Origin: Synechococcus lacustris
GTDB taxonomy: Bacteria > Cyanobacteriota > Cyanobacteriia > PCC-6307 > Cyanobiaceae
DNA: 64,000 nt
NCBI GenBank assembly: GCA_903943975.1
Contig: CAJAQB010000014.1
Span: forward strand, 1 to 64,000
Reading direction: 5' to 3'
The notes below the pieces were generated by a model, which did not search any database, had not been told where the DNA came from, and saw only the letters and a list, made by a program, of their open reading frames with translations. Position 1 is the stretch's first letter. Every line of letters starts with the position of its first letter. A program made the position numbers and the translations under genes. This document shows, piece by piece, positions 1 to 64,000 of the stretch.

Positions 1-249
1 CTTTCTGGAGGAGCGGACTTTTATGGGTCCAGCCCTGAGGAGCTTCGCCAAGAATTCAAAAAGTCATTGTACGTTTTCCTTGAGGTCTGCAAGGAGCAAG
101 GAATCGAGCCCCGCAGGCACTATTCAGGTAAGTTTAATCTTCGGATTCCGCCTGAACTACATGAGCAGTTAGCGATGACTGCGGAGGCGCAGGGAAAGAG
201 TCTCAATTCGCTCGCTCAGGAAGCACTCCAGAGAAGTGTCACGGCATAG
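1..249 (+). CDS. HicB-type antitoxin, C-terminal part (cut by window start)
   Basis: The open frame runs in from the window edge, so the TTG at 67 is not the real start. The visible part begins with a segment like GSSPEELRQEFKKS, the linker usually found after the HicB-fold domain. It continues with KFNLRIPPELHEQLA and a short ribbon-helix-helix tail ending in SLAQEALQRSV. HicB proteins of type II toxin-antitoxin modules bind their operator and neutralise the HicA RNase. No HicA-like gene is visible downstream; a partner would have to lie outside the window. GC content here is well below that of the genes after 1000, which suggests an accessory region. The family assignment is fairly firm; activity cannot be judged from a fragment. 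Confidence 0.75.
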   Translation, partial: LSGGADFYGSSPEELRQEFKKSLYVFLEVCKEQGIEPRRHYSGKFNLRIPPELHEQLAMTAEAQGKSLNSLAQEALQRSVTA

Positions 250-282
250 AGGAACGGATAACATCTGGCTAGAACTGCATAA

Positions 283-372
283 GCCCTTAAGCTCTTGGGG
301 AGCCAAACCGAACGCGACCTGCCCAAATACATCCTCGTTTCAGACTTTGCCAGGTTTCGTCTAGTTCAATTT
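283..372 (+). pseudogene. remnant of a DNA methyltransferase N-terminal region
   Basis: A short open stretch after the stop at 280 reads LPKYILVSDFARFRL. This resembles the segment found near the N-terminus of large class I DNA methyltransferases of the MmeI/type IIL sort. Only about 30 residues remain, and the frame then runs straight into an unrelated nucleotidyltransferase tail. This looks like a scar of deletion and rejoining rather than a gene. The call rests on one recognisable motif, so it is tentative. Confidence 0.45.
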
Positions 373-378
373 CAGCCT

Positions 379-537
379 ATGGATATCTGCAAGAGAGTCC
401 ATGTCTATTTTGCAGCTCTTGATGCACTGAAGAACGTCTTCCAGTCTAACGTTGGCCTGGTCATACTAGGAGCAGTTAAAAACAGAATAATAGCAAAAGA
501 GATAGACCGCACAAAGAGACTTGCATATGGCGCATGA
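379..537 (+). pseudogene. C-terminal fragment of an MNT-type nucleotidyltransferase (MntA-like)
   Basis: The frame from the ATG at 379 encodes about 52 residues that resemble the end of minimal nucleotidyltransferases: an LDALKNVFQ helix, a VGLVILGAVKN strand, then IDRTKRLAYGA. The N-terminal GSxxRG and DxD catalytic parts are absent. In intact modules this protein AMPylates and silences the HepT toxin encoded immediately downstream. Here the fragment overlaps the hepT start at 527 by 11 bases, the usual arrangement for the pair. The remaining piece cannot be catalytically active, so this is a decayed module. The family call is inferred from the tail pattern plus the hepT neighbour. Confidence 0.55.
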
Positions 538-881
538 TTCATCTGTTTACTTACTTGACATTCTTGAGGCATGCATTGCGATAGAGGATGTCTTGGATGG
601 CGTCAGCGTTGATGAGTATCGGACGAGGCGTTCAATTCAATCATTCTGTTGAACGGGAATTCATCCTCATTGGCGAGGCTCTGAGCAGGCTTAGCAAAAC
701 AGAGACAGGCACATTTAGCTCCATCACCAATTCCAGACTGATCATTGACTTTCGCAATCTTCTTGCCCATGACTATGGTGCAATTGATGATGACTCAGTC
801 TATGGTCTCGCCTTTTCTGATCTCATTGTTCTAAAAGCCGAGGTTGCCGAGCTACTCGAAAATCGCGGAGAAGCAAAGTAA
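527..881 (+). pseudogene. hepT: frameshifted HepT-like (DUF86) toxin gene
   Basis: The ATG at 527 opens a frame reading MAHDSSVYLLDILEACIAIE, the N-terminus of HepT/DUF86 proteins, and stops at a TGA about 40 codons later. The rest of the family pattern continues in the next frame: SVEREFILIGEAL, then RLIIDFRNLLAHDYG, which contains the RxxxAHxY-type RNase motif of HepT. One extra base, most simply the T at 641, accounts for the shift; removing it gives a continuous protein of about 117 residues. The catalytic half is present but not joined to the start. This could be true decay or a sequencing error. A second start at 588 would give a 97-residue protein whose first residues are not family-like. 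Confidence 0.75.
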
Positions 882-952
882 TCATCACCTTTGCTTGGAT
901 CGCAAGTTAGCATAAATTTTTATTATTGAAAATTATTGCCATTCAAAAATGG

Positions 953-988
953 CAAAAAAAATCCCCCGCTTTTTTGGCGGAGGATTTT
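953..988 (-). terminator. rho-independent terminator of dnaK
   Basis: Read on the minus strand, a hairpin with arms near 961-969 and 976-984 (stem core CCGC/GCGG, extended with one mismatch into flanking A/T pairs) is followed by a run of eight T residues. It lies 27 bases beyond the dnaK stop codon. Confidence 0.8.
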
Positions 989-1014
989 AAGCGGAGAAAT
1001 TAACTAACCGCTTA

Positions 1015-2916
<1,902 letters not shown>

Positions 2917-3046
2917 ACCTGTCAGGACTCCTTGTCGGACGTTTCAAACTTGTTGCATCCTCCCCAGTAGGGGGCCGACCCGGCGAGGGGTGGTTCCCGA
3001 ACCCCAACCGCCCGCCCCGCCCGATCCGACCCCCACCAGAACCCCG

Positions 3047-3934
3047 ATGACCCTGCCGCTACCCAGCCCGATCGATGGGTCCACCCAGCTGCTGGCGGTG
3101 CTGGGGCACCCGATCCAGCACTCGCTTTCGCCGGCGATGCATAACGCCGCCCTGGCTGAACTGGGGCTGAACTGGCGTTATCTGGCCCTGGATGTGGCGC
3201 CGGAACGGCTGGCGGAGGCGCTCCCCGGCCTGGCCGCCATCGGCTGCAAGGGGTTGAGCATCACCATCCCCCACAAGGAAACAGTGGCGCCGCTGCTGCA
3301 AAGCCTTGACCCCGTGGCCCTACAGCTGGGGGCCGTGAATGCCCTGGTGCCCGATGGCCAGGGGGGTTGGCATGGCACCAACACCGATTGGTTGGGCTTC
3401 CTGGCCCCGCTGCGGGGTCGCAACTTCACCGGCGCCACCGCCCTGGTGCTGGGCAGTGGCGGCGTGGTGCGGGCCGTGCTGCGCAGCTGCGCTGAGCTGG
3501 GGATAGCCCGGGTGGTGCTGCGGGGGCGGCAGCTCGCCAAGCTGGAGGCCCTGGCCGAGGCCGTGGCCAGTTGGGCCCCCCCGCTGGACCTGCGCAGCTG
3601 GGATGAACCCCTTGATGAGCTGCTGGCCGACACCCAGCTGGTGGTGAATGGCACCCCCCTGGGCATGGGCCAATGGCGGGAGCAGAGCCCGCTTAGCACC
3701 GCCCAACTCGAGCAGTTACCAGCCGGGGCGCTGGTCTACGACGTGGTGTACACCCCACGGCCCACCAGGCTGCTGCTGGAAGCGGCCCAGCGGGGGCTGG
3801 CCACCCAGGACGGCCTCGAAATGCTGGTGCAGCAGGGGGCCGTTGCCCTGGGCCTCTGGACCGGCCTGGGGGATCTGCCGGTGGCGGTGATGGGCCTGGC
3901 CCTCGAACAGGTGCTCAGGGGGCGGCAGTCTTAG
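3047..3934 (+). CDS. aroE: shikimate dehydrogenase
   Basis: This enzyme reduces 3-dehydroshikimate to shikimate with NADPH in aromatic amino acid synthesis. The 295-residue protein starts MTLPLPSPIDGSTQLLAVLGHP at the ATG at 3047. The open frame extends upstream, but that part runs antisense into dnaK and is not family-like. SLSPAMHNAAL (substrate loop), SITIPHK with the catalytic lysine, NTDWLGF, the nucleotide-binding GSGGVVRA and NGTPLGM are all visible. The glycine motif is GSGGVVR instead of the common GAGGAxR, a mild variation. It is divergent from dnaK with about 130 bases between, and a Tic20-like gene starts 9 bases after its stop. Confidence 0.95.
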   Translation: MTLPLPSPIDGSTQLLAVLGHPIQHSLSPAMHNAALAELGLNWRYLALDVAPERLAEALPGLAAIGCKGLSITIPHKETVAPLLQSLDPVALQLGAVNALVPDGQGGWHGTNTDWLGFLAPLRGRNFTGATALVLGSGGVVRAVLRSCAELGIARVVLRGRQLAKLEALAEAVASWAPPLDLRSWDEPLDELLADTQLVVNGTPLGMGQWREQSPLSTAQLEQLPAGALVYDVVYTPRPTRLLLEAAQRGLATQDGLEMLVQQGAVALGLWTGLGDLPVAVMGLALEQVLRGRQS

Positions 3935-3943
3935 CCTGGGCCC

Positions 3944-4408
3944 ATGAATGACATCCCCATCTGGCAGCGGCTGCTGGGTCTGCTCGCCTATGTGCTGCCC
4001 TGGGCCGACGCCCTGCCCTTTGGCCGGGCCCTCTTTTCGTTGGCCCCCCAGCTGCAATGGCTAACCCTGCCGGCCCTGCCGGTGCTGTTGCTGGAGCGGG
4101 GGGTGCCCTTTGGCGGCTTCCTGTTGTTTTTGGTGTTGTTTCTAGCGGTGGTCCGCAACCAGAATTTGCCCTACTTCCTGCGCTTCAACGTGCTGCAGGC
4201 GATCCTGCTGGACATCGTGCTGGTGGTGTTGGGGCTGGTGTTCAGCGTGCTGCTGGGCCCCCTCGGCGACAACTTCGCCCTGCGCACCCTCAACAACACG
4301 GTGTTTATCGGCAGCCTGGCGGTGCTGCTCTTTGCCCTGGTGCAATGCCTGCGGGGTAAGGAACCAGACCTACCCACCCTCTCGGAAGCGGTGCGGCTGC
4401 AGCTTTAG
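3944..4408 (+). CDS. Tic20-family membrane protein
   Basis: This 154-residue hydrophobic protein has four predicted membrane segments. An N-terminal IWQRLLGLLAYVLPW block is followed by long runs of Leu/Val and the FLRFNVLQAILLDIV helix typical of the Tic20/Ycf60 family. Plant Tic20 is part of the inner-envelope import channel; the role of the cyanobacterial homologs is not settled. The gene follows aroE closely and precedes rpsF by less than 100 bases. The end ELPTLSEAV-like region (PDLPTLSEAV) matches the common C-terminal pattern of the family. The family call is good; no cellular function can be read from the sequence. Confidence 0.82.
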   Translation: MNDIPIWQRLLGLLAYVLPWADALPFGRALFSLAPQLQWLTLPALPVLLLERGVPFGGFLLFLVLFLAVVRNQNLPYFLRFNVLQAILLDIVLVVLGLVFSVLLGPLGDNFALRTLNNTVFIGSLAVLLFALVQCLRGKEPDLPTLSEAVRLQL

Positions 4409-4429
4409 CCCAGGGCGAAGGGGTAGGCT

Positions 4430-4477
4430 GCTTGATTCGGCTACCAGCCGAGTCAAGCCTCCGGACTGCTGGTCCGG
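4430..4477 (+). promoter_or_regulatory. structured rpsF leader (candidate S6:S18 autoregulatory element)
   Basis: Two hairpins stand just upstream of rpsF. The first has 13-base arms, 4430-4442 and 4446-4458, complementary apart from one G-U pair, with a 3-base loop. The second has arms CCGGAC (4461-4466) and GTCCGG (4472-4477). There is no T-run, so a terminator is unlikely. In many bacteria the rpsF leader folds into a structure bound by the S6:S18 dimer. The position fits; identity with that motif is inferred, not shown. Confidence 0.5.
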
Positions 4478-4495
4478 GTTCACCCCACAGGCCCC

Positions 4496-4906
4496 ATGAG
4501 CGAGAAGCCGAACTACGAAACCATGTACATCCTTCGTCCGGACGTGCCGGAGGAAGAGGTGGAAGGTCATGCCAATAAGTACCGCGATCTGGTGATCGAA
4601 TCCGGCGGCCAGATCATTGACAGCCAGCTGCGGGGCAAGCGCCGCCTGGCCTACAACATCGGCAAGCACCGTGAAGGCATCTACGTACAGCTGAACTACA
4701 GCGGTGACGGCCAGCAGGTGGGCCCCCTGGAACGGGCCATGCGTCTCAGTGAAGACGTGATCCGTTACCTCACCGTTAAGTACGACGGTCAGCACAGCTC
4801 CCTGGGCCGCAGCACCACCCCGGTGGCCTCCACGGAGAACACCACCGCCCGCCAGGAACGCGAGCCCGTGGCCGCCAGTGCCGAGCCTGCTGGCGCCGAA
4901 GACTGA
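4496..4906 (+). CDS. rpsF: 30S ribosomal protein S6
   Basis: The 136-residue protein begins [21 protein letters not shown] and contains the S6 core pattern [20 protein letters not shown]. It pairs with S18 on the 30S platform. The body of S6 is about 100 residues; the rest is an Ala/Thr/Glu-rich C-terminal extension that is common in cyanobacterial S6. The gene stands alone: neither rpsR nor rplI follows. A hypothetical gene begins 34 bases after the stop. The hairpins upstream suggest feedback control of translation. Confidence 0.95.
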
Positions 4907-4940
4907 AGCCCGATAGGGTCCCGCCAGACAGGTGTGGCCC

Positions 4941-5369
4941 ATGCAGGCGGAGTGGTCAGTGGCCCAGGAGCCGATGCCCCACTGGCTGGAAAATCTGGAG
5001 GACCAGGCCAGCGCCACCCGGCTGGAACTGGAACAGGAGCAAAGCCAGGCCCGCCTGGCCGAGCTGGAAAGCCTGCTGGAGGAATTACCTGGGATCTTTG
5101 AGCGCAAGTTCCAGCAACGGCTGGAACCGGTGCTGGATCGCCAGCAATTACTAATCGATGAAAACGAGCGGTTGCGGGCCCTGGTGGAGCGGCTGCTGCC
5201 CCAACCCGGGGAGGTGCGGCTGCGGTTCCCCGATCGCCGCCCCCCCCAACAGGCCCTAGGGGGCGCCGATCAGGCCCCCCTGCCGCCGCTATTGCGGCTC
5301 ATCCGAGGCGGGCGTCCCGACGGCGAGCCGCTGCCCAGAGGCGGGTGGGAAGACCCCACACATAGATGA
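4941..5369 (+). CDS. conserved-looking coiled-coil protein of unknown function
   Basis: I do not recognise a named family. The frame could begin at GTG 4932 or, more likely, at ATG 4941, giving about 142 residues. The first half is strongly helical and charged ([19 protein letters not shown]), consistent with a coiled coil up to about residue 85. The second half is rich in Pro, Arg and Gly and probably disordered. The last 71 bases overlap the 3' end of argG on the opposite strand. Its position just after rpsF and codon use like its neighbours support a real gene. The location in the cell is probably cytoplasmic because there is no signal or membrane segment. Confidence 0.6.
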
Positions 5370-6516
5370 AACCAGCGGCTGCCCTGTGGTCGAACTGGTC
5401 TTCGCTGCCGTAGGTGGCCATATCGGGCACGTAGAGGCTGTCGACGGAGCTGCGGCCCACCACGGTGGCATTGCCCTTGTGCAGCTTGATCCGCACGCTG
5501 CCATTCACGGTGTACTGGGTGCGCTCAATGAAGCCATCCAAGGCCTGCTTGAGCGGGCCATACCAGAGGCCCTGGTAAACGAGATCAGCCCAGCTGGCCT
5601 CGATCTGGCGCTTGTAGCGCTGCACGTCGGCGGCCAGGGTGAGGCTCTCCAGCTCCTGGTGGGCCTTGATCAGCAGCAACAAACCAGGGGTTTCATAGAT
5701 CTCCCGGCTCTTGATGCCCACCACCCGGTTTTCCAGCATGTCGAGGCGGCCAAAACCATGGCTGCCGGCCAGTTCATTGGCCCGCCGGATCAGGGCCACG
5801 GGATCAAGGCGCACCCCGTCAATGCTCACGGGATTGCCCTGCTCAAAGCCGATCTCCACGGTTTGGCCAAGGCTGGGGGCCGCATCCACCGAAACGGTCA
5901 TGGCATAGATCTCCTCGGGGGGCTCCACGTTGGGGTCCTCCAAGGGGCCGGCCTCAATCGAACGACCCAGCAGGTTGAGGTCGATCGAATAGGGCGACTT
6001 CTTGCTCACCGGCGAGGGGATGCCACAGCGCTCGCCGTAGGCAATGGTTTCCTCCCGGCTAAAGCCCCACTCGCGGGCGGGGGTAAGCACCTTGAGCTCG
6101 GGGGCGAGGGCGCCGATCGCCACATCAAACCGCACCTGGTCATTGCCCTTACCGGTGCAGCCGTGGGCCACGGCGTCGGCCCCCAGCTCCCGGGCAATCT
6201 CCACCAGGCGCCGGGCGATCAGGGGCCGGGCCAGGGCGGTGGAAAGCGGATAGCGGCCCTCGTAGAGGGCATTGGCGCGGATGGCCGGGAAGGCAAATTC
6301 GGTGATGAAGGGTTCGATCAGGTCGGCCACGATCGACTGGCTGGCGCCGGAATCCAGCGCCTTCTGGCGGATCGGCTCCAATTCATCGCCCTGGCCCAGG
6401 TCGGCGGCGAAGGTGATCACCTCCTCCACCCCCCACTCCTTGATCAGATACGGGATACAAACGCTGGTATCCACCCCGCCGGAATAGGCCAGCACCACCT
6501 TTTTTGCCCGAGCCAT
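5299..6516 (-). CDS. argG: argininosuccinate synthase
   Basis: ArgG joins citrulline and aspartate with ATP, the penultimate step of arginine synthesis; argH for the last step lies at 38460-39878. The start was set at the ATG at 6516, which gives [18 protein letters not shown] with the ATP pyrophosphatase loop at residues 10-18. The open frame continues upstream but that part reads as an unrelated reverse of the neighbouring gene. The 405-residue length and the motifs [29 protein letters not shown] and [11 protein letters not shown] fit the family. The end ([11 protein letters not shown] plus a short basic tail) overlaps the 3' end of the gene at 4941-5369. A small membrane-protein gene lies 16 bases upstream on the same strand. 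Confidence 0.96.
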
Positions 6517-6532
6517 GTGCGTTGCCACCGAC

Positions 6533-6754
6533 TTAATCGAGGGAATCAACAGGATTCTCCGATGCCGGGCGCCAGCGCCCCCAGCGGGAGGCAATCCAAA
6601 GGCCCATGGCCAGGGGCGGCAGCAACACCAGGGCAAGCACCAGGGGGGTGGCCAGGGGGGGCACCAAGTCGTGGCGCCCGGCCCACCGCAACAGACCGGC
6701 CCCCAGCAGGGCCCCACCCCAGGCGATCAATAACTGCATCAACTTTGAGGGCAT
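6533..6754 (-). CDS. small two-helix membrane protein, function unknown
   Basis: This 73-residue protein has two hydrophobic segments ([15 protein letters not shown] and [19 protein letters not shown]) separated by a short charged loop, and a polar tail. It ends 16 bases before argG and is probably co-transcribed with it. A second ATG at residue 6 (6739) could be the true start. I recognise no family. A divergent promoter region separates it from the DUF3134 gene at 6798. Confidence 0.6.
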
Positions 6755-6797
6755 GGTTTAGGGTGACAGATTGTGGCGCTTGGAGCGGGTTTAAACC

Positions 6798-7049
6798 ATG
6801 AGCAGCCTCGACAGTTTCAACCCTTCGCTTACTCGGTACAGGCGCAGCGATCCGGCCCCGGTGCTGCCCCTGCGTGATGAGCCTGATCTGCTCACCTGGC
6901 TGGAAAGCACCGGCCGTTTGGTGGCCGATGAAGAAACCGCCGGCGCCGACCTCTCCACCGTGGAAGAGGAAGAGCTTTCGGTACTGATGGGCGAAAAAGA
7001 GGACTACAGCCAGCAGGACGAAGCCCAGGAAGAAAACTGGGAAGACTGA
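6798..7049 (+). CDS. DUF3134 family protein
   Basis: This 83-residue acidic protein carries the pattern PAPVLPLRDEPDLLTWLESTGRL followed by an acidic stretch with EELSVLMGE. The block fits the cyanobacterium-specific DUF3134 family. There is no signal peptide or membrane segment. Its function is unknown. It lies 42 bases upstream of mraY on the same strand and could be read together with it. Confidence 0.75.
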   Translation: MSSLDSFNPSLTRYRRSDPAPVLPLRDEPDLLTWLESTGRLVADEETAGADLSTVEEEELSVLMGEKEDYSQQDEAQEENWED

Positions 7050-7091
7050 TGGCCGTGGCCTAGGGTCCCGGCGCATCCCAGTGATTCCCAG

Positions 7092-8180
7092 GTGCGTTCT
7101 TCCGAGGTATCTGCCTTTCCGGGCTCCGGTCGCAGCTGGACCCTGGCCCTGATCGCCCTGCTACTGCTGGTCTCCCTGGCCTGTGATCTAAGCCTGGGCG
7201 CCTTCCAACTAACGACCCCCCTGCTGCTGGCCGCTGGGCTCAGCTGGCTGGTGGGGCTCCTGGGGATCCCGCGGCTGCGGGCCCTGAAGCTGGGCCAGGT
7301 GATTCGCCAGGAGGGGCCCCAGTCGCACCACAGCAAATCAGGTACCCCCACCATGGGCGGGCTGCTACTGGTGCCCTGTGGCCTGGTGATTGGGGCCCTG
7401 GTGAGCCCCGGCGATCAACGGCTGCTGCCTGTTGCCCTGGTAACCCTCGCCTTCATGTTGATCGGCGCCGTAGACGACTGGCGCAGCCTCACCAAACGCA
7501 CCAACACCGGCCTCAGCCCCCGGGGCAAGTTGCTACTCCAGGCCCTGGCCGCTGGCCTGTTCCTGCTCTGGGCCGCCCTCCATGGGGCCATCGCCAGCAG
7601 CATCGCCCTGCCCTTTGCCTGGGCCCTACCCCTGGGCCTCTTGATCTGGCCCCTGGCCCTGTTTGTATTTCTGGCCGAAAGCAACGCCACCAACCTCACC
7701 GACGGCCTCGATGGCCTGGCCGCCGGGGTGGGCGCCATTGTTTTCCTGGGGTTAGGGCTGCAATTGATGCTGCGGGGCAACAGTGGTGATCCCGCCCTGG
7801 CGGGCTTCTGTGCCGCCCTGGCCGGGGCCTGGCTTGGCTTCCTGCTGCACAACCGCAACCCAGCTCAGATTTTCATGGGAGATACCGGCTCCCTCGCCAT
7901 GGGGGCCGCCCTCAGTGCCATTGCCCTGCTTTCCAACAGCCTCTGGCCGCTGCTGCTGATCGGAGGGGTGTTGCTGGCTGAATCACTCTCGGTGATCCTG
8001 CAGGTGTGGGTGTTTAAAGCCACCAAGGGCGCCGATGGCCAGGGGCGACGCCTATTCCGCATGGCGCCGCTGCACCACCACTTCGAACTGGGGGGTTGGA
8101 GCGAACTGCAGGTGGTGGTGAGCTTCTGGGCGATCAGCCTCGGCCTCGGCGCCCTCGGACTGTTGCTAAGACCCCACTAA
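7092..8180 (+). CDS. mraY: phospho-N-acetylmuramoyl-pentapeptide transferase
   Basis: MraY makes lipid I from UDP-MurNAc-pentapeptide and undecaprenyl phosphate in the cytoplasmic membrane. The 362-residue protein has about ten membrane segments and all family signatures: [32 protein letters not shown] with the Mg-binding aspartates, [11 protein letters not shown] and the [10 protein letters not shown] loop. The start is the GTG at 7092, since no ATG lies nearby. In this genome mraY is away from the other mur genes (murC and murB are at 52919-55242), which is normal for picocyanobacteria. Confidence 0.96.
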
Positions 8181-8239
8181 ACCGCCCCCCATTTGCCCGA
8201 ATTCAGGGCCAGAATTCAGGGGTCGCCGCCGACCGCCCC

Positions 8240-8500
8240 GTGCCCTATTTCACCTGGAAGGAAAAGGGACTTACTGAAGACTGCGCCAGCCTCAATGCCA
8301 TGGCCGCCCGCCTCCAGGAAGCTGCCCAGCTGCTGCGACGCATGGCCGATGAGGGCTTCCAGGTGGAACGGCTGGATGGGCTGCAACGCATCACCCACCA
8401 CGATCCAGATCTGTTCAAGGCCTATGGCTTCGTTAGTGAGGAGGCGCCGGAACGGCAGCTGGGCCTGGTGCTTGATCCCGCCAGCGACAGCAACAACTAG
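8240..8500 (+). CDS. small conserved-looking protein of unknown function
   Basis: The frame is open back into mraY, but the family-like portion begins at GTG 8240, giving VPYFTWKEKGLTEDCASLNAMA and 86 residues in all. It looks soluble and helical, with no signal peptide. I do not recognise a family. It follows mraY by 59 bases, and its stop codon overlaps the stop of the small membrane-protein gene on the opposite strand. The start is uncertain; a later ATG (8298) would cut it to about 67 residues. Confidence 0.55.
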   Translation: MPYFTWKEKGLTEDCASLNAMAARLQEAAQLLRRMADEGFQVERLDGLQRITHHDPDLFKAYGFVSEEAPERQLGLVLDPASDSNN

Positions 8501-8643
8501 CGCTTCCGCAGGCCCACTGCCCAGATAATGACGAAGACCACGCCCGAGAGGGCCAGGTACACCAGGGCACCGTTCTGGAGGCCGGCCAGGTCGAGCCCAA
8601 AGGGCAGGGCACCGGGATCCCCGGCCGTGGCGTAGGCAAACAA
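8497..8643 (-). CDS. small single-pass membrane protein
   Basis: Found by reading the minus strand directly. From TTG 8643 the frame gives 48 residues: LFAYATAGDPGALPFGLDL, then a hydrophobic helix YLALSGVVFVIIWAV and a basic end GLRKR. The frame is bounded upstream by a stop 24 bases before the TTG. Its stop overlaps the stop of the forward gene ending at 8500 by 3 bases. One membrane helix followed by positive charges suggests a small membrane-anchored protein with its C-terminus in the cytoplasm. The size recalls photosynthetic small subunits, but I recognise no specific one. The start codon is the weakest point. Confidence 0.5.
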   Translation of the reverse strand: MFAYATAGDPGALPFGLDLAGLQNGALVYLALSGVVFVIIWAVGLRKR

Positions 8644-8703
8644 CCTGATCCTGCGGCGAACGCCCCCGGTCTAGCAGTCATCCCCCCACCTTTCCCTTTC
8701 CCC

Positions 8704-9882
8704 ATGAGTTCGCCGCTACTGCCCGCCACCCTGCTGCTGCTGGGCAGCGGTGAACTGGGCAAGGAATTGGCGATCGCCGGCCAACGGCTTGGTTGCCGGG
8801 TGGTGGCCGTGGATAGCTATGCCGGTGCCCCGGCCATGCAGGTGGCCGACGAGGCCCTGGTGATCCCGATGACGGATGCGGCGGCCCTCAAGCAATTGGT
8901 GCGGGCCCAGCAGCCGGCCCTGGTGATTCCAGAAATCGAAGCCCTGGCGGTGGATGCCCTGGCGGAGCTGGAGGCCGAGGGCATCACCGTGATCCCCACG
9001 GCTAGGGCCACGGCGATCACCATGAACCGTGACCGCATCCGCGACCTGGCCGCCGGCGAGCTGGGCCTGCGCACGGCCCGCTACGGCTATGCCCGCAGCG
9101 CCGCCGAACTGGCCGAGGCCGCCGCCCCCCTCGGTTGGCCGGTGGTGGTGAAGCCGGTGATGAGTTCCTCGGGCAAGGGCCAAAGCGTGGCCAAAAACAG
9201 CGCCGAACTGGCCCAGGCCTGGCAGGCCGCCGCCGCCGGGGCCCGGGGCAACGCCAGCCTCGTGATCGTGGAGGAATTCCTGCGCTTTGAGCAGGAAATC
9301 ACCCTGCTAACCGTGCGCCAGCAGCAGGGCCCCACCCTCTTCTGCCCAGCGATCGGCCACCTGCAGGCGCGCGGTGATTACCAATCCAGCTGGCAACCGG
9401 CGCAGTTGCAACCTGCCCAACTGTTGGAAGCCCAGCGCATGGCCCGCCTGGTTACCGATGCCCTGGGGGGGGTGGGGATCTTTGGGGTGGAGTTCTTTAT
9501 CTCCGCCGGGGAGGTGATTTTTTCGGAGCTTTCACCGCGGCCCCATGACACGGGCCTGGTGACCCTGGCGGGCCAAAACCTGAATCAATTTGAACTGCAC
9601 CTGCGGGCGGTACTGGGGCTACCGATCGCGGCGGTGCACTCCACTGGCCCAACCGCCAGCCGGGTGATCCTGGCCGGGGCAGCCCAGGCGGGGGCCCCCG
9701 TCCGTTATGGCGGCGTGGCCACGGCCCTGGCCCAACCCGAAAGCCAGGTGCTGCTATTTGGCAAGCCAGAGGCGTGGCCCCAACGACGCATGGGCGTAGC
9801 CCTGGCCCGGGGCGTAGATCTTGCGGAAGCGCGCCGGCGCGCCGATGCGGCTGCCGCCGCCGTAGAGGTGCTGGTGGGCTAA
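8704..9882 (+). CDS. purT: formate-dependent phosphoribosylglycinamide formyltransferase
   Basis: PurT converts GAR to FGAR with formate and ATP in purine synthesis, replacing the folate-dependent PurN. The 392-residue ATP-grasp protein begins with the LLLGSGELGKELAIA loop and has EALAVDALAELE, VVVKPVMSSSGKGQS, EEFLRFEQEITLLTV and ELSPRPHDTGLVTL, the last carrying the metal ligands. The length is standard. The start ATG 8704 follows a CTTTCCCTTTCCCC stretch without a clear Shine-Dalgarno. The last 129 bases overlap the 3' end of the sucrose-phosphate synthase gene on the other strand. purL and purF are at 24382-28272. Confidence 0.95.
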   Translation: MSSPLLPATLLLLGSGELGKELAIAGQRLGCRVVAVDSYAGAPAMQVADEALVIPMTDAAALKQLVRAQQPALVIPEIEALAVDALAELEAEGITVIPTARATAITMNRDRIRDLAAGELGLRTARYGYARSAAELAEAAAPLGWPVVVKPVMSSSGKGQSVAKNSAELAQAWQAAAAGARGNASLVIVEEFLRFEQEITLLTVRQQQGPTLFCPAIGHLQARGDYQSSWQPAQLQPAQLLEAQRMARLVTDALGGVGIFGVEFFISAGEVIFSELSPRPHDTGLVTLAGQNLNQFELHLRAVLGLPIAAVHSTGPTASRVILAGAAQAGAPVRYGGVATALAQPESQVLLFGKPEAWPQRRMGVALARGVDLAEARRRADAAAAAVEVLVG

Positions 9883-11232
9883 AGGGGCCGTGGCGCTGCC
9901 ACAGAGGGCCTGGGCCACCCGCAGGTAGCGGCGGGCATGGGCAGACCAGTTGTAGGCCTCAGCCACCGCCTCCAGGCCCTGGGCGCGCCAGCTATCCCAG
10001 GGGGCGCCGGCGGCCGTGGCCTCTTCGAGCCGCTGGCGCAGCTGCCCCTCCTTGGCCACATTCACCAGCAGGCCATTGCCACAGCGCTGCAGGATGTCCA
10101 CCGGGCCGCCGTCGTCGGTGGCAACCACCGGCACACCGCAGGCGGCCGCCTCCAGCAGGGTGAGCCCAAAGGGTTCCGTGAGGGCCGGGTTCACAAACAA
10201 CCCGCGGCGACTCGCCACCCAGCGGAACAGGGCTGGCACCTGGGCCCGGCTGTGCTGCTTGGGATAGGCCACCTGGCCATAAAGATTGTGACGATCAATC
10301 GCCTCGAGCAGCAACTGCCATTCCTGCCGTTGCCCCTGCTCCAGCAACTGCAGATCCTCACGGCAGCCCAGCACCAACACCAGGTTGTAGTGCTGGCGGA
10401 GCAAGTCACTGCTGCCAAAGGCTGCCACCAGGGCGGGAATATTTTTGCGGCGATCCAGGCGACTTAGGGCCAGCAGGCAGGGGCGCTCGGGTTCCCGCAG
10501 GAAAGGGGTTAGCAGGGCGGAGATCTGGCCGTCCTCAGCGGCAAGGCCGTGGGGATGGAACTGCTCTGGGTCCACTCCAGGGGGGATCACCTCCGGCAGG
10601 TCGGGGTGAAAGTTTCGGTATTGAACGTATTGACGCTGGGCCTCCTGGCTGCTGCTGGCCACCACCAGGCTGGCGGCGGCCAGGGCCGCTTCCTCGGCGG
10701 CAATGCGGCGGTCAAGGCAGTAGTCGCGGTTCAACTGATCGGGCAACTGGCCGAGGGCCAACAGCCTTCGCTGTTTTTCACGGCCAAGGGAATGGCCCGT
10801 AAACACCAGGGGAATACCCAGGCGCCGCTGCAGCTGGGCCCCCACCCAACCGGCATCGGCGTAGTGGGCATGGATCCAGTTTGGGCGCCGCTGCTGCAGG
10901 GAAATATGCAACACCAAGCAATTCACTAATTGCTGCAGATAGGGCCAGAGCTGTTCCTTGCGCAGATAACGGCGCGGCCCAAAGGGCAGCCGCAGGATCG
11001 AAACTTTTTGGGAAAGAGTTTCCCCCCTCAGGGCGTAATCAGCGCTGAGGCGCGGATCTTCAATGCAACGGGTGATCAGCTCAAGCCGCTCCAGTTCTGG
11101 CCGCTCCCCCAGGGCCCGGGCCAGCTCAAGCACATAGCTGCTCTGGCCGCCAGTATCTGCATCTCGGCCCAGCTCAAGGTTGTGGCCCCGGAATAAACCG
11201 TGGAGATGTAGATGCAGTAGGTACAAACCCAT
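9754..11232 (-). CDS. spsA: sucrose-phosphate synthase, glucosyltransferase domain only
   Basis: The enzyme transfers glucose from UDP- or ADP-glucose to fructose-6-phosphate; the sucrose made is a compatible solute in cyanobacteria. The 492-residue protein begins MGLYLLHLHLHGLFRG, followed by DTGGQSSYVLELARALG, the donor-binding RLDRRKN and EPFGLTLLEAAACGVPVVAT of GT4 glycosyltransferases. Many cyanobacterial enzymes carry an additional C-terminal HAD phosphatase domain of about 240 residues; here the protein stops about 45 residues after the GT-B fold. That tail is encoded entirely within the antisense of purT and looks non-conserved. Whether sucrose-6-phosphate is dephosphorylated by a separate enzyme cannot be seen in this window. 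Confidence 0.88.
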   Translation of the reverse strand: MGLYLLHLHLHGLFRGHNLELGRDADTGGQSSYVLELARALGERPELERLELITRCIEDPRLSADYALRGETLSQKVSILRLPFGPRRYLRKEQLWPYLQQLVNCLVLHISLQQRRPNWIHAHYADAGWVGAQLQRRLGIPLVFTGHSLGREKQRRLLALGQLPDQLNRDYCLDRRIAAEEAALAAASLVVASSSQEAQRQYVQYRNFHPDLPEVIPPGVDPEQFHPHGLAAEDGQISALLTPFLREPERPCLLALSRLDRRKNIPALVAAFGSSDLLRQHYNLVLVLGCREDLQLLEQGQRQEWQLLLEAIDRHNLYGQVAYPKQHSRAQVPALFRWVASRRGLFVNPALTEPFGLTLLEAAACGVPVVATDDGGPVDILQRCGNGLLVNVAKEGQLRQRLEEATAAGAPWDSWRAQGLEAVAEAYNWSAHARRYLRVAQALCGSATAPLAHQHLYGGGSRIGAPARFRKIYAPGQGYAHASLGPRLWLAK

Positions 11233-11350
11233 GCCGTGGGGCTGAGATCGCAGACCTAACTTCTCTTAGTCACATTTCCCTGTTACCGGTTACAACAGGG
11301 GCGGCGATGCCTCGCGGCAGATCCGCAGCATCCGGGCCCATGGGCGGGGT

Positions 11351-12820
11351 TCACTGGCGGGGCGGCAGTCGCATAGATAAACCAGCAGGATCCGCCAGGC
11401 CACTGCTGGCATCAATGGGCTGGCCCTGAACCCAACGCAGCAACAGGGCCCGCAGCGGACCGCCATTGGAATCAGCCGCCGCCGGCAGGTTGAAGTGGGT
11501 ACCCCCCTCCACCAACACCAACTGACTCCCCGCCTTGGGGTATTGGCCAAAGGGGCTAAGCGCTTCCGGCTGGGGCGGCACCACCACATCCCTGCTACCT
11601 GATACCACCAACACCGGCACCTTTAAATCCGCCAAACCAGCGGCAAACACCAGCCCCTGGGGGGGGCTTACAGCCACCACCCGAGTGATGCGGGGATCCG
11701 CCAAGGAATCAGGAATCGCCGCCGATAGGAAGCTGCATTGCAACACCCAGCTGATGTTGCGTTTGGGGTGATCGGGATCCGTACAGGATTTCCAGAGGTC
11801 TGTGGAGCGGCTGCGGGCGCCGGCCAACTGCAGGGCGGTGGTGGCCCCCCAGGAATGGCCGATAAACACCACATTGCGGGGGGCAATACCCTCGGCGCCG
11901 GGGAAGCTGCCGGCCTCGAGGCCATCGAGCACCGCCTTCACCTCCCGGGGCCGCCGCAGAAATTCTTCGGGATCCGGCGGAGCAGCCTGGCCAGACAACA
12001 TCGCCGCCTGCTGGTTGATGTCACTGCCGGCATGGCGGGGCAGGAACACTGGTGCCCCATGGGAAGCCAGATGCTGGGCCCAGCCCAGGAAGCTGCTGGG
12101 GGAAGACCAAAGCCCGTGGGAGAGCACCACCGGCGCCAGGCTGGGGGCCCCCACGGGCCGCACCATGGTCACCTCGAGGGGTTCGGCCTGGCCCTCAATC
12201 GCCAGGGAGACCACCTCAGTTTTGATCGGAAACTTCCCAGGTTTTAACTGGGCAGCGGCGGCAGTCCCAGCCTTGGCAAAGCTGGGGATCAATTGATCCA
12301 CCACCAGCTGTTGCGCCTTCATGCGCTGCAGAAAAGGCAAGGCGCGATCAAGGCGAATGGTGACGCTCTCGCCGGGAATCGCCTGCAATAAAGCCAACAG
12401 CGTCACCTTGCCCCCCTGGGCCTGGGCCTGGGCCGCCTTAAGACCGGCGAGCACCGGCTCGCTGGCCAGTTGCTGGTGGTTGCCGGGGTCCACATCAATC
12501 AATCGCCTGAGCAACAGCTCCCCCTGCTGGGCCATGGCGCTATCGGCGTCGTTCTGGAGGGGCAGCGGAGCATTCAATAACTCCTGGATCGACCGCGCAT
12601 ATTGACCATTGGTGGCGCGATTCAATTCAGCCAGATCACTGGTGCCGGCCCAGAGGGCATCGGGATTTGCCAGTTCCGACACCCGGGCGGTGAGGTTTTC
12701 CTGCAACAGCGGCAGCCGCAGGCGCAGCTCCTCGATCGCCTGGGCGGGGGAAGCCGTGGCCATACCCAGTAGGAACAGCGCAGGCGCCGCCTTAAACCAA
12801 CGCAGGGAGGCAATACCCAA
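11351..12820 (-). CDS. exported alpha/beta hydrolase with N-terminal DUF1400 domain
   Basis: The 489-residue protein has a signal peptide (hydrophobic helix to about residue 22, then ASPAQA before the cleavage site), so it acts outside the cytoplasm. Residues about 28-165 match the DUF1400 pattern (EELRLRLPLLQENLT, then RLIDVDPGN). The rest is an alpha/beta hydrolase: PVVLSHGLWSS is the oxyanion region, GHSWGATTAL holds the nucleophile serine, and the late VVSGSRDVVVPPQ and GGTHFNL supply likely Asp and His. The substrate is unknown; a lipase or esterase role is inference. The start is TTG 12820, chosen because it gives the signal peptide. A stand-alone DUF1400 protein is encoded at 20374-20916. 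Confidence 0.85.
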   Translation of the reverse strand: MGIASLRWFKAAPALFLLGMATASPAQAIEELRLRLPLLQENLTARVSELANPDALWAGTSDLAELNRATNGQYARSIQELLNAPLPLQNDADSAMAQQGELLLRRLIDVDPGNHQQLASEPVLAGLKAAQAQAQGGKVTLLALLQAIPGESVTIRLDRALPFLQRMKAQQLVVDQLIPSFAKAGTAAAAQLKPGKFPIKTEVVSLAIEGQAEPLEVTMVRPVGAPSLAPVVLSHGLWSSPSSFLGWAQHLASHGAPVFLPRHAGSDINQQAAMLSGQAAPPDPEEFLRRPREVKAVLDGLEAGSFPGAEGIAPRNVVFIGHSWGATTALQLAGARSRSTDLWKSCTDPDHPKRNISWVLQCSFLSAAIPDSLADPRITRVVAVSPPQGLVFAAGLADLKVPVLVVSGSRDVVVPPQPEALSPFGQYPKAGSQLVLVEGGTHFNLPAAADSNGGPLRALLLRWVQGQPIDASSGLADPAGLSMRLPPRQ

Positions 12821-12850
12821 GGGATCAACGTGTACTGAGCTGGCTGAACT

Positions 12851-13612
12851 CTAACCGCCTGTTTTGATCACACGCTCACGAATAGGCTGCAGGGGTCGAG
12901 CATTCATGGGATGCAAGCGCCTAAAAGCTTCCAGCTGCTCAGTTGAAATCGAAATAGGCTGCTTTAAGATATAAAATTGCACCCCTTCTGTGCAGGGGGG
13001 AGTTGTGAGCGAACCGGGATATGTGAAGTAGCTAAGACTGTCAGGCAGCAGCCCAGATAAGGATGGCAAGTTAAGTTCCAGCTTGCCCCCCTTAGTGGTG
13101 GGCAGCTTGTCCCAGAACGAGCCCAGAAAAGCATTGGCAGCACCCTTCTTAAAGTTGACGCCAATCACCGCCAACTTGCCATCAGCGCCCTGGTGAACAA
13201 TGTGCACGTTCATATCATAATGAACACCATTAATCGCCTCTTCGCTTGGGGTGTGAAAATGATATTGCAGCAGCTTGTAATTGGAATTGCCAATCTTTAG
13301 ATTGCCTGAGCTATTTACCTGAATGGTGGTGCCAGTGTTCACCACCAGATCACCGCTGGTGGGCCCATATTCAGGCTTAAGGGGCTTGGATTCGCTCTTC
13401 TTAACAGTGGCGCTGGTCACGATATTCAGCGGTGCCTGCTCAGCACCATCGACACAGGCGGCATATTTAGGGCTCAGCTCCCCCCATTTTTCCGGGGCCA
13501 CATCGCCCTTATAGCCGTACTGGGGCTTAGCTGCAGCCAGGGAAGGCAGCAGCAGCAGGGCCACTGCTGAGGCCCTCAAAAGAGACAGCGGCTTGATCAA
13601 GGGGCTGGTCAT
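12851..13612 (-). CDS. periplasmic alpha-type carbonic anhydrase
   Basis: The 253-residue protein has a signal peptide ending at SLAAA (about residue 28). It carries the alpha-carbonic anhydrase core: the zinc ligands H118 and H120 in LLQYHFHTPSEE, H137 in MNVHIVHQG, and SLTTPPCTEGVQFYIL with the substrate-pocket threonine. Cys53 and the Cys of PPCTEG could form the usual disulfide. It hydrates CO2 outside the inner membrane and resembles cyanobacterial EcaA; a role in carbon supply is inferred. It is upstream of the DUF1400 hydrolase on the same strand with 30 bases between. Its base composition is noticeably more AT-rich than that of its neighbours, suggesting possible transfer. Confidence 0.93.
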   Translation of the reverse strand: MTSPLIKPLSLLRASAVALLLLPSLAAAKPQYGYKGDVAPEKWGELSPKYAACVDGAEQAPLNIVTSATVKKSESKPLKPEYGPTSGDLVVNTGTTIQVNSSGNLKIGNSNYKLLQYHFHTPSEEAINGVHYDMNVHIVHQGADGKLAVIGVNFKKGAANAFLGSFWDKLPTTKGGKLELNLPSLSGLLPDSLSYFTYPGSLTTPPCTEGVQFYILKQPISISTEQLEAFRRLHPMNARPLQPIRERVIKTGG

Positions 13613-13691
13613 CGGGGCGAAAAAGTATATTTTTCTAAGCCAAGCCTAGACAGATCTCAACGACAGTGTCAATAGCTAGCTGCGTAAATAC

Positions 13692-16643
13692 TTAGACCGC
13701 CACCACCTCAGGCGGATGCTGCTGCAGCACCTGCTTGAGATACCTACCCGTGTGACTGGTGGGGTGAGCCGCCACCTCCTCAGGGGTGCCAACGGCAATG
13801 ATCTCACCGCCCTTGTTGCCGCCCTCCGGACCAAGATCAATCACCCAATCCGCACAACGGATCACATCGAGGTTGTGCTCGATCACCAGGATTGAATTGC
13901 CCTTATCCACCAATCTTTGCATCACCTCCATCAACTTGTGCACGTCATAGAAACTCAAGCCGGTGGTGGGTTCATCAATCAGGTAGAGGGTTTTACCGGT
14001 GGCCCGCTTGGATAACTCTGTGGCTAGCTTCACCCGCTGGGCTTCCCCGCCGGAAAGGGTGGGGGCCGGCTGGCCCAACTTCACATAACCAAGCCCCACA
14101 TCCACCAGGGTGCGCAAGCGATCGGCCGCCTGGGGGATGGCAGAAAACACATCGGCGGCCTGTTCCACCGTCATTTCCAACACATCAGCAATTGTGAAAT
14201 CACGATATTTCACCTGCAAAGTTTCGCGGTTATAGCGGGCCCCTTTGCACACATCACACTGCACATATACATCGGGGAGGAAATTCATTTCAATCACATT
14301 CACCCCCTGACCCCCACAGGATTCACAGCGGCCACCCTTCACATTGAAACTAAATTGACCCACCTGATAGCCGCGCGCCTTGGCCTCCACCGTGGCGGCA
14401 AATACCTGACGGATTGGATCAAAGGCGCCCGTATAGGTGGCAGGATTTGAACGGGGGGTGCGACCAATCGGCGATTGGTCGATCACAATCACCTTATCAA
14501 TGGCGCTGATACCCCTTAGTTCATCAAGGCCAGCCGGGAAAGGCACCTTTGTGCCGAGCTGATGCTCCAGGGCCGGATGCAGCAGTTCATTCACCAGGGT
14601 GCTCTTGCCACTGCCGCTTACCCCTGTTACCGCCACCAAGCGGCCGAGGGGAATCTCCACATCTAAGTTCTGGAGATTATTGCGTTGGCAATTCAGCATA
14701 GACAACTTACGGGTATTTGCCTGGCGCCGTTCGGGGGGAGTGGGAATCGAGAGGCGACCACTCATGTAGGCCCCCGTTACTGAATCCTCCGCAGCAATTA
14801 GGTCAGCCAAGCCCCCTTGGGCCACAATTCTTCCCCCATGCACGCCGGCGCCAGGGCCGATGTCTACGATGTAATCGGCGGCACGGATTGTGTCCTCATC
14901 GTGTTCAACCACGATCAGGGTGTTACCCAGGTCGCGCAATTTAACAAGGGTGGCAAGCAAGCGATCGTTATCCCGCTGATGCAAACCAATGCTGGGTTCA
15001 TCCAGCACATACAGCACCCCGGTGAGCCCTGCGCCAATCTGGGTGGCAAGCCGAATCCGCTGGGCTTCCCCACCGGAAAGCGTCATCGCCGGCCGATCAA
15101 GGCTGAGGTAATCAAGACCCACATCAATCAGGAAGCGCAGTCGCATGCGGATCTCCCGCAAGACCAAATCGGCGATCTGGATCTGACGGGGACCCATCAA
15201 CGGTTCGCCGTCAACACCAACCCCCATCAAGGCCTCAATCCGCTCCAAACACTCACCCACACTCACCGCCGTGAGATCGGTGATGCCATAGGGGCCAATG
15301 CGCACGGCCAGGGCTTCCGGGCGCAAGCGTTTACCAGCGCAGGTGGCACAGGGCACCAGTTCCTGAAACTTCTCCAGCTTCTGGCGGGCCGCTTCACCAC
15401 CGGCATCCTGCAGCTGCCGCTCCAGGATCGCTAGTACCCCCTCAAAGGGCTTTTCAAAACCCTTCGTCTTGCTGTATCTACTATCCGCTTCAATCAGGAT
15501 TGGCTCCTTAGTGCCAAACAGCACCGCCTCCTGCTGGGGGCGACTCAACTCCTTCCAAGCGGTTTTCAGTTCAAAGGAAAAAGCTTGGCCAACGCTATAT
15601 AGCAGCGAGAAGTAATAGCTGTTTTCCTTATCACTCCAGGGCACCACGGCGGCATACACCGGCAAGCTCGGATCCGGCACCACCCGCTGTTCGGTGAATT
15701 TGCGCAGGAAGCCGATGCCATGGCAATCGGGGCAGGCGCCATAGGGACTGTTAAACGAGAACAGCCGTGGCGACAGCTCCTCCATCACCGCCCCATGGAC
15801 GGGACAGGCAAAATTCTCGGAATAAAGCCGTTCGCGCTCCACCCCCTCAGGTAATTCCTCGCCGGTCTTCGGTACCACCTCCACCAGGGCCAGGCCATCG
15901 CCGCGTTTTAAGGCGGTGCGCAGCGAATCCGTGAGCCGTTCCTGCACCCCCTCGCGGGCCACCAGGCGATCAACCACCACCTCAATGTTGTGGGCGTGGT
16001 TTTTATCAAGCTCGATGTTGTCGGAAAGTTCGCGCACCTCGCCATTGATCCGCACCCGGGCAAAGCCTTCCGCCACCAAACCACTCAACAGTTTGGTGTG
16101 GGTACCCTTCTTACCGCGCACCACCGGGGCCAACAACTGATAACGGCAACCCTCCGGCAACAGCAGGATCTGATCGACCATTTCGTCGATCGACTGGGGC
16201 TGGATTGAGCGGTCGCACTGGGGGCAATGGGGTTCCCCGGCCCGGCCAAACAGCAGCCGCAGGTAGTCCTGGATTTCGGTCACCGTGCCCACGGTGGAGC
16301 GCGGGTTATGGCTGGTGGACTTTTGATCAATCGAGATTGCCGGCGACAGCCCTTCGATCGCATCCACATCCGGCTTATCCACCTGGCCGAGGAACTGGCG
16401 GGCATAGGTGGAAAGGCTCTCCACGTAGCGCCGTTGGCCCTCGGCAAAGATCGTGTCGAAGGCCAGGGAACTCTTGCCGCTGCCGCTCACCCCGGTGAAA
16501 ACCACCAGGCGATTGCGGGGCAGGGTGAGGTCAACGTTGCGCAGGTTGTGCTGGCGGGCCCCCCGCACCCGGATCACCTCCCCCAGGCTGCCGCCGGTGA
16601 GGGCCTCCAAGGCCTGCCCGGGAACGGCTTTAGCGCGGGGCAT
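13692..16643 (-). CDS. uvrA: excinuclease ABC subunit A
   Basis: UvrA detects bulky DNA lesions and loads UvrB in nucleotide excision repair. The 983-residue protein has both ABC ATPase modules: Walker [15 protein letters not shown] near the N-terminus and [13 protein letters not shown] in the second half, each with a [11 protein letters not shown] signature. Zinc-finger cysteines are seen in CPQC/CPDC and in the CESCGGQG to CDVCKGARY region. The start ATG 16643 adds a short N-terminal extension before [16 protein letters not shown]. recN lies 25 bases upstream on the same strand, giving a repair pair. Confidence 0.97.
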
Positions 16644-16668
16644 TGATCAAGCTCGTTGATTGGCGACT

Positions 16669-18363
16669 CTACTGAGGCCAGCTGGTGCTGGCCGTCTGCA
16701 GGAGGCTGGCCGCAAACTCGCGCGCCTTACCGCTGTCCCCGCCCGCCAGTTCCGCCAGTTCCCGTTGGCGCTCCGAAAGGTCCCGCAGTTGGGACACCCG
16801 GATCAACGTTTGGCCCCCTTCCACCGCCTTACTCACCAGCAAATGCTGATCCGCCGCGGCCGCCACCACTGGCTGATGGGTCACACAAAACACCTGGCGC
16901 CGGGCCGCCAGGCGGCGCAACAAGCTGGCCATGGCAGCACTCACCCGACCGCTGACGCCGGCATCGATCTCATCAAATAGCAGGCTGCTCTCCTGATCCC
17001 CCTCCACCAAACAGGTTTTCAAGGCCAGCAGAAAGCGGCTCATCTCACCCCCGGAGGCCAGCTCCCGCAGGGGCGCCAACGGTTGGCCCGGATTGGCAGA
17101 AAACAGAAACTGAACGGTTTCCGCCCCCTCTTCGCCGGGGCTACAGGGCTCAAGGCCAACGCTGAAGCGCACCGCCGGCAGCGCCATGGGCCGCAGCGCC
17201 GCCATCAATTCCGTTTCCAGGGCCTGGGCCGCCCGTTGCCGCTGGAGACTGAGCAGCCCACAGGCCTGATCCCGCTGCTGCCGGGCCCGCTGCTCAGCCT
17301 CCGCCAGCAGCGCCAGGGCCGTCTCCACTGCCCCCTCAAACAACTGGTCCTGCAACTGGTCCCGCCGCTCGATCAAGGCCGGCAGATCAAGCCCATGGCG
17401 CCGCTCCAGCGCCTTGAGGGCGGCAATGCGTTCCTGCAGGGCGGCCAGATGTTCGGGATCGGCATCGAGGCCAGCGCCGTAGTGGTCCAGCTCCCGGGTC
17501 AGATCCTGCAGGGCCCCATGGGTGTCGAGCCAGCGCTGCTGCAGGGGCCCGAGGCTGCTGTCGAGGCCGACCATCGCCGCCAACTCCTGGTCACAGGCCG
17601 CCAGGTGTTCCAGCACCGCCGGTGCCGCCTCAGCCCCCTCCTGCAGCCGCCCCAACAAATGCAAACAACCCTGCTGGAGGCGCACCCCGTGGCAGAGCCG
17701 GTCCTGTTCCTGCTCCAGCAACTGGCGTTCCAGGGGATCATTTAACTGGGCCCTCTCCAGTTCCTGCAGTAGCCCGAGGGCCTCCTGCCTTTCCCGTTCG
17801 AGCCGCTCGCCATCGGCCTGGGCCTGGGCCAGCTGTTGGGCCAGCTGTTTCCAACTGCGCTGGGCCTGGCGCACTGGCTCCAAACAGGCCAGCAGCTCAC
17901 TGCCACCAAAACGATCCAGCCAGCGGCGCTGCTGACCGGGGCGCCCCAACTGCTGGGTTTGGCCCTGGCCGGTGAGATCCAGCAACAGGGGCCGCAACTC
18001 CGCCAGCAACGGCTTGCTCAACACCACCCCGTTCAAACGGCTGCGGCTAGCTATGCGCCCCTCCTGCAGCCTCAGCTCTCGGCTGAGCAATAACTCCTGT
18101 TCCTGCTCCAGGTCGAGCTGCTGCTGGGCACACCAAAAGCGCAACCCAGGGGTAAAGCCAAAGCTGGCCTCAATGGCACCGCGGTCACAGCCCACCCGCA
18201 ACAAGCGCTGGGGCTGACCGCCACCCGTGACCGCATCGAGGGCATCGAGCAGGATTGATTTGCCGGCGCCTGTTTCACCGGTGAGCACCGTTAAACCCGA
18301 CGCAAACGACAGTTCCAGACTGTCGATCAGGGCGATATTGGTGATCTTTAGAGCCGTAAGCAA
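16669..18363 (-). CDS. recN: DNA repair protein RecN
   Basis: RecN is an SMC-like ATPase acting early in double-strand break repair. The 564-residue protein starts at TTG 18363, giving MLTALKITNIALIDSLEL and then the Walker A loop TGETGAGKSILLDAL. The middle is a long Gln/Glu/Leu-rich coiled coil. The C-terminal half has LASGGEMSRFLLALK (signature), LLFDEIDAGVSGR (Walker B) and VTHQPVVAA. The length is normal. It is divergent from the ABC1 kinase gene and close to uvrA. Confidence 0.95.
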   Translation of the reverse strand: MLTALKITNIALIDSLELSFASGLTVLTGETGAGKSILLDALDAVTGGGQPQRLLRVGCDRGAIEASFGFTPGLRFWCAQQQLDLEQEQELLLSRELRLQEGRIASRSRLNGVVLSKPLLAELRPLLLDLTGQGQTQQLGRPGQQRRWLDRFGGSELLACLEPVRQAQRSWKQLAQQLAQAQADGERLERERQEALGLLQELERAQLNDPLERQLLEQEQDRLCHGVRLQQGCLHLLGRLQEGAEAAPAVLEHLAACDQELAAMVGLDSSLGPLQQRWLDTHGALQDLTRELDHYGAGLDADPEHLAALQERIAALKALERRHGLDLPALIERRDQLQDQLFEGAVETALALLAEAEQRARQQRDQACGLLSLQRQRAAQALETELMAALRPMALPAVRFSVGLEPCSPGEEGAETVQFLFSANPGQPLAPLRELASGGEMSRFLLALKTCLVEGDQESSLLFDEIDAGVSGRVSAAMASLLRRLAARRQVFCVTHQPVVAAAADQHLLVSKAVEGGQTLIRVSQLRDLSERQRELAELAGGDSGKAREFAASLLQTASTSWPQ

Positions 18364-18438
18364 CCTTGGCCTCCGGTCGCCGGGCGCAGCGTAACGGGTT
18401 TGCTGTCCTTTAAAAGAGGGATAGTTGCCGCTGTTGCC

Positions 18439-20322
18439 ATGACCGCCCTCAGCGATTTCATCGAAGCGGCCGGGCTAAACAGCTACGACCCCGCTGCGAT
18501 CAGCCGGATCTATGCCGGCCATCCCCAGCGCTTACTGCGGCGGCTGTATCAAACCCTGATACCAATTGGTTTGCTGTTGCTCGGGGTATTGAGCGACAAA
18601 CTCCTGGGCCGGCTCAAAAATCCCCAGGTGGCCCAAGCCCGGTCCCGGGAAACCGCCAACCTGCTGGCCGAGCTGGGGCCGGCCTTCATCAAGGCGGGCC
18701 AGGCCCTTTCCACCCGCCCAGACATCGTGCCACCAACGCTGCTGGAGGAATTGGCCAGGCTCCAGGATCAACTGCCCGCCTTCCCCAGTGACCTGGCCCG
18801 GGCCTGCATCGAGGAAGACCTCGGCGCCGATGTGGACAGCTTGTTTGGCAGCCTCGAAGCCGAACCGATCTCCGCCGCCTCCCTCGGCCAGGTGTATCGC
18901 GGCAGCCTCCACGATGGCCGCAGCGTGGCCGTAAAAGTGCAAAGGCCTGGCCTACGGGAACAGATCACCCTTGACCTCTACATCGTACGCATAATTGCCG
19001 GTTGGCTAAAGGCAAATGTGGGCCTGATCCGCAGTGATCTGGTGGCGTTGATCGATGAATTAGGCAAACGGGTTTTCGAGGAGATGGATTACTTCAATGA
19101 AGCCTCGAATGCTGAACGCTTTGCTGAGCTCCACCGCCCCAACCCTCGGATTGCCGTACCGGCCATTTACCGGGAACTCACCAGCCGGCGGGTGCTCACA
19201 ATGGAATGGATCGAAGGGGTGAAACTCACCCGGCTCGAGGCGGTGAAGGCGATGGGGGTAGATCCAGAGGAATTGGTGCAGGTGGGGGTGAACTGCAGCC
19301 TGCAACAACTGCTGGAGCACGGCTTCTTCCATGCCGATCCCCACCCAGGTAATTTGCTGGCCCTGGCCGATGGCCGGCTGGCCTACCTCGACTTTGGCAT
19401 GATGAGCGAAGTTAGCCGTGAATCACGCACCGGCCTAATCCGGGCGGTTGTACATCTGGTAAACCGTAATTTTGACGCCCTTTCCAAGGATTTTGTAACC
19501 CTTGGATTTCTGGCGGAAGAAGTTAATCTAAAGCCGATTGTTCCCGCCTTCGAACAGGTGTTCGGCCAGGCGATAGAACTGGGGGTAAGCCGCATGGACT
19601 TCAAGGCGGTTACCGATGATCTTTCCGGGGTTATGTATAAATTTCCATTCCAAGTTCCCCCTTACTACGCCTTAATAATCCGCTCCCTAGTAACCCTGGA
19701 GGGCATTGCTCTGAGTGTGGATCGCAACTTCAAGATCCTTGGGGCCGCCTACCCCTATTTCGCCCGCCGCCTGCTGGAGGATGCCGATCCAGACCTGCGC
19801 CGCTCCCTCAAGGAAATGCTCTTTGATGGCGAAATCTTCCGCTGGAGTCGCCTCGAAAACCTGGTGGTGAGTGCCGGCCAGCAACAGCAGCTAGACCTCG
19901 ATGGCCTGCTAGATCAAACGATTGATTTTCTGTTCTCCCCCAAGGGTGGTCTGCTGCGCCAGCAACTGGTAGATGCCACCGCAGATCAAATCGATGCCGC
20001 CGGCTGGCAACTGCTCCAGGGCCTGGGGCGCCAGCTGCCCCGACGCCTGCGCCCCCCGGGTCTGCAACGGCCGCGGCCCCCAGAAGCAAATCCATTGCTG
20101 AAATTGGAACCAGTCCGCGAGTTGCTTGGCATTCTCCAAAAACTGCCTGGTTTTGAACCGCAACTGCTCACCAGCCGGCTGCCGCGACTGCTGGCGGAAC
20201 CAGACCTGCGCCGCATGGGGGTTGATTTGGCCAGGGGTTTAGCCGAACGGGGCCTGGTGCGCCTGGTGCGCGATGTACTCGTGGAACCGGAGCTGCGGCT
20301 CCAGGTGATCGAAACGACCTAA
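18439..20322 (+). CDS. ABC1/UbiB family atypical kinase
   Basis: The frame opens at TTG 18400, but ATG 18439 gives the more natural N-terminus MTALSDFIEAAGLNSYDP and 627 residues. The family signature KAGQALSTRPDIVP, the lysine region VAVKVQRPGL, EMDYFNEASNAERF, GFFHADPHPGNLL and YLDFGMMSE are all present. One N-terminal hydrophobic segment (LIPIGLLLLGVLSD) and a late region suggest membrane association. The family is linked to isoprenoid quinone or tocopherol metabolism and to stress responses in plastids; which of these applies here is unknown. Confidence 0.92.
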   Translation: MTALSDFIEAAGLNSYDPAAISRIYAGHPQRLLRRLYQTLIPIGLLLLGVLSDKLLGRLKNPQVAQARSRETANLLAELGPAFIKAGQALSTRPDIVPPTLLEELARLQDQLPAFPSDLARACIEEDLGADVDSLFGSLEAEPISAASLGQVYRGSLHDGRSVAVKVQRPGLREQITLDLYIVRIIAGWLKANVGLIRSDLVALIDELGKRVFEEMDYFNEASNAERFAELHRPNPRIAVPAIYRELTSRRVLTMEWIEGVKLTRLEAVKAMGVDPEELVQVGVNCSLQQLLEHGFFHADPHPGNLLALADGRLAYLDFGMMSEVSRESRTGLIRAVVHLVNRNFDALSKDFVTLGFLAEEVNLKPIVPAFEQVFGQAIELGVSRMDFKAVTDDLSGVMYKFPFQVPPYYALIIRSLVTLEGIALSVDRNFKILGAAYPYFARRLLEDADPDLRRSLKEMLFDGEIFRWSRLENLVVSAGQQQQLDLDGLLDQTIDFLFSPKGGLLRQQLVDATADQIDAAGWQLLQGLGRQLPRRLRPPGLQRPRPPEANPLLKLEPVRELLGILQKLPGFEPQLLTSRLPRLLAEPDLRRMGVDLARGLAERGLVRLVRDVLVEPELRLQVIETT

Positions 20323-20373
20323 TCGAAGCGAGCGAGCAATACGGCCTAGATTTAATGGTCGCTTTAGTGAGCC

Positions 20374-20916
20374 ATGCTTCGTTTCCTTACTTCCATCGGC
20401 TTGGCCAGCCTGCTGCTCAGCAGCCCCGCCCTGGCCACCGAAAACATCGTGTTTGTGAGTGGTGCCTTCCGCCGCACCATCTTCGTAAAAGACCTGGAAG
20501 ACTTTGTCCAAACCGGTGTACCCCAGGGCCTGCTGGCCGATTTAATCAAGTTCAGTAAGCAGCCGCCAAAGTCTGTGCAGGGCCTGCTCAAAACAGAACT
20601 GCCCCTGCCGGTGATCCTTACCAGCCGCCTGCTAAATACCCGCATCGGCGAAGCGATCCTGGAACGGGCCACCGCCATCGTTCACCCCCTGCGGGCCCCC
20701 AAGGCCGGGATTCCAGCCCTGCGCTCGGCCCTAGTGCTTGGCGTGGTGGATGGCAGCGGCAAATTGAGCCCGCTCAGTTTCCTAAGGGCCTATCCCGCCG
20801 AAGACATGGCTGTAGACATTCCCCAGTTGCTGGTGCTGGTGAAAAAAGCCGCCTCGATCAGCGACCTGGTGCGCTTCTTTTCCGACGCCCCCCTGGATGG
20901 TTTGCGCGGCTCCTGA
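20374..20916 (+). CDS. exported stand-alone DUF1400 protein
   Basis: The 180-residue protein begins with a signal peptide (MLRFLTSIGLASLLLSSPALAT). It then follows the DUF1400 pattern: an IVFVSGAFRRTIFVKDLEDF segment, GLLADLIKF, LLNTRIGEAILE, ALRSALVLGVVDG, and a final SFLRAYPAEDMAVDIPQ. There is no hydrolase domain after it, unlike the gene at 11351-12820. In other cyanobacteria DUF1400 usually precedes an alpha/beta hydrolase fold, so this may be a split or reduced form. It lies 51 bases after the ABC1 kinase and 24 bases before thrC, all on the plus strand. Confidence 0.75.
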   Translation: MLRFLTSIGLASLLLSSPALATENIVFVSGAFRRTIFVKDLEDFVQTGVPQGLLADLIKFSKQPPKSVQGLLKTELPLPVILTSRLLNTRIGEAILERATAIVHPLRAPKAGIPALRSALVLGVVDGSGKLSPLSFLRAYPAEDMAVDIPQLLVLVKKAASISDLVRFFSDAPLDGLRGS

Positions 20917-20940
20917 GTAAATTGCGCTTTTGGCAGCCCC

Positions 20941-22044
20941 GTGCCGTTCTCTGACTCCATTCGCCGCTTGCTTCAGCGGCCGATCCATCAGAACTGGCAG
21001 GGGCTGATCAACGGCTACAGCCGTTGGCTGCCCGTGAGTGATCGCACCCCGGTGGTGAGCCTCTGCGAGGGGGCCACGCCGCTGGTGCCTGCCCCCGCCC
21101 TCTCCGCCCGGCTGGGCCGGGGCATCACGGTGCATCTAAAGGTGGATGGCCTCAACCCCACCGGCAGCTTTAAAGACCGCGGCATGACCATGGCCGTGAG
21201 CAAGGCCAAGGAGGCCGGCGCCGAAGCGGTGATCTGCGCCAGCACCGGCAACACCTCGGCCGCCGCCGCCGCCTATGCCAGCCGGGGGGGGATGCGGGCC
21301 TTTGTGCTGATCCCCGATGGCTATGTGGCCCAGGGAAAACTGGCCCAGGCCCTGCTCTACGGCGCTGAGGTGCTGGCGGTGCGCGGCAACTTCGACCGGG
21401 CGCTCACGATCGTGCGCGAACTGGCGGACCGCTATCCAGTCACCCTGGTGAATTCGCTGAATCCCTACCGGCTGGAAGGTCAAAAAACCGCCGCCTTTGA
21501 GGTGGTGGATGTGCTCGGAGAGGCCCCGGACTGGCTCTGCATTCCCATGGGCAATGCCGGCAACATCAGCGCCTACTGGATGGGCTTCAAGGAATACAAA
21601 AAGGCTGGCCGCAGCAAGATTCTGCCGCGGATGATGGGTTTCCAGGCCGCCGGCTCGGCGCCGTTGGTGCTTGGCACCACCGTGGAAAACCCAGACACAA
21701 TCGCCACCGCCATCCGCATCGGCAATCCAGCCAACCGCGAAAAAGCGCTGAAGGTGCGGGAGGAAAGCGGTGGCGGCTTTGCCGCCGTAACCGACGCCGA
21801 AATCCTTGACGCCTATCGCTTCCTAGGCCGGGAGGAGGGGGTGTTCTGTGAACCAGCCAGCGCCGCCTCCGTGGCCGGGCTGCTCAAACGGGCAGAGGAG
21901 GTTCCTGCTGGCGCCCGGGTGGTTTGTGTACTTACCGGCAATGGCCTCAAGGATCCCACCAGTGCCATCGACCACAGCGAGGCCACCTTCCACGGGGACC
22001 TGGACCCTGAAGTGGACACCGTTGCCAAGGTGCTGGGCTTCTAA
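20941..22044 (+). CDS. thrC: threonine synthase
   Basis: ThrC converts O-phosphohomoserine to threonine with PLP. The 367-residue protein starts at GTG 20941 ([22 protein letters not shown]). It has the PLP lysine in [17 protein letters not shown], the [15 protein letters not shown] loop, and [15 protein letters not shown] binding the cofactor phosphate. The length fits the short class of threonine synthases. A strong terminator follows 20 bases after the stop. In marine picocyanobacteria this gene commonly sits at the end of the chromosome numbering, next to dnaN. Confidence 0.95.
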
Positions 22045-22064
22045 ACCGCCGCCAAAACCTGCCC

Positions 22065-22100
22065 AAACCCCCCTCCCCCCACCAGGGAGGGGGGTTTTTT
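22065..22100 (+). terminator. rho-independent terminator of thrC
   Basis: Arms AAACCCCCCTCCC (22065-22077) and GGGAGGGGGGTTT (22085-22097) can form a 13-bp stem with a short loop, followed by T residues through 22100. It lies 20 bases beyond the thrC stop. Confidence 0.9.
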
Positions 22101-22458
22101 AATGGCGCCAAAGCCCAGCCAAAGCTGAATCTGTCTGGGGAGCAGCAGGCTTGAACCTGTGCAAAAACTGGGGACAGGCGAGGGGCGCTTCTTGGTTGGT
22201 TTTTCCCCAGGCTGAGGAAGCGGTGGAAAAGCCCTTTGTTATCCCCTTACCCCCCAAAAAACTCCCCAGGGACAAGCTTGCAAAAAACGCGCCTGGCCAG
22301 GGGCTTTGCTGCTTTTTCCCCCGTTTCCCCAGGCCCTACTACTGCGGATTGTTCTTTTTTTTTTAAACAAAATCTTTAATCCGTTTCGTAGAGGGATAGC
22401 GAGCCACGCGTTGCGGTTTGGCGATCGGTGTGGAAGCTTGGTAGCGCTCAAGTTGGCA
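22101..22458. other. non-coding stretch upstream of dnaN, candidate oriC
   Basis: No convincing gene lies in these 358 bases. The stretch contains one exact match to TTWTNCACA (on the minus strand at 22158-22166), near-matches TTTTCCCCA at 22201-22209 and TTTTCCACC on the minus strand at 22222-22230, several repeats of a CCCCAG(G) core (both orientations), and an AT-rich tract with ten or more T residues around 22345-22378. Origin location beside dnaN is known for several cyanobacteria. The boxes are fewer and weaker than in Synechococcus elongatus, so the call is tentative. Confidence 0.5.
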
Positions 22459-22464
22459 ATGGCG

Positions 22465-23631
22465 ATGAAGTTGGTCTGCAGCCAAACGGAACTGAACGGG
22501 AGCCTGCAGTTGGTCAGCCGCGCCATCGCCGGCCGACCCACCCATCCGGTGCTTGCCAACGTGCTGGTGACCGCCGATGCGGCCGCCGGCCGGCTGAGCC
22601 TCACGGGCTTTGACCTCAGCCTCGGCATCCAAACCAGTTTTCCGGCCCAGGTGGAGGCCAGCGGCGCCATCACCCTGCCGGCAAAGCTGCTCACAGACAT
22701 CGTGAGCCGCCTACCCGCCGATGGTCCGCTGACGCTTTCCTGCCCGGAGGGACAGGAACAAACCGAGTTGTCGGCCCTCACCGGCAGCTATCAGATGCGG
22801 GGGATGACCGCCGAGGATTTTCCGGAACTGCCCCTGGTGCAGAACGGCCAGCCGATTCTGCTGAGCGGCAAGGCCCTGGTGGAAGGTTTGCGCAGCACCC
22901 TGTTTGCCAGCAGTGCCGATGAGGCCAAGCAGATCCTTACGGGCATTCACCTGAAGGTGGAAAACGGCGGTCTCGAATTCGCCGCCACCGATGGCCACCG
23001 CCTGGCCGTATTGCGCAACAGCAACAGCGGCAATTCGAGCGCCAATGCCAGTGCTGGCGCCGATGAAGGGGCGGAAGCTTTTGCCGTCACCGTGCCCGCC
23101 CGCTCCCTGCGGGAACTGGAACGGCTGCTGTCGGCCCGGCCCAGCGATGAATCGATCAGCCTTTTCTGTGACCGCGGCCAGGTGGTGTTCCTCTGGGCTG
23201 ACCAGGTGCTCACCAGCCGCACCCTGGAGGGCACCTACCCCAATTACGGCCAGCTGATTCCCGAAAGTTTCAGCCGCAGCATTTTGCTGGAGCGCAAGGC
23301 TCTGGTGGCCACCCTCGAGCGAATTGCCGTGCTGGCTGACCAGCACAACAACGTGGTGAAACTGCGCTCTGAGCCCGCCAGTGGCCTGGTGTACCTGAGT
23401 GCCGATGCCCAGGACGTGGGCAGTGGTTCCGAATCGTTGGCCGCCGAGCTGGAGGGGGATGCGATCGAATTGGCCTTCAACGTGCGCTACGTGCTCGAGG
23501 GCTTGAAATCGATGGCAGATCAGCGGGTGCAGCTGCGTTTAAACAGCGCCACCAGTCCGGCGGTGATCGCTGGGGCTGAGGATGATGGTCGCTTCACCTA
23601 CCTGGTGATGCCCGTACAGATCCGCACCTAG
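22465..23631 (+). CDS. dnaN: DNA polymerase III beta subunit (sliding clamp)
   Basis: DnaN is the ring-shaped processivity clamp of the replicative polymerase. The start was placed at ATG 22465, giving MKLVCSQTELNGSLQLVSRAI as in other cyanobacteria; the ATG two codons earlier (22459) is an alternative, and the frame open to 22306 is not family-like. The protein of about 388 residues shows three clamp repeats, with KQILTGIHLKVENGGLEFAATDGHRLAV in the middle and the C-terminal YLVMPVQIR ending typical of the clamp. It leads a forward cluster with a PRC-barrel gene 7 bases downstream, then purL and purF. Confidence 0.96.
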   Translation: MKLVCSQTELNGSLQLVSRAIAGRPTHPVLANVLVTADAAAGRLSLTGFDLSLGIQTSFPAQVEASGAITLPAKLLTDIVSRLPADGPLTLSCPEGQEQTELSALTGSYQMRGMTAEDFPELPLVQNGQPILLSGKALVEGLRSTLFASSADEAKQILTGIHLKVENGGLEFAATDGHRLAVLRNSNSGNSSANASAGADEGAEAFAVTVPARSLRELERLLSARPSDESISLFCDRGQVVFLWADQVLTSRTLEGTYPNYGQLIPESFSRSILLERKALVATLERIAVLADQHNNVVKLRSEPASGLVYLSADAQDVGSGSESLAAELEGDAIELAFNVRYVLEGLKSMADQRVQLRLNSATSPAVIAGAEDDGRFTYLVMPVQIRT

Positions 23632-23638
23632 GGCTTCG

Positions 23639-24349
23639 ATGGTGAAGGCCCCTCAGCTATTGATCAGCAGCCTGTTGCGGGCCCGGGTGCGGGATGCTGC
23701 CGGCCTGGATCTGGGGGTGGGCCACCTGGCCTGGATGCATCCCCCCTGCCATCGGCTGCTGGGCTGGAGCACCAGACCCTCCGCCTTTGGGCCCCGCCGC
23801 ACCGTGTGGCGCCTGGATCAATTGCTGGAAATTGCTGAAGGGGAGTTGATCGTTAAGGGGGAGCCGGCCGAAACCGACCAGGCCAGCCTCGATTTATTGC
23901 CCACCCTGCTGGATGCTGAGTTATTAGGCCGGGATCAACGCCCCCTGGGGCGCCTGGTGGATGCGGTGGTGGAACTGCGTACGGGGCAGATCCTCCATTA
24001 CCTGGTGGCCCGCAGTGATCCGCGGCTGCCGGGCAGCAGCCGCTGGCGGCTCGATCCGGATCGCTTACTGGATCAACAACCGGGTCAGGTGATTTCCGCC
24101 CTGCAGGAACTCGATGATCTGCCCCTGGAAAAGGCCAGCATTCGCCAGCAGGTGTTGAGTCGCACCCGCCGCTTCCGCGACCAGGTGCCGGATTCCTTTG
24201 ATGGTTTGGAAGATCGGCTGCGCTCCTGGGGGGAACGGCTGCGGGATGGCGGCGAGGAGTTGATCGACCGCTGGCGCGAGGATGACGATGACCGCCCCCA
24301 AGAGCGCCCCGACCGCCCCAAGCGGGCCGATTCAGACCCCTGGATCTGA
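23639..24349 (+). CDS. PRC-barrel domain protein
   Basis: The 236-residue protein appears to have two PRC-barrel-like units, one about residues 5-75 and a second around [24 protein letters not shown]. The remainder is helical and charged, ending in a Asp/Arg/Pro-rich tail. PRC barrels occur in ribosome maturation factor RimM and in photosynthetic reaction centre H subunits; which type of partner applies here is not known. It sits between dnaN and purL, an order I recall from marine picocyanobacteria. It starts 7 bases after the dnaN stop. Confidence 0.78.
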
Positions 24350-24381
24350 GTTCAGCGACACTGGGTAAGCCCCCGGTCCGG

Positions 24382-26772
24382 TTGTCCTTGGTCTCCACCT
24401 CTGCCCCCGGGGCTTCCGGCTTTGAACAGGCCCTTCCCGAGATCGCTGCCCAGGTGAAGCAGGAGGGGCTCACCCCTGCTGATTTCAATGAAATTGTGCG
24501 GCGGCTGGGTCGCCAGCCCAACCGGGTCGAACTGGGCATGTTTGGGGTGATGTGGTCGGAGCATTGCTGCTATCGCAACTCGCGGCCGCTGCTGCGTCAG
24601 TTCCCTACGGAGGGGCCGCGGGTGCTGGTGGGTCCTGGGGAAAACGCCGGCGTGGTGGACCTGGGGGAGGGCTATCAGCTGGCCTTCAAGATCGAAAGCC
24701 ATAACCATCCCTCCGCCGTGGAACCCTTCCAGGGGGCGGCCACGGGGGTGGGCGGCATCCTGCGCGACATCTTCACCATGGGGGCCCGGCCCCTGGCCCT
24801 GCTCAATGCCCTGCGCTTTGGCCCCCTGGAGGATCCCCACAACGCCGGCCTGATGGAGGGGGTGGTGGCGGGCATCGCCCACTACGGCAACTGCGTGGGG
24901 GTGCCCACCGTGGGTGGTGAGGTGGCCTTTGACCCCAGCTATTCCGGTAATCCCCTGGTGAATGCCATGGCCCTAGGGCTGATGGAAACCCCTGAGATCA
25001 TGCGTTCCGGCGCCATTGGTGTGGGTAATCCGGTGGTTTATGTGGGCAGTACCACCGGCCGCGATGGCATGGGCGGCGCCAGTTTTGCCAGTGCTGAATT
25101 GAGCGAAGCCTCCCTCGATGACCGGCCGGCGGTGCAGGTGGGGGACCCCTTCCTGGAGAAGGGTTTGATTGAGGCTTGCTTAGAGGCCTTTAAAAGTGGT
25201 GATGTGCTGGCCGCCCAGGACATGGGGGCCGCTGGTCTCACCTGCAGCTGTGCCGAGATGGCCGCCAAGGGCCATGTGGGCATTGAGCTGGATCTGGATC
25301 TGGTGCCCGCCAGGGAAACGGGGATGACCGCCTACGACTTCCTGCTGTCTGAATCCCAGGAACGGATGTTGTTTGTGGTGCAGGCCGGCCGCCAGGAGGC
25401 GCTGATGGAACGCTTCCGGCGCTGGGGTTTGCAGGCGGCGGTGGTGGGTCGGGTGCTGGAGGAACAGCTGGTGCGGGTGCTGCAGCACGGGGCGGTGGCG
25501 GCGGAAGTGCCGGCCCGGGCCCTGGCGGAAGACACCCCGATTAACGAGCGGCAGCTGTTGGCAGAACCGCCCGAGGCGATTCAGGCCCATTGGCGCTGGC
25601 AGGAGAGCAGCCTGGCGCCCCTGCCCCCCGAAGGGCTGGAGTCGGTGTTGCTGAAGCTGCTGGATGACCCCAGCATCGCCAGCAAGGCCTGGGTGTGGCG
25701 CCAGTACGACCACCAGGTGCAGGCCAACAGCGTGGTGCTGCCGGGGGCCGCTGATGCCGCTGTGTTGCGCCTGCGCTTCCAGGAGGGTCCTAGGGCCCTG
25801 CAAGCCAGCCAGCGGGGGGTGGCGGCCACGCTGGATTGCCCCAACCGTTGGGTGGCCCTTGATCCGGAGCGGGGCGGCATGGCGGCCGTGGCCGAGGCGG
25901 CCCGCAACCTCAGTTGCGTGGGGGCTGAGCCGATTGCAGTCACCGACAACCTCAATTTCCCCTCCCCGGAAACGCCCACGGGCTATTGGCAGCTGGCGAT
26001 GGCCTGTCGCGGCCTGGCCGAGGCCTGTCGGCAGCTGGAAACCCCAGTAACTGGTGGCAACGTTTCCCTCTACAACGACACCCGCCTGCCCGATGGCACG
26101 GTGCAACCGATCCAGCCCACCCCGGTGGTGGGCATGGTGGGGCTGCTGGAGCGCTTAGATCGCCTGGTGGGTTTGGCCTGGCCGACCCCAGCTGAGGGGG
26201 CTGAGCCAGATCAGTTGCTGCTCTTGGGCTTGCCCCTCGCCACCGCTGGCGACGATGACCGCATCGGCCTGGCCGGCAGCAGCTATCTCCAGGTGGTCCA
26301 TGGCCTTTGCACCGGCCGGCCGCCGCGGCCAGACCTGGCCCTGGAAAAGCAAGTGCAGGGGGCCCTGCGGGCCGCCATTGGCGCTGGTTTGGTATCCGCA
26401 GCCCATGACCTCTCCGATGGGGGTTTGCTGGTGGCCGTGGCGGAGATGGCCATAGCTGCGGGAACTGGGGTGCAGTTGCAGCTGCCAGCCTTGGCTGCCA
26501 CTGGTTTGCGCTTGGAGCGTTTGTTGTTTGGCGAATCTGGGGCCCGGGTGTTGGTGACGGTGCCCAGGGCCCAGCAGGGGGCTTTCCAGGCCCTGATGAC
26601 CGCCCACCAGTGCCCCCAGGAATTGCTTGGTGAGGTGCAGGTCGCGCCGCGCTTACAACTCCAGCTGGGGGCAAAGCTGGCCCTGGATCTGGAGATTTCC
26701 GCCCTGCAGGCGGCCCATGGGGGGGGGATTCCCCGCCGCTTGCAGGGCCATGCCCTCGGGCAGAATGGTTAA
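24382..26772 (+). CDS. purL: phosphoribosylformylglycinamidine synthase, subunit PurL
   Basis: PurL converts FGAR to FGAM using ammonia delivered by PurQ with PurS. The 796-residue length is that of the small, three-component PurL. Motifs include [43 protein letters not shown] and [14 protein letters not shown]. No ATG is available near the family N-terminus; TTG 24382 and TTG 24388 are the best candidates. purF follows 6 bases later, so the two are almost certainly translated from one message. purS and purQ are not in the window. Confidence 0.95.
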
Positions 26773-26778
26773 CGAGCA

Positions 26779-28272
26779 GTGAAGAATTTCGAATTGGTCT
26801 CCCCCGACTGGCCTGACGAATCCGTTTCCAGGCCCGATCGGATGCAGGAGGCCTGTGGGGTGTTCGCTGTGCTTGCCCCTGGGGAACAGGTGGCCAGCCT
26901 TTGTTATTTCGGGCTCTATGCCCTGCAGCACCGCGGTCAGGAATCGGCGGGGATTGCTGTTTTTGAAGGGGAAAAGGTGCGACTCCATAAGGACATGGGG
27001 TTGGTGAGTCAGGTGTTTGACCAGGAGGTGTTGGAGCGGATGCCCGGGGACCAGGCGGTGGGCCACACCCGTTACTCCACCACCGGCAGCTCCCGGGTTT
27101 GCAATGCCCAGCCGCTGGTGATGATGACCCGCATCGGTCCCTTTGCCCTGGCCCACAACGGCAACTTGGTAAACACCGGGGAGCTGCGGGAGCGGCTGGC
27201 GGCCGAGGGCATGAACATCAGCACCAGTACTGATAGTGAATTGATTGCCTTTGCCCTGCAGTTGGCCGTTAACAGCGGCCTGGACTGGGATGAGGCGATC
27301 AAATCGGCGGCTCGCCAGTGTCAGGGGGCCTTTAGCCTCGCCATCGGCACACCCAATGGCGTTTATGCCCTGCGGGATGGCCATGGCCTGCGGCCGTTGG
27401 TGTTTGGCAGCCTCGGCGATTCCGGCTCCGGTGGTTGGGTGGTAAGCAGTGAAACCTGTGGTTTAGATATCATCGGCGCCCGTTTTGATGATGATATAGC
27501 CCCTGGGGAGATTGTGCGTTTTTGTTCCGGTGAGCCGCGGCCATTTCGCAGTCGCTGGTGCGAAGAAACCCCGCGACTATGTGTATTCGAGCTTATTTAC
27601 TTTGCGCGCCCTGACAGTCGCTTTTTTGGTGAATCTCTTTATAGCTATCGCAAACGGATCGGCCAGCGGCTTGCCCAGGAGGCACCGGTGGAAGCTGATT
27701 TGGTGATCGGTGTTCCCGATTCTGGAATTCCAGCGGCGATTGGTTATTCCCAGAGCAGTGGCATCCCCTTTGGTGATGGTTTGATCAAAAATCGCTATGT
27801 GGGCCGCACCTTTATCCAGCCCACCCAGGCGATGCGGGAAGCAGGTATTCGGGTGAAGCTAAATCCGCTGCCGGATGTGCTTGAAGGCCAGCGGATTGTG
27901 GTGGTTGATGATTCAATTGTGCGCGGTACCACCAGCCGTAAGTTGGTGCAGGCCTTCCGTGATGCCGGTGCCCGGGAAGTGCACATGCGAATTAGTTCGC
28001 CACCGGTTACCCATCCATGTTTTTATGGAATTGATACCGATAGCCAGGATCAGTTGATTGCCGCCCGTTTTAATCTTAAGGAAATTACAGCCCATCTTGG
28101 CGTCGATTCGCTTGCTTATCTTAGTAAGGAAGGGATGCTCCATTGTGCCCAAGAGCAATCCCAACATTTCTGCACCGCTTGCTTTGATGGCCAGTACCCA
28201 ATTCCTGTGGAAGAGGGCTTGCGCACCCGTAAACTGATGCTGGAACCTGCGGGTATGGCGGGATCTATTTAG
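26779..28272 (+). CDS. purF: amidophosphoribosyltransferase
   Basis: PurF makes phosphoribosylamine from PRPP and glutamine, the committed step of purine synthesis. The 497-residue protein starts at GTG 26779 with a 25-residue propeptide-like region before Cys26 (MQEACGVFAV), the N-terminal nucleophile. GHTRYSTTGSS and AHNGNLVN mark the glutaminase domain; IVVVDDSIVRGTTSRKLV is the PRPP loop. Late cysteines (CFYGID and QHFCTACFDG) match the [4Fe-4S]-containing Bacillus-type enzymes. The stop at 28270-28272 falls inside a repeat that continues in the following non-coding region. Confidence 0.96.
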   Translation: MKNFELVSPDWPDESVSRPDRMQEACGVFAVLAPGEQVASLCYFGLYALQHRGQESAGIAVFEGEKVRLHKDMGLVSQVFDQEVLERMPGDQAVGHTRYSTTGSSRVCNAQPLVMMTRIGPFALAHNGNLVNTGELRERLAAEGMNISTSTDSELIAFALQLAVNSGLDWDEAIKSAARQCQGAFSLAIGTPNGVYALRDGHGLRPLVFGSLGDSGSGGWVVSSETCGLDIIGARFDDDIAPGEIVRFCSGEPRPFRSRWCEETPRLCVFELIYFARPDSRFFGESLYSYRKRIGQRLAQEAPVEADLVIGVPDSGIPAAIGYSQSSGIPFGDGLIKNRYVGRTFIQPTQAMREAGIRVKLNPLPDVLEGQRIVVVDDSIVRGTTSRKLVQAFRDAGAREVHMRISSPPVTHPCFYGIDTDSQDQLIAARFNLKEITAHLGVDSLAYLSKEGMLHCAQEQSQHFCTACFDGQYPIPVEEGLRTRKLMLEPAGMAGSI

Positions 28273-28280
28273 GACAATTG

Positions 28281-28314
28281 TTTAGGATAATTAGTTCTTT
28301 AGGATAATTAGTTC
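28281..28314. repeat. 17-bp perfect direct repeat, two copies
   Basis: TTTAGGATAATTAGTTC occurs at 28281-28297 and again at 28298-28314 without a gap. A related partial copy, TTTAGGACAATTG, lies at 28268-28280 and includes the purF stop codon. Confidence 0.9.
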
Positions 28315-28367
28315 TGTTGGAATGGAAGCGCTGGAATGACTTTTCATAAATAGTAGTTCTGGAATCG

Positions 28368-28549
28368 AAGTGATCGAATCTCATTAATCGAGTCTCATTA
28401 ATTGAATATCATTAATTGAATAGCAGTGATTGAATAGCAGTGATGTAATAGCCGTGATTGAATGACAGTAATGGAATAATAGAGATTGAATAACAGAGAT
28501 TGAATAACAGAGATGGAATAACAGAGATGGAATAATAGAGATGGAATAT
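28368..28549. repeat. degenerate 14-bp tandem array, 13 units
   Basis: Thirteen consecutive 14-base units can be laid out from 28368 to 28549 with a consensus near CAGAGATTGAATAA; early units read CATTAATTGAATAT, middle ones CAGTGATTGAATAG, late ones CAGAGATGGAATAA. Weaker TGGAAT-containing copies precede the array from about 28316, and one degenerate copy follows near 28562. Since 14 is not a multiple of three, a protein-coding origin is unlikely. Confidence 0.9.
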
Positions 28550-28656
28550 TTTTTGTAATAGCAGGGCTTGAAATACTACGGGATTCACCTCCTCCACCCT
28601 CAGCGGAGCCTATGGCCGATGGGGGAGCAAGCTGCTGCGCGATTAAGGATCCGCCA

Positions 28657-28706
28657 CTCTATGGAAAATGACCAGGGTCAAATGACTAGGGTCATTTTCC
28701 ATAGAG
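28657..28706. repeat. perfect 17-bp inverted repeat
   Basis: CTCTATGGAAAATGACC (28657-28673) is the exact reverse complement of GGTCATTTTCCATAGAG (28690-28706), with 16 bases between. No T-run follows on either side, so it is not a typical terminator. Each arm contains TTTTCCATA, one base from the DnaA-box form TTTTCCACA. Confidence 0.9.
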
Positions 28707-28989
28707 GCTGGCGGGAGACCTAATGGCTCAATCACTTGGCCAAAGCATTTACAGATACAGCATGGTTCACACTGGTCGCGGTTTCCCGCTGCCGCATAAG
28801 GGCTTGAATCTGAGGGACCCCAAGAAAATCTTGGTGCCAAGAGCCCATGAACCTGGACAAAATCCCGCGGTCGATTACTTTAATTAATGCTTATTTTTCA
28901 TCTTACCAGGTTACATCTTAAGAATTTATATATAATATAAGTATTTAACTATAAAAATCAAATAGTTTTTATATATTCAATAATTATAA

Positions 28990-29100
28990 GGGCACCTCGA
29001 AAAATTGCCGTTGGCCGCAAGAGTCTAACAATCGAGGCCTGATGAGTACATGAGTCTCATTGGCTGGTTCGCGCGTGTCCCTGGATTTTTCGTGGTGCCC
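28990..29100. mobile_element. 111-bp MITE-like element with terminal inverted repeats
   Basis: The ends GGGCACCTCGAAAAAT and (complement of the right end) GGGCACCACGAAAAAT match at 15 of 16 positions. The element is flanked on both sides by ATAA (28986-28989 and 29101-29104), consistent with a 4-bp target duplication. It is far too short for a transposase, so a non-autonomous element or a deletion relic is likely. The ends recall IS5-like elements, but the family is a guess. Confidence 0.75.
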
Positions 29101-29123
29101 ATAATTCAATAATTCAATAATTT

Positions 29124-29150
29124 ATCAATTATCAATTATCAATTATCAAT
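29124..29150. repeat. 7-bp tandem repeat near the gyrA-like gene
   Basis: ATCAATT is repeated almost four times between 29124 and 29150, just after two copies of an AATTCAAT unit around 29103-29118. The repeats end 22 bases from the stop codon of the gyrA-like gene. Confidence 0.85.
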
Positions 29151-29172
29151 ATTTAAATTATCAATGGTTAAA

Positions 29173-31641
29173 TTAATCACTTGTTTCAAGGGGCACCAGC
29201 CGCTCCAGGGTCTGCCCCTTCGGTAGCTCCAGTTGAATGCCGGCCCCACGGCTATCTTCCGCTGTGATTTCCTTGGGCTGGAAGCGCAAGCTGCCGTTTT
29301 TAGTTTCAGCGGCGATCAAACCATTGCTGCCCGCCCTCAGCTCCACCAGTTGATCACTGCGGTCGCTGAACCGCAGGGCGATTTCACCAAGATCGCCCCG
29401 TTGGCAGAGCCGCAGGCTGGCAACCGAAAGTCGCTTGATTCTGCCCAGGGCACTGGCCAGCAACACATCCCCAGTGGCGGCGCAGGCCACGGCCCCCACG
29501 ATCTTTTCGCCGGGGAGTAGTCGCATCAGCGTTGGCCCCTGGGCGGTGCGACCCATCAGCGGCACGCTGGTGTCATCAATCGCTAGCCGCAGGCTGCGGC
29601 CGGTGCTGCTGGCCACGATCAGGTTCTGATTGGCAGCACAGAGCACTACCCGTTCCAGTTCCACCCCTTCCTTCAGCTTCAGCACCGTGGCGGCTCGACC
29701 GGAGAGGTCGCGGAATTCTTCCCCCGCCAGCCGTTTGAAGCGGCCATCACTACTTAGTAAGCCCAGGCTGAATTCTTCCCCGGCCGGCGGCAGCAGCAGC
29801 ACCTCCACCACCCGCTCCCCTTGGCCATCAACGCTGTCGGGCAGGAATTTCTCGAGGGGGCCCGGCTGCTGGGCGGCAAATTCCCAACGCAAGGCCGCCA
29901 CCCGGCCACCACTGGTGAAGGCCAGCAGGCTGGGGGCTGGCTGCACCGGCAGGATCATCCGGGCGCTGGGGCCGTGGTCGCCGTAGGGCAGTGGCTCCAG
30001 CAGGTGCAGACGACCCAGCACCTGGGGGGTGGCGATGCGCAGCAGGCCATCGCTTTGCAGCAATAAACGACCATCAGCGCTGATGGCGGATCGGGCTTGC
30101 TTCCTTTGGGCTTCGGCATTGGGGCGCTGGGCCTGCTGTCTTTGGGCTACCAGGTCGTCACCGCCCTCCAGCAGGCGGGTGCGGCGGGGGGTGGCAAAGC
30201 GTTTGCGCAGGTGTTTCAGCTCGCTGACCATGGTGTTCAGCAGGGTGGGCCGGTCGTCGAGCAGGTGGCGCAGTTGGGTTTGTTCCTGGCGCAGTTCCTC
30301 GAGTTCCTGGCGCAGGCCGTCCTGTTCGAGGCCGGTGAGGCGGCGCAGGGGCATGGCCAGCACGGCATCGGCCTGGCGTTCGCTCAGCCCCAGCCGCACC
30401 TGCAGGCTGGCCCGGGCCGAGGCGGCATCCCTGGCCGACTGGATCATTTCAATCACCTCAGCGAGGGCATCAAGGGCCTTGATCAGGCCTTCCACCACCT
30501 CCAGCCGATCTTCCGTGCGTTTGAGCGCATGGCGGGTGCGCCGCACGATTGTTAGTTCCCGATATTCGAGGAACTGATCCAGCAATTTGCGCAGGCTGAG
30601 TTGCTGGGGTTGACCATTCACCAGGGCCAACATGATCGCCCCGAAGTTGCTTTGCAGGGCCGTGCGTTTGTGCAGTTCGCTGAGCACCTGTTCGGCATTG
30701 GCATCCCGCCGCAGTTCCACCACCACCCGCATCCCCTCCCGGTCGCTTTCGTCGCGGATGTCGGCGATGCCAGTGATGCGGCCATCGTTTACCTGCTCGG
30801 CAAGTTTTTCGATCCAGCCGGCTTTACTGAGTTGATAGGGCAGCTCGGTGATCACCACGGCGCCGCGTTTATGGCGCCCCTTGCCCGGCTGCACTTCTTC
30901 GATGTGGGCAACACCGCGCATCGGGATGCTGCCGCGGCCATTCAGATAGGTGTCGCGCACACCACTGCCGGTGAGCACCAACCCACCGGTGGGAAAATCC
31001 GGGCCAGGGATTAGCTGCAGCAGTTTTTCATCACTGAGGTCGGGCTGGCGGATCAGGGCCACTAGGGCATCCACCACTTCGCCGAGGTTGTGGGGCGGAA
31101 TGCTGGTGGCCATGCCCACGGCAATGCCGGTGCAACCATTCAGCAGCAGGAAAGGCAGCTGGGCCGGCAACACCGTTGGTTCCTGTTGGGAGCCATCGAA
31201 ATTGGGGGCGAAATCAACGGTGTCGTTGCTGATTTCTTCGAGCAGGGCCTCGTGGGAGAGGGAGGCCAGCCGCGTTTCGGTGTAACGCATGGCGGCCGGG
31301 GGATCGTCATCCACCGAGCCGAAGTTGCCGTGGCCATCGAGCAACGGATGGCGGCTGGCAAAGGTTTGCACCTGGCGCACCAGGGCGTCGTATACCGCCT
31401 GGTCCCCATGGGGGTGGTACTTGCCGAGCACATCCCCCACCACCCGGGCGCATTTGCGGTAGGGCCGATCGGGGGTGAGCCCCAGTTCGTGCATCGCGAA
31501 AAGGATCCGACGCTGCACGGGCTTGAGCCCATCGCGCACATCGGGCAGGGCCCTACCCACGATCACGCTCATCGCGTATTCGAGATACGAGCGCTGCATC
31601 TCCAGATGCAGGGAAATCGGAACGATGCGCTCGTCCGCCAT
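29173..31641 (-). CDS. gyrA: type IIA topoisomerase subunit A (GyrA/ParC family)
   Basis: This subunit breaks and rejoins DNA in gyrase or topoisomerase IV. The start was set at ATG 31641 ([16 protein letters not shown]); five more codons are open upstream. About 822 residues. The N-terminal domain has [30 protein letters not shown] and the active tyrosine in [14 protein letters not shown]. The C-terminal beta-pinwheel contains repeats such as [13 protein letters not shown] and [12 protein letters not shown], but I could not find the QRRGGKG-type GyrA box. That absence leaves open whether it wraps DNA like gyrase or acts as a ParC-type subunit. It is encoded convergently with purF across the repeat region. 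Confidence 0.88.
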
Positions 31642-31690
31642 TCGGCGTGGCTTCAAGGCCTGAAGGTGCGGCTCAGCCTACAGATGACGG

Positions 31691-32554
31691 CTAGTTGTCC
31701 TTGATGCCGGCCAGGCCGGTGGCCCGATCCACGGCCCCCTGCAGGCGTTCGTCGTGGAAGAGGTTCTTGGTGGCCTGGCGCAGTTTTGCCCCCCAGAGCT
31801 GGTCTTTTTGGTAACTCTCCAGGGCGTAGTCGGGTTCCTTGGCCAGGGCCTGGATCGCCATTCCCACGGTTTCGCTGGAGGTTTTGCCCTCCGCATAGAG
31901 CGCCGCGGCCAGGGCCAGGCTTGGTTCTGCCGCCCCTGGGCTGAGTTCCAGGGCCCGGCGCCAACGGCCGATTGCCTCGCTGCTGCGGCCCTGTTCAAAC
32001 AGCACGATTGCCTGGTTATTTACCGCCTCCCAGAAGTTCTTGCGCAGGCTGGCGGCCTTTTCAAACGAGGCCAGGGCGGCCCCCAGGTCCTTTTGTTGGA
32101 TTTGGGCATTGCCCAGGTCGAAATAGGCCCCAGGGTTGTTTGGATCCAGCCGCAGCCCTTCACGGATAAGTTTCTGGGCTTCCTCTGTTTTGCCATTGCG
32201 CAGGTTCAGGGAACCTTCGGCAAACCAAACGCCGGCGTTATTGGGGTCCAGCTGTTTGGCCCGGGCCAGGGCTTCAGCGGCCTTGCCGGATTTCTCGCTG
32301 CGCAGTTCCGCCTCCGCCAGCACCAGCCAGGAGCGGGGGTCCTGGGGCAGCACCTGCACGGCCAGTTGGGCCAACCTGCGGGCTTCCTCCACCTGGCCGA
32401 TCTGTAACAGACCAGCGGCGGCCCCGGCAATACCCAAACCGGCCTTGCCCAGGTCTTGGGCGCTGGGCACATACACGTAGGGCACCAGGGCCCGGGCGGG
32501 GGCACTCGGGAGCCATACAGCGGCCGCCATTAGCGGAAGCAGCCACCGACGCAT
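31691..32554 (-). CDS. exported TPR-repeat protein
   Basis: The 287-residue protein starts with a signal peptide (WLLPLMAAAVWLPSAPARA). At least five tetratricopeptide units follow between residues 60 and 220, for example EARRLAQLAVQVLPQDPRSW, KAAEALARAKQLDPNNAGVW and EAQKLIREGLRLDPNNPGAY. TPR proteins mediate protein contacts; the partner is not known. A location in the periplasm or thylakoid lumen is inferred. The order gyrA-like, TPR, queG is typical of marine picocyanobacteria. It starts about 27 bases after the queG stop on the same strand. Confidence 0.9.
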   Translation of the reverse strand: MRRWLLPLMAAAVWLPSAPARALVPYVYVPSAQDLGKAGLGIAGAAAGLLQIGQVEEARRLAQLAVQVLPQDPRSWLVLAEAELRSEKSGKAAEALARAKQLDPNNAGVWFAEGSLNLRNGKTEEAQKLIREGLRLDPNNPGAYFDLGNAQIQQKDLGAALASFEKAASLRKNFWEAVNNQAIVLFEQGRSSEAIGRWRRALELSPGAAEPSLALAAALYAEGKTSSETVGMAIQALAKEPDYALESYQKDQLWGAKLRQATKNLFHDERLQGAVDRATGLAGIKDN

Positions 32555-32581
32555 GGCAGGTAAGCAAAGGGACCCACAAGC

Positions 32582-33565
32582 CTAGGTGTTTTCCTGGGGG
32601 CCATTTTTGGGGCTGGCTTGTTTGGCCGCCCGCAGGTTGCGGCGCCACATCCAGGGTTTGATCCGGCGTAGGGCGGAGGCCCGCAGGGCTTGATCCCACT
32701 GCTGCTCCCCCCAGCCCAGCAGTGTTTCGCTGCTGGCCTCCAGGATCCAGGGCCTGGCTTGTAGTTCCGGGTCGGGGTTTGGCTGGGCCTGGTGCTGGTT
32801 CCAGGGGCACACCTCCTGGCAAATGTCACAGCCCGCCACCCAGCCATGCAGCGCTATGGGCAGGCTGGGTTCACGGTTTTCAATTGTGTGGAAGGCGATA
32901 CAGCGGCGGCTGTCCAGCACAAATGGTTCCGGCAGGGCGCCGGTGGGGCAGGCCTCCAAGCAACGGCTGCAACTGCCGCAAAGCGGTGTCGCTGGTTTGT
33001 CTGGGGGCAGGGCCAGGTCGGTGAGCAGGTGGCCCAGCAGTAGCCAGGAGCCATGGCTGCGGCTGATCAAATTGCTGTTTTTAGCGATCCAGCCGAGGCC
33101 GGCTTCCTCCGCCCAGGCCTTATCGAGCAGCGGGGCCGTATCCACACAGGCGCGCCAGCGGCAGCCCGGCACCTGTTGCTCCAGCCAGCGCCCCAGGCGC
33201 CGCAGCCGCTGGTCGATCAAGCGGTGGTAATCGCGGCCCCAGCCGTAGCGGGCGATGCGGGGGGCGCCTGCCGCCTGGTTTTGACCTACGTAATAGTTGA
33301 GGCCCACCGCCAACAGGCTGCGCACCCCTGGCAAGAGGCTTTCCACCGCCCGGCGCCGGGGGTCGTTCATCCAGGCCATGTCTGCCTGGTGGCCGGCCTG
33401 TAGCCAACGGTCCAGGGCGGCGCTGCGCATTTGCAGCTGGCCACTGCCAGGTATGGCCGCCAGCCCGGCCAGGGCAAAGCCCTCCTTGAGGGCCTGGGCT
33501 TTGAGGGCCTGGGCCCAGGCGGCGGGGTCGCCCTGGGGGTCGGCAATTTGGTTCGGCACCCGTAC
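32582..33565 (-). CDS. queG: epoxyqueuosine reductase
   Basis: QueG reduces epoxyqueuosine to queuosine in tRNA using cobalamin and two [4Fe-4S] clusters. The clusters are visible as CGSCSRCLEACPTG and CDICQEVCPWN. An N-terminal ALKEGFALAGLAAI segment, WMNDPRRRAVESLLPGVRSLL and the GRDYHRLI cobalamin region fit the family. The open frame extends to 33694, but the first 43 codons are Ser/Thr-rich and overlap the divergent gene, so GTG 33565 (VRVPNQIADPQGD) is preferred; GTG 33559 is close behind. The protein is then about 327 residues. Confidence 0.92.
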   Translation of the reverse strand, partial: VRVPNQIADPQGDPAAWAQALKAQALKEGFALAGLAAIPGSGQLQMRSAALDRWLQAGHQADMAWMNDPRRRAVESLLPGVRSLLAVGLNYYVGQNQAAGAPRIARYGWGRDYHRLIDQRLRRLGRWLEQQVPGCRWRACVDTAPLLDKAWAEEAGLGWIAKNSNLISRSHGSWLLLGHLLTDLALPPDKPATPLCGSCSRCLEACPTGALPEPFVLDSRRCIAFHTIENREPSLPIALHGWVAGCDICQEVCPWNQHQAQPNPDPELQARPWILEASSETLLGWGEQQWDQALRASALRRIKPWMWRRNLRAAKQASPKNGPQENT

Positions 33566-33590
33566 AGTTGCGCCGCGATTGCATTCTCCC

Positions 33591-34241
33591 GTGCCCGAGC
33601 TTTCCTCTTCCCGTTTGTCTGGTCTATTGCGCTGGATCGGCGGTGTGCTGGTGCTCGTGCTCGGTTTCGAGCTGCTGGCGGTGCTGTCCGCCAATGCCTG
33701 GGGGGAGGAAGCCTTCCGTCAGTTGGTGGTGGACACCCTGATCAAGGGTTCCCCCCTGGCCCTGGTGGGTTTGCTGTTGATGTTGATCGGTTCCCGCCTG
33801 GATAGCCCCCAACAGCAGCGCACCCCCCTGCGCTGGACAGTGTTTGGCGTGGGTATCGCCCTGGCTCTTTCCCTGCTGGTGGCGGTGCCGGTGTCGATCA
33901 GTGGCAACACGATCCTTGCCGCCCAGGCAGACCAGGCGGTGGATCAGAAGCGGGCCGAATTTGAACGGGCCTCGGCCGAAAGCCACAACCCCCAGTTGCT
34001 GGAAACCCTGGTGGGTCAACTGCAGCAGGCCGGCCAGTTGCCCCCCAATGCCACCCCTGAACAACAAAATGCCCAAGCCCAGCGCTTCATTGATGGCCGC
34101 CTCGGTCAACTGAAGCAACAGGTGCAGCAGGCGGAGCGGGCCCGCTCGCTCACCCTGGGTCAAAGGCGCTTTAGTGGCACCGCCGTTGCCCTGGTGCTGG
34201 CCCTGGCCACCGCCGCCGTCGCCCTGGCCGCGGTGCTCTAA
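33591..34241 (+). CDS. HpsJ-like membrane protein
   Basis: The frame is open from 33297, but the family-like part starts at GTG 33591 (VPELSSSRLSGLLRWIGGVL), giving 216 residues. There are three hydrophobic segments near the N-terminal half, a central polar coiled region rich in Gln (LVGQLQQAGQLPPN, QQVQQAERARSLTLG) and a C-terminal helix (VALVLALATAAVALAAV). This pattern matches what is annotated in other cyanobacteria as HpsJ-like; HpsJ is linked to polysaccharide secretion in filamentous species. A role in this unicell is not known. Only 25 bases separate it from the divergent queG start. Confidence 0.6.
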   Translation: MPELSSSRLSGLLRWIGGVLVLVLGFELLAVLSANAWGEEAFRQLVVDTLIKGSPLALVGLLLMLIGSRLDSPQQQRTPLRWTVFGVGIALALSLLVAVPVSISGNTILAAQADQAVDQKRAEFERASAESHNPQLLETLVGQLQQAGQLPPNATPEQQNAQAQRFIDGRLGQLKQQVQQAERARSLTLGQRRFSGTAVALVLALATAAVALAAVL

Positions 34242-34294
34242 GCGGGCAGCCCCGTCGCTAAGTTGCAAGGGCGACACCGTGCGCAGGACCCGCC

Positions 34295-35038
34295 TTGGTG
34301 CAGACCCGCCCCAAACCAGAGCCCACCGTCAATGTGCGGCTGCAGCAGGACCTGAAAAATGACCTGATTGCAGGTCTGCTGGTGGTGATCCCCCTAGCGA
34401 CCACCATTTGGCTCGCCACTTTGGTGACCCGTTTTGTGGTGAGTTTTCTCACCTCAGTTCCGAAACAGTTCAACCCGTTCAATACGCTCAATCCCCTGCT
34501 GCAGGAGCTGATCAACCTGCTGGTGGGGCTGCTGGTGCCCCTGTTGGGAATCCTGTTGATCGGCCTGATGGCCCGCAATATCGTTGGCCGCTGGCTCCTG
34601 GATTTCGGTGAGGGCACCCTGGCCCGCATCCCCCTGGCCGGCTCGGTTTACAAAACCCTTAAGCAGCTGCTGGAAACGGTGCTGCGCGACAACAGCACCC
34701 GGTTCCGGCGGGTGGTGCTCGTGGAATACCCGCGGGAGGGGCTCTATGCCCTTGGTTTTGTGACCGGTGTGCTCGGGGCCACGGTGCAGGCCGGTTTTCC
34801 CCACCCGATGTTGAGTGTGTTTATTCCCACAGCGCCTAACCCCACCACCGGCTGGTACAGCGTTGTGCCAGAAACCGCCGTGCGGGACCTCGACATGACC
34901 GTGGAGGATGCCTTCCGCACGATCATTTCCGCTGGCATTGTCAGCCCCGATGATCGGGAGAACCCGGTGAATCGCAGTTTTGCCAGTTTGTTGGCCCAAC
35001 TGCGGCCCAGCTCCGTTCCGGCACCCCCCAAGGCCTGA
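34295..35038 (+). CDS. DUF502 membrane protein
   Basis: The 247-residue protein has two long hydrophobic segments (LIAGLLVVIPLATTIWLATLV and a later LLVGLLVPLLGILLIGLM) and the family block RIPLAGSVYKTLKQLLETVL, followed by VVLVEYPREGLYALGFVTG and the late GWYSVVPETAV. This is the DUF502 pattern; the function is unknown. The start is TTG 34295, since no ATG precedes the conserved part. nusB starts 5 bases after its stop. Confidence 0.87.
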   Translation: MVQTRPKPEPTVNVRLQQDLKNDLIAGLLVVIPLATTIWLATLVTRFVVSFLTSVPKQFNPFNTLNPLLQELINLLVGLLVPLLGILLIGLMARNIVGRWLLDFGEGTLARIPLAGSVYKTLKQLLETVLRDNSTRFRRVVLVEYPREGLYALGFVTGVLGATVQAGFPHPMLSVFIPTAPNPTTGWYSVVPETAVRDLDMTVEDAFRTIISAGIVSPDDRENPVNRSFASLLAQLRPSSVPAPPKA

Positions 35039-35043
35039 TTTAG

Positions 35044-35652
35044 ATGCAGAACCGATCCATTGCCCGGGAACTGGCCCTGTTGATCCTTGGCCAGTTCAAC
35101 GACAGGGCCGCCGGCCCCGTGCCGGCCGACCAGTTGCTAGCCCAGGCGCTTAGTTCCCTCAACAGTCACCTGCGCGAGGGACTCGACCGCAGCGAGCAGG
35201 AGTTGCAGCAGGCCCAGCAATCGCTGCTGGAAAGTGAACTGGTGGATGGCGAAGTGGTGCGGGTGCGGGAGCACCTCAGGCAGGGGCTAGAGCGGGCCGA
35301 ACAGGTGCTCAACAGGCTTTCCGCCAGCCTTGAATTGCCGCGGCTGCTGATGCTGGCCGACCAGGAGGAGCTGCGGGCCTGGGCCCTCGGCCGTGCCCGG
35401 GCCGTTTTCCAGGCCCAACCGAGCTTGGATCAACGGATTGATGCGGTGATGGAAGGCTGGCGGCTGGGGCGCCTGCCCCGCATCGACCAAGACATCCTGC
35501 GGCTGGCGGTGGTGGAGATCGAACAGTTCAAGGTGCCGGCGGCGGTGGCCTGCAATGAGGCCGTGGAGCTGGCCAATCGCTACAGCGATGAGGCTGGCCG
35601 GCGGATGATTAACGGTGTGTTGCGCCGTTACACCAACGCGGTCCAGGCCTAG
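35044..35652 (+). CDS. nusB: transcription antitermination factor NusB
   Basis: NusB binds boxA RNA with S10 (NusE) and aids rRNA transcription. The 202-residue protein starts MQNRSIARELALLILGQF and ends with the characteristic DILRLAVVEIEQFKVPAAVACNEAVELANRYS(D) region and a GRRMINGVLRRY helix. It is longer than E. coli NusB (139 residues) because of a charged insertion between helices, as is usual in cyanobacteria. It overlaps nothing; ftsY starts 4 bases downstream. Confidence 0.93.
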   Translation: MQNRSIARELALLILGQFNDRAAGPVPADQLLAQALSSLNSHLREGLDRSEQELQQAQQSLLESELVDGEVVRVREHLRQGLERAEQVLNRLSASLELPRLLMLADQEELRAWALGRARAVFQAQPSLDQRIDAVMEGWRLGRLPRIDQDILRLAVVEIEQFKVPAAVACNEAVELANRYSDEAGRRMINGVLRRYTNAVQA

Positions 35653-35655
35653 GTC

Positions 35656-37002
35656 ATGGCGGAGTTCGATTGGTTCCAACGGGAGGCCGCACCCCAGGCG
35701 GCAGAGCCGGAGGATGCCCTGGCCTGGGCGAAACAGGCCTATGCCCGCCTCAAGGCCCAGCAGGAGGCGGAAGCTGCCCCTGAAGCTGAGCCAGTGCCGG
35801 CCGCAGCGCCCCCAGAACCAGAAGAAGAACCAGCCCCAACAGCGCAGCCAGAACCAGCACCGCAACCGCAACCCGTTCTTTCCCTGCTCGAACAGGCGGC
35901 GGCCCAGCGCCAGGAACGCCTGGCCAGCCTGGTGGCAGTGGAGCCTGAATCTGCAGCCCCAGCGGCTGCCGAAGCCGAACCCCAGCTCGGTCAGCTGGAC
36001 CAGGAATTCCTCTGGTCGGCGGAGGTGCTGGCCGCCCAGGGGCGGCGGCTGGACCAGGTTTCGCTCGAAGAAATCGATTGGCTCAGCCGCCTGCGCCGCG
36101 GCATGGAGAAAACCCGCCAGGGGTTTGTTACCCAGCTGCTCGACAACCTCGGCAGTGACCCCCTCTCTGCCAAATCCCTCGACGAGATCGAAACCCAGCT
36201 GCTCAAGGCCGATGTGGGCGTGGTAGCCACCGATCAGGTGTTGGAAAGTCTGCGGCGGCGCATGAATGAAACCGTGGTGGATGGCAGTGCCGCTTTGCAG
36301 TTGCTCAAGGAGCAGCTGCGCGGGCTGTTGGATGCCCCCCTCCAGCCTGGGGTGCCGGCGTTGCTGGCCCCGCGCAAGGGGGTGCTCAATATTTGGTTGC
36401 TGGTGGGCGTCAATGGGGTGGGTAAAACCACCACCCTTGGCAAGCTGGCAAACCTGGCCGTGCGCAGTGGTTACAGCTGCCTGGTGGCCGCCGGTGACAC
36501 CTTCCGGGCGGCGGCGGTGCAGCAATTGCAGGTGTGGGCCGACCGCAGTGGCGTGGCGGTAATTGCCAATCCCTCCGCCAATGCCGATCCCGCCGCCGTC
36601 GTTTTTGATGCCATCGGTGCGGCCCGCTCCAAGGGCATCGAGCTGCTGTTGGTGGACACCGCCGGTCGGCTGCAAACCAAGCACAACCTGATGGAGGAAC
36701 TGGCCAAGGTGCGGCGCATCATCGATCGCCTGGCGCCGGAGGCGGCGGTGGAATCGTTGCTGGTGCTCGATGCCAGCCAGGGTCAAAACGGTTTGCGCCA
36801 GGCGATGGCCTTTGCCAAGGCGGCGGGGCTCACCGGGGTGGTGCTCACCAAGCTGGATGGCACCGCCCGCGGCGGGGTGGCCCTGGCCGTGGCCTCGGAG
36901 AGTGGCCTGCCGATCCGTTTCATTGGCGCCGGCGAGGGTCTGCGCGACCTGCGGCCCTTCAACAGCTTTGAGTTTGTGGAGGCCCTGTTGGCCACGGGCT
37001 AA
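35656..37002 (+). CDS. ftsY: signal recognition particle receptor FtsY
   Basis: FtsY is the GTPase that receives SRP and ribosomes at the membrane. The 448-residue protein has an acidic Ala/Pro/Glu-rich N-terminal region (about 1-115), the helical N domain beginning near LRRGMEKTRQGFVTQLLDN, and the G domain with GVNGVGKTTTLGKLANL (P-loop), DTFRAAAVQQL, VDTAGRLQTKHNLMEEL and TKLDGTARGGVAL. The length is normal for cyanobacteria. It is downstream of nusB by 4 bases. An 8-bp inverted repeat spans its stop codon but is not followed by T residues. Confidence 0.96.
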   Translation: MAEFDWFQREAAPQAAEPEDALAWAKQAYARLKAQQEAEAAPEAEPVPAAAPPEPEEEPAPTAQPEPAPQPQPVLSLLEQAAAQRQERLASLVAVEPESAAPAAAEAEPQLGQLDQEFLWSAEVLAAQGRRLDQVSLEEIDWLSRLRRGMEKTRQGFVTQLLDNLGSDPLSAKSLDEIETQLLKADVGVVATDQVLESLRRRMNETVVDGSAALQLLKEQLRGLLDAPLQPGVPALLAPRKGVLNIWLLVGVNGVGKTTTLGKLANLAVRSGYSCLVAAGDTFRAAAVQQLQVWADRSGVAVIANPSANADPAAVVFDAIGAARSKGIELLLVDTAGRLQTKHNLMEELAKVRRIIDRLAPEAAVESLLVLDASQGQNGLRQAMAFAKAAGLTGVVLTKLDGTARGGVALAVASESGLPIRFIGAGEGLRDLRPFNSFEFVEALLATG

Positions 37003-37071
37003 TCCAGGGCGGGATTCAATTGGGCTGGATTAAACCGGCGTCGCTAATTTGTAGGCCCCTGCGGCAGCCCC

Positions 37072-38445
37072 ATGGGTGGTTCGCCGCCTTTTCACCGCCC
37101 CCAGGTGTCGATCACCCCTGCGGCCTCCCTGCGGCAGCTGATCGACAGCCTCAACCGCGAGCAGCGCCGCAATCAGGAGTTGCTTGCCTCCTTGGGGTTT
37201 GCCCTGCGCAGTTTCACTAACCTCAGCCGTTTTCTGGAGTTGGTGCCCCTGCTCACCGCCCGGCTGGTGGAGGCGGAGGGGGCGGTGCTGCTCACTTTCC
37301 GCAGTGATGGCAGCCTCTGGCGTGAGCAGTTGCATTGTTCCTGTCCAGAGCGCTGCGCTGAGTTGATGCGCTTGCTGGCCGGCCTCAAAGACAAAGATCT
37401 GGATCGGGAGGCCGGCGATGAGGCGATGGCCTCGCGGCTGGATCAATTGGTGCGGCGCCAGCTGGGGGATGTGCAGCTGTTTGGCACCTCAGTGGTGGCG
37501 AAAAACCGCCAGCGGGGTCGGCTTTATGTGTTCAGTAGTGATCCGCAGTTTTCCTGGAGTGAGGTGCGCCGCCGCCATGTGCAGCTGGTGGCAGATCAAA
37601 CCGCCGTGGCGATCGAAAACGAACTGCTGTTGGAGCAGATGCGCTTGCACCAGCGCCTCGACCAGCAGCTCAGCATCGGCGGCGAAATCCAGGCCCAGCT
37701 CCTGCCAGACCACTGTCCGGTGATTGAGGGGGTGGAACTGGCGGCCCGCTGCCGGCCGGCCTTCCAGGTGGGGGGTGACTACTACGACTTCATTCCCACT
37801 AAGCCGCAATTCACCGGCAAACGGCGCGAACAGGGCCGTTGGGCCCTGGTGATGGGTGATGTGATGGGTAAGGGGATCCCCGCTGGTTTGTTGATGACCC
37901 TGTTGCGGGGCATGTTGCGGGCGGAGGTGCTCACCGGCTTGCCCCCCGATCGCATCCTCCATGACCTCAACCAGCTGGCCCAGGAGGATCTGGCCCATTC
38001 CAACCGCTTTGTGACCCTCTTTTATTCGGAGTACAACCCCCGCACCCGGCTTTTGCGCTTTAGCAATGCCGCCCACAATCCACCATTGATCTGGCGCCGC
38101 CAGCGCCACACGGTGGAGCGGCTTGATGCTCCAGGGCTACTGATTGGTTTGCAACCAGAGGCCCACTACGGCTGTGAACAGGTGCAGTTGGAACCGGGGG
38201 ATGTGCTGCTCTATTACACCGATGGCGTTACCGAAGCCAGTGGTGTGAATGGCGAACGCTTTGACGAGGAACGCTTGATGCGGGCCCTGCTGGTGATTTG
38301 TAAGGGGGGCAGCAGCGCCCAGGAGATCCTCGATCAGTTGTTTGCCCGCCTTGATCGCTTTGTGGGGGTGGGCCGGCAGCTGGAGGACGATGCCTCCGTG
38401 GTGGTGTTGAAGGTGAAGGAGGAACTGGTGCTGCCTAGCCTGTAG
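37072..38445 (+). CDS. RsbU-like PP2C phosphatase with GAF domain
   Basis: The 457-residue protein has an N-terminal helical segment ([18 protein letters not shown]) and a GAF-like sensor region (about 40-190). The C-terminal half is a SpoIIE/RsbU-type PP2C domain beginning at [12 protein letters not shown], with the metal-binding [21 protein letters not shown] and [11 protein letters not shown]. Such phosphatases act in partner-switching control of sigma factors or other targets; no anti-sigma genes lie nearby. It stands between ftsY and argH, in the usual picocyanobacterial order. The signal sensed by the GAF domain is unknown. Confidence 0.92.
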
Positions 38446-38459
38446 CGCTATGCCGGGAA

Positions 38460-39878
38460 ATGGGGATGGTGGCGTCGGAAGGGGTGACGGGTGGGGCGGG
38501 GGCTGGCTGGAGCGATCGCTTTGAGCAGGGCTTACATCCGGCCATCGAGCGTTTCAATGCCTCGATTGGCTTTGATATCGAGCTGTTGCAGCAAGATCTC
38601 CAGGGTTCCGTGGCCCATGCGCGGATGCTGGGCCGCTGCGGTTTGATCAGTGCTGCCGAGAGTGCCCAGCTGATTGAGGGGCTCGAAACCGTGCGGCAGG
38701 AGGCGGCCGCTGGCCAGTTTCGGCCCGGTTTGGAGGCGGAAGACGTGCATTTCGCCGTGGAGCGGCGCTTGATTGAGTTGCTGGGGCCCCTGGGCAAAAA
38801 GTTGCATACCGGCCGCAGCCGCAACGACCAGGTGGGCACCGACCTGCGGCTTTGGCTGCGCCAACGTATCGATGGGCTGGAGGGCTCCCTGCGCCGTTAC
38901 CAGCGGGCCCTGTTTGAGCACGCTGATCAGCATCTCCACACCTTGATTCCGGGCTACACCCACCTGCAGCGGGCCCAGCCCCTCTCCCTCGCCCACCACC
39001 TGCTGGCCTATGTGGAAATGGCGGAACGGGACCGGTTGCGGCTCCAGGATGTGCGCCGTCGGGTGAACATCTGTCCGCTGGGGGCGGCGGCCCTGGCCGG
39101 CACCCCCCTGCCGATCGACCGGCGTCAAACGGCGGAGGAACTGGGTTTTGAATCCATCTACGCCAACAGCTTGGATGCGGTTAGCGATCGGGATTTTGCG
39201 GTGGAGTTCAGTGCCGCCGCGGCCCTGGTGATGGCCCACCTCAGTCGCCTCAGTGAGGAGGTGATCTTCTGGGCGAGCGAGGAATTTGGCTTTGTGCGCC
39301 TCACCGACCGTTGCGCCACCGGCAGCAGCCTGATGCCCCAGAAGAAGAACCCAGATGTGCCGGAACTGGTGCGCGGCAAATGTGGCCGGGTGTTTGGCCA
39401 TCTCCAGGGCCTGCTCACGATGATCAAGGGGCTACCCCTGGCCTACAACAAGGATTTCCAGGAAGATAAAGAAGCTCTGTTCGACACCGTGCGCACCACG
39501 GAGGATTGCCTGGAAGCCATGGCGATTCTGTTGGAGGAAGGCATCAGCTTTAGGCCGGATCGTTTGGAGCTGGCTGTGGCCAGCGACTTCTCCAATGCCA
39601 CCGATGTGGCCGACTATCTGGTGGCCAAGGGGGTGCCCTTCCGGGAGGCCTATCAGTTGGTGGGAGGGTTGGTGAAGACCTGCCTGCAGGAATCGATCTT
39701 GCTGCGGCAGTTGCCCCTGGAGCGCTGGCAGGAGCTGCACCCGGCCTTCGAGGCCGATATTTTTGCGGCAATTACGCCGCGCCAGGTGGTGGCTGCCCGC
39801 ACCAGTGAGGGGGGTACCGGCTTTAGCCAGGTGCAGGCGCAATTAGACCGTTGGCGTCCTGTTTTGATGTTGTCTTGA
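38460..39878 (+). CDS. argH: argininosuccinate lyase
   Basis: ArgH splits argininosuccinate into arginine and fumarate, the last step of arginine synthesis. The 472-residue protein has [29 protein letters not shown] (binding His), [15 protein letters not shown], and the flexible signature loop [17 protein letters not shown] with the catalytic serine. Two ATG codons (38460 and 38466) are candidates for the start; the first residues are variable. argG is far away at 5299-6516 on the other strand. A 107-base gap follows before the RNA-binding protein gene. Confidence 0.96.
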
Positions 39879-39985
39879 CAACAGCAGCCAAAGGGGTGGC
39901 GCCGGTCTAGATTCGGTGTTGATCTCCACCGGGTGTGGCGATCTTTCCGTGTCCATTCAACGGTCCAATCGGTCCCCTACGGCCA

Positions 39986-40627
39986 GTGAGCATTTTTGTC
40001 GGCAACCTCCCCTTCCGTGCGGAACAGGAGGACATCATTGAATTGTTCGCCGCCTTCGGCGAAGTGAGCAACTGTTCCCTCCCCCTGGAGCGGGACACCG
40101 GTCGCAAACGGGGCTTTGCCTTTGTGGAAATGGCCGATGACGCCTCCGAGGAGCGCGCCATTGAGGCCCTCCAGGGCACAGACCTCATGGGTCGCCCCCT
40201 CCGCATCAATAAGGCCGAGCCCAGGGGCGGCGGCGGTGGTGGTGGCGGCGCTGCCCCGCGCCGCAATGGCGGTGGCTACGGCGGCGGCGGTGGTGGTGGC
40301 TATGGCGGCGGCGGTGGTGGTCGCTACCAGGACCGTGGCGCCGGTGCTGGCGGTGGCGGTGGCTATGGCGGCGGCGGCTACGGCGGCGGTGCTGGTGCTG
40401 GCGGTGGTGAGCGCAGTTCCGGTGCCCGGGGCTGGGAAGATCGCAGCTACGGATCCCGCGACACGGCCCCGGCTCCGGCCCCAGCCGCTGATTTCGGCGC
40501 CGGCGCCCCTGAGCTGAGCCGCGACAGCTTTGACGACGGCCGCAGCCGCCGCCGCCGCAGTGGTGGTGATCGCCCCGCCGCCGCCCCCACGGAAGATTGG
40601 GGCGATTACGGCGGCGCCGAAGGCTGA
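39986..40627 (+). CDS. glycine-rich RRM RNA-binding protein
   Basis: The start is GTG 39986, giving VSIFVGNLPFRAEQEDIIEL, as expected for the cyanobacterial Rbp family; the open frame from 39935 has no family-like extension. The first about 80 residues form one RNA recognition motif with RNP2 (IFVGNLPF) and RNP1 (KRGFAFVEM). The rest is an extended Gly-rich tail with many GGGYGGG units and Arg near the end, about 213 residues in all. In other cyanobacteria Rbps respond to cold and some direct mRNAs to membranes. The Gly tail here is long compared with typical Rbps of about 100 residues. A hairpin 8 bases after the stop may end transcription. Confidence 0.92.
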   Translation: MSIFVGNLPFRAEQEDIIELFAAFGEVSNCSLPLERDTGRKRGFAFVEMADDASEERAIEALQGTDLMGRPLRINKAEPRGGGGGGGGAAPRRNGGGYGGGGGGGYGGGGGGRYQDRGAGAGGGGGYGGGGYGGGAGAGGGERSSGARGWEDRSYGSRDTAPAPAPAADFGAGAPELSRDSFDDGRSRRRRSGGDRPAAAPTEDWGDYGGAEG

Positions 40628-40634
40628 TTTGCCG

Positions 40635-40654
40635 AGGGCTGCTGATCCAGCCCT
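40635..40654. terminator. hairpin between the rbp and mscL genes
   Basis: AGGGCTG (40635-40641) and CAGCCCT (40648-40654) form a perfect 7-bp stem with a 6-base loop between two convergent genes. There is no T-run on the plus strand, so this is a weak or non-canonical terminator at most. Confidence 0.4.
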
Positions 40655-40661
40655 AAAAGCA

Positions 40662-41045
40662 TCAGAGCTGGCGGTTCTCCAGGGCCCTGGAGAGCCGATC
40701 TGCTGCTGCGGCCAGCTGGGTTTGGGGGTCGGGGCTGCCTTCGGCGGCCTCTTGGCGCTTGAGGCTTTGCATCGCCCGCACGATCAGAAACACCACGAAA
40801 CTGATCACCACGAAGTTGATCAGGGCCACCAGCAGATGGCCGGCGGGCCAGGCATTGATCTGATTGATCCCAAGACTTTTCAGGCTGGGGGTGAGCAGTT
40901 GACCCATCACCAAACTCACCACCGCATCAATAACCTTGCCGAAGGCGCCGCCGATAACCACGGCGATGGCCAAATCCACCACGTTGCCGCGATTTAGAAA
41001 GTCGCGAAAGTCACGCAGAAAGCTGCTGGCCCTAGGTCGTCCCAT
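40662..41045 (-). CDS. mscL: large-conductance mechanosensitive channel
   Basis: MscL opens under membrane tension to release solutes on hypo-osmotic shock. The 127-residue protein begins with the amphipathic FLRDFRDFLNRGNVVDLAIAVVIGGAFGKVI segment, which has the family's pore-lining helix and the glycine-rich gate, then a second membrane helix (LLVALINFVVISFVVFLIV) and a cytoplasmic charged tail. The length is standard. It is convergent with the RNA-binding protein gene and follows the Dus gene on the opposite side, with 76 bases between. Confidence 0.95.
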   Translation of the reverse strand: MGRPRASSFLRDFRDFLNRGNVVDLAIAVVIGGAFGKVIDAVVSLVMGQLLTPSLKSLGINQINAWPAGHLLVALINFVVISFVVFLIVRAMQSLKRQEAAEGSPDPQTQLAAAADRLSRALENRQL

Positions 41046-41121
41046 GGAAAAACCAATTTCTGGAAGGGGTTTAAAGGGAATTGGTTAAACCGCTATTAAC
41101 GCTGGGTTAACAGTTGCTTGC

Positions 41122-42129
41122 TCATAGCCCCTGCTCCTCCAGCTGTTGGCTGGCCCGTTCCAGCACCTCTGGCCCGGCCGTGCGCCCGCCGGCCGCTTCC
41201 CCCAGCTGTCGGCGCCAGTGCCTGGCCCCACTCACCCCTTCCACCAGGTGCACCAGATGGCGGGCGATCGGCCAGAGCCGTCCGCCGGCACTGCACCAGC
41301 GCTCGGCGTAGGGGATCACGCCCCGCAGCACCGTGGAGGCCTTGGGGGGGTCATCGGCCCTGGCGCCAAAGATCTCCCTGTCCACCAGGTTCCAGTGGAG
41401 CGGATGGTTGTAGGCGGCCCTGCCCACCATCACCCCATCGGCCCAGGCCAGTTGTTGCTGGCAATCCTGCAGGTTCTCAAGGCCGCCGTTCAGCTCCAGC
41501 CTGAGCTGGGGGCGATCCTGTTTGAGCGCCTGCACCAGGTCGTAGCGCAGCGGCGGCACCGTGCGGTTTTGTTTGGGATCTAGGCCCTCCAGCCAGGCCT
41601 TGCGGGCATGGACGCTGAAGCGCTGGGCCCCGGCCGCCGCCAGCGTGTCCACAAAGGCCAACAGTTCCCCATAGCTGTCGCGCTCATCAATGCCGATGCG
41701 ATGTTTCACCGTGACCGGCAGCGGGCTGGCGGCGGCCATCGCCTCCACACAGCGGGCCACCCGCTCCGGATCTGCCATCAGGCAGGCCCCAAAGCGCCCC
41801 TGCTGCACCTTGGCGCTGGGGCAACCCACGTTCAGGTTCACTTCGTCGTAGTTCCAGGCGGCGGCCAGGCGGGTGGATTCCGCCAGCAGTTGCGGGTCAT
41901 CGCCGCCCAGCTGCAACACCAGCGGTTTTTCGAGCGGATCGAAGTCCAGCAGCCTTTCCCTGCGGCCATGGTGCAGGGCCTGGGCCACCACCATTTCGGA
42001 ATACAAAAGGGCATGGCGGCTGATTTGCCGCATCAGCACCCGGAAGTGGCGATCGGTGTAATCCAGCATCGGCGCCACGCTGAAGCGATGGGCCGGGGGG
42101 ATCTCAGGGCTGGCGCTGGTGGGGCTCAC
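41122..42129 (-). CDS. tRNA-dihydrouridine synthase (DusA-type)
   Basis: The FMN enzyme reduces uridines in tRNA. The start was set at GTG 42129 (VSPTSASPEIPPAHRFSVAPMLDYTDRHFR); the open frame runs further but overlaps the divergent msrB start. HRFSVAPMLDYTDRH, NLNVGCPSAKVQQGRFGACLM with the catalytic Cys, and NGGL with MVGRAAYNHP fit the DusA subfamily. About 335 residues. The order Dus then msrB matches other picocyanobacteria. The extreme C-terminus is Gly/Ala/Arg-rich and probably variable. Confidence 0.88.
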   Translation of the reverse strand: MSPTSASPEIPPAHRFSVAPMLDYTDRHFRVLMRQISRHALLYSEMVVAQALHHGRRERLLDFDPLEKPLVLQLGGDDPQLLAESTRLAAAWNYDEVNLNVGCPSAKVQQGRFGACLMADPERVARCVEAMAAASPLPVTVKHRIGIDERDSYGELLAFVDTLAAAGAQRFSVHARKAWLEGLDPKQNRTVPPLRYDLVQALKQDRPQLRLELNGGLENLQDCQQQLAWADGVMVGRAAYNHPLHWNLVDREIFGARADDPPKASTVLRGVIPYAERWCSAGGRLWPIARHLVHLVEGVSGARHWRRQLGEAAGGRTAGPEVLERASQQLEEQGL

Positions 42130-42171
42130 TCCCCCATGCTGCTGCTTGGTAGTCCCCTTTCCCTTATTTCC

Positions 42172-42663
42172 ATGGCCGATCTCCAGCGGCGCTCCTTGCT
42201 TAAGGCCCTCGGCGTTGGGGCGTTGGCGTTTCTGCGCCCTGGCAGGGCCCTGGCCGCTGCGCCGGCCTCGGATCCCGCCTGGCAACTCTCGGCGGCGGAA
42301 TGGAAAAAACGCCTGTCACCGCAAGCATTTGAGGTGCTGCGCCAGGAGGGCACCGAAGCGCCTTTCACCAGTCCTTTGAACCAGGAAAAACGTAAGGGCA
42401 CCTATGTCTGTGCCGGTTGTCGTCTGCCCTTGTTTTCCAGCACCACCAAATTTGATAGCGGCACCGGCTGGCCCAGTTTCTGGGCACCGCTTAGCGATGC
42501 GATCGGCACCAAGCTCGATTTCAAATTGATCGTGCCCCGCACCGAATACCACTGCCGCCGTTGTGGTGGCCACCAGGGCCATCTGTTTAACGACGGCCCC
42601 AAGCCCACCGGCAAGCGCTATTGCGACAACGGTGTGGCCCTGGCCTTTGAGCCCGATGCCTGA
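42172..42663 (+). CDS. msrB: exported methionine-R-sulfoxide reductase with Tat-like signal
   Basis: MsrB reduces methionine-R-sulfoxide in proteins. From ATG 42172 the protein (163 residues) begins MADLQRRSLLKALGVGALAFL, with a twin-arginine-type RRSLLK motif, a hydrophobic stretch and an AAA cleavage region. ATG 42136 is an alternative start. The MsrB domain has zinc ligands CAGC and CRRC, GTGWPSF, and the catalytic Cys in RYCDNGVALAF; most MsrB proteins have RYCxNSxxL, so the Asn-Gly is unusual but the Cys is present. Export by Tat to the periplasm or thylakoid lumen is inferred. Its stop overlaps the next gene by 8 bases. Confidence 0.87.
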   Translation: MADLQRRSLLKALGVGALAFLRPGRALAAAPASDPAWQLSAAEWKKRLSPQAFEVLRQEGTEAPFTSPLNQEKRKGTYVCAGCRLPLFSSTTKFDSGTGWPSFWAPLSDAIGTKLDFKLIVPRTEYHCRRCGGHQGHLFNDGPKPTGKRYCDNGVALAFEPDA

Positions 42664-43897
42664 TTCTCAGCGGGAGTTGCCCTTGGTGGTGGCCGGTGGC
42701 GGTGCCGCCGGCTTCATGGCGGCGATCACCGCCGCTGAGGCCGGGGCGCCCCAGGTGGAGCTTTGGGAAGCCACCGCTGACCCCCTGGCCAAGGTGCGAA
42801 TCAGCGGTGGCGGCCGCTGCAATCTGACCAATGCCTGTTGGGATCCCGCTGAGCTGGTGGGTAATTACCCCCGGGGCAGCCGCCCCTTGCGGGGGCCGTT
42901 TAGCCGGTTTGCCACCGGGGATGCGGTGGCCTGGTTCGCTGAACGGGGGGTGGAGCTGGTGGAGGAGGGCGATGGGCGGATGTTTCCGGTAAGCAACAGT
43001 TCCGCCACGGTGGTGGAGGCCCTAAGCCGGGCGGCGGCGGCGGCCGGGGTGCTGCTGCGCCCCCAGTGGGCCCTCCAGGCGGTGACGCCGCGGCCAGGGG
43101 GGGGCTTCCTGCTCCAACGCCGCGGGGGCAGCTCGCCCCTGGCCTGTCGCCGCCTGGTGCTGGCCACCGGCGGCCATCCCAGTGGCCGGCGCCTGGCCGA
43201 GGCCCTGGGCCACAGCGTGGTGCCGCCGGTGCCCTCCCTGTTCACCCTGCGGCTGCAGGCCCCCTGGTTGCAGGAGTTGGCCGGGGTGAGTCAGGCGCCG
43301 GTGGCCCTCGAGCTCCAGGTGGGGGAGGAACGCTTTCGCCAGACGGGCATCGTGCTGATCACCCACTGGGGGATCAGTGGTCCGGCCTTATTGCGGCTCA
43401 CGGCCTTTGCCGCCCGGGCCCTGCATGGCGCCGGTTACCGCGCTGAATTGCGCCTGGATTGGACCGGTGGTCTGGCCCCAGAGGCCCTACAGGAGCAATT
43501 GCGCCAAGCCCGCCGCCAGCTGGCCCGCCGCCAGCTGGGCAATGGCCGACCGCTGGAGCAGCTGAAGCGCAGGCTGTGGGTGGCCCTACTGGCCCAGGCC
43601 GAACTCAACCCCAGCCAGCCCTGGGCCGAATTGACCCGCCAGGGGGAACAACGCCTGCTGGAGGTGCTGCAGCGCAGCCATTACCCCGTGACCGGCCGCG
43701 GCCCCTTTGGCGAGGAATTTGTTACCGCCGGTGGGGTGGCCCTGGGGGAGGTGAACCTGGCCAGCATGGAAAGTCGGCTTTGGCCCGGGCTTTATTTCGC
43801 GGGGGAACTGCTCGATGTTGATGGGGTCACCGGCGGCTTCAATTTCCAGCACTGCTGGACTAGCGGCTGGTTAGCTGGCACTGCGGCGGCGGCGTGA
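42656..43897 (+). CDS. NAD(P)/FAD-dependent oxidoreductase, HI0933-like
   Basis: The start ATG 42656 gives MPDSQRELPLVVAGGGAAGFMAAITAAEAG with the FAD-binding loop; the frame's upstream part overlaps msrB and is not family-like. The protein has 413 residues. The family-specific KVRISGGGRCNLTN, the ATGGHPSG region and a late FAGELLDVDGVTGGFNFQ(HC) segment are visible. Members are flavoproteins of unknown substrate; some are linked to sulfur or nitrogen metabolism, which cannot be decided here. It overlaps msrB by 8 bases and the next gene by a few bases, so the three are likely read as one unit. Confidence 0.88.
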   Translation: MPDSQRELPLVVAGGGAAGFMAAITAAEAGAPQVELWEATADPLAKVRISGGGRCNLTNACWDPAELVGNYPRGSRPLRGPFSRFATGDAVAWFAERGVELVEEGDGRMFPVSNSSATVVEALSRAAAAAGVLLRPQWALQAVTPRPGGGFLLQRRGGSSPLACRRLVLATGGHPSGRRLAEALGHSVVPPVPSLFTLRLQAPWLQELAGVSQAPVALELQVGEERFRQTGIVLITHWGISGPALLRLTAFAARALHGAGYRAELRLDWTGGLAPEALQEQLRQARRQLARRQLGNGRPLEQLKRRLWVALLAQAELNPSQPWAELTRQGEQRLLEVLQRSHYPVTGRGPFGEEFVTAGGVALGEVNLASMESRLWPGLYFAGELLDVDGVTGGFNFQHCWTSGWLAGTAAAA

Positions 43898-45939
43898 TGA
43901 GCTCGGCCCAGCCTGGGGTTTATCCCTATCGCCACGACATCCAGGCCCTGCGGGGGGTGGCTGTGCTGGCGGTGATGTTGTTTCACCTCTTCCCTGATTG
44001 GTTGCCCGGCGGCTATGCCGGGGTGGATGTGTTCTTTGTTATTTCGGGCTATGTGGTGAGCTACTCGCTGCTGGCCAGCCAGGCCCAGCGCCAGCGGCCG
44101 GTGGGTTTTGGCGAGTATCTGGGGCGCCGAATCCGGCGGATTTATCCACCACTAGTGGTGTGCATAGGCCTGATTGCCCTGGCCACATTCCTGATCTATG
44201 ACAAACGTTTATTTCATAGTTTTTCGGGTTATTCACTAACAAGTTTGCTGGGGATTTCAAACCTAAAGCTGATCTTCCAGCACACGGATTATTTTAGCCC
44301 AGATGAGCATCTGAATCCCTATCTGCATGCCTGGTCCCTGGGCATCGAAGAGCAGTTTTATCTGCTTTATCCCCTCATATTTCTGCCCTTATTGGGGCGC
44401 TCCGCTGCCCAGCCCCTGGCCCGGCCGCTGGCTTGGTTTGCCGCCGCGCTTACGGGGGCTTCACTGCTCAGCTGTGCGCTGCTGTCGCTGCTTAACCCCC
44501 AGCTGGCTTACCTCAGCCCCCTGACTCGTTTTTGGGAATTGGCCATCGGGGTGCTGCTCTGTTTGGCGCTGGAAGCCCCCCGCTATCGCCAACGGCTGAA
44601 GTTGTTGGCGGGCCGTGCTGTAGCGCCGATCTGCCTGGGGATCCTGCTGCTTTCCTTCTGGGGCCTTTCCGATAAAGGTTGGTATCCCTGGCCGGGCATC
44701 CTCTGGCCCGTGGCCGCCAGCCTGGGGCTGCTGGCTGCCGGTGCTTTGCGGGGCCCTGGCTGGCTGGGCCAGGCCCAGGGGCTGCACTGGTGTGGTCGCC
44801 GTTCCTATTCACTTTATTTGTACCACTGGCCCTGCATTGTTTTTAGCCGTTATCTGTTTGGACAGAGCTCCGGCCTATGGCTACCGGTGGCGCTTATTTC
44901 AACCCTGCTGCTTTCAATTGGCTCCTATCAGTTTGTGGAACAGCGCTTTTGCCGAACGCTTTCCTTGCGGCGGCTGGGGGCTTTTTGTGCCGGCGGTTTT
45001 GTGGGCTTGTTGTTGTTAGATAGTCAGGCCGCCGGCCTACGCCAGCTCACGGGGTTGGCCCGCTTTTCTGAGTTGGCCTGGAAGGCGGAGGATCCCCGGC
45101 CGCTGCAGGATTTAGGCGGCCCCCAGCTGAAGGGCGAAGCCCAGGCGCAACGCCTGGTCAGCCCAGCCCTGGCGCTCACGCTGATCCGCTCCCCCCAGCG
45201 GCCCCCTGGCCCCAGCCAGCGCCTGTTTGTGCTGGGGGATTCCCATGGGGGTTCCCTGGTGGCGGCGCTGCGGGTGGTGGTGGCGGCCAAACCGCAGCTG
45301 GAGGCCCTGGTGATTACCCCCCCCGGCCTGGGGGGTTGTTCCCTGGTTTCCTACAGCTTTGATCCGAGCCGCTGCATTGCCTACGAGAAGGCGGCCCTGG
45401 CCCTGGTGCAGCAACGGGCCCGTCCAGGGGACCTGTTGTTATTACCCAGCCTGCGCTTACCGCGCCTGGCGCCGCGGCTAACGGACCGCTTCTACCGGGA
45501 CCTGCGGCGGCCCCTGGCCGGTCCGGAGTTTGCCCCTGGCCTGCGGGCCCTGGGCCAGCGGGGGGTGCATTCTTATCTGCTGGCCCCCTGGCCTGTGTAC
45601 AACGTGCTGGGCAAACAGTGCCTGGGTTGGCAGGGGCGCCTCAAGCCGGATTGCCAGCTGGACCGTGCCAACTTTGAGGCCGAGCGCCAGCCGGCCCTGC
45701 AACGCTTAAGGCAGTTCCAGGCCCTGGTGCCAGGCCTGGAAATCCTCGATCCCCTGCCGCTTTTCTGTGGGGCTGAGCTTTGCTCAAACACCGAGGGCTC
45801 GCTGCCGCTCTATGCCGACCATGACCATCTCTCGGCCTATGGCAGTGCCCGTTTTGGCCAGTGGCTGTTGCAGCAAAAGCCGCTACTTGATCTTGTCGAA
45901 AACGGAGAACATCGGCAGATACATGGCCAGCAGAATTGA
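43897..45939 (+). CDS. membrane acyltransferase with C-terminal SGNH domain
   Basis: The 680-residue protein starts with YRHDIQALRGVAVLAVMLFHL, followed by GYAGVDVFFVISGYV and LHAWSLGIEEQFYLLYPLIF, the acyltransferase-3/OafA signature; about ten membrane segments run up to about residue 380. The C-terminal domain has the SGNH motif LFVLGDSHGGSLVA (catalytic Ser) and a late YADHDHLSAYG with Asp-His, so it likely O-acetylates a cell-surface sugar. A GTG 3 bases upstream is an alternative start. It overlaps the flavoprotein gene by a base and pilC by 57 bases on the opposite strand. Composition is locally AT-richer (44160-44310). The target glycan is unknown. Confidence 0.9.
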   Translation: MSSAQPGVYPYRHDIQALRGVAVLAVMLFHLFPDWLPGGYAGVDVFFVISGYVVSYSLLASQAQRQRPVGFGEYLGRRIRRIYPPLVVCIGLIALATFLIYDKRLFHSFSGYSLTSLLGISNLKLIFQHTDYFSPDEHLNPYLHAWSLGIEEQFYLLYPLIFLPLLGRSAAQPLARPLAWFAAALTGASLLSCALLSLLNPQLAYLSPLTRFWELAIGVLLCLALEAPRYRQRLKLLAGRAVAPICLGILLLSFWGLSDKGWYPWPGILWPVAASLGLLAAGALRGPGWLGQAQGLHWCGRRSYSLYLYHWPCIVFSRYLFGQSSGLWLPVALISTLLLSIGSYQFVEQRFCRTLSLRRLGAFCAGGFVGLLLLDSQAAGLRQLTGLARFSELAWKAEDPRPLQDLGGPQLKGEAQAQRLVSPALALTLIRSPQRPPGPSQRLFVLGDSHGGSLVAALRVVVAAKPQLEALVITPPGLGGCSLVSYSFDPSRCIAYEKAALALVQQRARPGDLLLLPSLRLPRLAPRLTDRFYRDLRRPLAGPEFAPGLRALGQRGVHSYLLAPWPVYNVLGKQCLGWQGRLKPDCQLDRANFEAERQPALQRLRQFQALVPGLEILDPLPLFCGAELCSNTEGSLPLYADHDHLSAYGSARFGQWLLQQKPLLDLVENGEHRQIHGQQN

Positions 45940-47112
45940 ACCGACAATTCCGCCCACCAGCACGATCATTGCCGGTTCCAGCATGGCGGTCATCGCCTTA
46001 ACGGTGGCGGCAATTTCATCCTCATAGAAATCTGCCACCTTGGAAAGCATTGCATCCATTTGGCCGGTTTCTTCGCCGATGGCCAGCATGCTCATGGCCA
46101 TGTCGGGGAATACATTGCGGCGAATCAGGGCATGGCTGAGCATGCCCCCATCTTGCACTTCCAGCTTGGAGCCCTCCACCGCATCGGCGAGCACACTGTT
46201 GCCCACGGTGTCGCGCACAATGTCTAGGGCCATCAGGATTGGCACGCCGGCGCGGCTGAGGGAACTGAAGGTGCGACAGAACTGGGCAGTGGCAGTTTTC
46301 TGAATTAGATCTCCAAACAGCGGTAGTTTCAGCATAAATCTGTCGATTTGCCGGCGCCCCTGGCGGGTGGCATAGGTGCGGCGCAGCAACCAGGCCGCCA
46401 GCAACAGACCCCCCACTAGCAGAATCGAAAAAGAAGAGCGCAACAGGTCGCTGAGATTTACCATCATCTGGGTGAAAACAGGTAACTCAGCCCCCAGATC
46501 TTTGAAGATGCCCGCAAAGGTGGGAATCAGGAAGATTGTCATGCCTAGGAACACCAGAATGGCAATCACCAGCACCGTTATTGGATAGCCCAGGGCCCCG
46601 CGAATTTGGTTTTGCAATTTGGCGTTGTCTTCCAGCAATTTCGCCAGCCTTTTCAGCACCTCCTCCAGCACACCCCCCGCCTCGCCCGCCTCCACCATCG
46701 CCACGGTGAGGGCATCAAACACCTGGGGCCAACGGCGCATGGCGGACCCCAGGGAGGCCCCCTGGTTTACATCCAGGGAAACGCTGCTGATCGCCTTTTT
46801 GAACATCGGCATTTTCTGTTGCTGGGCCATCAGGTCGAGGCTGCGCACGATCGGCACCCCGGCACTCACCAGGGCCGCCAGCTTGTTGGCGAACACAGCT
46901 TTATCTCGCACCCCGGGCGGTTTTTCAAAATTGAGGCTCAAGCCCCGGGCCACTGTTTTGCTGGTGGTAGTGGCGGTTTTTAGGCTGATCGCCAAGATGC
47001 CGCGCTGGCGCAGAGTGCGTTTGGCACTTTGCAGGTCTGATGCCTGGATCTTTAGGGATTTTTCCTTCCCCTGGCGGTCTTTGTAGGTGGCCTCAAAGGT
47101 TTGGTTTGCCAT
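45883..47112 (-). CDS. pilC: type IV pilus inner-membrane platform protein PilC
   Basis: PilC (GspF family) anchors the pilus assembly machinery in the inner membrane. The 409-residue protein has an N-terminal soluble region and two repeated T2SSF domains; the family segment GVPIVRSLDLMAQQQ is repeated as GVPILMALDIVRDTV. Three hydrophobic segments lie at about 165-190, 215-235 and near the C-terminus. The start ATG overlaps the pilT stop by one base (TAATG), so translational coupling is likely. The 3' end overlaps the acyltransferase gene. Confidence 0.94.
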   Translation of the reverse strand: MANQTFEATYKDRQGKEKSLKIQASDLQSAKRTLRQRGILAISLKTATTTSKTVARGLSLNFEKPPGVRDKAVFANKLAALVSAGVPIVRSLDLMAQQQKMPMFKKAISSVSLDVNQGASLGSAMRRWPQVFDALTVAMVEAGEAGGVLEEVLKRLAKLLEDNAKLQNQIRGALGYPITVLVIAILVFLGMTIFLIPTFAGIFKDLGAELPVFTQMMVNLSDLLRSSFSILLVGGLLLAAWLLRRTYATRQGRRQIDRFMLKLPLFGDLIQKTATAQFCRTFSSLSRAGVPILMALDIVRDTVGNSVLADAVEGSKLEVQDGGMLSHALIRRNVFPDMAMSMLAIGEETGQMDAMLSKVADFYEDEIAATVKAMTAMLEPAMIVLVGGIVGSILLAMYLPMFSVFDKIK

Positions 47113-48188
47113 TAGTTGTCAGCCACCAGCCGCGTTAGCTCATCCGGTTTTCCGGCCTTGGCCAGGCCCTCCTCCTTGCTGATCGCCCCGGCCTGGATCA
47201 GGTTGGCCAGGGCCCGTTCCAGGGTTTGCATGCCGTATTGACCGCCGGTTTGTAACTGCGAATAGAGCTGGGCGGTTTTGCCCTCGCGGATCAAGTTGGC
47301 GATGGCGGGGGTGTTAATCATGATTTCCTGGGCCATTACTCGACCGAAACTGCCTGGCGGCGGATTAAGTCTTTGGCAAAGGGTTTGGGAGAAAACCGCC
47401 AGCAAGCTGCCGCTCAGCTGTACTCGGATCTGGGTTTGTTGGCTGGGGGGGAACACATCCACCATGCGATCTACGGTTTGGGAGGCGGAGCTGGTGTGCA
47501 GGGTGCCAAACACCAGATGGCCGGTTTCGGCGGCGGTGACCGCCAGTTGGATGGTTTCCAGGTCCCGCATTTCCCCCACCAGAATCACGTCGGGGTCCTC
47601 CCGTAGGGCGGCCCGCAGGGCATTGGCAAAGCTGCGGGTGTCTTCCCCCAGTTCCCGTTGGTGGATCACGCTGCGGGCGGAGTGATACACAAATTCGATT
47701 GGATCCTCCACGGTGAGGATGTGTTCGGCCCGGGTCTGATTGATGTGCTCCAGCAGCGAGGCCAGGGTGGTGGTTTTACCGGAGCCGGTGGGGCCGGTTA
47801 CCAATACCAGCCCCCGGGGCCGTTCACTGATTTCCTCAACGATCGCTGGCAGGCCCAGTTGCTCGAGGCTGGGGATGCGGTCGCCCAGGGCCCGCAGGCA
47901 GGCGGCGTAGGAACCCTTTTGCCGGTAAACATTCACCCGAAAGCGGGCGATGCCGCGTAGGCCGTAGGAACAGTCCAGTTCCCAGTTCTGTTCCAATTGT
48001 TTGCGCTGGTTGTTGTTTAGCAGCGTGAAGATCAAACGGTTGCAGGCTTCCTCACTGAGGGCTTCCGGCTGCATCGGCTCCAGCTTGCCGCTGAAGCGGC
48101 CATAGGGGGGTAGCCCGGCGGAGAGGTGCAGGTCACTGCCGCCACGCTCCACCAGGGTTTCCATCAGCTGTTCGATTTGCAGCTCCAT
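47112..48188 (-). CDS. pilT: type IV pilus retraction ATPase PilT
   Basis: PilT drives pilus retraction. The start was set at ATG 48188 (MELQIEQLMETLVERGGSDLHLS); the open frame upstream is not family-like. The 358-residue protein has Walker A GPTGSGKTTTLASLLEHIN, the Asp box and Walker B in VEDPIEFVYHS and LREDPDVILVGEMRDLET, the His box GTLHTSSA, and the retraction motif AIANLIREGK. Pili are known to serve motility and DNA uptake in some Synechococcus. pilB ends 23 bases upstream. Pilin genes are not in the window. Confidence 0.95.
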   Translation of the reverse strand: MELQIEQLMETLVERGGSDLHLSAGLPPYGRFSGKLEPMQPEALSEEACNRLIFTLLNNNQRKQLEQNWELDCSYGLRGIARFRVNVYRQKGSYAACLRALGDRIPSLEQLGLPAIVEEISERPRGLVLVTGPTGSGKTTTLASLLEHINQTRAEHILTVEDPIEFVYHSARSVIHQRELGEDTRSFANALRAALREDPDVILVGEMRDLETIQLAVTAAETGHLVFGTLHTSSASQTVDRMVDVFPPSQQTQIRVQLSGSLLAVFSQTLCQRLNPPPGSFGRVMAQEIMINTPAIANLIREGKTAQLYSQLQTGGQYGMQTLERALANLIQAGAISKEEGLAKAGKPDELTRLVADN

Positions 48189-48211
48189 GGTCCTCTGGCT
48201 TACTTCTGCAC

Positions 48212-49624
48212 TTACTTCTGCAGTGTGCCCCTGGGGGTGACGCAATAGGGGCAATCAAGCCATTCATCCCTTAAGCCGGCCCCACAGCCCCGGCAGGTGG
48301 CAGTGCTGATCTGCCGGGCGCGGACTTCCTGCTCAAGGCCGGAATCCGTGAGCAGCACCCGTTCCACCTCCTCCAGGCTGGTGAGGCCCTGCTGGGCCAG
48401 TTCCAGCCCATAGCTCAGCAGGGTTTTCATGCCATTGGCCATGGCCATGCGGCGCAGTTGGTCGGTGGGGGTGCCCTTGCCGATCGCTGCGGCCATCGCT
48501 TCATTCACCCGCATCACTTCGTAAACCCCCACCCGGCCCCGATAGCCCATGCCGCCGCAGTGGGAGCAGCTGTTATTGCTGGGGATCTTGAAGAAATTGA
48601 GGTTGCCAGGGTCACTGGCCAGCAGGCCCACCCGGGCCAGTTCCGCCTCCTGGGGCTGGTGGGGCTGGCGGCAGTGCGGGCAGAGCCGCCGCAGCAGCCG
48701 TTGGGAGAGCACTCCGATCAAGGAGGCGCTGAGCAGGAAGGTTTCCACCCCCATTTCCTCCAGCCGGGCCACGGCGCTGGGGGCGTCGTTGCAGTGCAGG
48801 GTGGTGAGCACCAGGTGGCCGGTGAGGGCCGCCTCCAGGGCGGTTTTTGCCGTTTCTAGGTCCCGGGTTTCCCCCACCAGCAACACGTCGGGGTCCTGGC
48901 GCATGAAGGCCCGTAGGGCCTGGGAGAAATCCAGCCCCTTGTCGCGGTTCACCTGGGTTTGGGTGATGCCCGGCAGGGTGTATTCGATCGGGTCCTCCAC
49001 CGTGGAGATGTTCAAGCCCGGATCGTTGCGTTCCGCCAGCAGCGAATAGAGGGTGGTGGATTTACCAGAACCGGTGGGTCCCGTCACCAACAGAATTCCG
49101 TAGGGCTTGCGGCCCATGTCACGGATTTCCGCCAGGGCGACGGGGTCGGTGACCAATTGGTCCAGGTCCAGTTGGGTGGCGCTGGAATCCAGCAGCCGCA
49201 GCACAATCTTTTCGCCGAAGCGGCTGGGCAGCACGTTGACGCGGAAATCGACGGTGCGGCCCTTGTAGTGGCGCCGGATCCGACCGTCCTGGGGCAGCCG
49301 CCGCTCGGCGATGTCGAGGTCGGCCATGATTTTGAAGCGGCTGGTGAGGGCCGGAATCACCTTGGCGGGCAGGGATTCAAAGGCCTTTTGCAGCACCCCA
49401 TCCAGCCTTAGCCGCACCTGCAGGCCCTTTTCCTGGGGTTCCACATGGATGTCGCTGGCGCCAATTGCCAGGGCGCGCACCATGATTCGATCCGCCAGCT
49501 GCACCACCGGGGCGGCGCTGGCATCGGCGGCGCTTTGCTCAAGATCCGGTCCCTCAGGGGCTACCGGGGGGGCAAAGCTCTCGAAACTGTCGCTCAGCTC
49601 GAAGCGTTCCACTGCCCTCCACAC
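48212..49624 (-). CDS. pilB: type IV pilus extension ATPase PilB, short form
   Basis: PilB powers pilus extension. The 470-residue protein has [19 protein letters not shown], Walker [49 protein letters not shown] and the paired CPHC and CSHC zinc knuckle. The N-terminal MshE-like regulatory domain of full-length PilB (proteins usually 560-670 residues) is absent; the start is GTG 49624, with a stop 36 bases upstream in frame, so no longer form exists here. The C-terminus adds an extra CRGCGAG to CPYC zinc-ribbon-like segment. Both features are unusual. It heads a pilB-pilT-pilC operon. Confidence 0.88.
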
Positions 49625-49709
49625 AATTGCTTCAGGATGGCGGGGTTTCCCTCCCTTGATTCAGGTGCCGTCGCACCAGCAACATGTTGAGGTTCCAACG
49701 GTCTGCCGC

Positions 49710-50345
49710 ATGAACGGAGAGTCCACCGCCTCCCCCTCCCCTTTTGAGGCTGAAGCAGGGGTGGAGCTGCCGACCCCGGCCGCTGAGCAAGAGGTCAGCA
49801 GCAGCGAGGCTGCCCCCCTAGAAACCACCGCCGCCGGATCGGCCGCTGATCTGGAGGCAACCCTGGCCAGCCTGCGCCAGGAGCACGAGGGCATGCGCAG
49901 CCAATACATGCGCATCGCCGCTGATTTCGACAATTTCCGCAAGCGCCAGCAGCGCGAAGCCGAAGACCTCAAGGTGCAACTCACCTGCAGCACCCTCAGC
50001 GAAATCCTGCCGGTGGTCGACAACTTCGAGCGGGCCCGCCAGCAGTTCAACCCGGAGTCCGAGGAGGCCCAGGCGCTGCATCGCAGTTATCAGAACCTCT
50101 ACAAACAGTTTGTGGAGGTTCTGAAACAGCTGGGGGTTTCGCCGATGCGGGTTGAAGGCGAGGCCTTTGATCCTTCCCTGCACGAGGCCCTGTTGCGCGA
50201 ACCCAGTGAGTTGTTTGCCGAGGATTTGGTGATCGAGGAGCTGCAGCGCGGCTACCACCTGGAGGGTCGGGTGCTGCGCCACGCCCGGGTGAAGGTGTCC
50301 ATGGGGCCTGGTCCGGCCGCCGCCGCCGCTGCTGAAGCGAACTGA
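49710..50345 (+). CDS. grpE: nucleotide exchange factor GrpE
   Basis: GrpE releases ADP from DnaK (1015-2916). The start ATG 49710 ([20 protein letters not shown]) was chosen because the frame further upstream, open from 49311, reads antisense to pilB. The 211-residue protein has a variable acidic N-terminus, the helical [21 protein letters not shown] and the C-terminal [22 protein letters not shown](R)EP block with the beta domain ending in [11 protein letters not shown]. Its stop overlaps the dnaJ start by one base. Confidence 0.94.
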
Positions 50346-51460
50346 TGGCTGATTACTACGACCTGCTGGGGGTTTCCCGGGATGCCGATGCCGACAGCCT
50401 GAAGCGGGCCTATCGGCGGCTGGCCCGCCAGTACCACCCGGATGTCAACAAGGAGCCGGGGGCGGAGGACAAGTTCAAGGAGGTGGGTCGCGCCTATGAG
50501 GTGCTGGGTGATCCCAAGACCCGGGCCCGCTACGACCAATTCGGCGAGGCCGGGGTGTCTGGGGCCGGTGGCGCCCCAGACATGGGCGACATGGGCGGTT
50601 TTGCCGATCTGTTCGAGACCTTTTTCAGTGGTTTTGGTGGGGCCGCCGGGGCCGGGGCTGGCGCCCAGCGAGCCCGGGGACCGCGCCAGGGGGATGACCT
50701 GCGCTTTGACCTCAACATCAGCTTCAAGGAGGCGGTGTTTGGCGAGGAGAAGGAAATCCAGATCCGTCACCTGGAAACCTGTGGCACCTGCAAGGGCAGT
50801 GGCGCCAAGGCGGGCAGTGGTCCGGTGGGTTGCAGCACCTGTGGGGGGGCTGGCCAGGTGCGGCGGGCCACCCGCACCCCCTTTGGCACCTTCACCCAGG
50901 TGGCCCCCTGCCCCGCCTGCGAGGGCTCTGGCCAGGTGATTGCCGACCCCTGCACCGACTGCAGTGGCCAGGGGGTGCAACAGGTGCGCAAGAAGCTCAG
51001 AATCAACATCCCCGCCGGGGTGGATTCCGGTACCCGCCTGCGGGTGAACAGCGAGGGCAACGCCGGCCAGCGGGGGGGCCCCCCGGGCGATCTCTACGTG
51101 GTGTTGTTTGTCCAGGCGGATCAGAAGCTGCGCCGCGATGGCATCAACATCCATTCGGAGCTCACGGTGAGCTACCTGCAGGCGATCCTCGGCGACAAAC
51201 TTCAGGTGGACACCGTGGATGGCCCAGAGGAGTTTCAGATTCCCGCCGGCACCCAGCCCGGCACGGTGCTCACCCTTAAGGACCGGGGCGTACCGCGCCT
51301 GGGCAATCCCGTGGCCCGGGGGAACCATCTGTTCAGCGTCAAGGTGGTGTTGCCCCAGAAAATCGATGCCAGTGAGCGGGAGCTGCTGGAGCAGCTGGCC
51401 ACCATCGCCGCCAGCCATCCCAAGGGCAAGGGGGGGCTGTTCGGCGGCCTCTTCCAGTGA
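50345..51460 (+). CDS. dnaJ: type I Hsp40 co-chaperone DnaJ
   Basis: DnaJ stimulates DnaK and delivers substrates. The 371-residue protein has a J domain ([20 protein letters not shown] to about residue 65, with HPD in QYHPDVNKE), a Gly-rich linker, and a zinc domain with [24 protein letters not shown] and CTDCSGQG. C-terminal substrate-binding domains follow. Its ATG overlaps the grpE stop, and its stop overlaps the GTG start of the next gene by 3 bases, so all three may be translationally coupled. Confidence 0.95.
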
Positions 51461-51684
51461 CGCTCAACCTGCGCGGTACCCCCTGTCCGCTCAATTTCAT
51501 CCGCACCAAGCTGGCCCTGGAAAAGTTGCAACCCGGCGAGAGCCTCACGGTGGAACTGGATGGCGGTGAGCCGGATCTGTTGGTGAGTGAGGGGCTGCAG
51601 GGGGATAGCAGCGGCCTGGTGGCGGGCTTTGAACGCCAACTGTTGGCCGATGGGGCCGTGCGGCTGCGGCTTACCCGTGGCTGA
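51457..51684 (+). CDS. TusA-family sulfurtransferase-like protein
   Basis: The 75-residue protein starts at GTG 51457, overlapping the dnaJ stop by 4 bases. [18 protein letters not shown] carries the Cys-Pro motif of TusA/SirA proteins, which carry sulfur for tRNA thiolation or other transfers. The rest has the alpha/beta arrangement of the family and a GDSSGLV loop. Its presence between dnaJ and rsgA suggests a link to translation, but this is inference. The family has many paralogs, so the exact substrate is open. Confidence 0.85.
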
Positions 51685-52552
51685 GGCCGTCCGCGGCCAG
51701 GTGATGGCGCTGGAGGCCAATTTTTGTCGGGTGCGCCTGGAGCAGCCGGGTCCCGGCGGCCAGCGCCAGCTGCTTTGCACCCGGCGCAGCCGCCTGGCCC
51801 ATGGGGGCCAGCAGGTGATGGTGGGCGATTGGGTGGGGCTGGAGGGCCTCGACTGGACCGATGGCCGGGCGGCGGTGGCCTCCCTGGAGCCCCGCCGCAG
51901 TGAGCTGCAACGGCCCGCCCTGGCCAATGCCGATCGGGTGGTGGTGGTGGTGGCCCTGGCCCAGCCCCAGCTGGATCCCGAGGCCCTCAGCCGCTTTCTG
52001 CTCTGCGCCGAAACCACCGGCCTGGAGGTGTTGGTGTTGTTGAGCAAGGCGGATCTGGTGGAGCCGGCCCTAGGGCAGCAGTGGCTCGAGCGCTTGGCCG
52101 CCTGGGGCTATGGCGCCCAGGCCATCGGCCGCGGCGACCCCCTGGCCCTAGGGGCCCTGCGCCAGCGGCTGCAGGGGGGGGTGTCTGTGCTCTGTGGCCC
52201 CAGTGGCGTGGGCAAGAGCAGCCTGCTGAATGCCCTGGTGCCGGCCCTGGCCCTGCGCACGGCTGCTGTGTCTGGGAAGCTGCAGCGGGGGCGCCACACC
52301 ACCCGCCATGTGGAACTCCACGACCTGGCGGTGGATACCCTGCTGGCCGATACCCCGGGCTTTAACCGACCGGAGTTGCCCACCGACGCCAGCCAGTGGC
52401 CCCTGTTGTTTCCAGAAATCCGGCAGCAGCAGCAGGCCGGTGCCCGTTGTCGCTTTCGCGATTGCCGCCACCTGCAGGAGCCGGGCTGTGCCATCGACCG
52501 CCACTGGGAGCGCTACGACTACTACCGCGCCCTGTTTGACCAGAGGCCTTAA
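51677..52552 (+). CDS. rsgA: small ribosomal subunit biogenesis GTPase RsgA
   Basis: RsgA is a circularly permuted GTPase that helps 30S maturation. The start GTG 51677 ([20 protein letters not shown]) lies inside the preceding gene by 8 bases. The motif order is permuted as expected: SKADL (G4) precedes [14 protein letters not shown] (G1), and [10 protein letters not shown] (G3) follows. The zinc-binding end has [16 protein letters not shown]. About 291 residues. It ends 4 bases inside the convergent ybaB stop region. Confidence 0.93.
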
Positions 52553-52893
52553 CCGCCCAGGCCAGTGAGGCCGGGCAGGTTGAGGCCACCGGTGAGTTCT
52601 TCCATGCGTTCCTTCATGGTGGCGGCCGATTTGGCGTAGGCGTTCTGGAGGGCCTCCAGGGTGGCGGTTTCGGCGACCTGCTGGCCTTCCGCCAGCAGGT
52701 CCGGGGCTAGCTGCACCCGTAGGGGCTGCTGGTTGCCGGAGAGCCAGATGCTGGCCCGACCATCAACGCTGCTGCCTTCGATCTCCATGGCATCCAGCTC
52801 CTCTTGGAGTTTCTGGGCGTCCTGCTGGATCTGTTGGGCCTTGCGGAAGGCTTCGGTGAGCTGTCCGAAGTTGGGGAGACCGAAGCCAGCCAT
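52549..52893 (-). CDS. YbaB/EbfC nucleoid-associated protein
   Basis: The start was set at ATG 52893 ([21 protein letters not shown]), giving 114 residues; the open frame continues 11 codons upstream with unconserved sequence. A helix of Gln/Glu residues is followed by the strand pair containing [18 protein letters not shown] and the end helix. YbaB homologs are small DNA-binding proteins. It is downstream of murC and murB on the minus strand and so is likely expressed with them. Confidence 0.9.
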
Positions 52894-52918
52894 CGCACGA
52901 GAGCGTGAACCTTCCAGA

Positions 52919-53797
52919 TTAGGCAAAGGGCCCGAGCCGCATCACCTCGGGGTGCAAGCGCAGGCCATGGGCCTTTTCCACCTCCGCCTGCACATGGCGG
53001 ATCAGGGCATCCATGTGGGCCGCCTGGGCGCCACCGGTATTGACGATGAAGTTGGCGTGCTGGGTTGATACCTGGGCCCCACCGATTTGATAGCCCTTCA
53101 GCCCCAGGCTTTCGATAAGTTTCCCGGCCTTGAGCGGTTCGGGGTTGCGAAACACACTGCCGCAGCTGGGCAGTTGGTAGGGCTGACTGCTGGTGCGGCT
53201 CTGCAGGTTGGCGCTGGTGCGGGCCCCCACGGCGGCCGGGCTTTCCCCGGGTTGGAGCTGGAAGCGGGCGGAAAGCACCACCCAGGTTTCCGCCTGCAGG
53301 CGGCTGTGGCGGTAGCCATAGGCCAGGGCCTCGGCGGGCAACACAAAGGCTTCCCCCCCCGCTGGATCAATCAGGGTCACATCCAGCAGGCAGTCGGCCA
53401 GGCAGCCCCCCTGGGCGCCGGCATTCATCACCACGGCGCCCCCCACGGTGCCGGGGATGCCCACCGACCACTCCAGCCCCCCCAGGCCCGCCTTGGCGGC
53501 CCGGCGGGCCAGGGTGGGGATAGGTTCGCCCGCCTGGGCCACCACCACCCCAGTGGCGGGATCCAGCTGGGCCCCCTGCAGTCGGCGGGTGCAGATCACT
53601 AACCCCGGCAACCCCTGGTCACTGATCAACAAATTTGAGCCGGCACCGATCAGTTGCAGCTGCTGACCTTCCGCCTGGGCCCAGTGCAGCAGCAGCTGAA
53701 GTTGTTCCAGGTTCTCTGGCTCAGCAAAGTGTTCGGCCGGGCCCCCCACCTTCCAGGTGGTGAAGTCCGCCAGGCCCACCTCAGACCTGTATTTCAC
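52919..53797 (-). CDS. murB: UDP-N-acetylenolpyruvoylglucosamine reductase
   Basis: MurB reduces UDP-GlcNAc-enolpyruvate to UDP-MurNAc with FAD and NADPH. The 292-residue protein has [34 protein letters not shown] for [23 protein letters not shown], and late [13 protein letters not shown] plus [15 protein letters not shown]. The length and motifs are normal. Its start overlaps the murC stop by 4 bases. Confidence 0.96.
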
Positions 53798-55242
53798 GCG
53801 GCTGCCGGCAGCCCTGGGTCGGAGTGGCAGGCCTCCAGGTGTTCCCAGAGTCGGTTCACATCGCCGGCACCCATCACCAGCAGTAGATCCCCGGGGGCAC
53901 TGAGCTCCAGGCTGGCGCTGGCCAGGTTCTCGAGGCTGGGGCAGGCCAGCGCCTGGCAGCCCAGTGCTTCCAACTGCTGGGCCAGGGCCTCACTGCTCAC
54001 CCCGGGGATCGCTGCTTCTCCGGCGCTGTAGAGGGGGGCTAGCAGCACCACATCCGCCTGGGTGAGGGCGCTGGCAAAGCGCTCCATGAACTCCGCCGTG
54101 CGGCTGTAGCGGTGCGGCTGGAACACGGCCACCACCCGTTTGGGCACCCAGGGCAGGGTGCTGCGGCCGCTTTCCACCATCAGCTGGGCCATGGCCAGGG
54201 TGGCGGCCACTTCGCTGGGGTGATGGGCGTAGTCATCCACCACCAGGCGCCCGGCGATTTCACCGCGCAGGTCAAAGCGGCGGCCGGGGGGTACCAGCTG
54301 CCCTAGGGCCTGTTGCAGGGCCGGGAAGGGGGCGCCCACCAGGCGACAGGCGGCGATGGCCGCCAGGGCATTGCTGAGGTTGTGGCGGCCGGCCATGGGC
54401 AGCAGCAGTTCCCCCAGGTGTTGGCCGTTTTCCAGGTAGTCGGCGTGGCTGCCGTCGCCGTTAAGGCTCAGGGGCACCGCCCGGAAGCTCAGTTCCTGGG
54501 CGCCGGCCTCCTCCTGCAGGCCCCACCAGTGGTCGGCCTGGAAGTGCTGGCGCAGCACGGGGCAATCGTGGTTGGCCAGCACCTGCTGGCAGTTGGCGGT
54601 GAAGCGACCCATGGTGGTCACCAGGGCCGCCAGGTCGGGATAAAAATCCGTGTGGTCTAGTTCCAGGTTGGTAACCAAGCCCAGGGCGGGTTTGAACTGC
54701 ACCAGGGAGCCATCGGATTCGTCGGCTTCCGCCACCAGCAGGTCGCTGGCGCCGGAGCGGGCGTTGCTGCCGAAGGCAGGCACCACGCCGCCAATGATCG
54801 CGGTGGGGTCCATGCCCACGGCGGCCAGCAGGCTGGCAATCAGGCTGCTGGTGGTGGTTTTGCCATGGCTGCCGGCCACGGCAATGCTGCGCTGGTTGCC
54901 GATTAACCAGCTGAGCAGTTCGGCCCGGTGGCGGATTTCCAGACCGGCAGCGCGGGCGGCGGCCAGTTCGGGGTTATCGGCGGGTATGGCGCTGCTCACC
55001 ACCACCAGGGGGGGCTGCGAAACGCCGCTGCGGATCGCGTCCACCGTGGCGGCGTTTTGGTCGCGGAAGATGCGGGCACCCCGGTGGCGCAGGGCTTGGG
55101 ACAGGGCCGTTTGTTTGGGGTCGGAGCCACTCACCTGATAGCCCCGGTCCGCAAGAATCCCGGCCAGGGCAGACATGCCGATGCCGCCGACCCCAATGAA
55201 ATGCACAGGCCGTTGAGTCGAGAGGGAAAGGGTCGAAGCCAA
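53794..55242 (-). CDS. murC: UDP-N-acetylmuramate-L-alanine ligase
   Basis: MurC adds L-alanine to UDP-MurNAc with ATP. The 482-residue protein has [17 protein letters not shown], the ATP loop [14 protein letters not shown], the [14 protein letters not shown] region, and the central domain [14 protein letters not shown]. The start ATG 55242 agrees with the family. It heads the murC-murB-ybaB cluster, and gap2 is divergent 137 bases away. Confidence 0.96.
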
Positions 55243-55379
55243 CTCTGCAAACCGCCTATGCCGAACTTAAGTCCATCCGCTCTGCTTGTCCGCCCCTGGG
55301 GCCCTAGGTCCCGGGGCCAGGAGCTTCTGTATGATCGGCAGCCAAATTCCCTTTTCTACCGGGTTTTCCCTTCTTTGCC

Positions 55380-56402
55380 ATGACCCTTCGTGTTGCTATC
55401 AACGGTTTTGGCCGGATCGGGCGCAATTTCATGCGCTGCTGGTTAAGCCGTGGGGCCAACACTGGCATCGAAGTGGTGGGTCTTAATGACACCTCGGATC
55501 CCATCACCAACGCCCATCTGCTCACCTACGACTCGATGTTGGGTCGGATCAAGGATGCGGAAGTGTCTTACACCGACGACTCCATCATCGTTAACGGTCG
55601 TTCGATCAAATGTTTCTCCGATCGTAATCCTCTCAACCTGCCCTGGAAGGAATGGGGCGTGGACCTGGTGATCGAAGCCACCGGGGTGTTTGTGGATCAG
55701 GCCGGTGCCGGCAAGCACATCCAGGCCGGTGCCAAGAAGGTGCTGATTACGGCCCCTGGCAAGGGCGAAGGGGTGGGCACTTTTGTGGTTGGCGTTAATG
55801 CTGATCAGTACCGCCACGCTGATTTCGACATCATCAGTAACGCCAGTTGCACCACCAATTGCATGGCGCCCCTGGTGAAGGTGCTGGATCAAAGCTTCGG
55901 CATCGAGAAGGGCACCATGACCACCACCCACAGCTATACCGGCGACCAGCGCATTCTTGATGCCAGCCACCGCGATCTGCGCCGGGCCCGGGCTGCGGCC
56001 ATCAACATCGTGCCCACCTCCACCGGGGCTGCCCAAGCCGTTGCTTTGGTTTATCCGCCGATGAAGGGCAAGCTCAATGGCATCGCCCTGCGGGTGCCCA
56101 CCCCCAACGTTTCCGTGGTGGACATGGTGCTTGAGGTGAAGCGCAATACCTCCAAGGAAGAGGTGAATGCCGTGCTTAAGGCTGCCTCCGAGGGGGCAAT
56201 GAAAGGAATCATCAAGTATTCCGATCTGCCGCTGGTTTCCAGTGATTTTGCCGGCACCGATGAATCCACCATCGTTGATTCAGACCTCACCATTGTGATG
56301 GGTGGCAACATGGTGAAAATCATTTCCTGGTACGACAACGAGTGGGGCTACAGCCAGCGCGTTGTTGATCTGGCCGAGGTGGTGGCAAAGAACTGGGCTT
56401 GA
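55380..56402 (+). CDS. gap2: glyceraldehyde-3-phosphate dehydrogenase, NAD(P)-type (Gap2)
   Basis: The 340-residue enzyme is the Calvin-cycle form in cyanobacteria, using NADPH, and may also be used in glycolysis. [14 protein letters not shown] binds the nucleotide, and [12 protein letters not shown] holds the active Cys, with the ending [23 protein letters not shown] hexamer at 55330-55335 stands about 45 bases upstream of the start and might be the promoter, without a clear -35. A strong terminator follows at 56458-56487. Regulation through CP12 is known for the family, but no cp12 gene is seen here. Confidence 0.95.
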
Positions 56403-56440
56403 TACTCAACTGAATTTTTTAATTAAATCGGGCCTGGGTT

Positions 56441-57433
56441 TTAGTTGAAATGTTCATAACCCCTGCCTCCGGGCAGGGGTTTTTTTGTGGCGCCCCAGCA
56501 GAGTGGCCCCGGTTCGGCCCGCAGCCAGCCGATGCAGCGGGCCCCGGGCAATTGGGCCACAAAGGCCTCGGCCCAGGCGGGGTTTAGGGCCAGCACCAGT
56601 TCGAAATCTTCACCGCCATCGAGGCAGAGGCGCTCTAGGGCTGTGTCGGCGCTGAAGCCCGGAGGCAGGGGCAGCCCGCCTTGATCCAGCTGGGCCTGGC
56701 AGCCGCTGGCCTCGCTGATCAGGGCGAGGCTGCGGCGGAGGCCATCGCTGCTGTCGGTGCCGGCCACCCGCCAGGGCTGCCCCTGGGGCCGGCTGCGGTG
56801 CAGGGCCTCCACCGCATCAAAGCGTGGTTGGGGCCGCTGGTGGGCCTCGATCGCCCGGACCCGTTGCTCCGGGCTGGGTTCCCGGGCTAGGGGCTGTTCC
56901 CCCTGGAGCAGGGCCAGGCCGAGGCCACTGAGGCCATGGGCCCCACTCACCACCAGTCGATCCCCCGCCTGGCCGGCCCCCCGTTGGATCACTGCCCCCG
57001 GATCCACCCGCCCCAGGGCGGTGATCGCCAGCAGCCGCACGGGGGCCCGGCTGCAGTCACCCCCCAGCAGCACGCCGCCAAAGCGTTGCAGCAGCTCCGT
57101 TAGGCCCCCGTAGGCCTGCTCCACCCACTGCAGTGAGGTGGCCCCTGGGGCCCCCAGGGCCACGGTGAGCCCATCCACCTGGCGGCAGCCCATGGCGGCC
57201 AGGTCGGAGTAGTTGGCGGCGCCGGCCCGCCAGCCCACCGCCTGGGCTGGGGTGGTGGCCTCGGAGAAATGCACCCCCTCCACCAGGGCATCACTGCTGA
57301 TCACCCGCCGCAGCGCCCCCTCCGGCGCCAGCAGGGCGGCGTCGTCATTCAGTTGTTGGGGTGGGGCGAAGGCCTTGAGCCGCTCCAGCAGTTGGCTTTC
57401 CCCCAGCTCAGCGAGGCTGGGCCCCTCAGCCAT
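56441..57433 (-). CDS. thiL: thiamine-monophosphate kinase
   Basis: ThiL phosphorylates thiamine monophosphate to the active diphosphate. The start was set at ATG 57433 ([22 protein letters not shown]); eight more codons are open upstream. About 330 residues. The N-terminal DDAALL, TPAQAVGWRAGAANYSDLAAMG and GGDCSRAP match the family, and the late GTDSSDGLRRSL plus GGEDFELVLALN are its typical signature. The final codons (KKPLPGGRGYEHF) overlap the gap2 terminator. The start overlaps the end of the cyclophilin gene by 8 bases. Confidence 0.93.
   Translation of the reverse strand: MAEGPSLAELGESQLLERLKAFAPPQQLNDDAALLAPEGALRRVISSDALVEGVHFSEATTPAQAVGWRAGAANYSDLAAMGCRQVDGLTVALGAPGATSLQWVEQAYGGLTELLQRFGGVLLGGDCSRAPVRLLAITALGRVDPGAVIQRGAGQAGDRLVVSGAHGLSGLGLALLQGEQPLAREPSPEQRVRAIEAHQRPQPRFDAVEALHRSRPQGQPWRVAGTDSSDGLRRSLALISEASGCQAQLDQGGLPLPPGFSADTALERLCLDGGEDFELVLALNPAWAEAFVAQLPGARCIGWLRAEPGPLCWGATKKPLPGGRGYEHFN
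56458..56487 (+). terminator. rho-independent terminator of gap2
   Basis: CCCCTGCC (56460-56467) pairs with GGCAGGGG (56472-56479) with a 4-base loop, followed by seven T residues. It lies about 55 bases past the gap2 stop and inside the 3' end of thiL on the other strand. Confidence 0.9.
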
Positions 57434-58526
57434 GGGGCTGCAGTTGCTCAGCACCATTAAGAACTTTGGCTGAAACGATCCTGTCGTCCACCGTTAGCTC
57501 CCCGAGCACGTCAAAGCCATCAACCACATAGCCAAAGGCGGCATAGCGGCCGTCGATCAGATTGAGACCGGCGGGGGTTAGTTCCGGTTCAAACAGGAAC
57601 AGGAAAAACTGGGAGGAGCCGTCATCAAGGGCGGCATCGGAGTGGGCCCAGCCCAGGGTGCCCTTGGCGGCAAACGGCAGCACCGGCGTTGTTTTAAACA
57701 GCCCTAGTTCTTCAAAGGTTTCGTTGTAATAAGGAGCTGCAATGCCGGGGGCACGGATTTCCAGGGGTACGGGCCGCACGCTTTTGCTGCCCGGTGCCAC
57801 GAAGCCAGTTTCCGGGCCCTTGGGGTCGCCGGTTTGCAGTACATAGAAGTCTTCGGCGCGGTTAAAGCCCAGGCCGTCGTAGAAACCGCGCTGCACCAGA
57901 TCCACAAAGGCCCCCGCCGTTAGCGGAGCGTTGTAACCATCCACCACCAGGGTGAGGTCCCCCTTGTTGGTGCTGAGCTGCACCGTGGCGCGCCCCAGCA
58001 GCCGGGGTAGGGCCTGGAATTCCTCAGGGATCTGGAAGGGGAAATCCTCCACAAACAGGGCTTCGCTGGCGCCGATGCTGGCCAGGGCCTGGCGTCGCAG
58101 GCTCAGAAACCCGTCCCGGTCCTGCTGGTCAGCGGCAGTACAGAGCTGTTCCAGTTGGCCCTTGAGTTGGCCCAGGGTGTCGCTGGCCTGGCCCTGGCGC
58201 TGCTGGGGCAGGGCCGCCACGATCGCCTCCTGGTGCTGGGCCAGCTGTTGCTGGGTGCGGCCACAGCTGGAGCGGAGGCCGCTCCAGCGGCGGGCGCGCA
58301 GGTCTTCGCTGGTGGCCTCCAGCCGGTGTTGCAGATCCTCCAGGTCGGGCTGCTGCACCGGCAGGGCATCCCTGAGCAGGGCGGCCGGATCGGTAATCGC
58401 ATTGCCCGGGGGCAGGTAGGCCCAGGCGCTTTCGGCAGGGAGCAGTATCCCCAGCGCCAGGGTCAGGCTGAGCAGCAGCGAAAGCAAGGTGCTGGGCACG
58501 GCCGCCGACTCGGTAGCTGGGACCAC
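57426..58526 (-). CDS. lumenal cyclophilin, CYP38/TLP40-like
   Basis: The start was set at GTG 58526 ([20 protein letters not shown]), followed by a hydrophobic segment to about residue 30 and AESAWA; GTG 58499 is an alternative. The open frame to 58775 is antisense to efp and is not used. After the signal comes [21 protein letters not shown], a hallmark of plant CYP38/TLP40, a helical bundle rich in Gln/Leu, and a C-terminal cyclophilin-like barrel with [21 protein letters not shown] and [15 protein letters not shown]. The plant protein aids photosystem II assembly in the thylakoid lumen; the same is inferred here. Confidence 0.88.
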
Positions 58527-58557
58527 CGTACAATCCGCCCCAATACTTTCCGCCGGA

Positions 58558-59118
58558 ATGATCTCCAGCAACGATTTCCGCACCGGTACCACAATCGAAC
58601 TGGATGGCCAGGTCTGGCGGGTGATCGAGTTTCTGCACGTGAAGCCAGGCAAGGGCTCCGCTTTCGTGCGCACCAAGCTGAAATCAGCCCAGAGCGGCAG
58701 CGTTGTTGAAAAAACCTTCCGGGCCGGGGAAATGCTCACCTCCGCCCTGCTGGAGAAAGCCACCCTCCAACACACCTACATGGAGGGCGACGACTACGTG
58801 TTTATGGACATGGCCAGCTTTGAGGAAACCCGGCTCACGGCTAAGCAAATTGGCGATGGTCGCAAGTACCTCAAGGAGGGTATGGCGGTGAGCGTCGTCT
58901 CTTGGAACGGCAAACCGATTGAGGTGGAGCTGCCCAACTCCGTGGCGCTGGAGGTGACCCAAACCGACCCGGGCGTCAAGGGTGATACCGCCACCGGTGG
59001 CACCAAGCCCGCCATTGTTGAAACCGGTGCCCAGGTGATGGTGCCGCTGTTTATCACCATCGGCGAGAAGATCAAGATCGATACTCGCTCTGATAGCTAT
59101 CTGGGTCGGGAGTCCTGA
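58558..59118 (+). CDS. efp: elongation factor P
   Basis: EF-P rescues ribosomes stalled on polyproline. The ATG at 58558 ([20 protein letters not shown]) is preferred over upstream GTG/TTG starts because it gives the typical 186 residues. The loop [12 protein letters not shown] carries the modifiable lysine (residue 32). The end [16 protein letters not shown] is the standard family finish. The cyclophilin gene is divergent with 31 bases between starts, and accB begins 4 bases downstream. Confidence 0.96.
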
Positions 59119-59122
59119 GGAG

Positions 59123-59590
59123 ATGCAGATGAATCAACAGGAATTACAGGCCCTGCTTGAGTTTCTCTCCAGCAGTGATATTCAGGAGCTCAAGCTCGAA
59201 GGCGACGACTTTCGACTTGAGGTGCGACGTAATTTGCCCGGCCCGGCGCCGGTGTTGATGGCGGCTGCCCCGCAGCAACTGGCGGCGGCCCAGCCCCAGG
59301 CTGCCCCCTTGGCCCCACCGCCGCCGGCCGCCGCCGCGGCCCGCAGTGACCTCGTGGACGTGCTCGCTCCGATGGTGGGTATTTTCTACCGGGCTCCGGC
59401 CCCAGGGGAGGCGCCATTTGTGGAGCTGGGCAACCGGATCAGCGTTGGTCAAACCATCTGCATCCTTGAGGCGATGAAGTTGATGAATGAGCTGGAGGCT
59501 GAGCTCTCCGGTGAGGTGGTGGAAATTCTTGTGGAGAATGGCACCCCCGTGGAATACAACCAGGTGCTGATGCGGCTGCGCACCTCCTGA
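59123..59590 (+). CDS. accB: biotin carboxyl carrier protein of acetyl-CoA carboxylase
   Basis: AccB carries biotin between the carboxylase and transferase halves of acetyl-CoA carboxylase for fatty acid synthesis. The 155-residue protein has an N-terminal helical part with DFRLEVRRN, a long Ala/Pro linker, and the biotinyl domain with the lysine in ILEAMKLMNELEAE. A second ATG (59129) is an alternative start. The gene follows efp by 4 bases, an order common in many bacteria. Confidence 0.96.
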   Translation: MQMNQQELQALLEFLSSSDIQELKLEGDDFRLEVRRNLPGPAPVLMAAAPQQLAAAQPQAAPLAPPPPAAAAARSDLVDVLAPMVGIFYRAPAPGEAPFVELGNRISVGQTICILEAMKLMNELEAELSGEVVEILVENGTPVEYNQVLMRLRTS

Positions 59591-59608
59591 GTTCAGTACT
59601 GCTTGAGT

Positions 59609-60607
59609 TCAGCCCAGTTCCAGGGCTGTTTCCAGGGCGGCCACCATGCTGTCGGCCCTGGCGCTGCCATGGCCGGCGCGATCGAAGCCGGTGCCGTGGT
59701 CTGGGGAGGTACGCAGAAACGGCAGGCCCAGGGTGGTGTTTACCGCCTGGTCAAAGGCCAGCAACTTCACGGGGATCAGCCCTTGGTCGTGGTACATGGC
59801 CAGATAGCCATGGGGCGCCTGGGCGGCGGCGCTGGGCTCCCGCCAGGCCTGGGCGGCCCCGAGCCAGCAGCTGTCGGGGGGTAGGGGCCCCTCGAGGCTG
59901 AGCTGCGGCCGCCGCCGCCGTTGCTCGGCCAGCAGCGGTTCGATCCAGTCCTGTTCCTCCTGGCCCAGTTGCCCCGCTTCGCCGGCGTGGGGGTTTAGGC
60001 CTGCCACCACTAGCCGGGGGGCGGCCGTGAAGCGTTGGCAGAAGTCGATAAGTTGCTGCAGGCGCCGCTCCAGCAGCTCGCCGTTAAGGGCGCCGGGCAC
60101 CTGGGCCAGGGGCAGGTGGGTGGTGGCCAGCAGGGTGTTGAAGCGCCACTGGCTGTGGGGGGAGCGGGCCGTGAATAACATCGCCACATCTTTGGCGCCG
60201 CAGAGTTCGGCCAGCCGCTCCGTTTGACCTGGGTAGGGATGGCCCGCCTGGTGCCAGGCCACTTTGGCGATCGGGGCGGTGGTGAGGGCCCCACAGCGGC
60301 CGTCCAGCACGGTTGCCACGGCGGCGCTGAGCCAATGGAAGCTGGCGGCCCCACTGCGGGCGGAGGCCACCCCGGGTTCAATGCTGGCCCCCAGGGGTAG
60401 GTCGAGGATTTCCAGCTCGCTGGGGTTGGCCAGGGGTGTGGCTGTGCGCTGCAACAGTTGCCCGTAGCTTTGCTGCAACCAGTGGCGACAGCCCACCAGC
60501 AGGGGGTTGAAGCTTGGATCCAAGCGCTGGAGTTGGGCGATGGCCTTGAGGGTTACTTCGGCGCCGATGCCTGCCGGATCCCCCAGGGCGATGGCGAGTC
60601 GTGGCAA
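59609..60607 (-). CDS. pdxA: 4-hydroxythreonine-4-phosphate dehydrogenase
   Basis: PdxA oxidises 4-phosphohydroxythreonine in pyridoxal phosphate synthesis. The 332-residue protein starts at TTG 60607 (MPRLAIALGDPAGIGAEVTLKA). TTAPIAKVAWHQAGHPYPGQTE is the zinc-binding signature, and NPHAGEAGQLGQEE and YHDQGLIPVKLL follow. The length is standard. Cyanobacteria often use the DXP-dependent PdxJ route with PdxA; the partner is not here. It is convergent with accB. The hypothetical gene upstream on the same strand ends 4 bases before its start. Confidence 0.93.
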   Translation of the reverse strand: MPRLAIALGDPAGIGAEVTLKAIAQLQRLDPSFNPLLVGCRHWLQQSYGQLLQRTATPLANPSELEILDLPLGASIEPGVASARSGAASFHWLSAAVATVLDGRCGALTTAPIAKVAWHQAGHPYPGQTERLAELCGAKDVAMLFTARSPHSQWRFNTLLATTHLPLAQVPGALNGELLERRLQQLIDFCQRFTAAPRLVVAGLNPHAGEAGQLGQEEQDWIEPLLAEQRRRRPQLSLEGPLPPDSCWLGAAQAWREPSAAAQAPHGYLAMYHDQGLIPVKLLAFDQAVNTTLGLPFLRTSPDHGTGFDRAGHGSARADSMVAALETALELG

Positions 60608-60611
60608 GGGT

Positions 60612-60953
60612 TCAGGCCAGCGCCATGGGGCTGTCTACTTCCACTCCGGGCAGGGCTGTGAACAGATTGACCAGTTGTTTAAAGGTGTCGAGACAACGGT
60701 TGTTGCCACTGCCGGCGATCGCCTCGTTGCTCACCACACACTGCAGTTCAGCTCGACCATCCCCGCTGCGGTTTTGGTCGAGCACCACCACCACCCGATC
60801 CCGCAGGCGTTTGCTTGGTTTCATGTCGATCAGGCTCACCGACTCGCCAAGGGCGGAGCGGAGCTTGAAACCTTCGCTTTCAAGCGCTTTCGTGGCCAAG
60901 GGCAGGAGCATCGCCCCATCCTGGGTTCGGGAGAAGCACTCGTAACGGGCCAT
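60612..60953 (-). CDS. conserved-looking small protein of unknown function
   Basis: The start was set at ATG 60953 (MARYECFSRTQDGAMLLPLATKAL), giving 113 residues; the frame is open to 61025 with 24 further codons of weaker character. It looks soluble, with alternating strand and helix patterns (GESVSLIDMKPSKRLRDRVVVVLDQ). I recognise no family. It ends 4 bases before pdxA and is likely in the same message. It may be limited to cyanobacteria. Confidence 0.6.
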   Translation of the reverse strand: MARYECFSRTQDGAMLLPLATKALESEGFKLRSALGESVSLIDMKPSKRLRDRVVVVLDQNRSGDGRAELQCVVSNEAIAGSGNNRCLDTFKQLVNLFTALPGVEVDSPMALA

Positions 60954-61058
60954 CAATCCAATCCAGCCGAGGGGCAGAGTTAACTCGATGCCGTTTAAGA
61001 AAGCACCCCTAGGTCCTTGATCCAAGTCACCTGAGGATCACTTCCCCTTCTGGTATCC

Positions 61059-61214
61059 ATGCTACGTCTGTTGTTGTTGGCTCTGCTGCTTCTCGGTTTC
61101 GGTGTGGGCCTGCAGCGGGGTTGGTTGGAGATCCGCTGGGATCGGCTCGGGCTGGAACTGCAGCGCTCCATTAGCCCTGGTTCCCCCAGCCCGGCAGCTG
61201 CTCCTCAACGCTGA
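61059..61214 (+). CDS. small membrane-anchored protein, function unknown
   Basis: The ATG at 61059 gives a 51-residue protein: a hydrophobic start (LLLLALLLLGFGVGLQ), then WLEIRWDRLGLELQ and a Ser/Pro/Ala tail. It overlaps the 3' end of the epimerase gene by 44 bases on the opposite strand. A single N-terminal membrane helix suggests an anchored protein. I recognise no family; length and codon pattern make it plausible but not certain. Confidence 0.5.
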   Translation: MLRLLLLALLLLGFGVGLQRGWLEIRWDRLGLELQRSISPGSPSPAAAPQR

Positions 61215-62091
61215 GACAGGCCCTTAACCCCTCTCTGTAGCTGGGGTAGAGCAGCCGATAGCCCAGCCCTTCGGTGAGAAGTTGGTTGCTCACTCGTCGG
61301 TTCTCCTGCCAGAAACTCAACGCCATTGGGCTGAGCTGGGGGGCGATCGCCTCGAAGTTCTGGCAGGGGGGCAGGGGGCACTGCAGCAAATGGGCGGCAA
61401 AGCCCAGCAGTTCGCTGCTGGGGGCGGGCTGCTGGTCCACCAGGTTCAGCAGCGGCGGCCGTTGGTTGGGGGGTAGCGCCAGGCAATGGAGCAGGGCGCC
61501 CACGATGTCGTCCCGATGGATGCGACCAAACACCTGGCCGGCTTTGTGGATCAGGCGCGCCTCCCCCCGCCGCAGGCTCAGCAGGGGATTGCGGCCGGGG
61601 CCGTAGATGCCGGGCAGGCGGAATATTTGCAGGGGCAGGCCGCTGGCTTGCCAGGCCTGCTCACAGGCCAGCCGGGCGGCGCTGCGCCGTTGCAGGGGCG
61701 GGCCCACCGCGCTGGTTTCCGTGACCCAGCCCCCTTGGCGGTCCCCATAGACCCCGGTGCTGGAGAGGTAACCCACCCAGCGCAGTGGTAACTGCTGCAG
61801 CTGCTCCCCGAGGCTCTGCAGCACCGGGTCGTGGCCCTCTGGGTCTGGGGGAATGGTTACCAGCAGGTGGGTGGTGCCCGCCAGGGCGGCCGGGGGGGGC
61901 AGCAGGCCGCTGCGGCTGTCGAAAGTGAGGTCGTCGCTGCTGGGTTCCGGTTGGCGCCGGCTCACCCGCACGGAGCCGCCCAGGCGTCGCACGCTGGCGG
62001 CCAGGTGCTGGCCCGTGTAGCCGCCGCCCAGCACCAATAGCTGGCCTTGGGCCAGCTCCGCCGGCAGGGCCTTGACATCTAGCCCGGTCAT
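61171..62091 (-). CDS. NAD-dependent epimerase/dehydratase family protein
   Basis: The 306-residue protein has the Rossmann loop LLVLGGGYTGQHLAASVRRLG, a strand VGYLSSTGVYGDRQGGWV in the active region, and a proline-rich end. It resembles short-chain sugar-nucleotide epimerases. The canonical YxxxK lysine is not evident after VYG, so the catalytic assignment is uncertain. No sugar pathway genes lie beside it. The substrate cannot be predicted. Confidence 0.8.
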   Translation of the reverse strand: MTGLDVKALPAELAQGQLLVLGGGYTGQHLAASVRRLGGSVRVSRRQPEPSSDDLTFDSRSGLLPPPAALAGTTHLLVTIPPDPEGHDPVLQSLGEQLQQLPLRWVGYLSSTGVYGDRQGGWVTETSAVGPPLQRRSAARLACEQAWQASGLPLQIFRLPGIYGPGRNPLLSLRRGEARLIHKAGQVFGRIHRDDIVGALLHCLALPPNQRPPLLNLVDQQPAPSSELLGFAAHLLQCPLPPCQNFEAIAPQLSPMALSFWQENRRVSNQLLTEGLGYRLLYPSYREGLRACLSVEEQLPGWGNQG

Positions 62092-62127
62092 GAGTACATC
62101 TGTACTGTCTCGTAATCCCTGCCGCCC

Positions 62128-62295
62128 ATGGCCCCCCGTTCCTTGCCTGTCCAGCGACCCCGGCGGGCGCTGGTTATGCCCTCCATTCTCACGGCCCTGC
62201 TCGCCACCGCTGGCTTGCTATTGCCTGAGCAGCCCCAGCTGCAGCAGCAGATCTGTGAGCAGCACATCAACCCCGAAGCCTGCCGTGTTTGGTGA
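62128..62295 (+). CDS. small exported-looking protein with two cysteines
   Basis: The ATG at 62128 opens a 55-residue frame with a basic start (MAPRSLPVQRPRRALV), a hydrophobic segment (ILTALLATAGLLL) and the end QQICEQHINPEACRVW with two Cys. This resembles a short signal-anchored or exported protein. The CEQH...ACRVW ending looks like a conserved signature, but I recognise no family name. Its stop lies 4 bases from the end of the HNH gene on the opposite strand. Confidence 0.6.
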   Translation: MAPRSLPVQRPRRALVMPSILTALLATAGLLLPEQPQLQQQICEQHINPEACRVW

Positions 62296-62299
62296 GGCC

Positions 62300-62773
62300 T
62301 CAGGCCGCCTGCAGGCTCAGGTCCCCGGCCAGGGGAGGCAGGGTATTGGCTGGGTTCCGTTGTTCCATTCGCGACTGTTCTGATCGCGGTTGTTCTGCCC
62401 GCGGTTGTGCTGATCTTGTTTCCGCCTGGGCGGGGGTGGCCCATTGGAGCAGGCGCACCGCCAGGCGCAGGTCCCCATCCAGCCAGGCCCTGATCGCCAT
62501 GGCGCGGCGGGGGTCGTAGAAGCGCTGCCGGCGGTACCACTGGAAGGCATCGGCATCACTTTTGTGGCCGTTGCAGGAGAGGCAGGAGGGCACACAGTTC
62601 TCGGTCACGCTTAGGCCGCCGCGGCTGCGGGGTAACACGTGATCAATGGATTCGGAACCCCTGCCGCAATAAATGCAGGTGTGATGGGTGTGGCCGTGAA
62701 GCGATTGCCGCCAACGTCGGACTCGGAGCTTGGGACAGAGTTCCTCCAGGAACACCGCATCGCTCTCGTGCAT
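62300..62773 (-). CDS. HNH endonuclease family protein
   Basis: The start was set at ATG 62773 (MHESDAVFLEELCPKLRVRRW); the open frame to 62974 adds a basic Lys/Arg-rich segment with no homology. The core has CIYCGRGSESIDHVLPRSRGG, ENCVPSCLSCNGHKSD with the zinc cysteines, the HNH His and a QRFYDPRRAMAIRAWLDGDLRLA segment. The tail has repeated QPRxEQ-like units. HNH proteins of this form are widespread in picocyanobacteria; nicking or homing roles are possible but unproven. About 157 residues. Confidence 0.83.
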   Translation of the reverse strand: MHESDAVFLEELCPKLRVRRWRQSLHGHTHHTCIYCGRGSESIDHVLPRSRGGLSVTENCVPSCLSCNGHKSDADAFQWYRRQRFYDPRRAMAIRAWLDGDLRLAVRLLQWATPAQAETRSAQPRAEQPRSEQSRMEQRNPANTLPPLAGDLSLQAA

Positions 62774-62991
62774 CCGAAACCCCCGGATATGCGCCAAGTG
62801 TGAAGGGATCCAGGCCCCTGTCAATGTGTCGAAGGCTGCACTTCTGAATCTTTTCAGGGCTTTCTTAAATCTCCTGGTCTGGGGCCCTTTTAGCCCCTTG
62901 TGCCGGGCCTGGAAGGCTTTAGATTTGCCTTTCGCTCTGCAGCCCCCTGAAGCCTTCCCCCAACGGTCTTTCACTCACCGCCAGCGGCGAT

Positions 62992-64000
62992 GTGCTTTTC
63001 CGTTGCCCCTTTGATCCGGTCACCGTGGCGCAATTGCGGCGGATCCGGCCCAGGGGCCTCTGGCAAGCCCGCCTGCAGGGCTGGGTGTTCCCCTTTGAGG
63101 CGGTGCTGCGCCTGGTGGACTGCTTTGGTGAGCGTTTCCCCATCGACCCCAGCCTGCGGCAGTGGTGGCAGGCGGTGGATCAGCCCTTGCCGCCGCTGCC
63201 GCCCCACCGGCAACTGGTGAATGCTGCGGATCTGCAGACCCCCCTGCCCGATGGCCGGCAACTGCTCGCCCACCAGCGGGCGGGGGTGCGTTGGCTGCTG
63301 GCCCGCCGCGGGGCGCTGCTGGCCGATGAGATGGGGCTGGGCAAAACGCTCACGGCCCTGGCGGCGGCCCGGGCCCTGGTGCGGCTCACGGACTGCCGCC
63401 TGCTGGTGGTGGCGCCGGTGGGTCTCCATGACCATTGGCGGCGGGAGGCCCTGGCCCTGGAGTTGGCGCCCCAGCTGTTCAGTTGGGCCCGCCTGCCGGC
63501 GGAGCCACCCCCCGGCGGCTTGGTGCTGTTGGTGGATGAGGCCCATTTCGCCCAGAACCTCCAGGCCCGGCGCACGGCCGCCCTGCTGCGCCTGGCCCGC
63601 CACCCGCGGGTGCGGGCCGTGTGGCTCCTCAGCGGCACCCCCAGCAAAAACGGCCGCCCGATTCAGCTCCTGCCCCTGTTGATGGCCATTGGCCATCCCC
63701 TGGCCCGGGACCGCCGGGCCTACGAGGAATTGTTTTGTAACGGCCATTGGCGCCAGGCGGGTCAGCGGCAGGTGTGGGACTGCCAGGGGGCCAGCCGTCT
63801 CGATGAATTGGAACGGCTGTTGCGGCCCCAGCTGCTGCATCGGCGCAAGCACGATTGCCTCGATCTACCCCCCAAGTTGCGTTGTTTCCACCCGGTCACC
63901 CTGGCGGCGGCGGCAGAGCGGCAGTTCCAGCAGCTGTTAACGGAGCGGCTGGAGGCTTACCGCCGCCGGGCGGCGGCGGGGCTGGTGCGTTCCGACGCTG
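62992..64000 (+). CDS. SNF2-family DNA helicase (cut by window end)
   Basis: The frame opens after a stop at 62920 and runs past the window end. GTG 62992 (VLFRCPFDPVTVAQLRRIRPRG) is a likely start, since no ATG occurs; an ATT or CTG further upstream cannot be excluded. The N-terminal part (RGLWQARLQGWVFPFEAV) resembles the HARP-like region of SMARCAL1-type proteins. Helicase motifs follow: DEMGLGKTLTALAA (Walker A), LLVVAPVGLHDHW, LLVDEAHFAQN (DEAH) and LLSGTPSKNGRP. It probably remodels or unwinds DNA for repair. The C-terminal helicase half is missing. Confidence 0.85.
   Translation, partial: MLFRCPFDPVTVAQLRRIRPRGLWQARLQGWVFPFEAVLRLVDCFGERFPIDPSLRQWWQAVDQPLPPLPPHRQLVNAADLQTPLPDGRQLLAHQRAGVRWLLARRGALLADEMGLGKTLTALAAARALVRLTDCRLLVVAPVGLHDHWRREALALELAPQLFSWARLPAEPPPGGLVLLVDEAHFAQNLQARRTAALLRLARHPRVRAVWLLSGTPSKNGRPIQLLPLLMAIGHPLARDRRAYEELFCNGHWRQAGQRQVWDCQGASRLDELERLLRPQLLHRRKHDCLDLPPKLRCFHPVTLAAAAERQFQQLLTERLEAYRRRAAAGLVRSDA

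Follow-up and report, generated by a model that had tools for sequence, protein, structure and literature searches.

A dispersed quasipalindrome and tandem arrays in a recently grown intergenic island of Synechococcus lacustris

The birth of minisatellites in bacteria is mostly inferred. The small dispersed repeats (SDRs) of Nostoc punctiforme, reportedly described by Elhai et al. in 2008, are said to be 21-27 nt long, to form hairpins with compensatory changes in their arms and to lie in heptamer arrays and mini-transposons. As small dispersed hairpin repeats with compensatory arm changes, they are the nearest cyanobacterial analogue of the element described here which, going by that reported description, differs in its length of 50 nt, its picocyanobacterial host and the unrelated arrays on its two sides. 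The nearest published analogue is BrickBuilt of Porphyromonas gingivalis, an intergenic, MITE-like, species-limited element of ~20 copies that contains a minisatellite, with the same 23-nt unit inside every copy (PMC4596501). REPINs, intergenic hairpins built from inverted REP halves that spread non-autonomously within one genome, offer a further likeness (PMC3116915, PMC3733652), and most REP families have a GTAG or CGTC tag at the stem foot (PMC3733652). In E. coli, hairpin template switching is known to turn quasipalindromes perfect (PMC7202029). No description of a system combining these features in Synechococcus was found in the open-access literature, although subscription journals may hold one.

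The locus considered here is an island in the window, that is, the whole 64,000-nucleotide stretch of Synechococcus lacustris DNA that was analysed, which belongs to a 23-contig draft assembly. The island, its contents and its neighbours are as follows.

26779..28272, plus strand: purF, the left neighbour (NCBIfam TIGR01134, E 5e-156)
28273..29172, no strand: the whole island, non-coding, a lineage-specific expansion between convergent purF and the gyrA/parC-like gene
28281..28315, plus strand: two copies of a 17-bp repeat (TTTAGGATAATTAGTTC)
28362..28548, plus strand: minisatellite in which a diverged 14-bp unit (GAATAACAGAGATG type) is repeated ~13 times, with a higher-order 42-bp period (TRF)
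28657..28706, no strand: 50-nt palindrome (24+2+24 nt), one of ~22 dispersed copies
28881..28989, no strand: AT-rich stretch, 15% GC
28990..29100, no strand: 111-bp IS5-type MITE with TIRs GGGCACCTCGAAAAAT / ATTTTTCGTGGTGCCC, one mismatch
29122..29165, no strand: 7-bp tandem array (TTATCAA) that adjoins the end of the gyrA-like gene
29173..31656, minus strand: gyrA/parC-like topoisomerase subunit A, the right, convergent neighbour (NCBIfam type II topoisomerase A subunit)

The best explanation for this locus, to which we assign a probability of roughly 60%, is that a mobile quasipalindrome, landing mainly between convergent genes, seeds minisatellites via replication slippage.

The island occupies exactly 900 bp between the purF stop (28272, plus strand) and the end of the gyrA-like gene (29173, minus strand). 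A sequence-only reading had recognised an AT-rich, repeat-packed, non-coding gap here; its coordinates are exact, and the repeats and the mobile element are confirmed. The GC content is 38%, against ~60-65% in the surrounding window, and the best TRF score, which belongs to the 14-bp array, is 163, compared with a maximum of 55 among 200 dinucleotide shuffles. The length of the gap, which that reading found striking, is among the longest in the window, and among the window's gaps this one alone combines low GC with several arrays, but the gene model gives others of ~900 bp or more. The palindrome has a perfect 17-bp outer stem, with pairing that extends to CCGCCA/TGGCGG (28651-28714), and folds with z = -8.5 relative to shuffles; the AT-rich part at 28925-28990 shows no such advantage over shuffles (z -1.1). 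No RNA family of Rfam was matched in the island, its small ORFs matched no Pfam family, and comparison with phage records gave no match. No tRNA was detected in the window with ARAGORN, and a tRNA-linked integration site is thus not indicated. Elsewhere in the window, positions 1-1014 form a second low-GC stretch (45%), in which the codon model calls no gene.

The island is a recent, lineage-specific expansion, given that nearly all relatives have only a short interval here: in 28 of the 29 in which both genes can be placed, the purF-gyrA gap measures -11 to +76 bp. In the remaining one, G003 of the same genus, it is 339 bp, and a scan of that part of the contig reported no non-coding array. 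This comparison, which the sequence-only reading had itself named as its refuting check, thus favours recent insertion. Gaps have also grown at two other convergent palindrome loci, one of which measures 1014 bp here versus 3, 12 and 10 bp in the relatives G002, G003 and G027, and another 433 bp versus 43 and 50 bp in G003 and G027. The loci L022 and L024 are unlike the others compared in that the relatives' gaps, too, are several hundred bp long.

The same comparisons bear on two roles that the sequence-only reading had offered, those of an origin-linked control region and a chromosome-organisation site. The gap does lie within 6 kb of dnaN (22306-23631), as had been stated, beginning ~4.6 kb past the dnaN stop (~5 kb from the gene), and its AT-rich part has the very low GC content listed above. 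However, the island is not conserved across the genus or the family, the same element is present on many contigs, and instead of a DnaA-box cluster the island has one-mismatch hits only, all inside the palindrome. The GC-skew minimum falls at ~22-23 kb, and near-match DnaA boxes cluster upstream of dnaN, at ~22.1-22.3 kb. No positive evidence emerged for chromosome organisation, the element not being conserved even within the genus, and we regard either role as exceedingly improbable. The gap upstream of dnaN (22045-22305) contains three one-mismatch DnaA-box-like sites within 65 bp (at 22158, 22201 and 22222); judging from its letters and its position near the GC-skew minimum, this gap appears to be a better origin candidate than the island.

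Part of the growth of the island is due to a MITE. The element at 28990-29100 has 16-nt TIRs in common with IS5-type copies on contigs C6, C5 and C8, is flanked by the 4-bp direct repeat ATAA (28986-28989 and 29101-29104) and has a longest frame of ~41 aa across it, with no transposase coding capacity. In its shared TIRs, its target-site duplication and its short non-coding body, it is an IS5-type MITE that inserted at this site. The TIR GGGCACCTCGAAAAAT is found at 12 genome sites with <=2 mismatches and is assigned to an IS5-family element on account of a transposase remnant within the degenerate copy on C6, a 164-aa fragment that matches DDE_Tnp_1 and, below the cut-off, the NCBI IS5_4 model. 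This remnant emerged from ORF reading; a profile search with DUF772, the IS5 transposase N-terminus, returned nothing. Contigs C8 and C5 terminate in the two ends of an IS5-family element, with a common TTAC flank; the join of these contigs is deduced from their shared ends.

A search with the island DNA locates the palindrome at ~22 loci of this genome, with copies on at least 11 further contigs, all of them intergenic under our gene model. It was found in 0 of 399 other genomes of the family, which include three of the same genus and some that are incomplete; the palindrome has spread to ~22 intergenic sites in this lineage only. Alignment of the copies reveals a conserved part with sharp boundaries, ACTCTNNTGAAAATGACYAGGGTCANNTGACTAGGGTCAWATTCAAGAGAG, and weak conservation immediately upstream of it. 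An identification of the palindrome as an IS21-type end was abandoned once this alignment had been made.

The palindrome family is likely to have originated from a MITE. On C4, the palindrome resides inside IS5-type TIRs with the target duplication TTTA, and the same arrangement, with the duplication TTAA, is found on C16/C18, provided that these contigs join as their shared ends suggest. Inward TIR-like sites (<=5 mismatches) are present at 11 of 44 palindrome flanks, compared with 1-2 of 44 in controls. At most palindromes, recognisable flanking TIRs with a target duplication were not found, and the palindrome of the window is among these, so that its IS5 parentage, as for the copies beyond C4 and C16/C18 generally, is deduced from other members of the family. 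The family resembles IS5-family MITEs in the TIR that it has in common with the transposase-remnant element and in the 4-bp target duplications, and differs from them in that its palindrome core is mostly free of TIRs, with arrays around it.

Alternatively, the palindrome could be a REPIN, a REP doublet moved by RAYT, an IS200-like HUH transposase, independently of IS5, in which case the MITE link would reflect incidental nesting. The 24-nt inverted halves around 2 nt, the intergenic and lineage-specific occurrence and the moderate copy number all fit this possibility, and the genome encodes one single-copy Y1_Tnp gene; this gene, however, at C18:12559, is ~12 kb away from the sole palindrome found on C18 (at 187) and appears frameshifted and shortened. 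The alignment shows ACTCT / AGAGAG at the stem feet, with no GTAG/CGTC tag, and two copies lie within IS5-type TIRs with target duplications. The element thus has the extragenic hairpin of inverted halves that characterises REPINs but neither an adjacent cognate RAYT nor the foot tag, and unlike REPIN/RAYT systems it has IS5-type TIRs around some copies; we consider REPIN identity unlikely. At locus L029 (G000:C18:11059-13160), positions 1453-2102 encode the RAYT-like Y1_Tnp, the reading of which shifts to another frame and runs on as far as the end of the contig.

The suggestion made from the sequence alone that the island could be a preferred landing zone for insertions is supported, with an IS5-type MITE and its target duplication as well as a palindrome that recurs between genes across the genome and is enriched between convergent ones. 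Among the 18 copies with two placed neighbours, the neighbours are convergent at 10, whereas 17% of neighbouring gene pairs would be expected to be so from the sample (p = 3e-4). Together with the very stable hairpin, this distribution would also fit if the palindromes had been recruited between convergent genes to terminate transcription in both directions or to stabilise mRNA ends. Yet the stem is not followed by a T-run, no terminator was called at the palindrome, nearly half of the copies are not convergent, and selection against promoter damage explains the enrichment equally well. Such recruitment appears quite improbable to us.

The palindromes are strongly associated with tandem arrays. 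With an array defined by a TRF score of 50 or more, 16 of the 22 palindromes have one within 100 bp and 19 have one within 300 bp; for non-coding positions in 443 kb of this genome, the corresponding shares are 4.8% (p = 4e-17) and 7.4% (p = 4e-19). The controls represent 444 kb of sampled stretches, window included, and depend on gene calls from our own simple codon model, by which low-GC genes are under-called. In the window, the array nearest to the palindrome is 109 bp off; three palindromes have no array within 300 bp, and C4 contains an intact palindrome-bearing MITE without an array. The units are 4 to 48 bp long and vary between loci, and 29 of 32 are unrelated to the element. BrickBuilt carries one conserved tandem unit in the element itself (PMC4596501); no such unit is found here, where the unit changes from one locus to the next and the arrays flank a conserved palindrome. 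The other three of the 32 units are derived from the element, namely, a 27-bp unit from the element arm at the start of C18, which also ends contig C16, a 14-bp unit from the palindrome core at L027, and a 13-bp TIR-like unit at the end of C2. The order of events, element first and array second, is directly evident only where the unit copies the element in this way.

The reverse order, in which the palindrome prefers to insert into tandem arrays that were already there, would account for the strong co-location, and the small dispersed repeats of Nostoc are reportedly often embedded in heptamer arrays. However, at all 9 loci where arrays flank the palindrome on both sides, the left array is unrelated to the right one, with similarity no higher than in shuffled controls, which argues that the palindrome did not split pre-existing arrays; a split-array model is disfavoured for this reason. 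Moreover, the relatives are array-free at the sites checked, bar one weak 1.9-copy repeat, and the three element-derived arrays were built from the element's own sequence. Arrays-first ordering is, accordingly, an improbable reading. A bolder proposal, which we hold to be doubtful, is that at every landing site, and on both sides, new arrays are built out of the local sequence by an activity that the element brings along or recruits; minisatellites would then arise routinely from its insertion or upkeep instead of through rare accidents of slippage.

Tandem arrays are also found where there is no palindrome (13 in 443 kb sampled from this genome vs 4 in 320 kb of G027), and the hairpin is, therefore, not the sole source of arrays. 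At L176 (7227-8874), two nearby gaps are packed with 14-bp, 11-bp and 16-bp arrays and have no palindrome. A search for other inverted repeats near such palindrome-free array clusters gave short ones only.

Most copies of the palindrome have the right arm CAAGAGAG regardless of the sequence of the left arm. Three copies, those of the window, L010 and L012, are perfect palindromes: their left triplets are ATG, AAG and AAC, and each of the three copies has a right arm that exactly complements its own left arm, with the usual A-A mismatch corrected as well. The three perfect copies are as expected from hairpin template switching, which supports this route of arm correction; with three cases, however, a similar pattern could also have come from compensatory selection acting on a stem of RNA or DNA. 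As in the quasipalindrome mutation of E. coli, imperfect inverted repeats appear to have been made perfect via hairpin templating, the difference being that here the evidence is natural variation among dispersed copies, which, in addition, are accompanied by tandem arrays (PMC7202029).

Under the favoured explanation, seeding of minisatellites by a mobile quasipalindrome, the island would have grown from a gap of ~0-80 bp through the insertion of two small non-autonomous mobile repeats and local tandem expansion. One of these is the 111-bp IS5-type MITE, the insertion of which left the 4-bp target duplication; the other is the 50-nt quasipalindrome, probably carried within IS5-type MITEs. The palindrome would fold into a hairpin on the single-stranded template at the replication fork, a step supported by the correction of three copies to perfection with different arms. 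Stalling and strand slippage at the hairpin may then duplicate nearby bases, and such duplications could expand into minisatellites, with a unit that differs by site. Convergent gene ends would tolerate this growth because no promoter is hit. We propose no host function for the islands and take them to be by-products of the element.

These findings suggest that a mobile hairpin can start new minisatellites. With ~22 near-identical hairpins in unrelated sequence, usually with arrays of their own and in a few cases without, this one genome amounts to a natural replicated experiment on whether hairpins give rise to tandem repeats, and it illustrates how a compact picocyanobacterial genome can gain non-coding DNA. 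When such genomes are assembled from short reads, breaks or misjoins may arise at palindrome/array sites.

Several minor observations concern the repeats themselves. At L158 and L027 (the contig ends C2 and C21), the contigs break within ~108-bp tandem copies of the palindrome plus flank; the C2 and C21 ends have common sequence and may join. In the arrays beside palindromes genome-wide, a period of 14 bp or of its multiples, 28 and 42, comes up repeatedly, possibly by chance, and the palindrome core, too, has a 14-bp repeat period.
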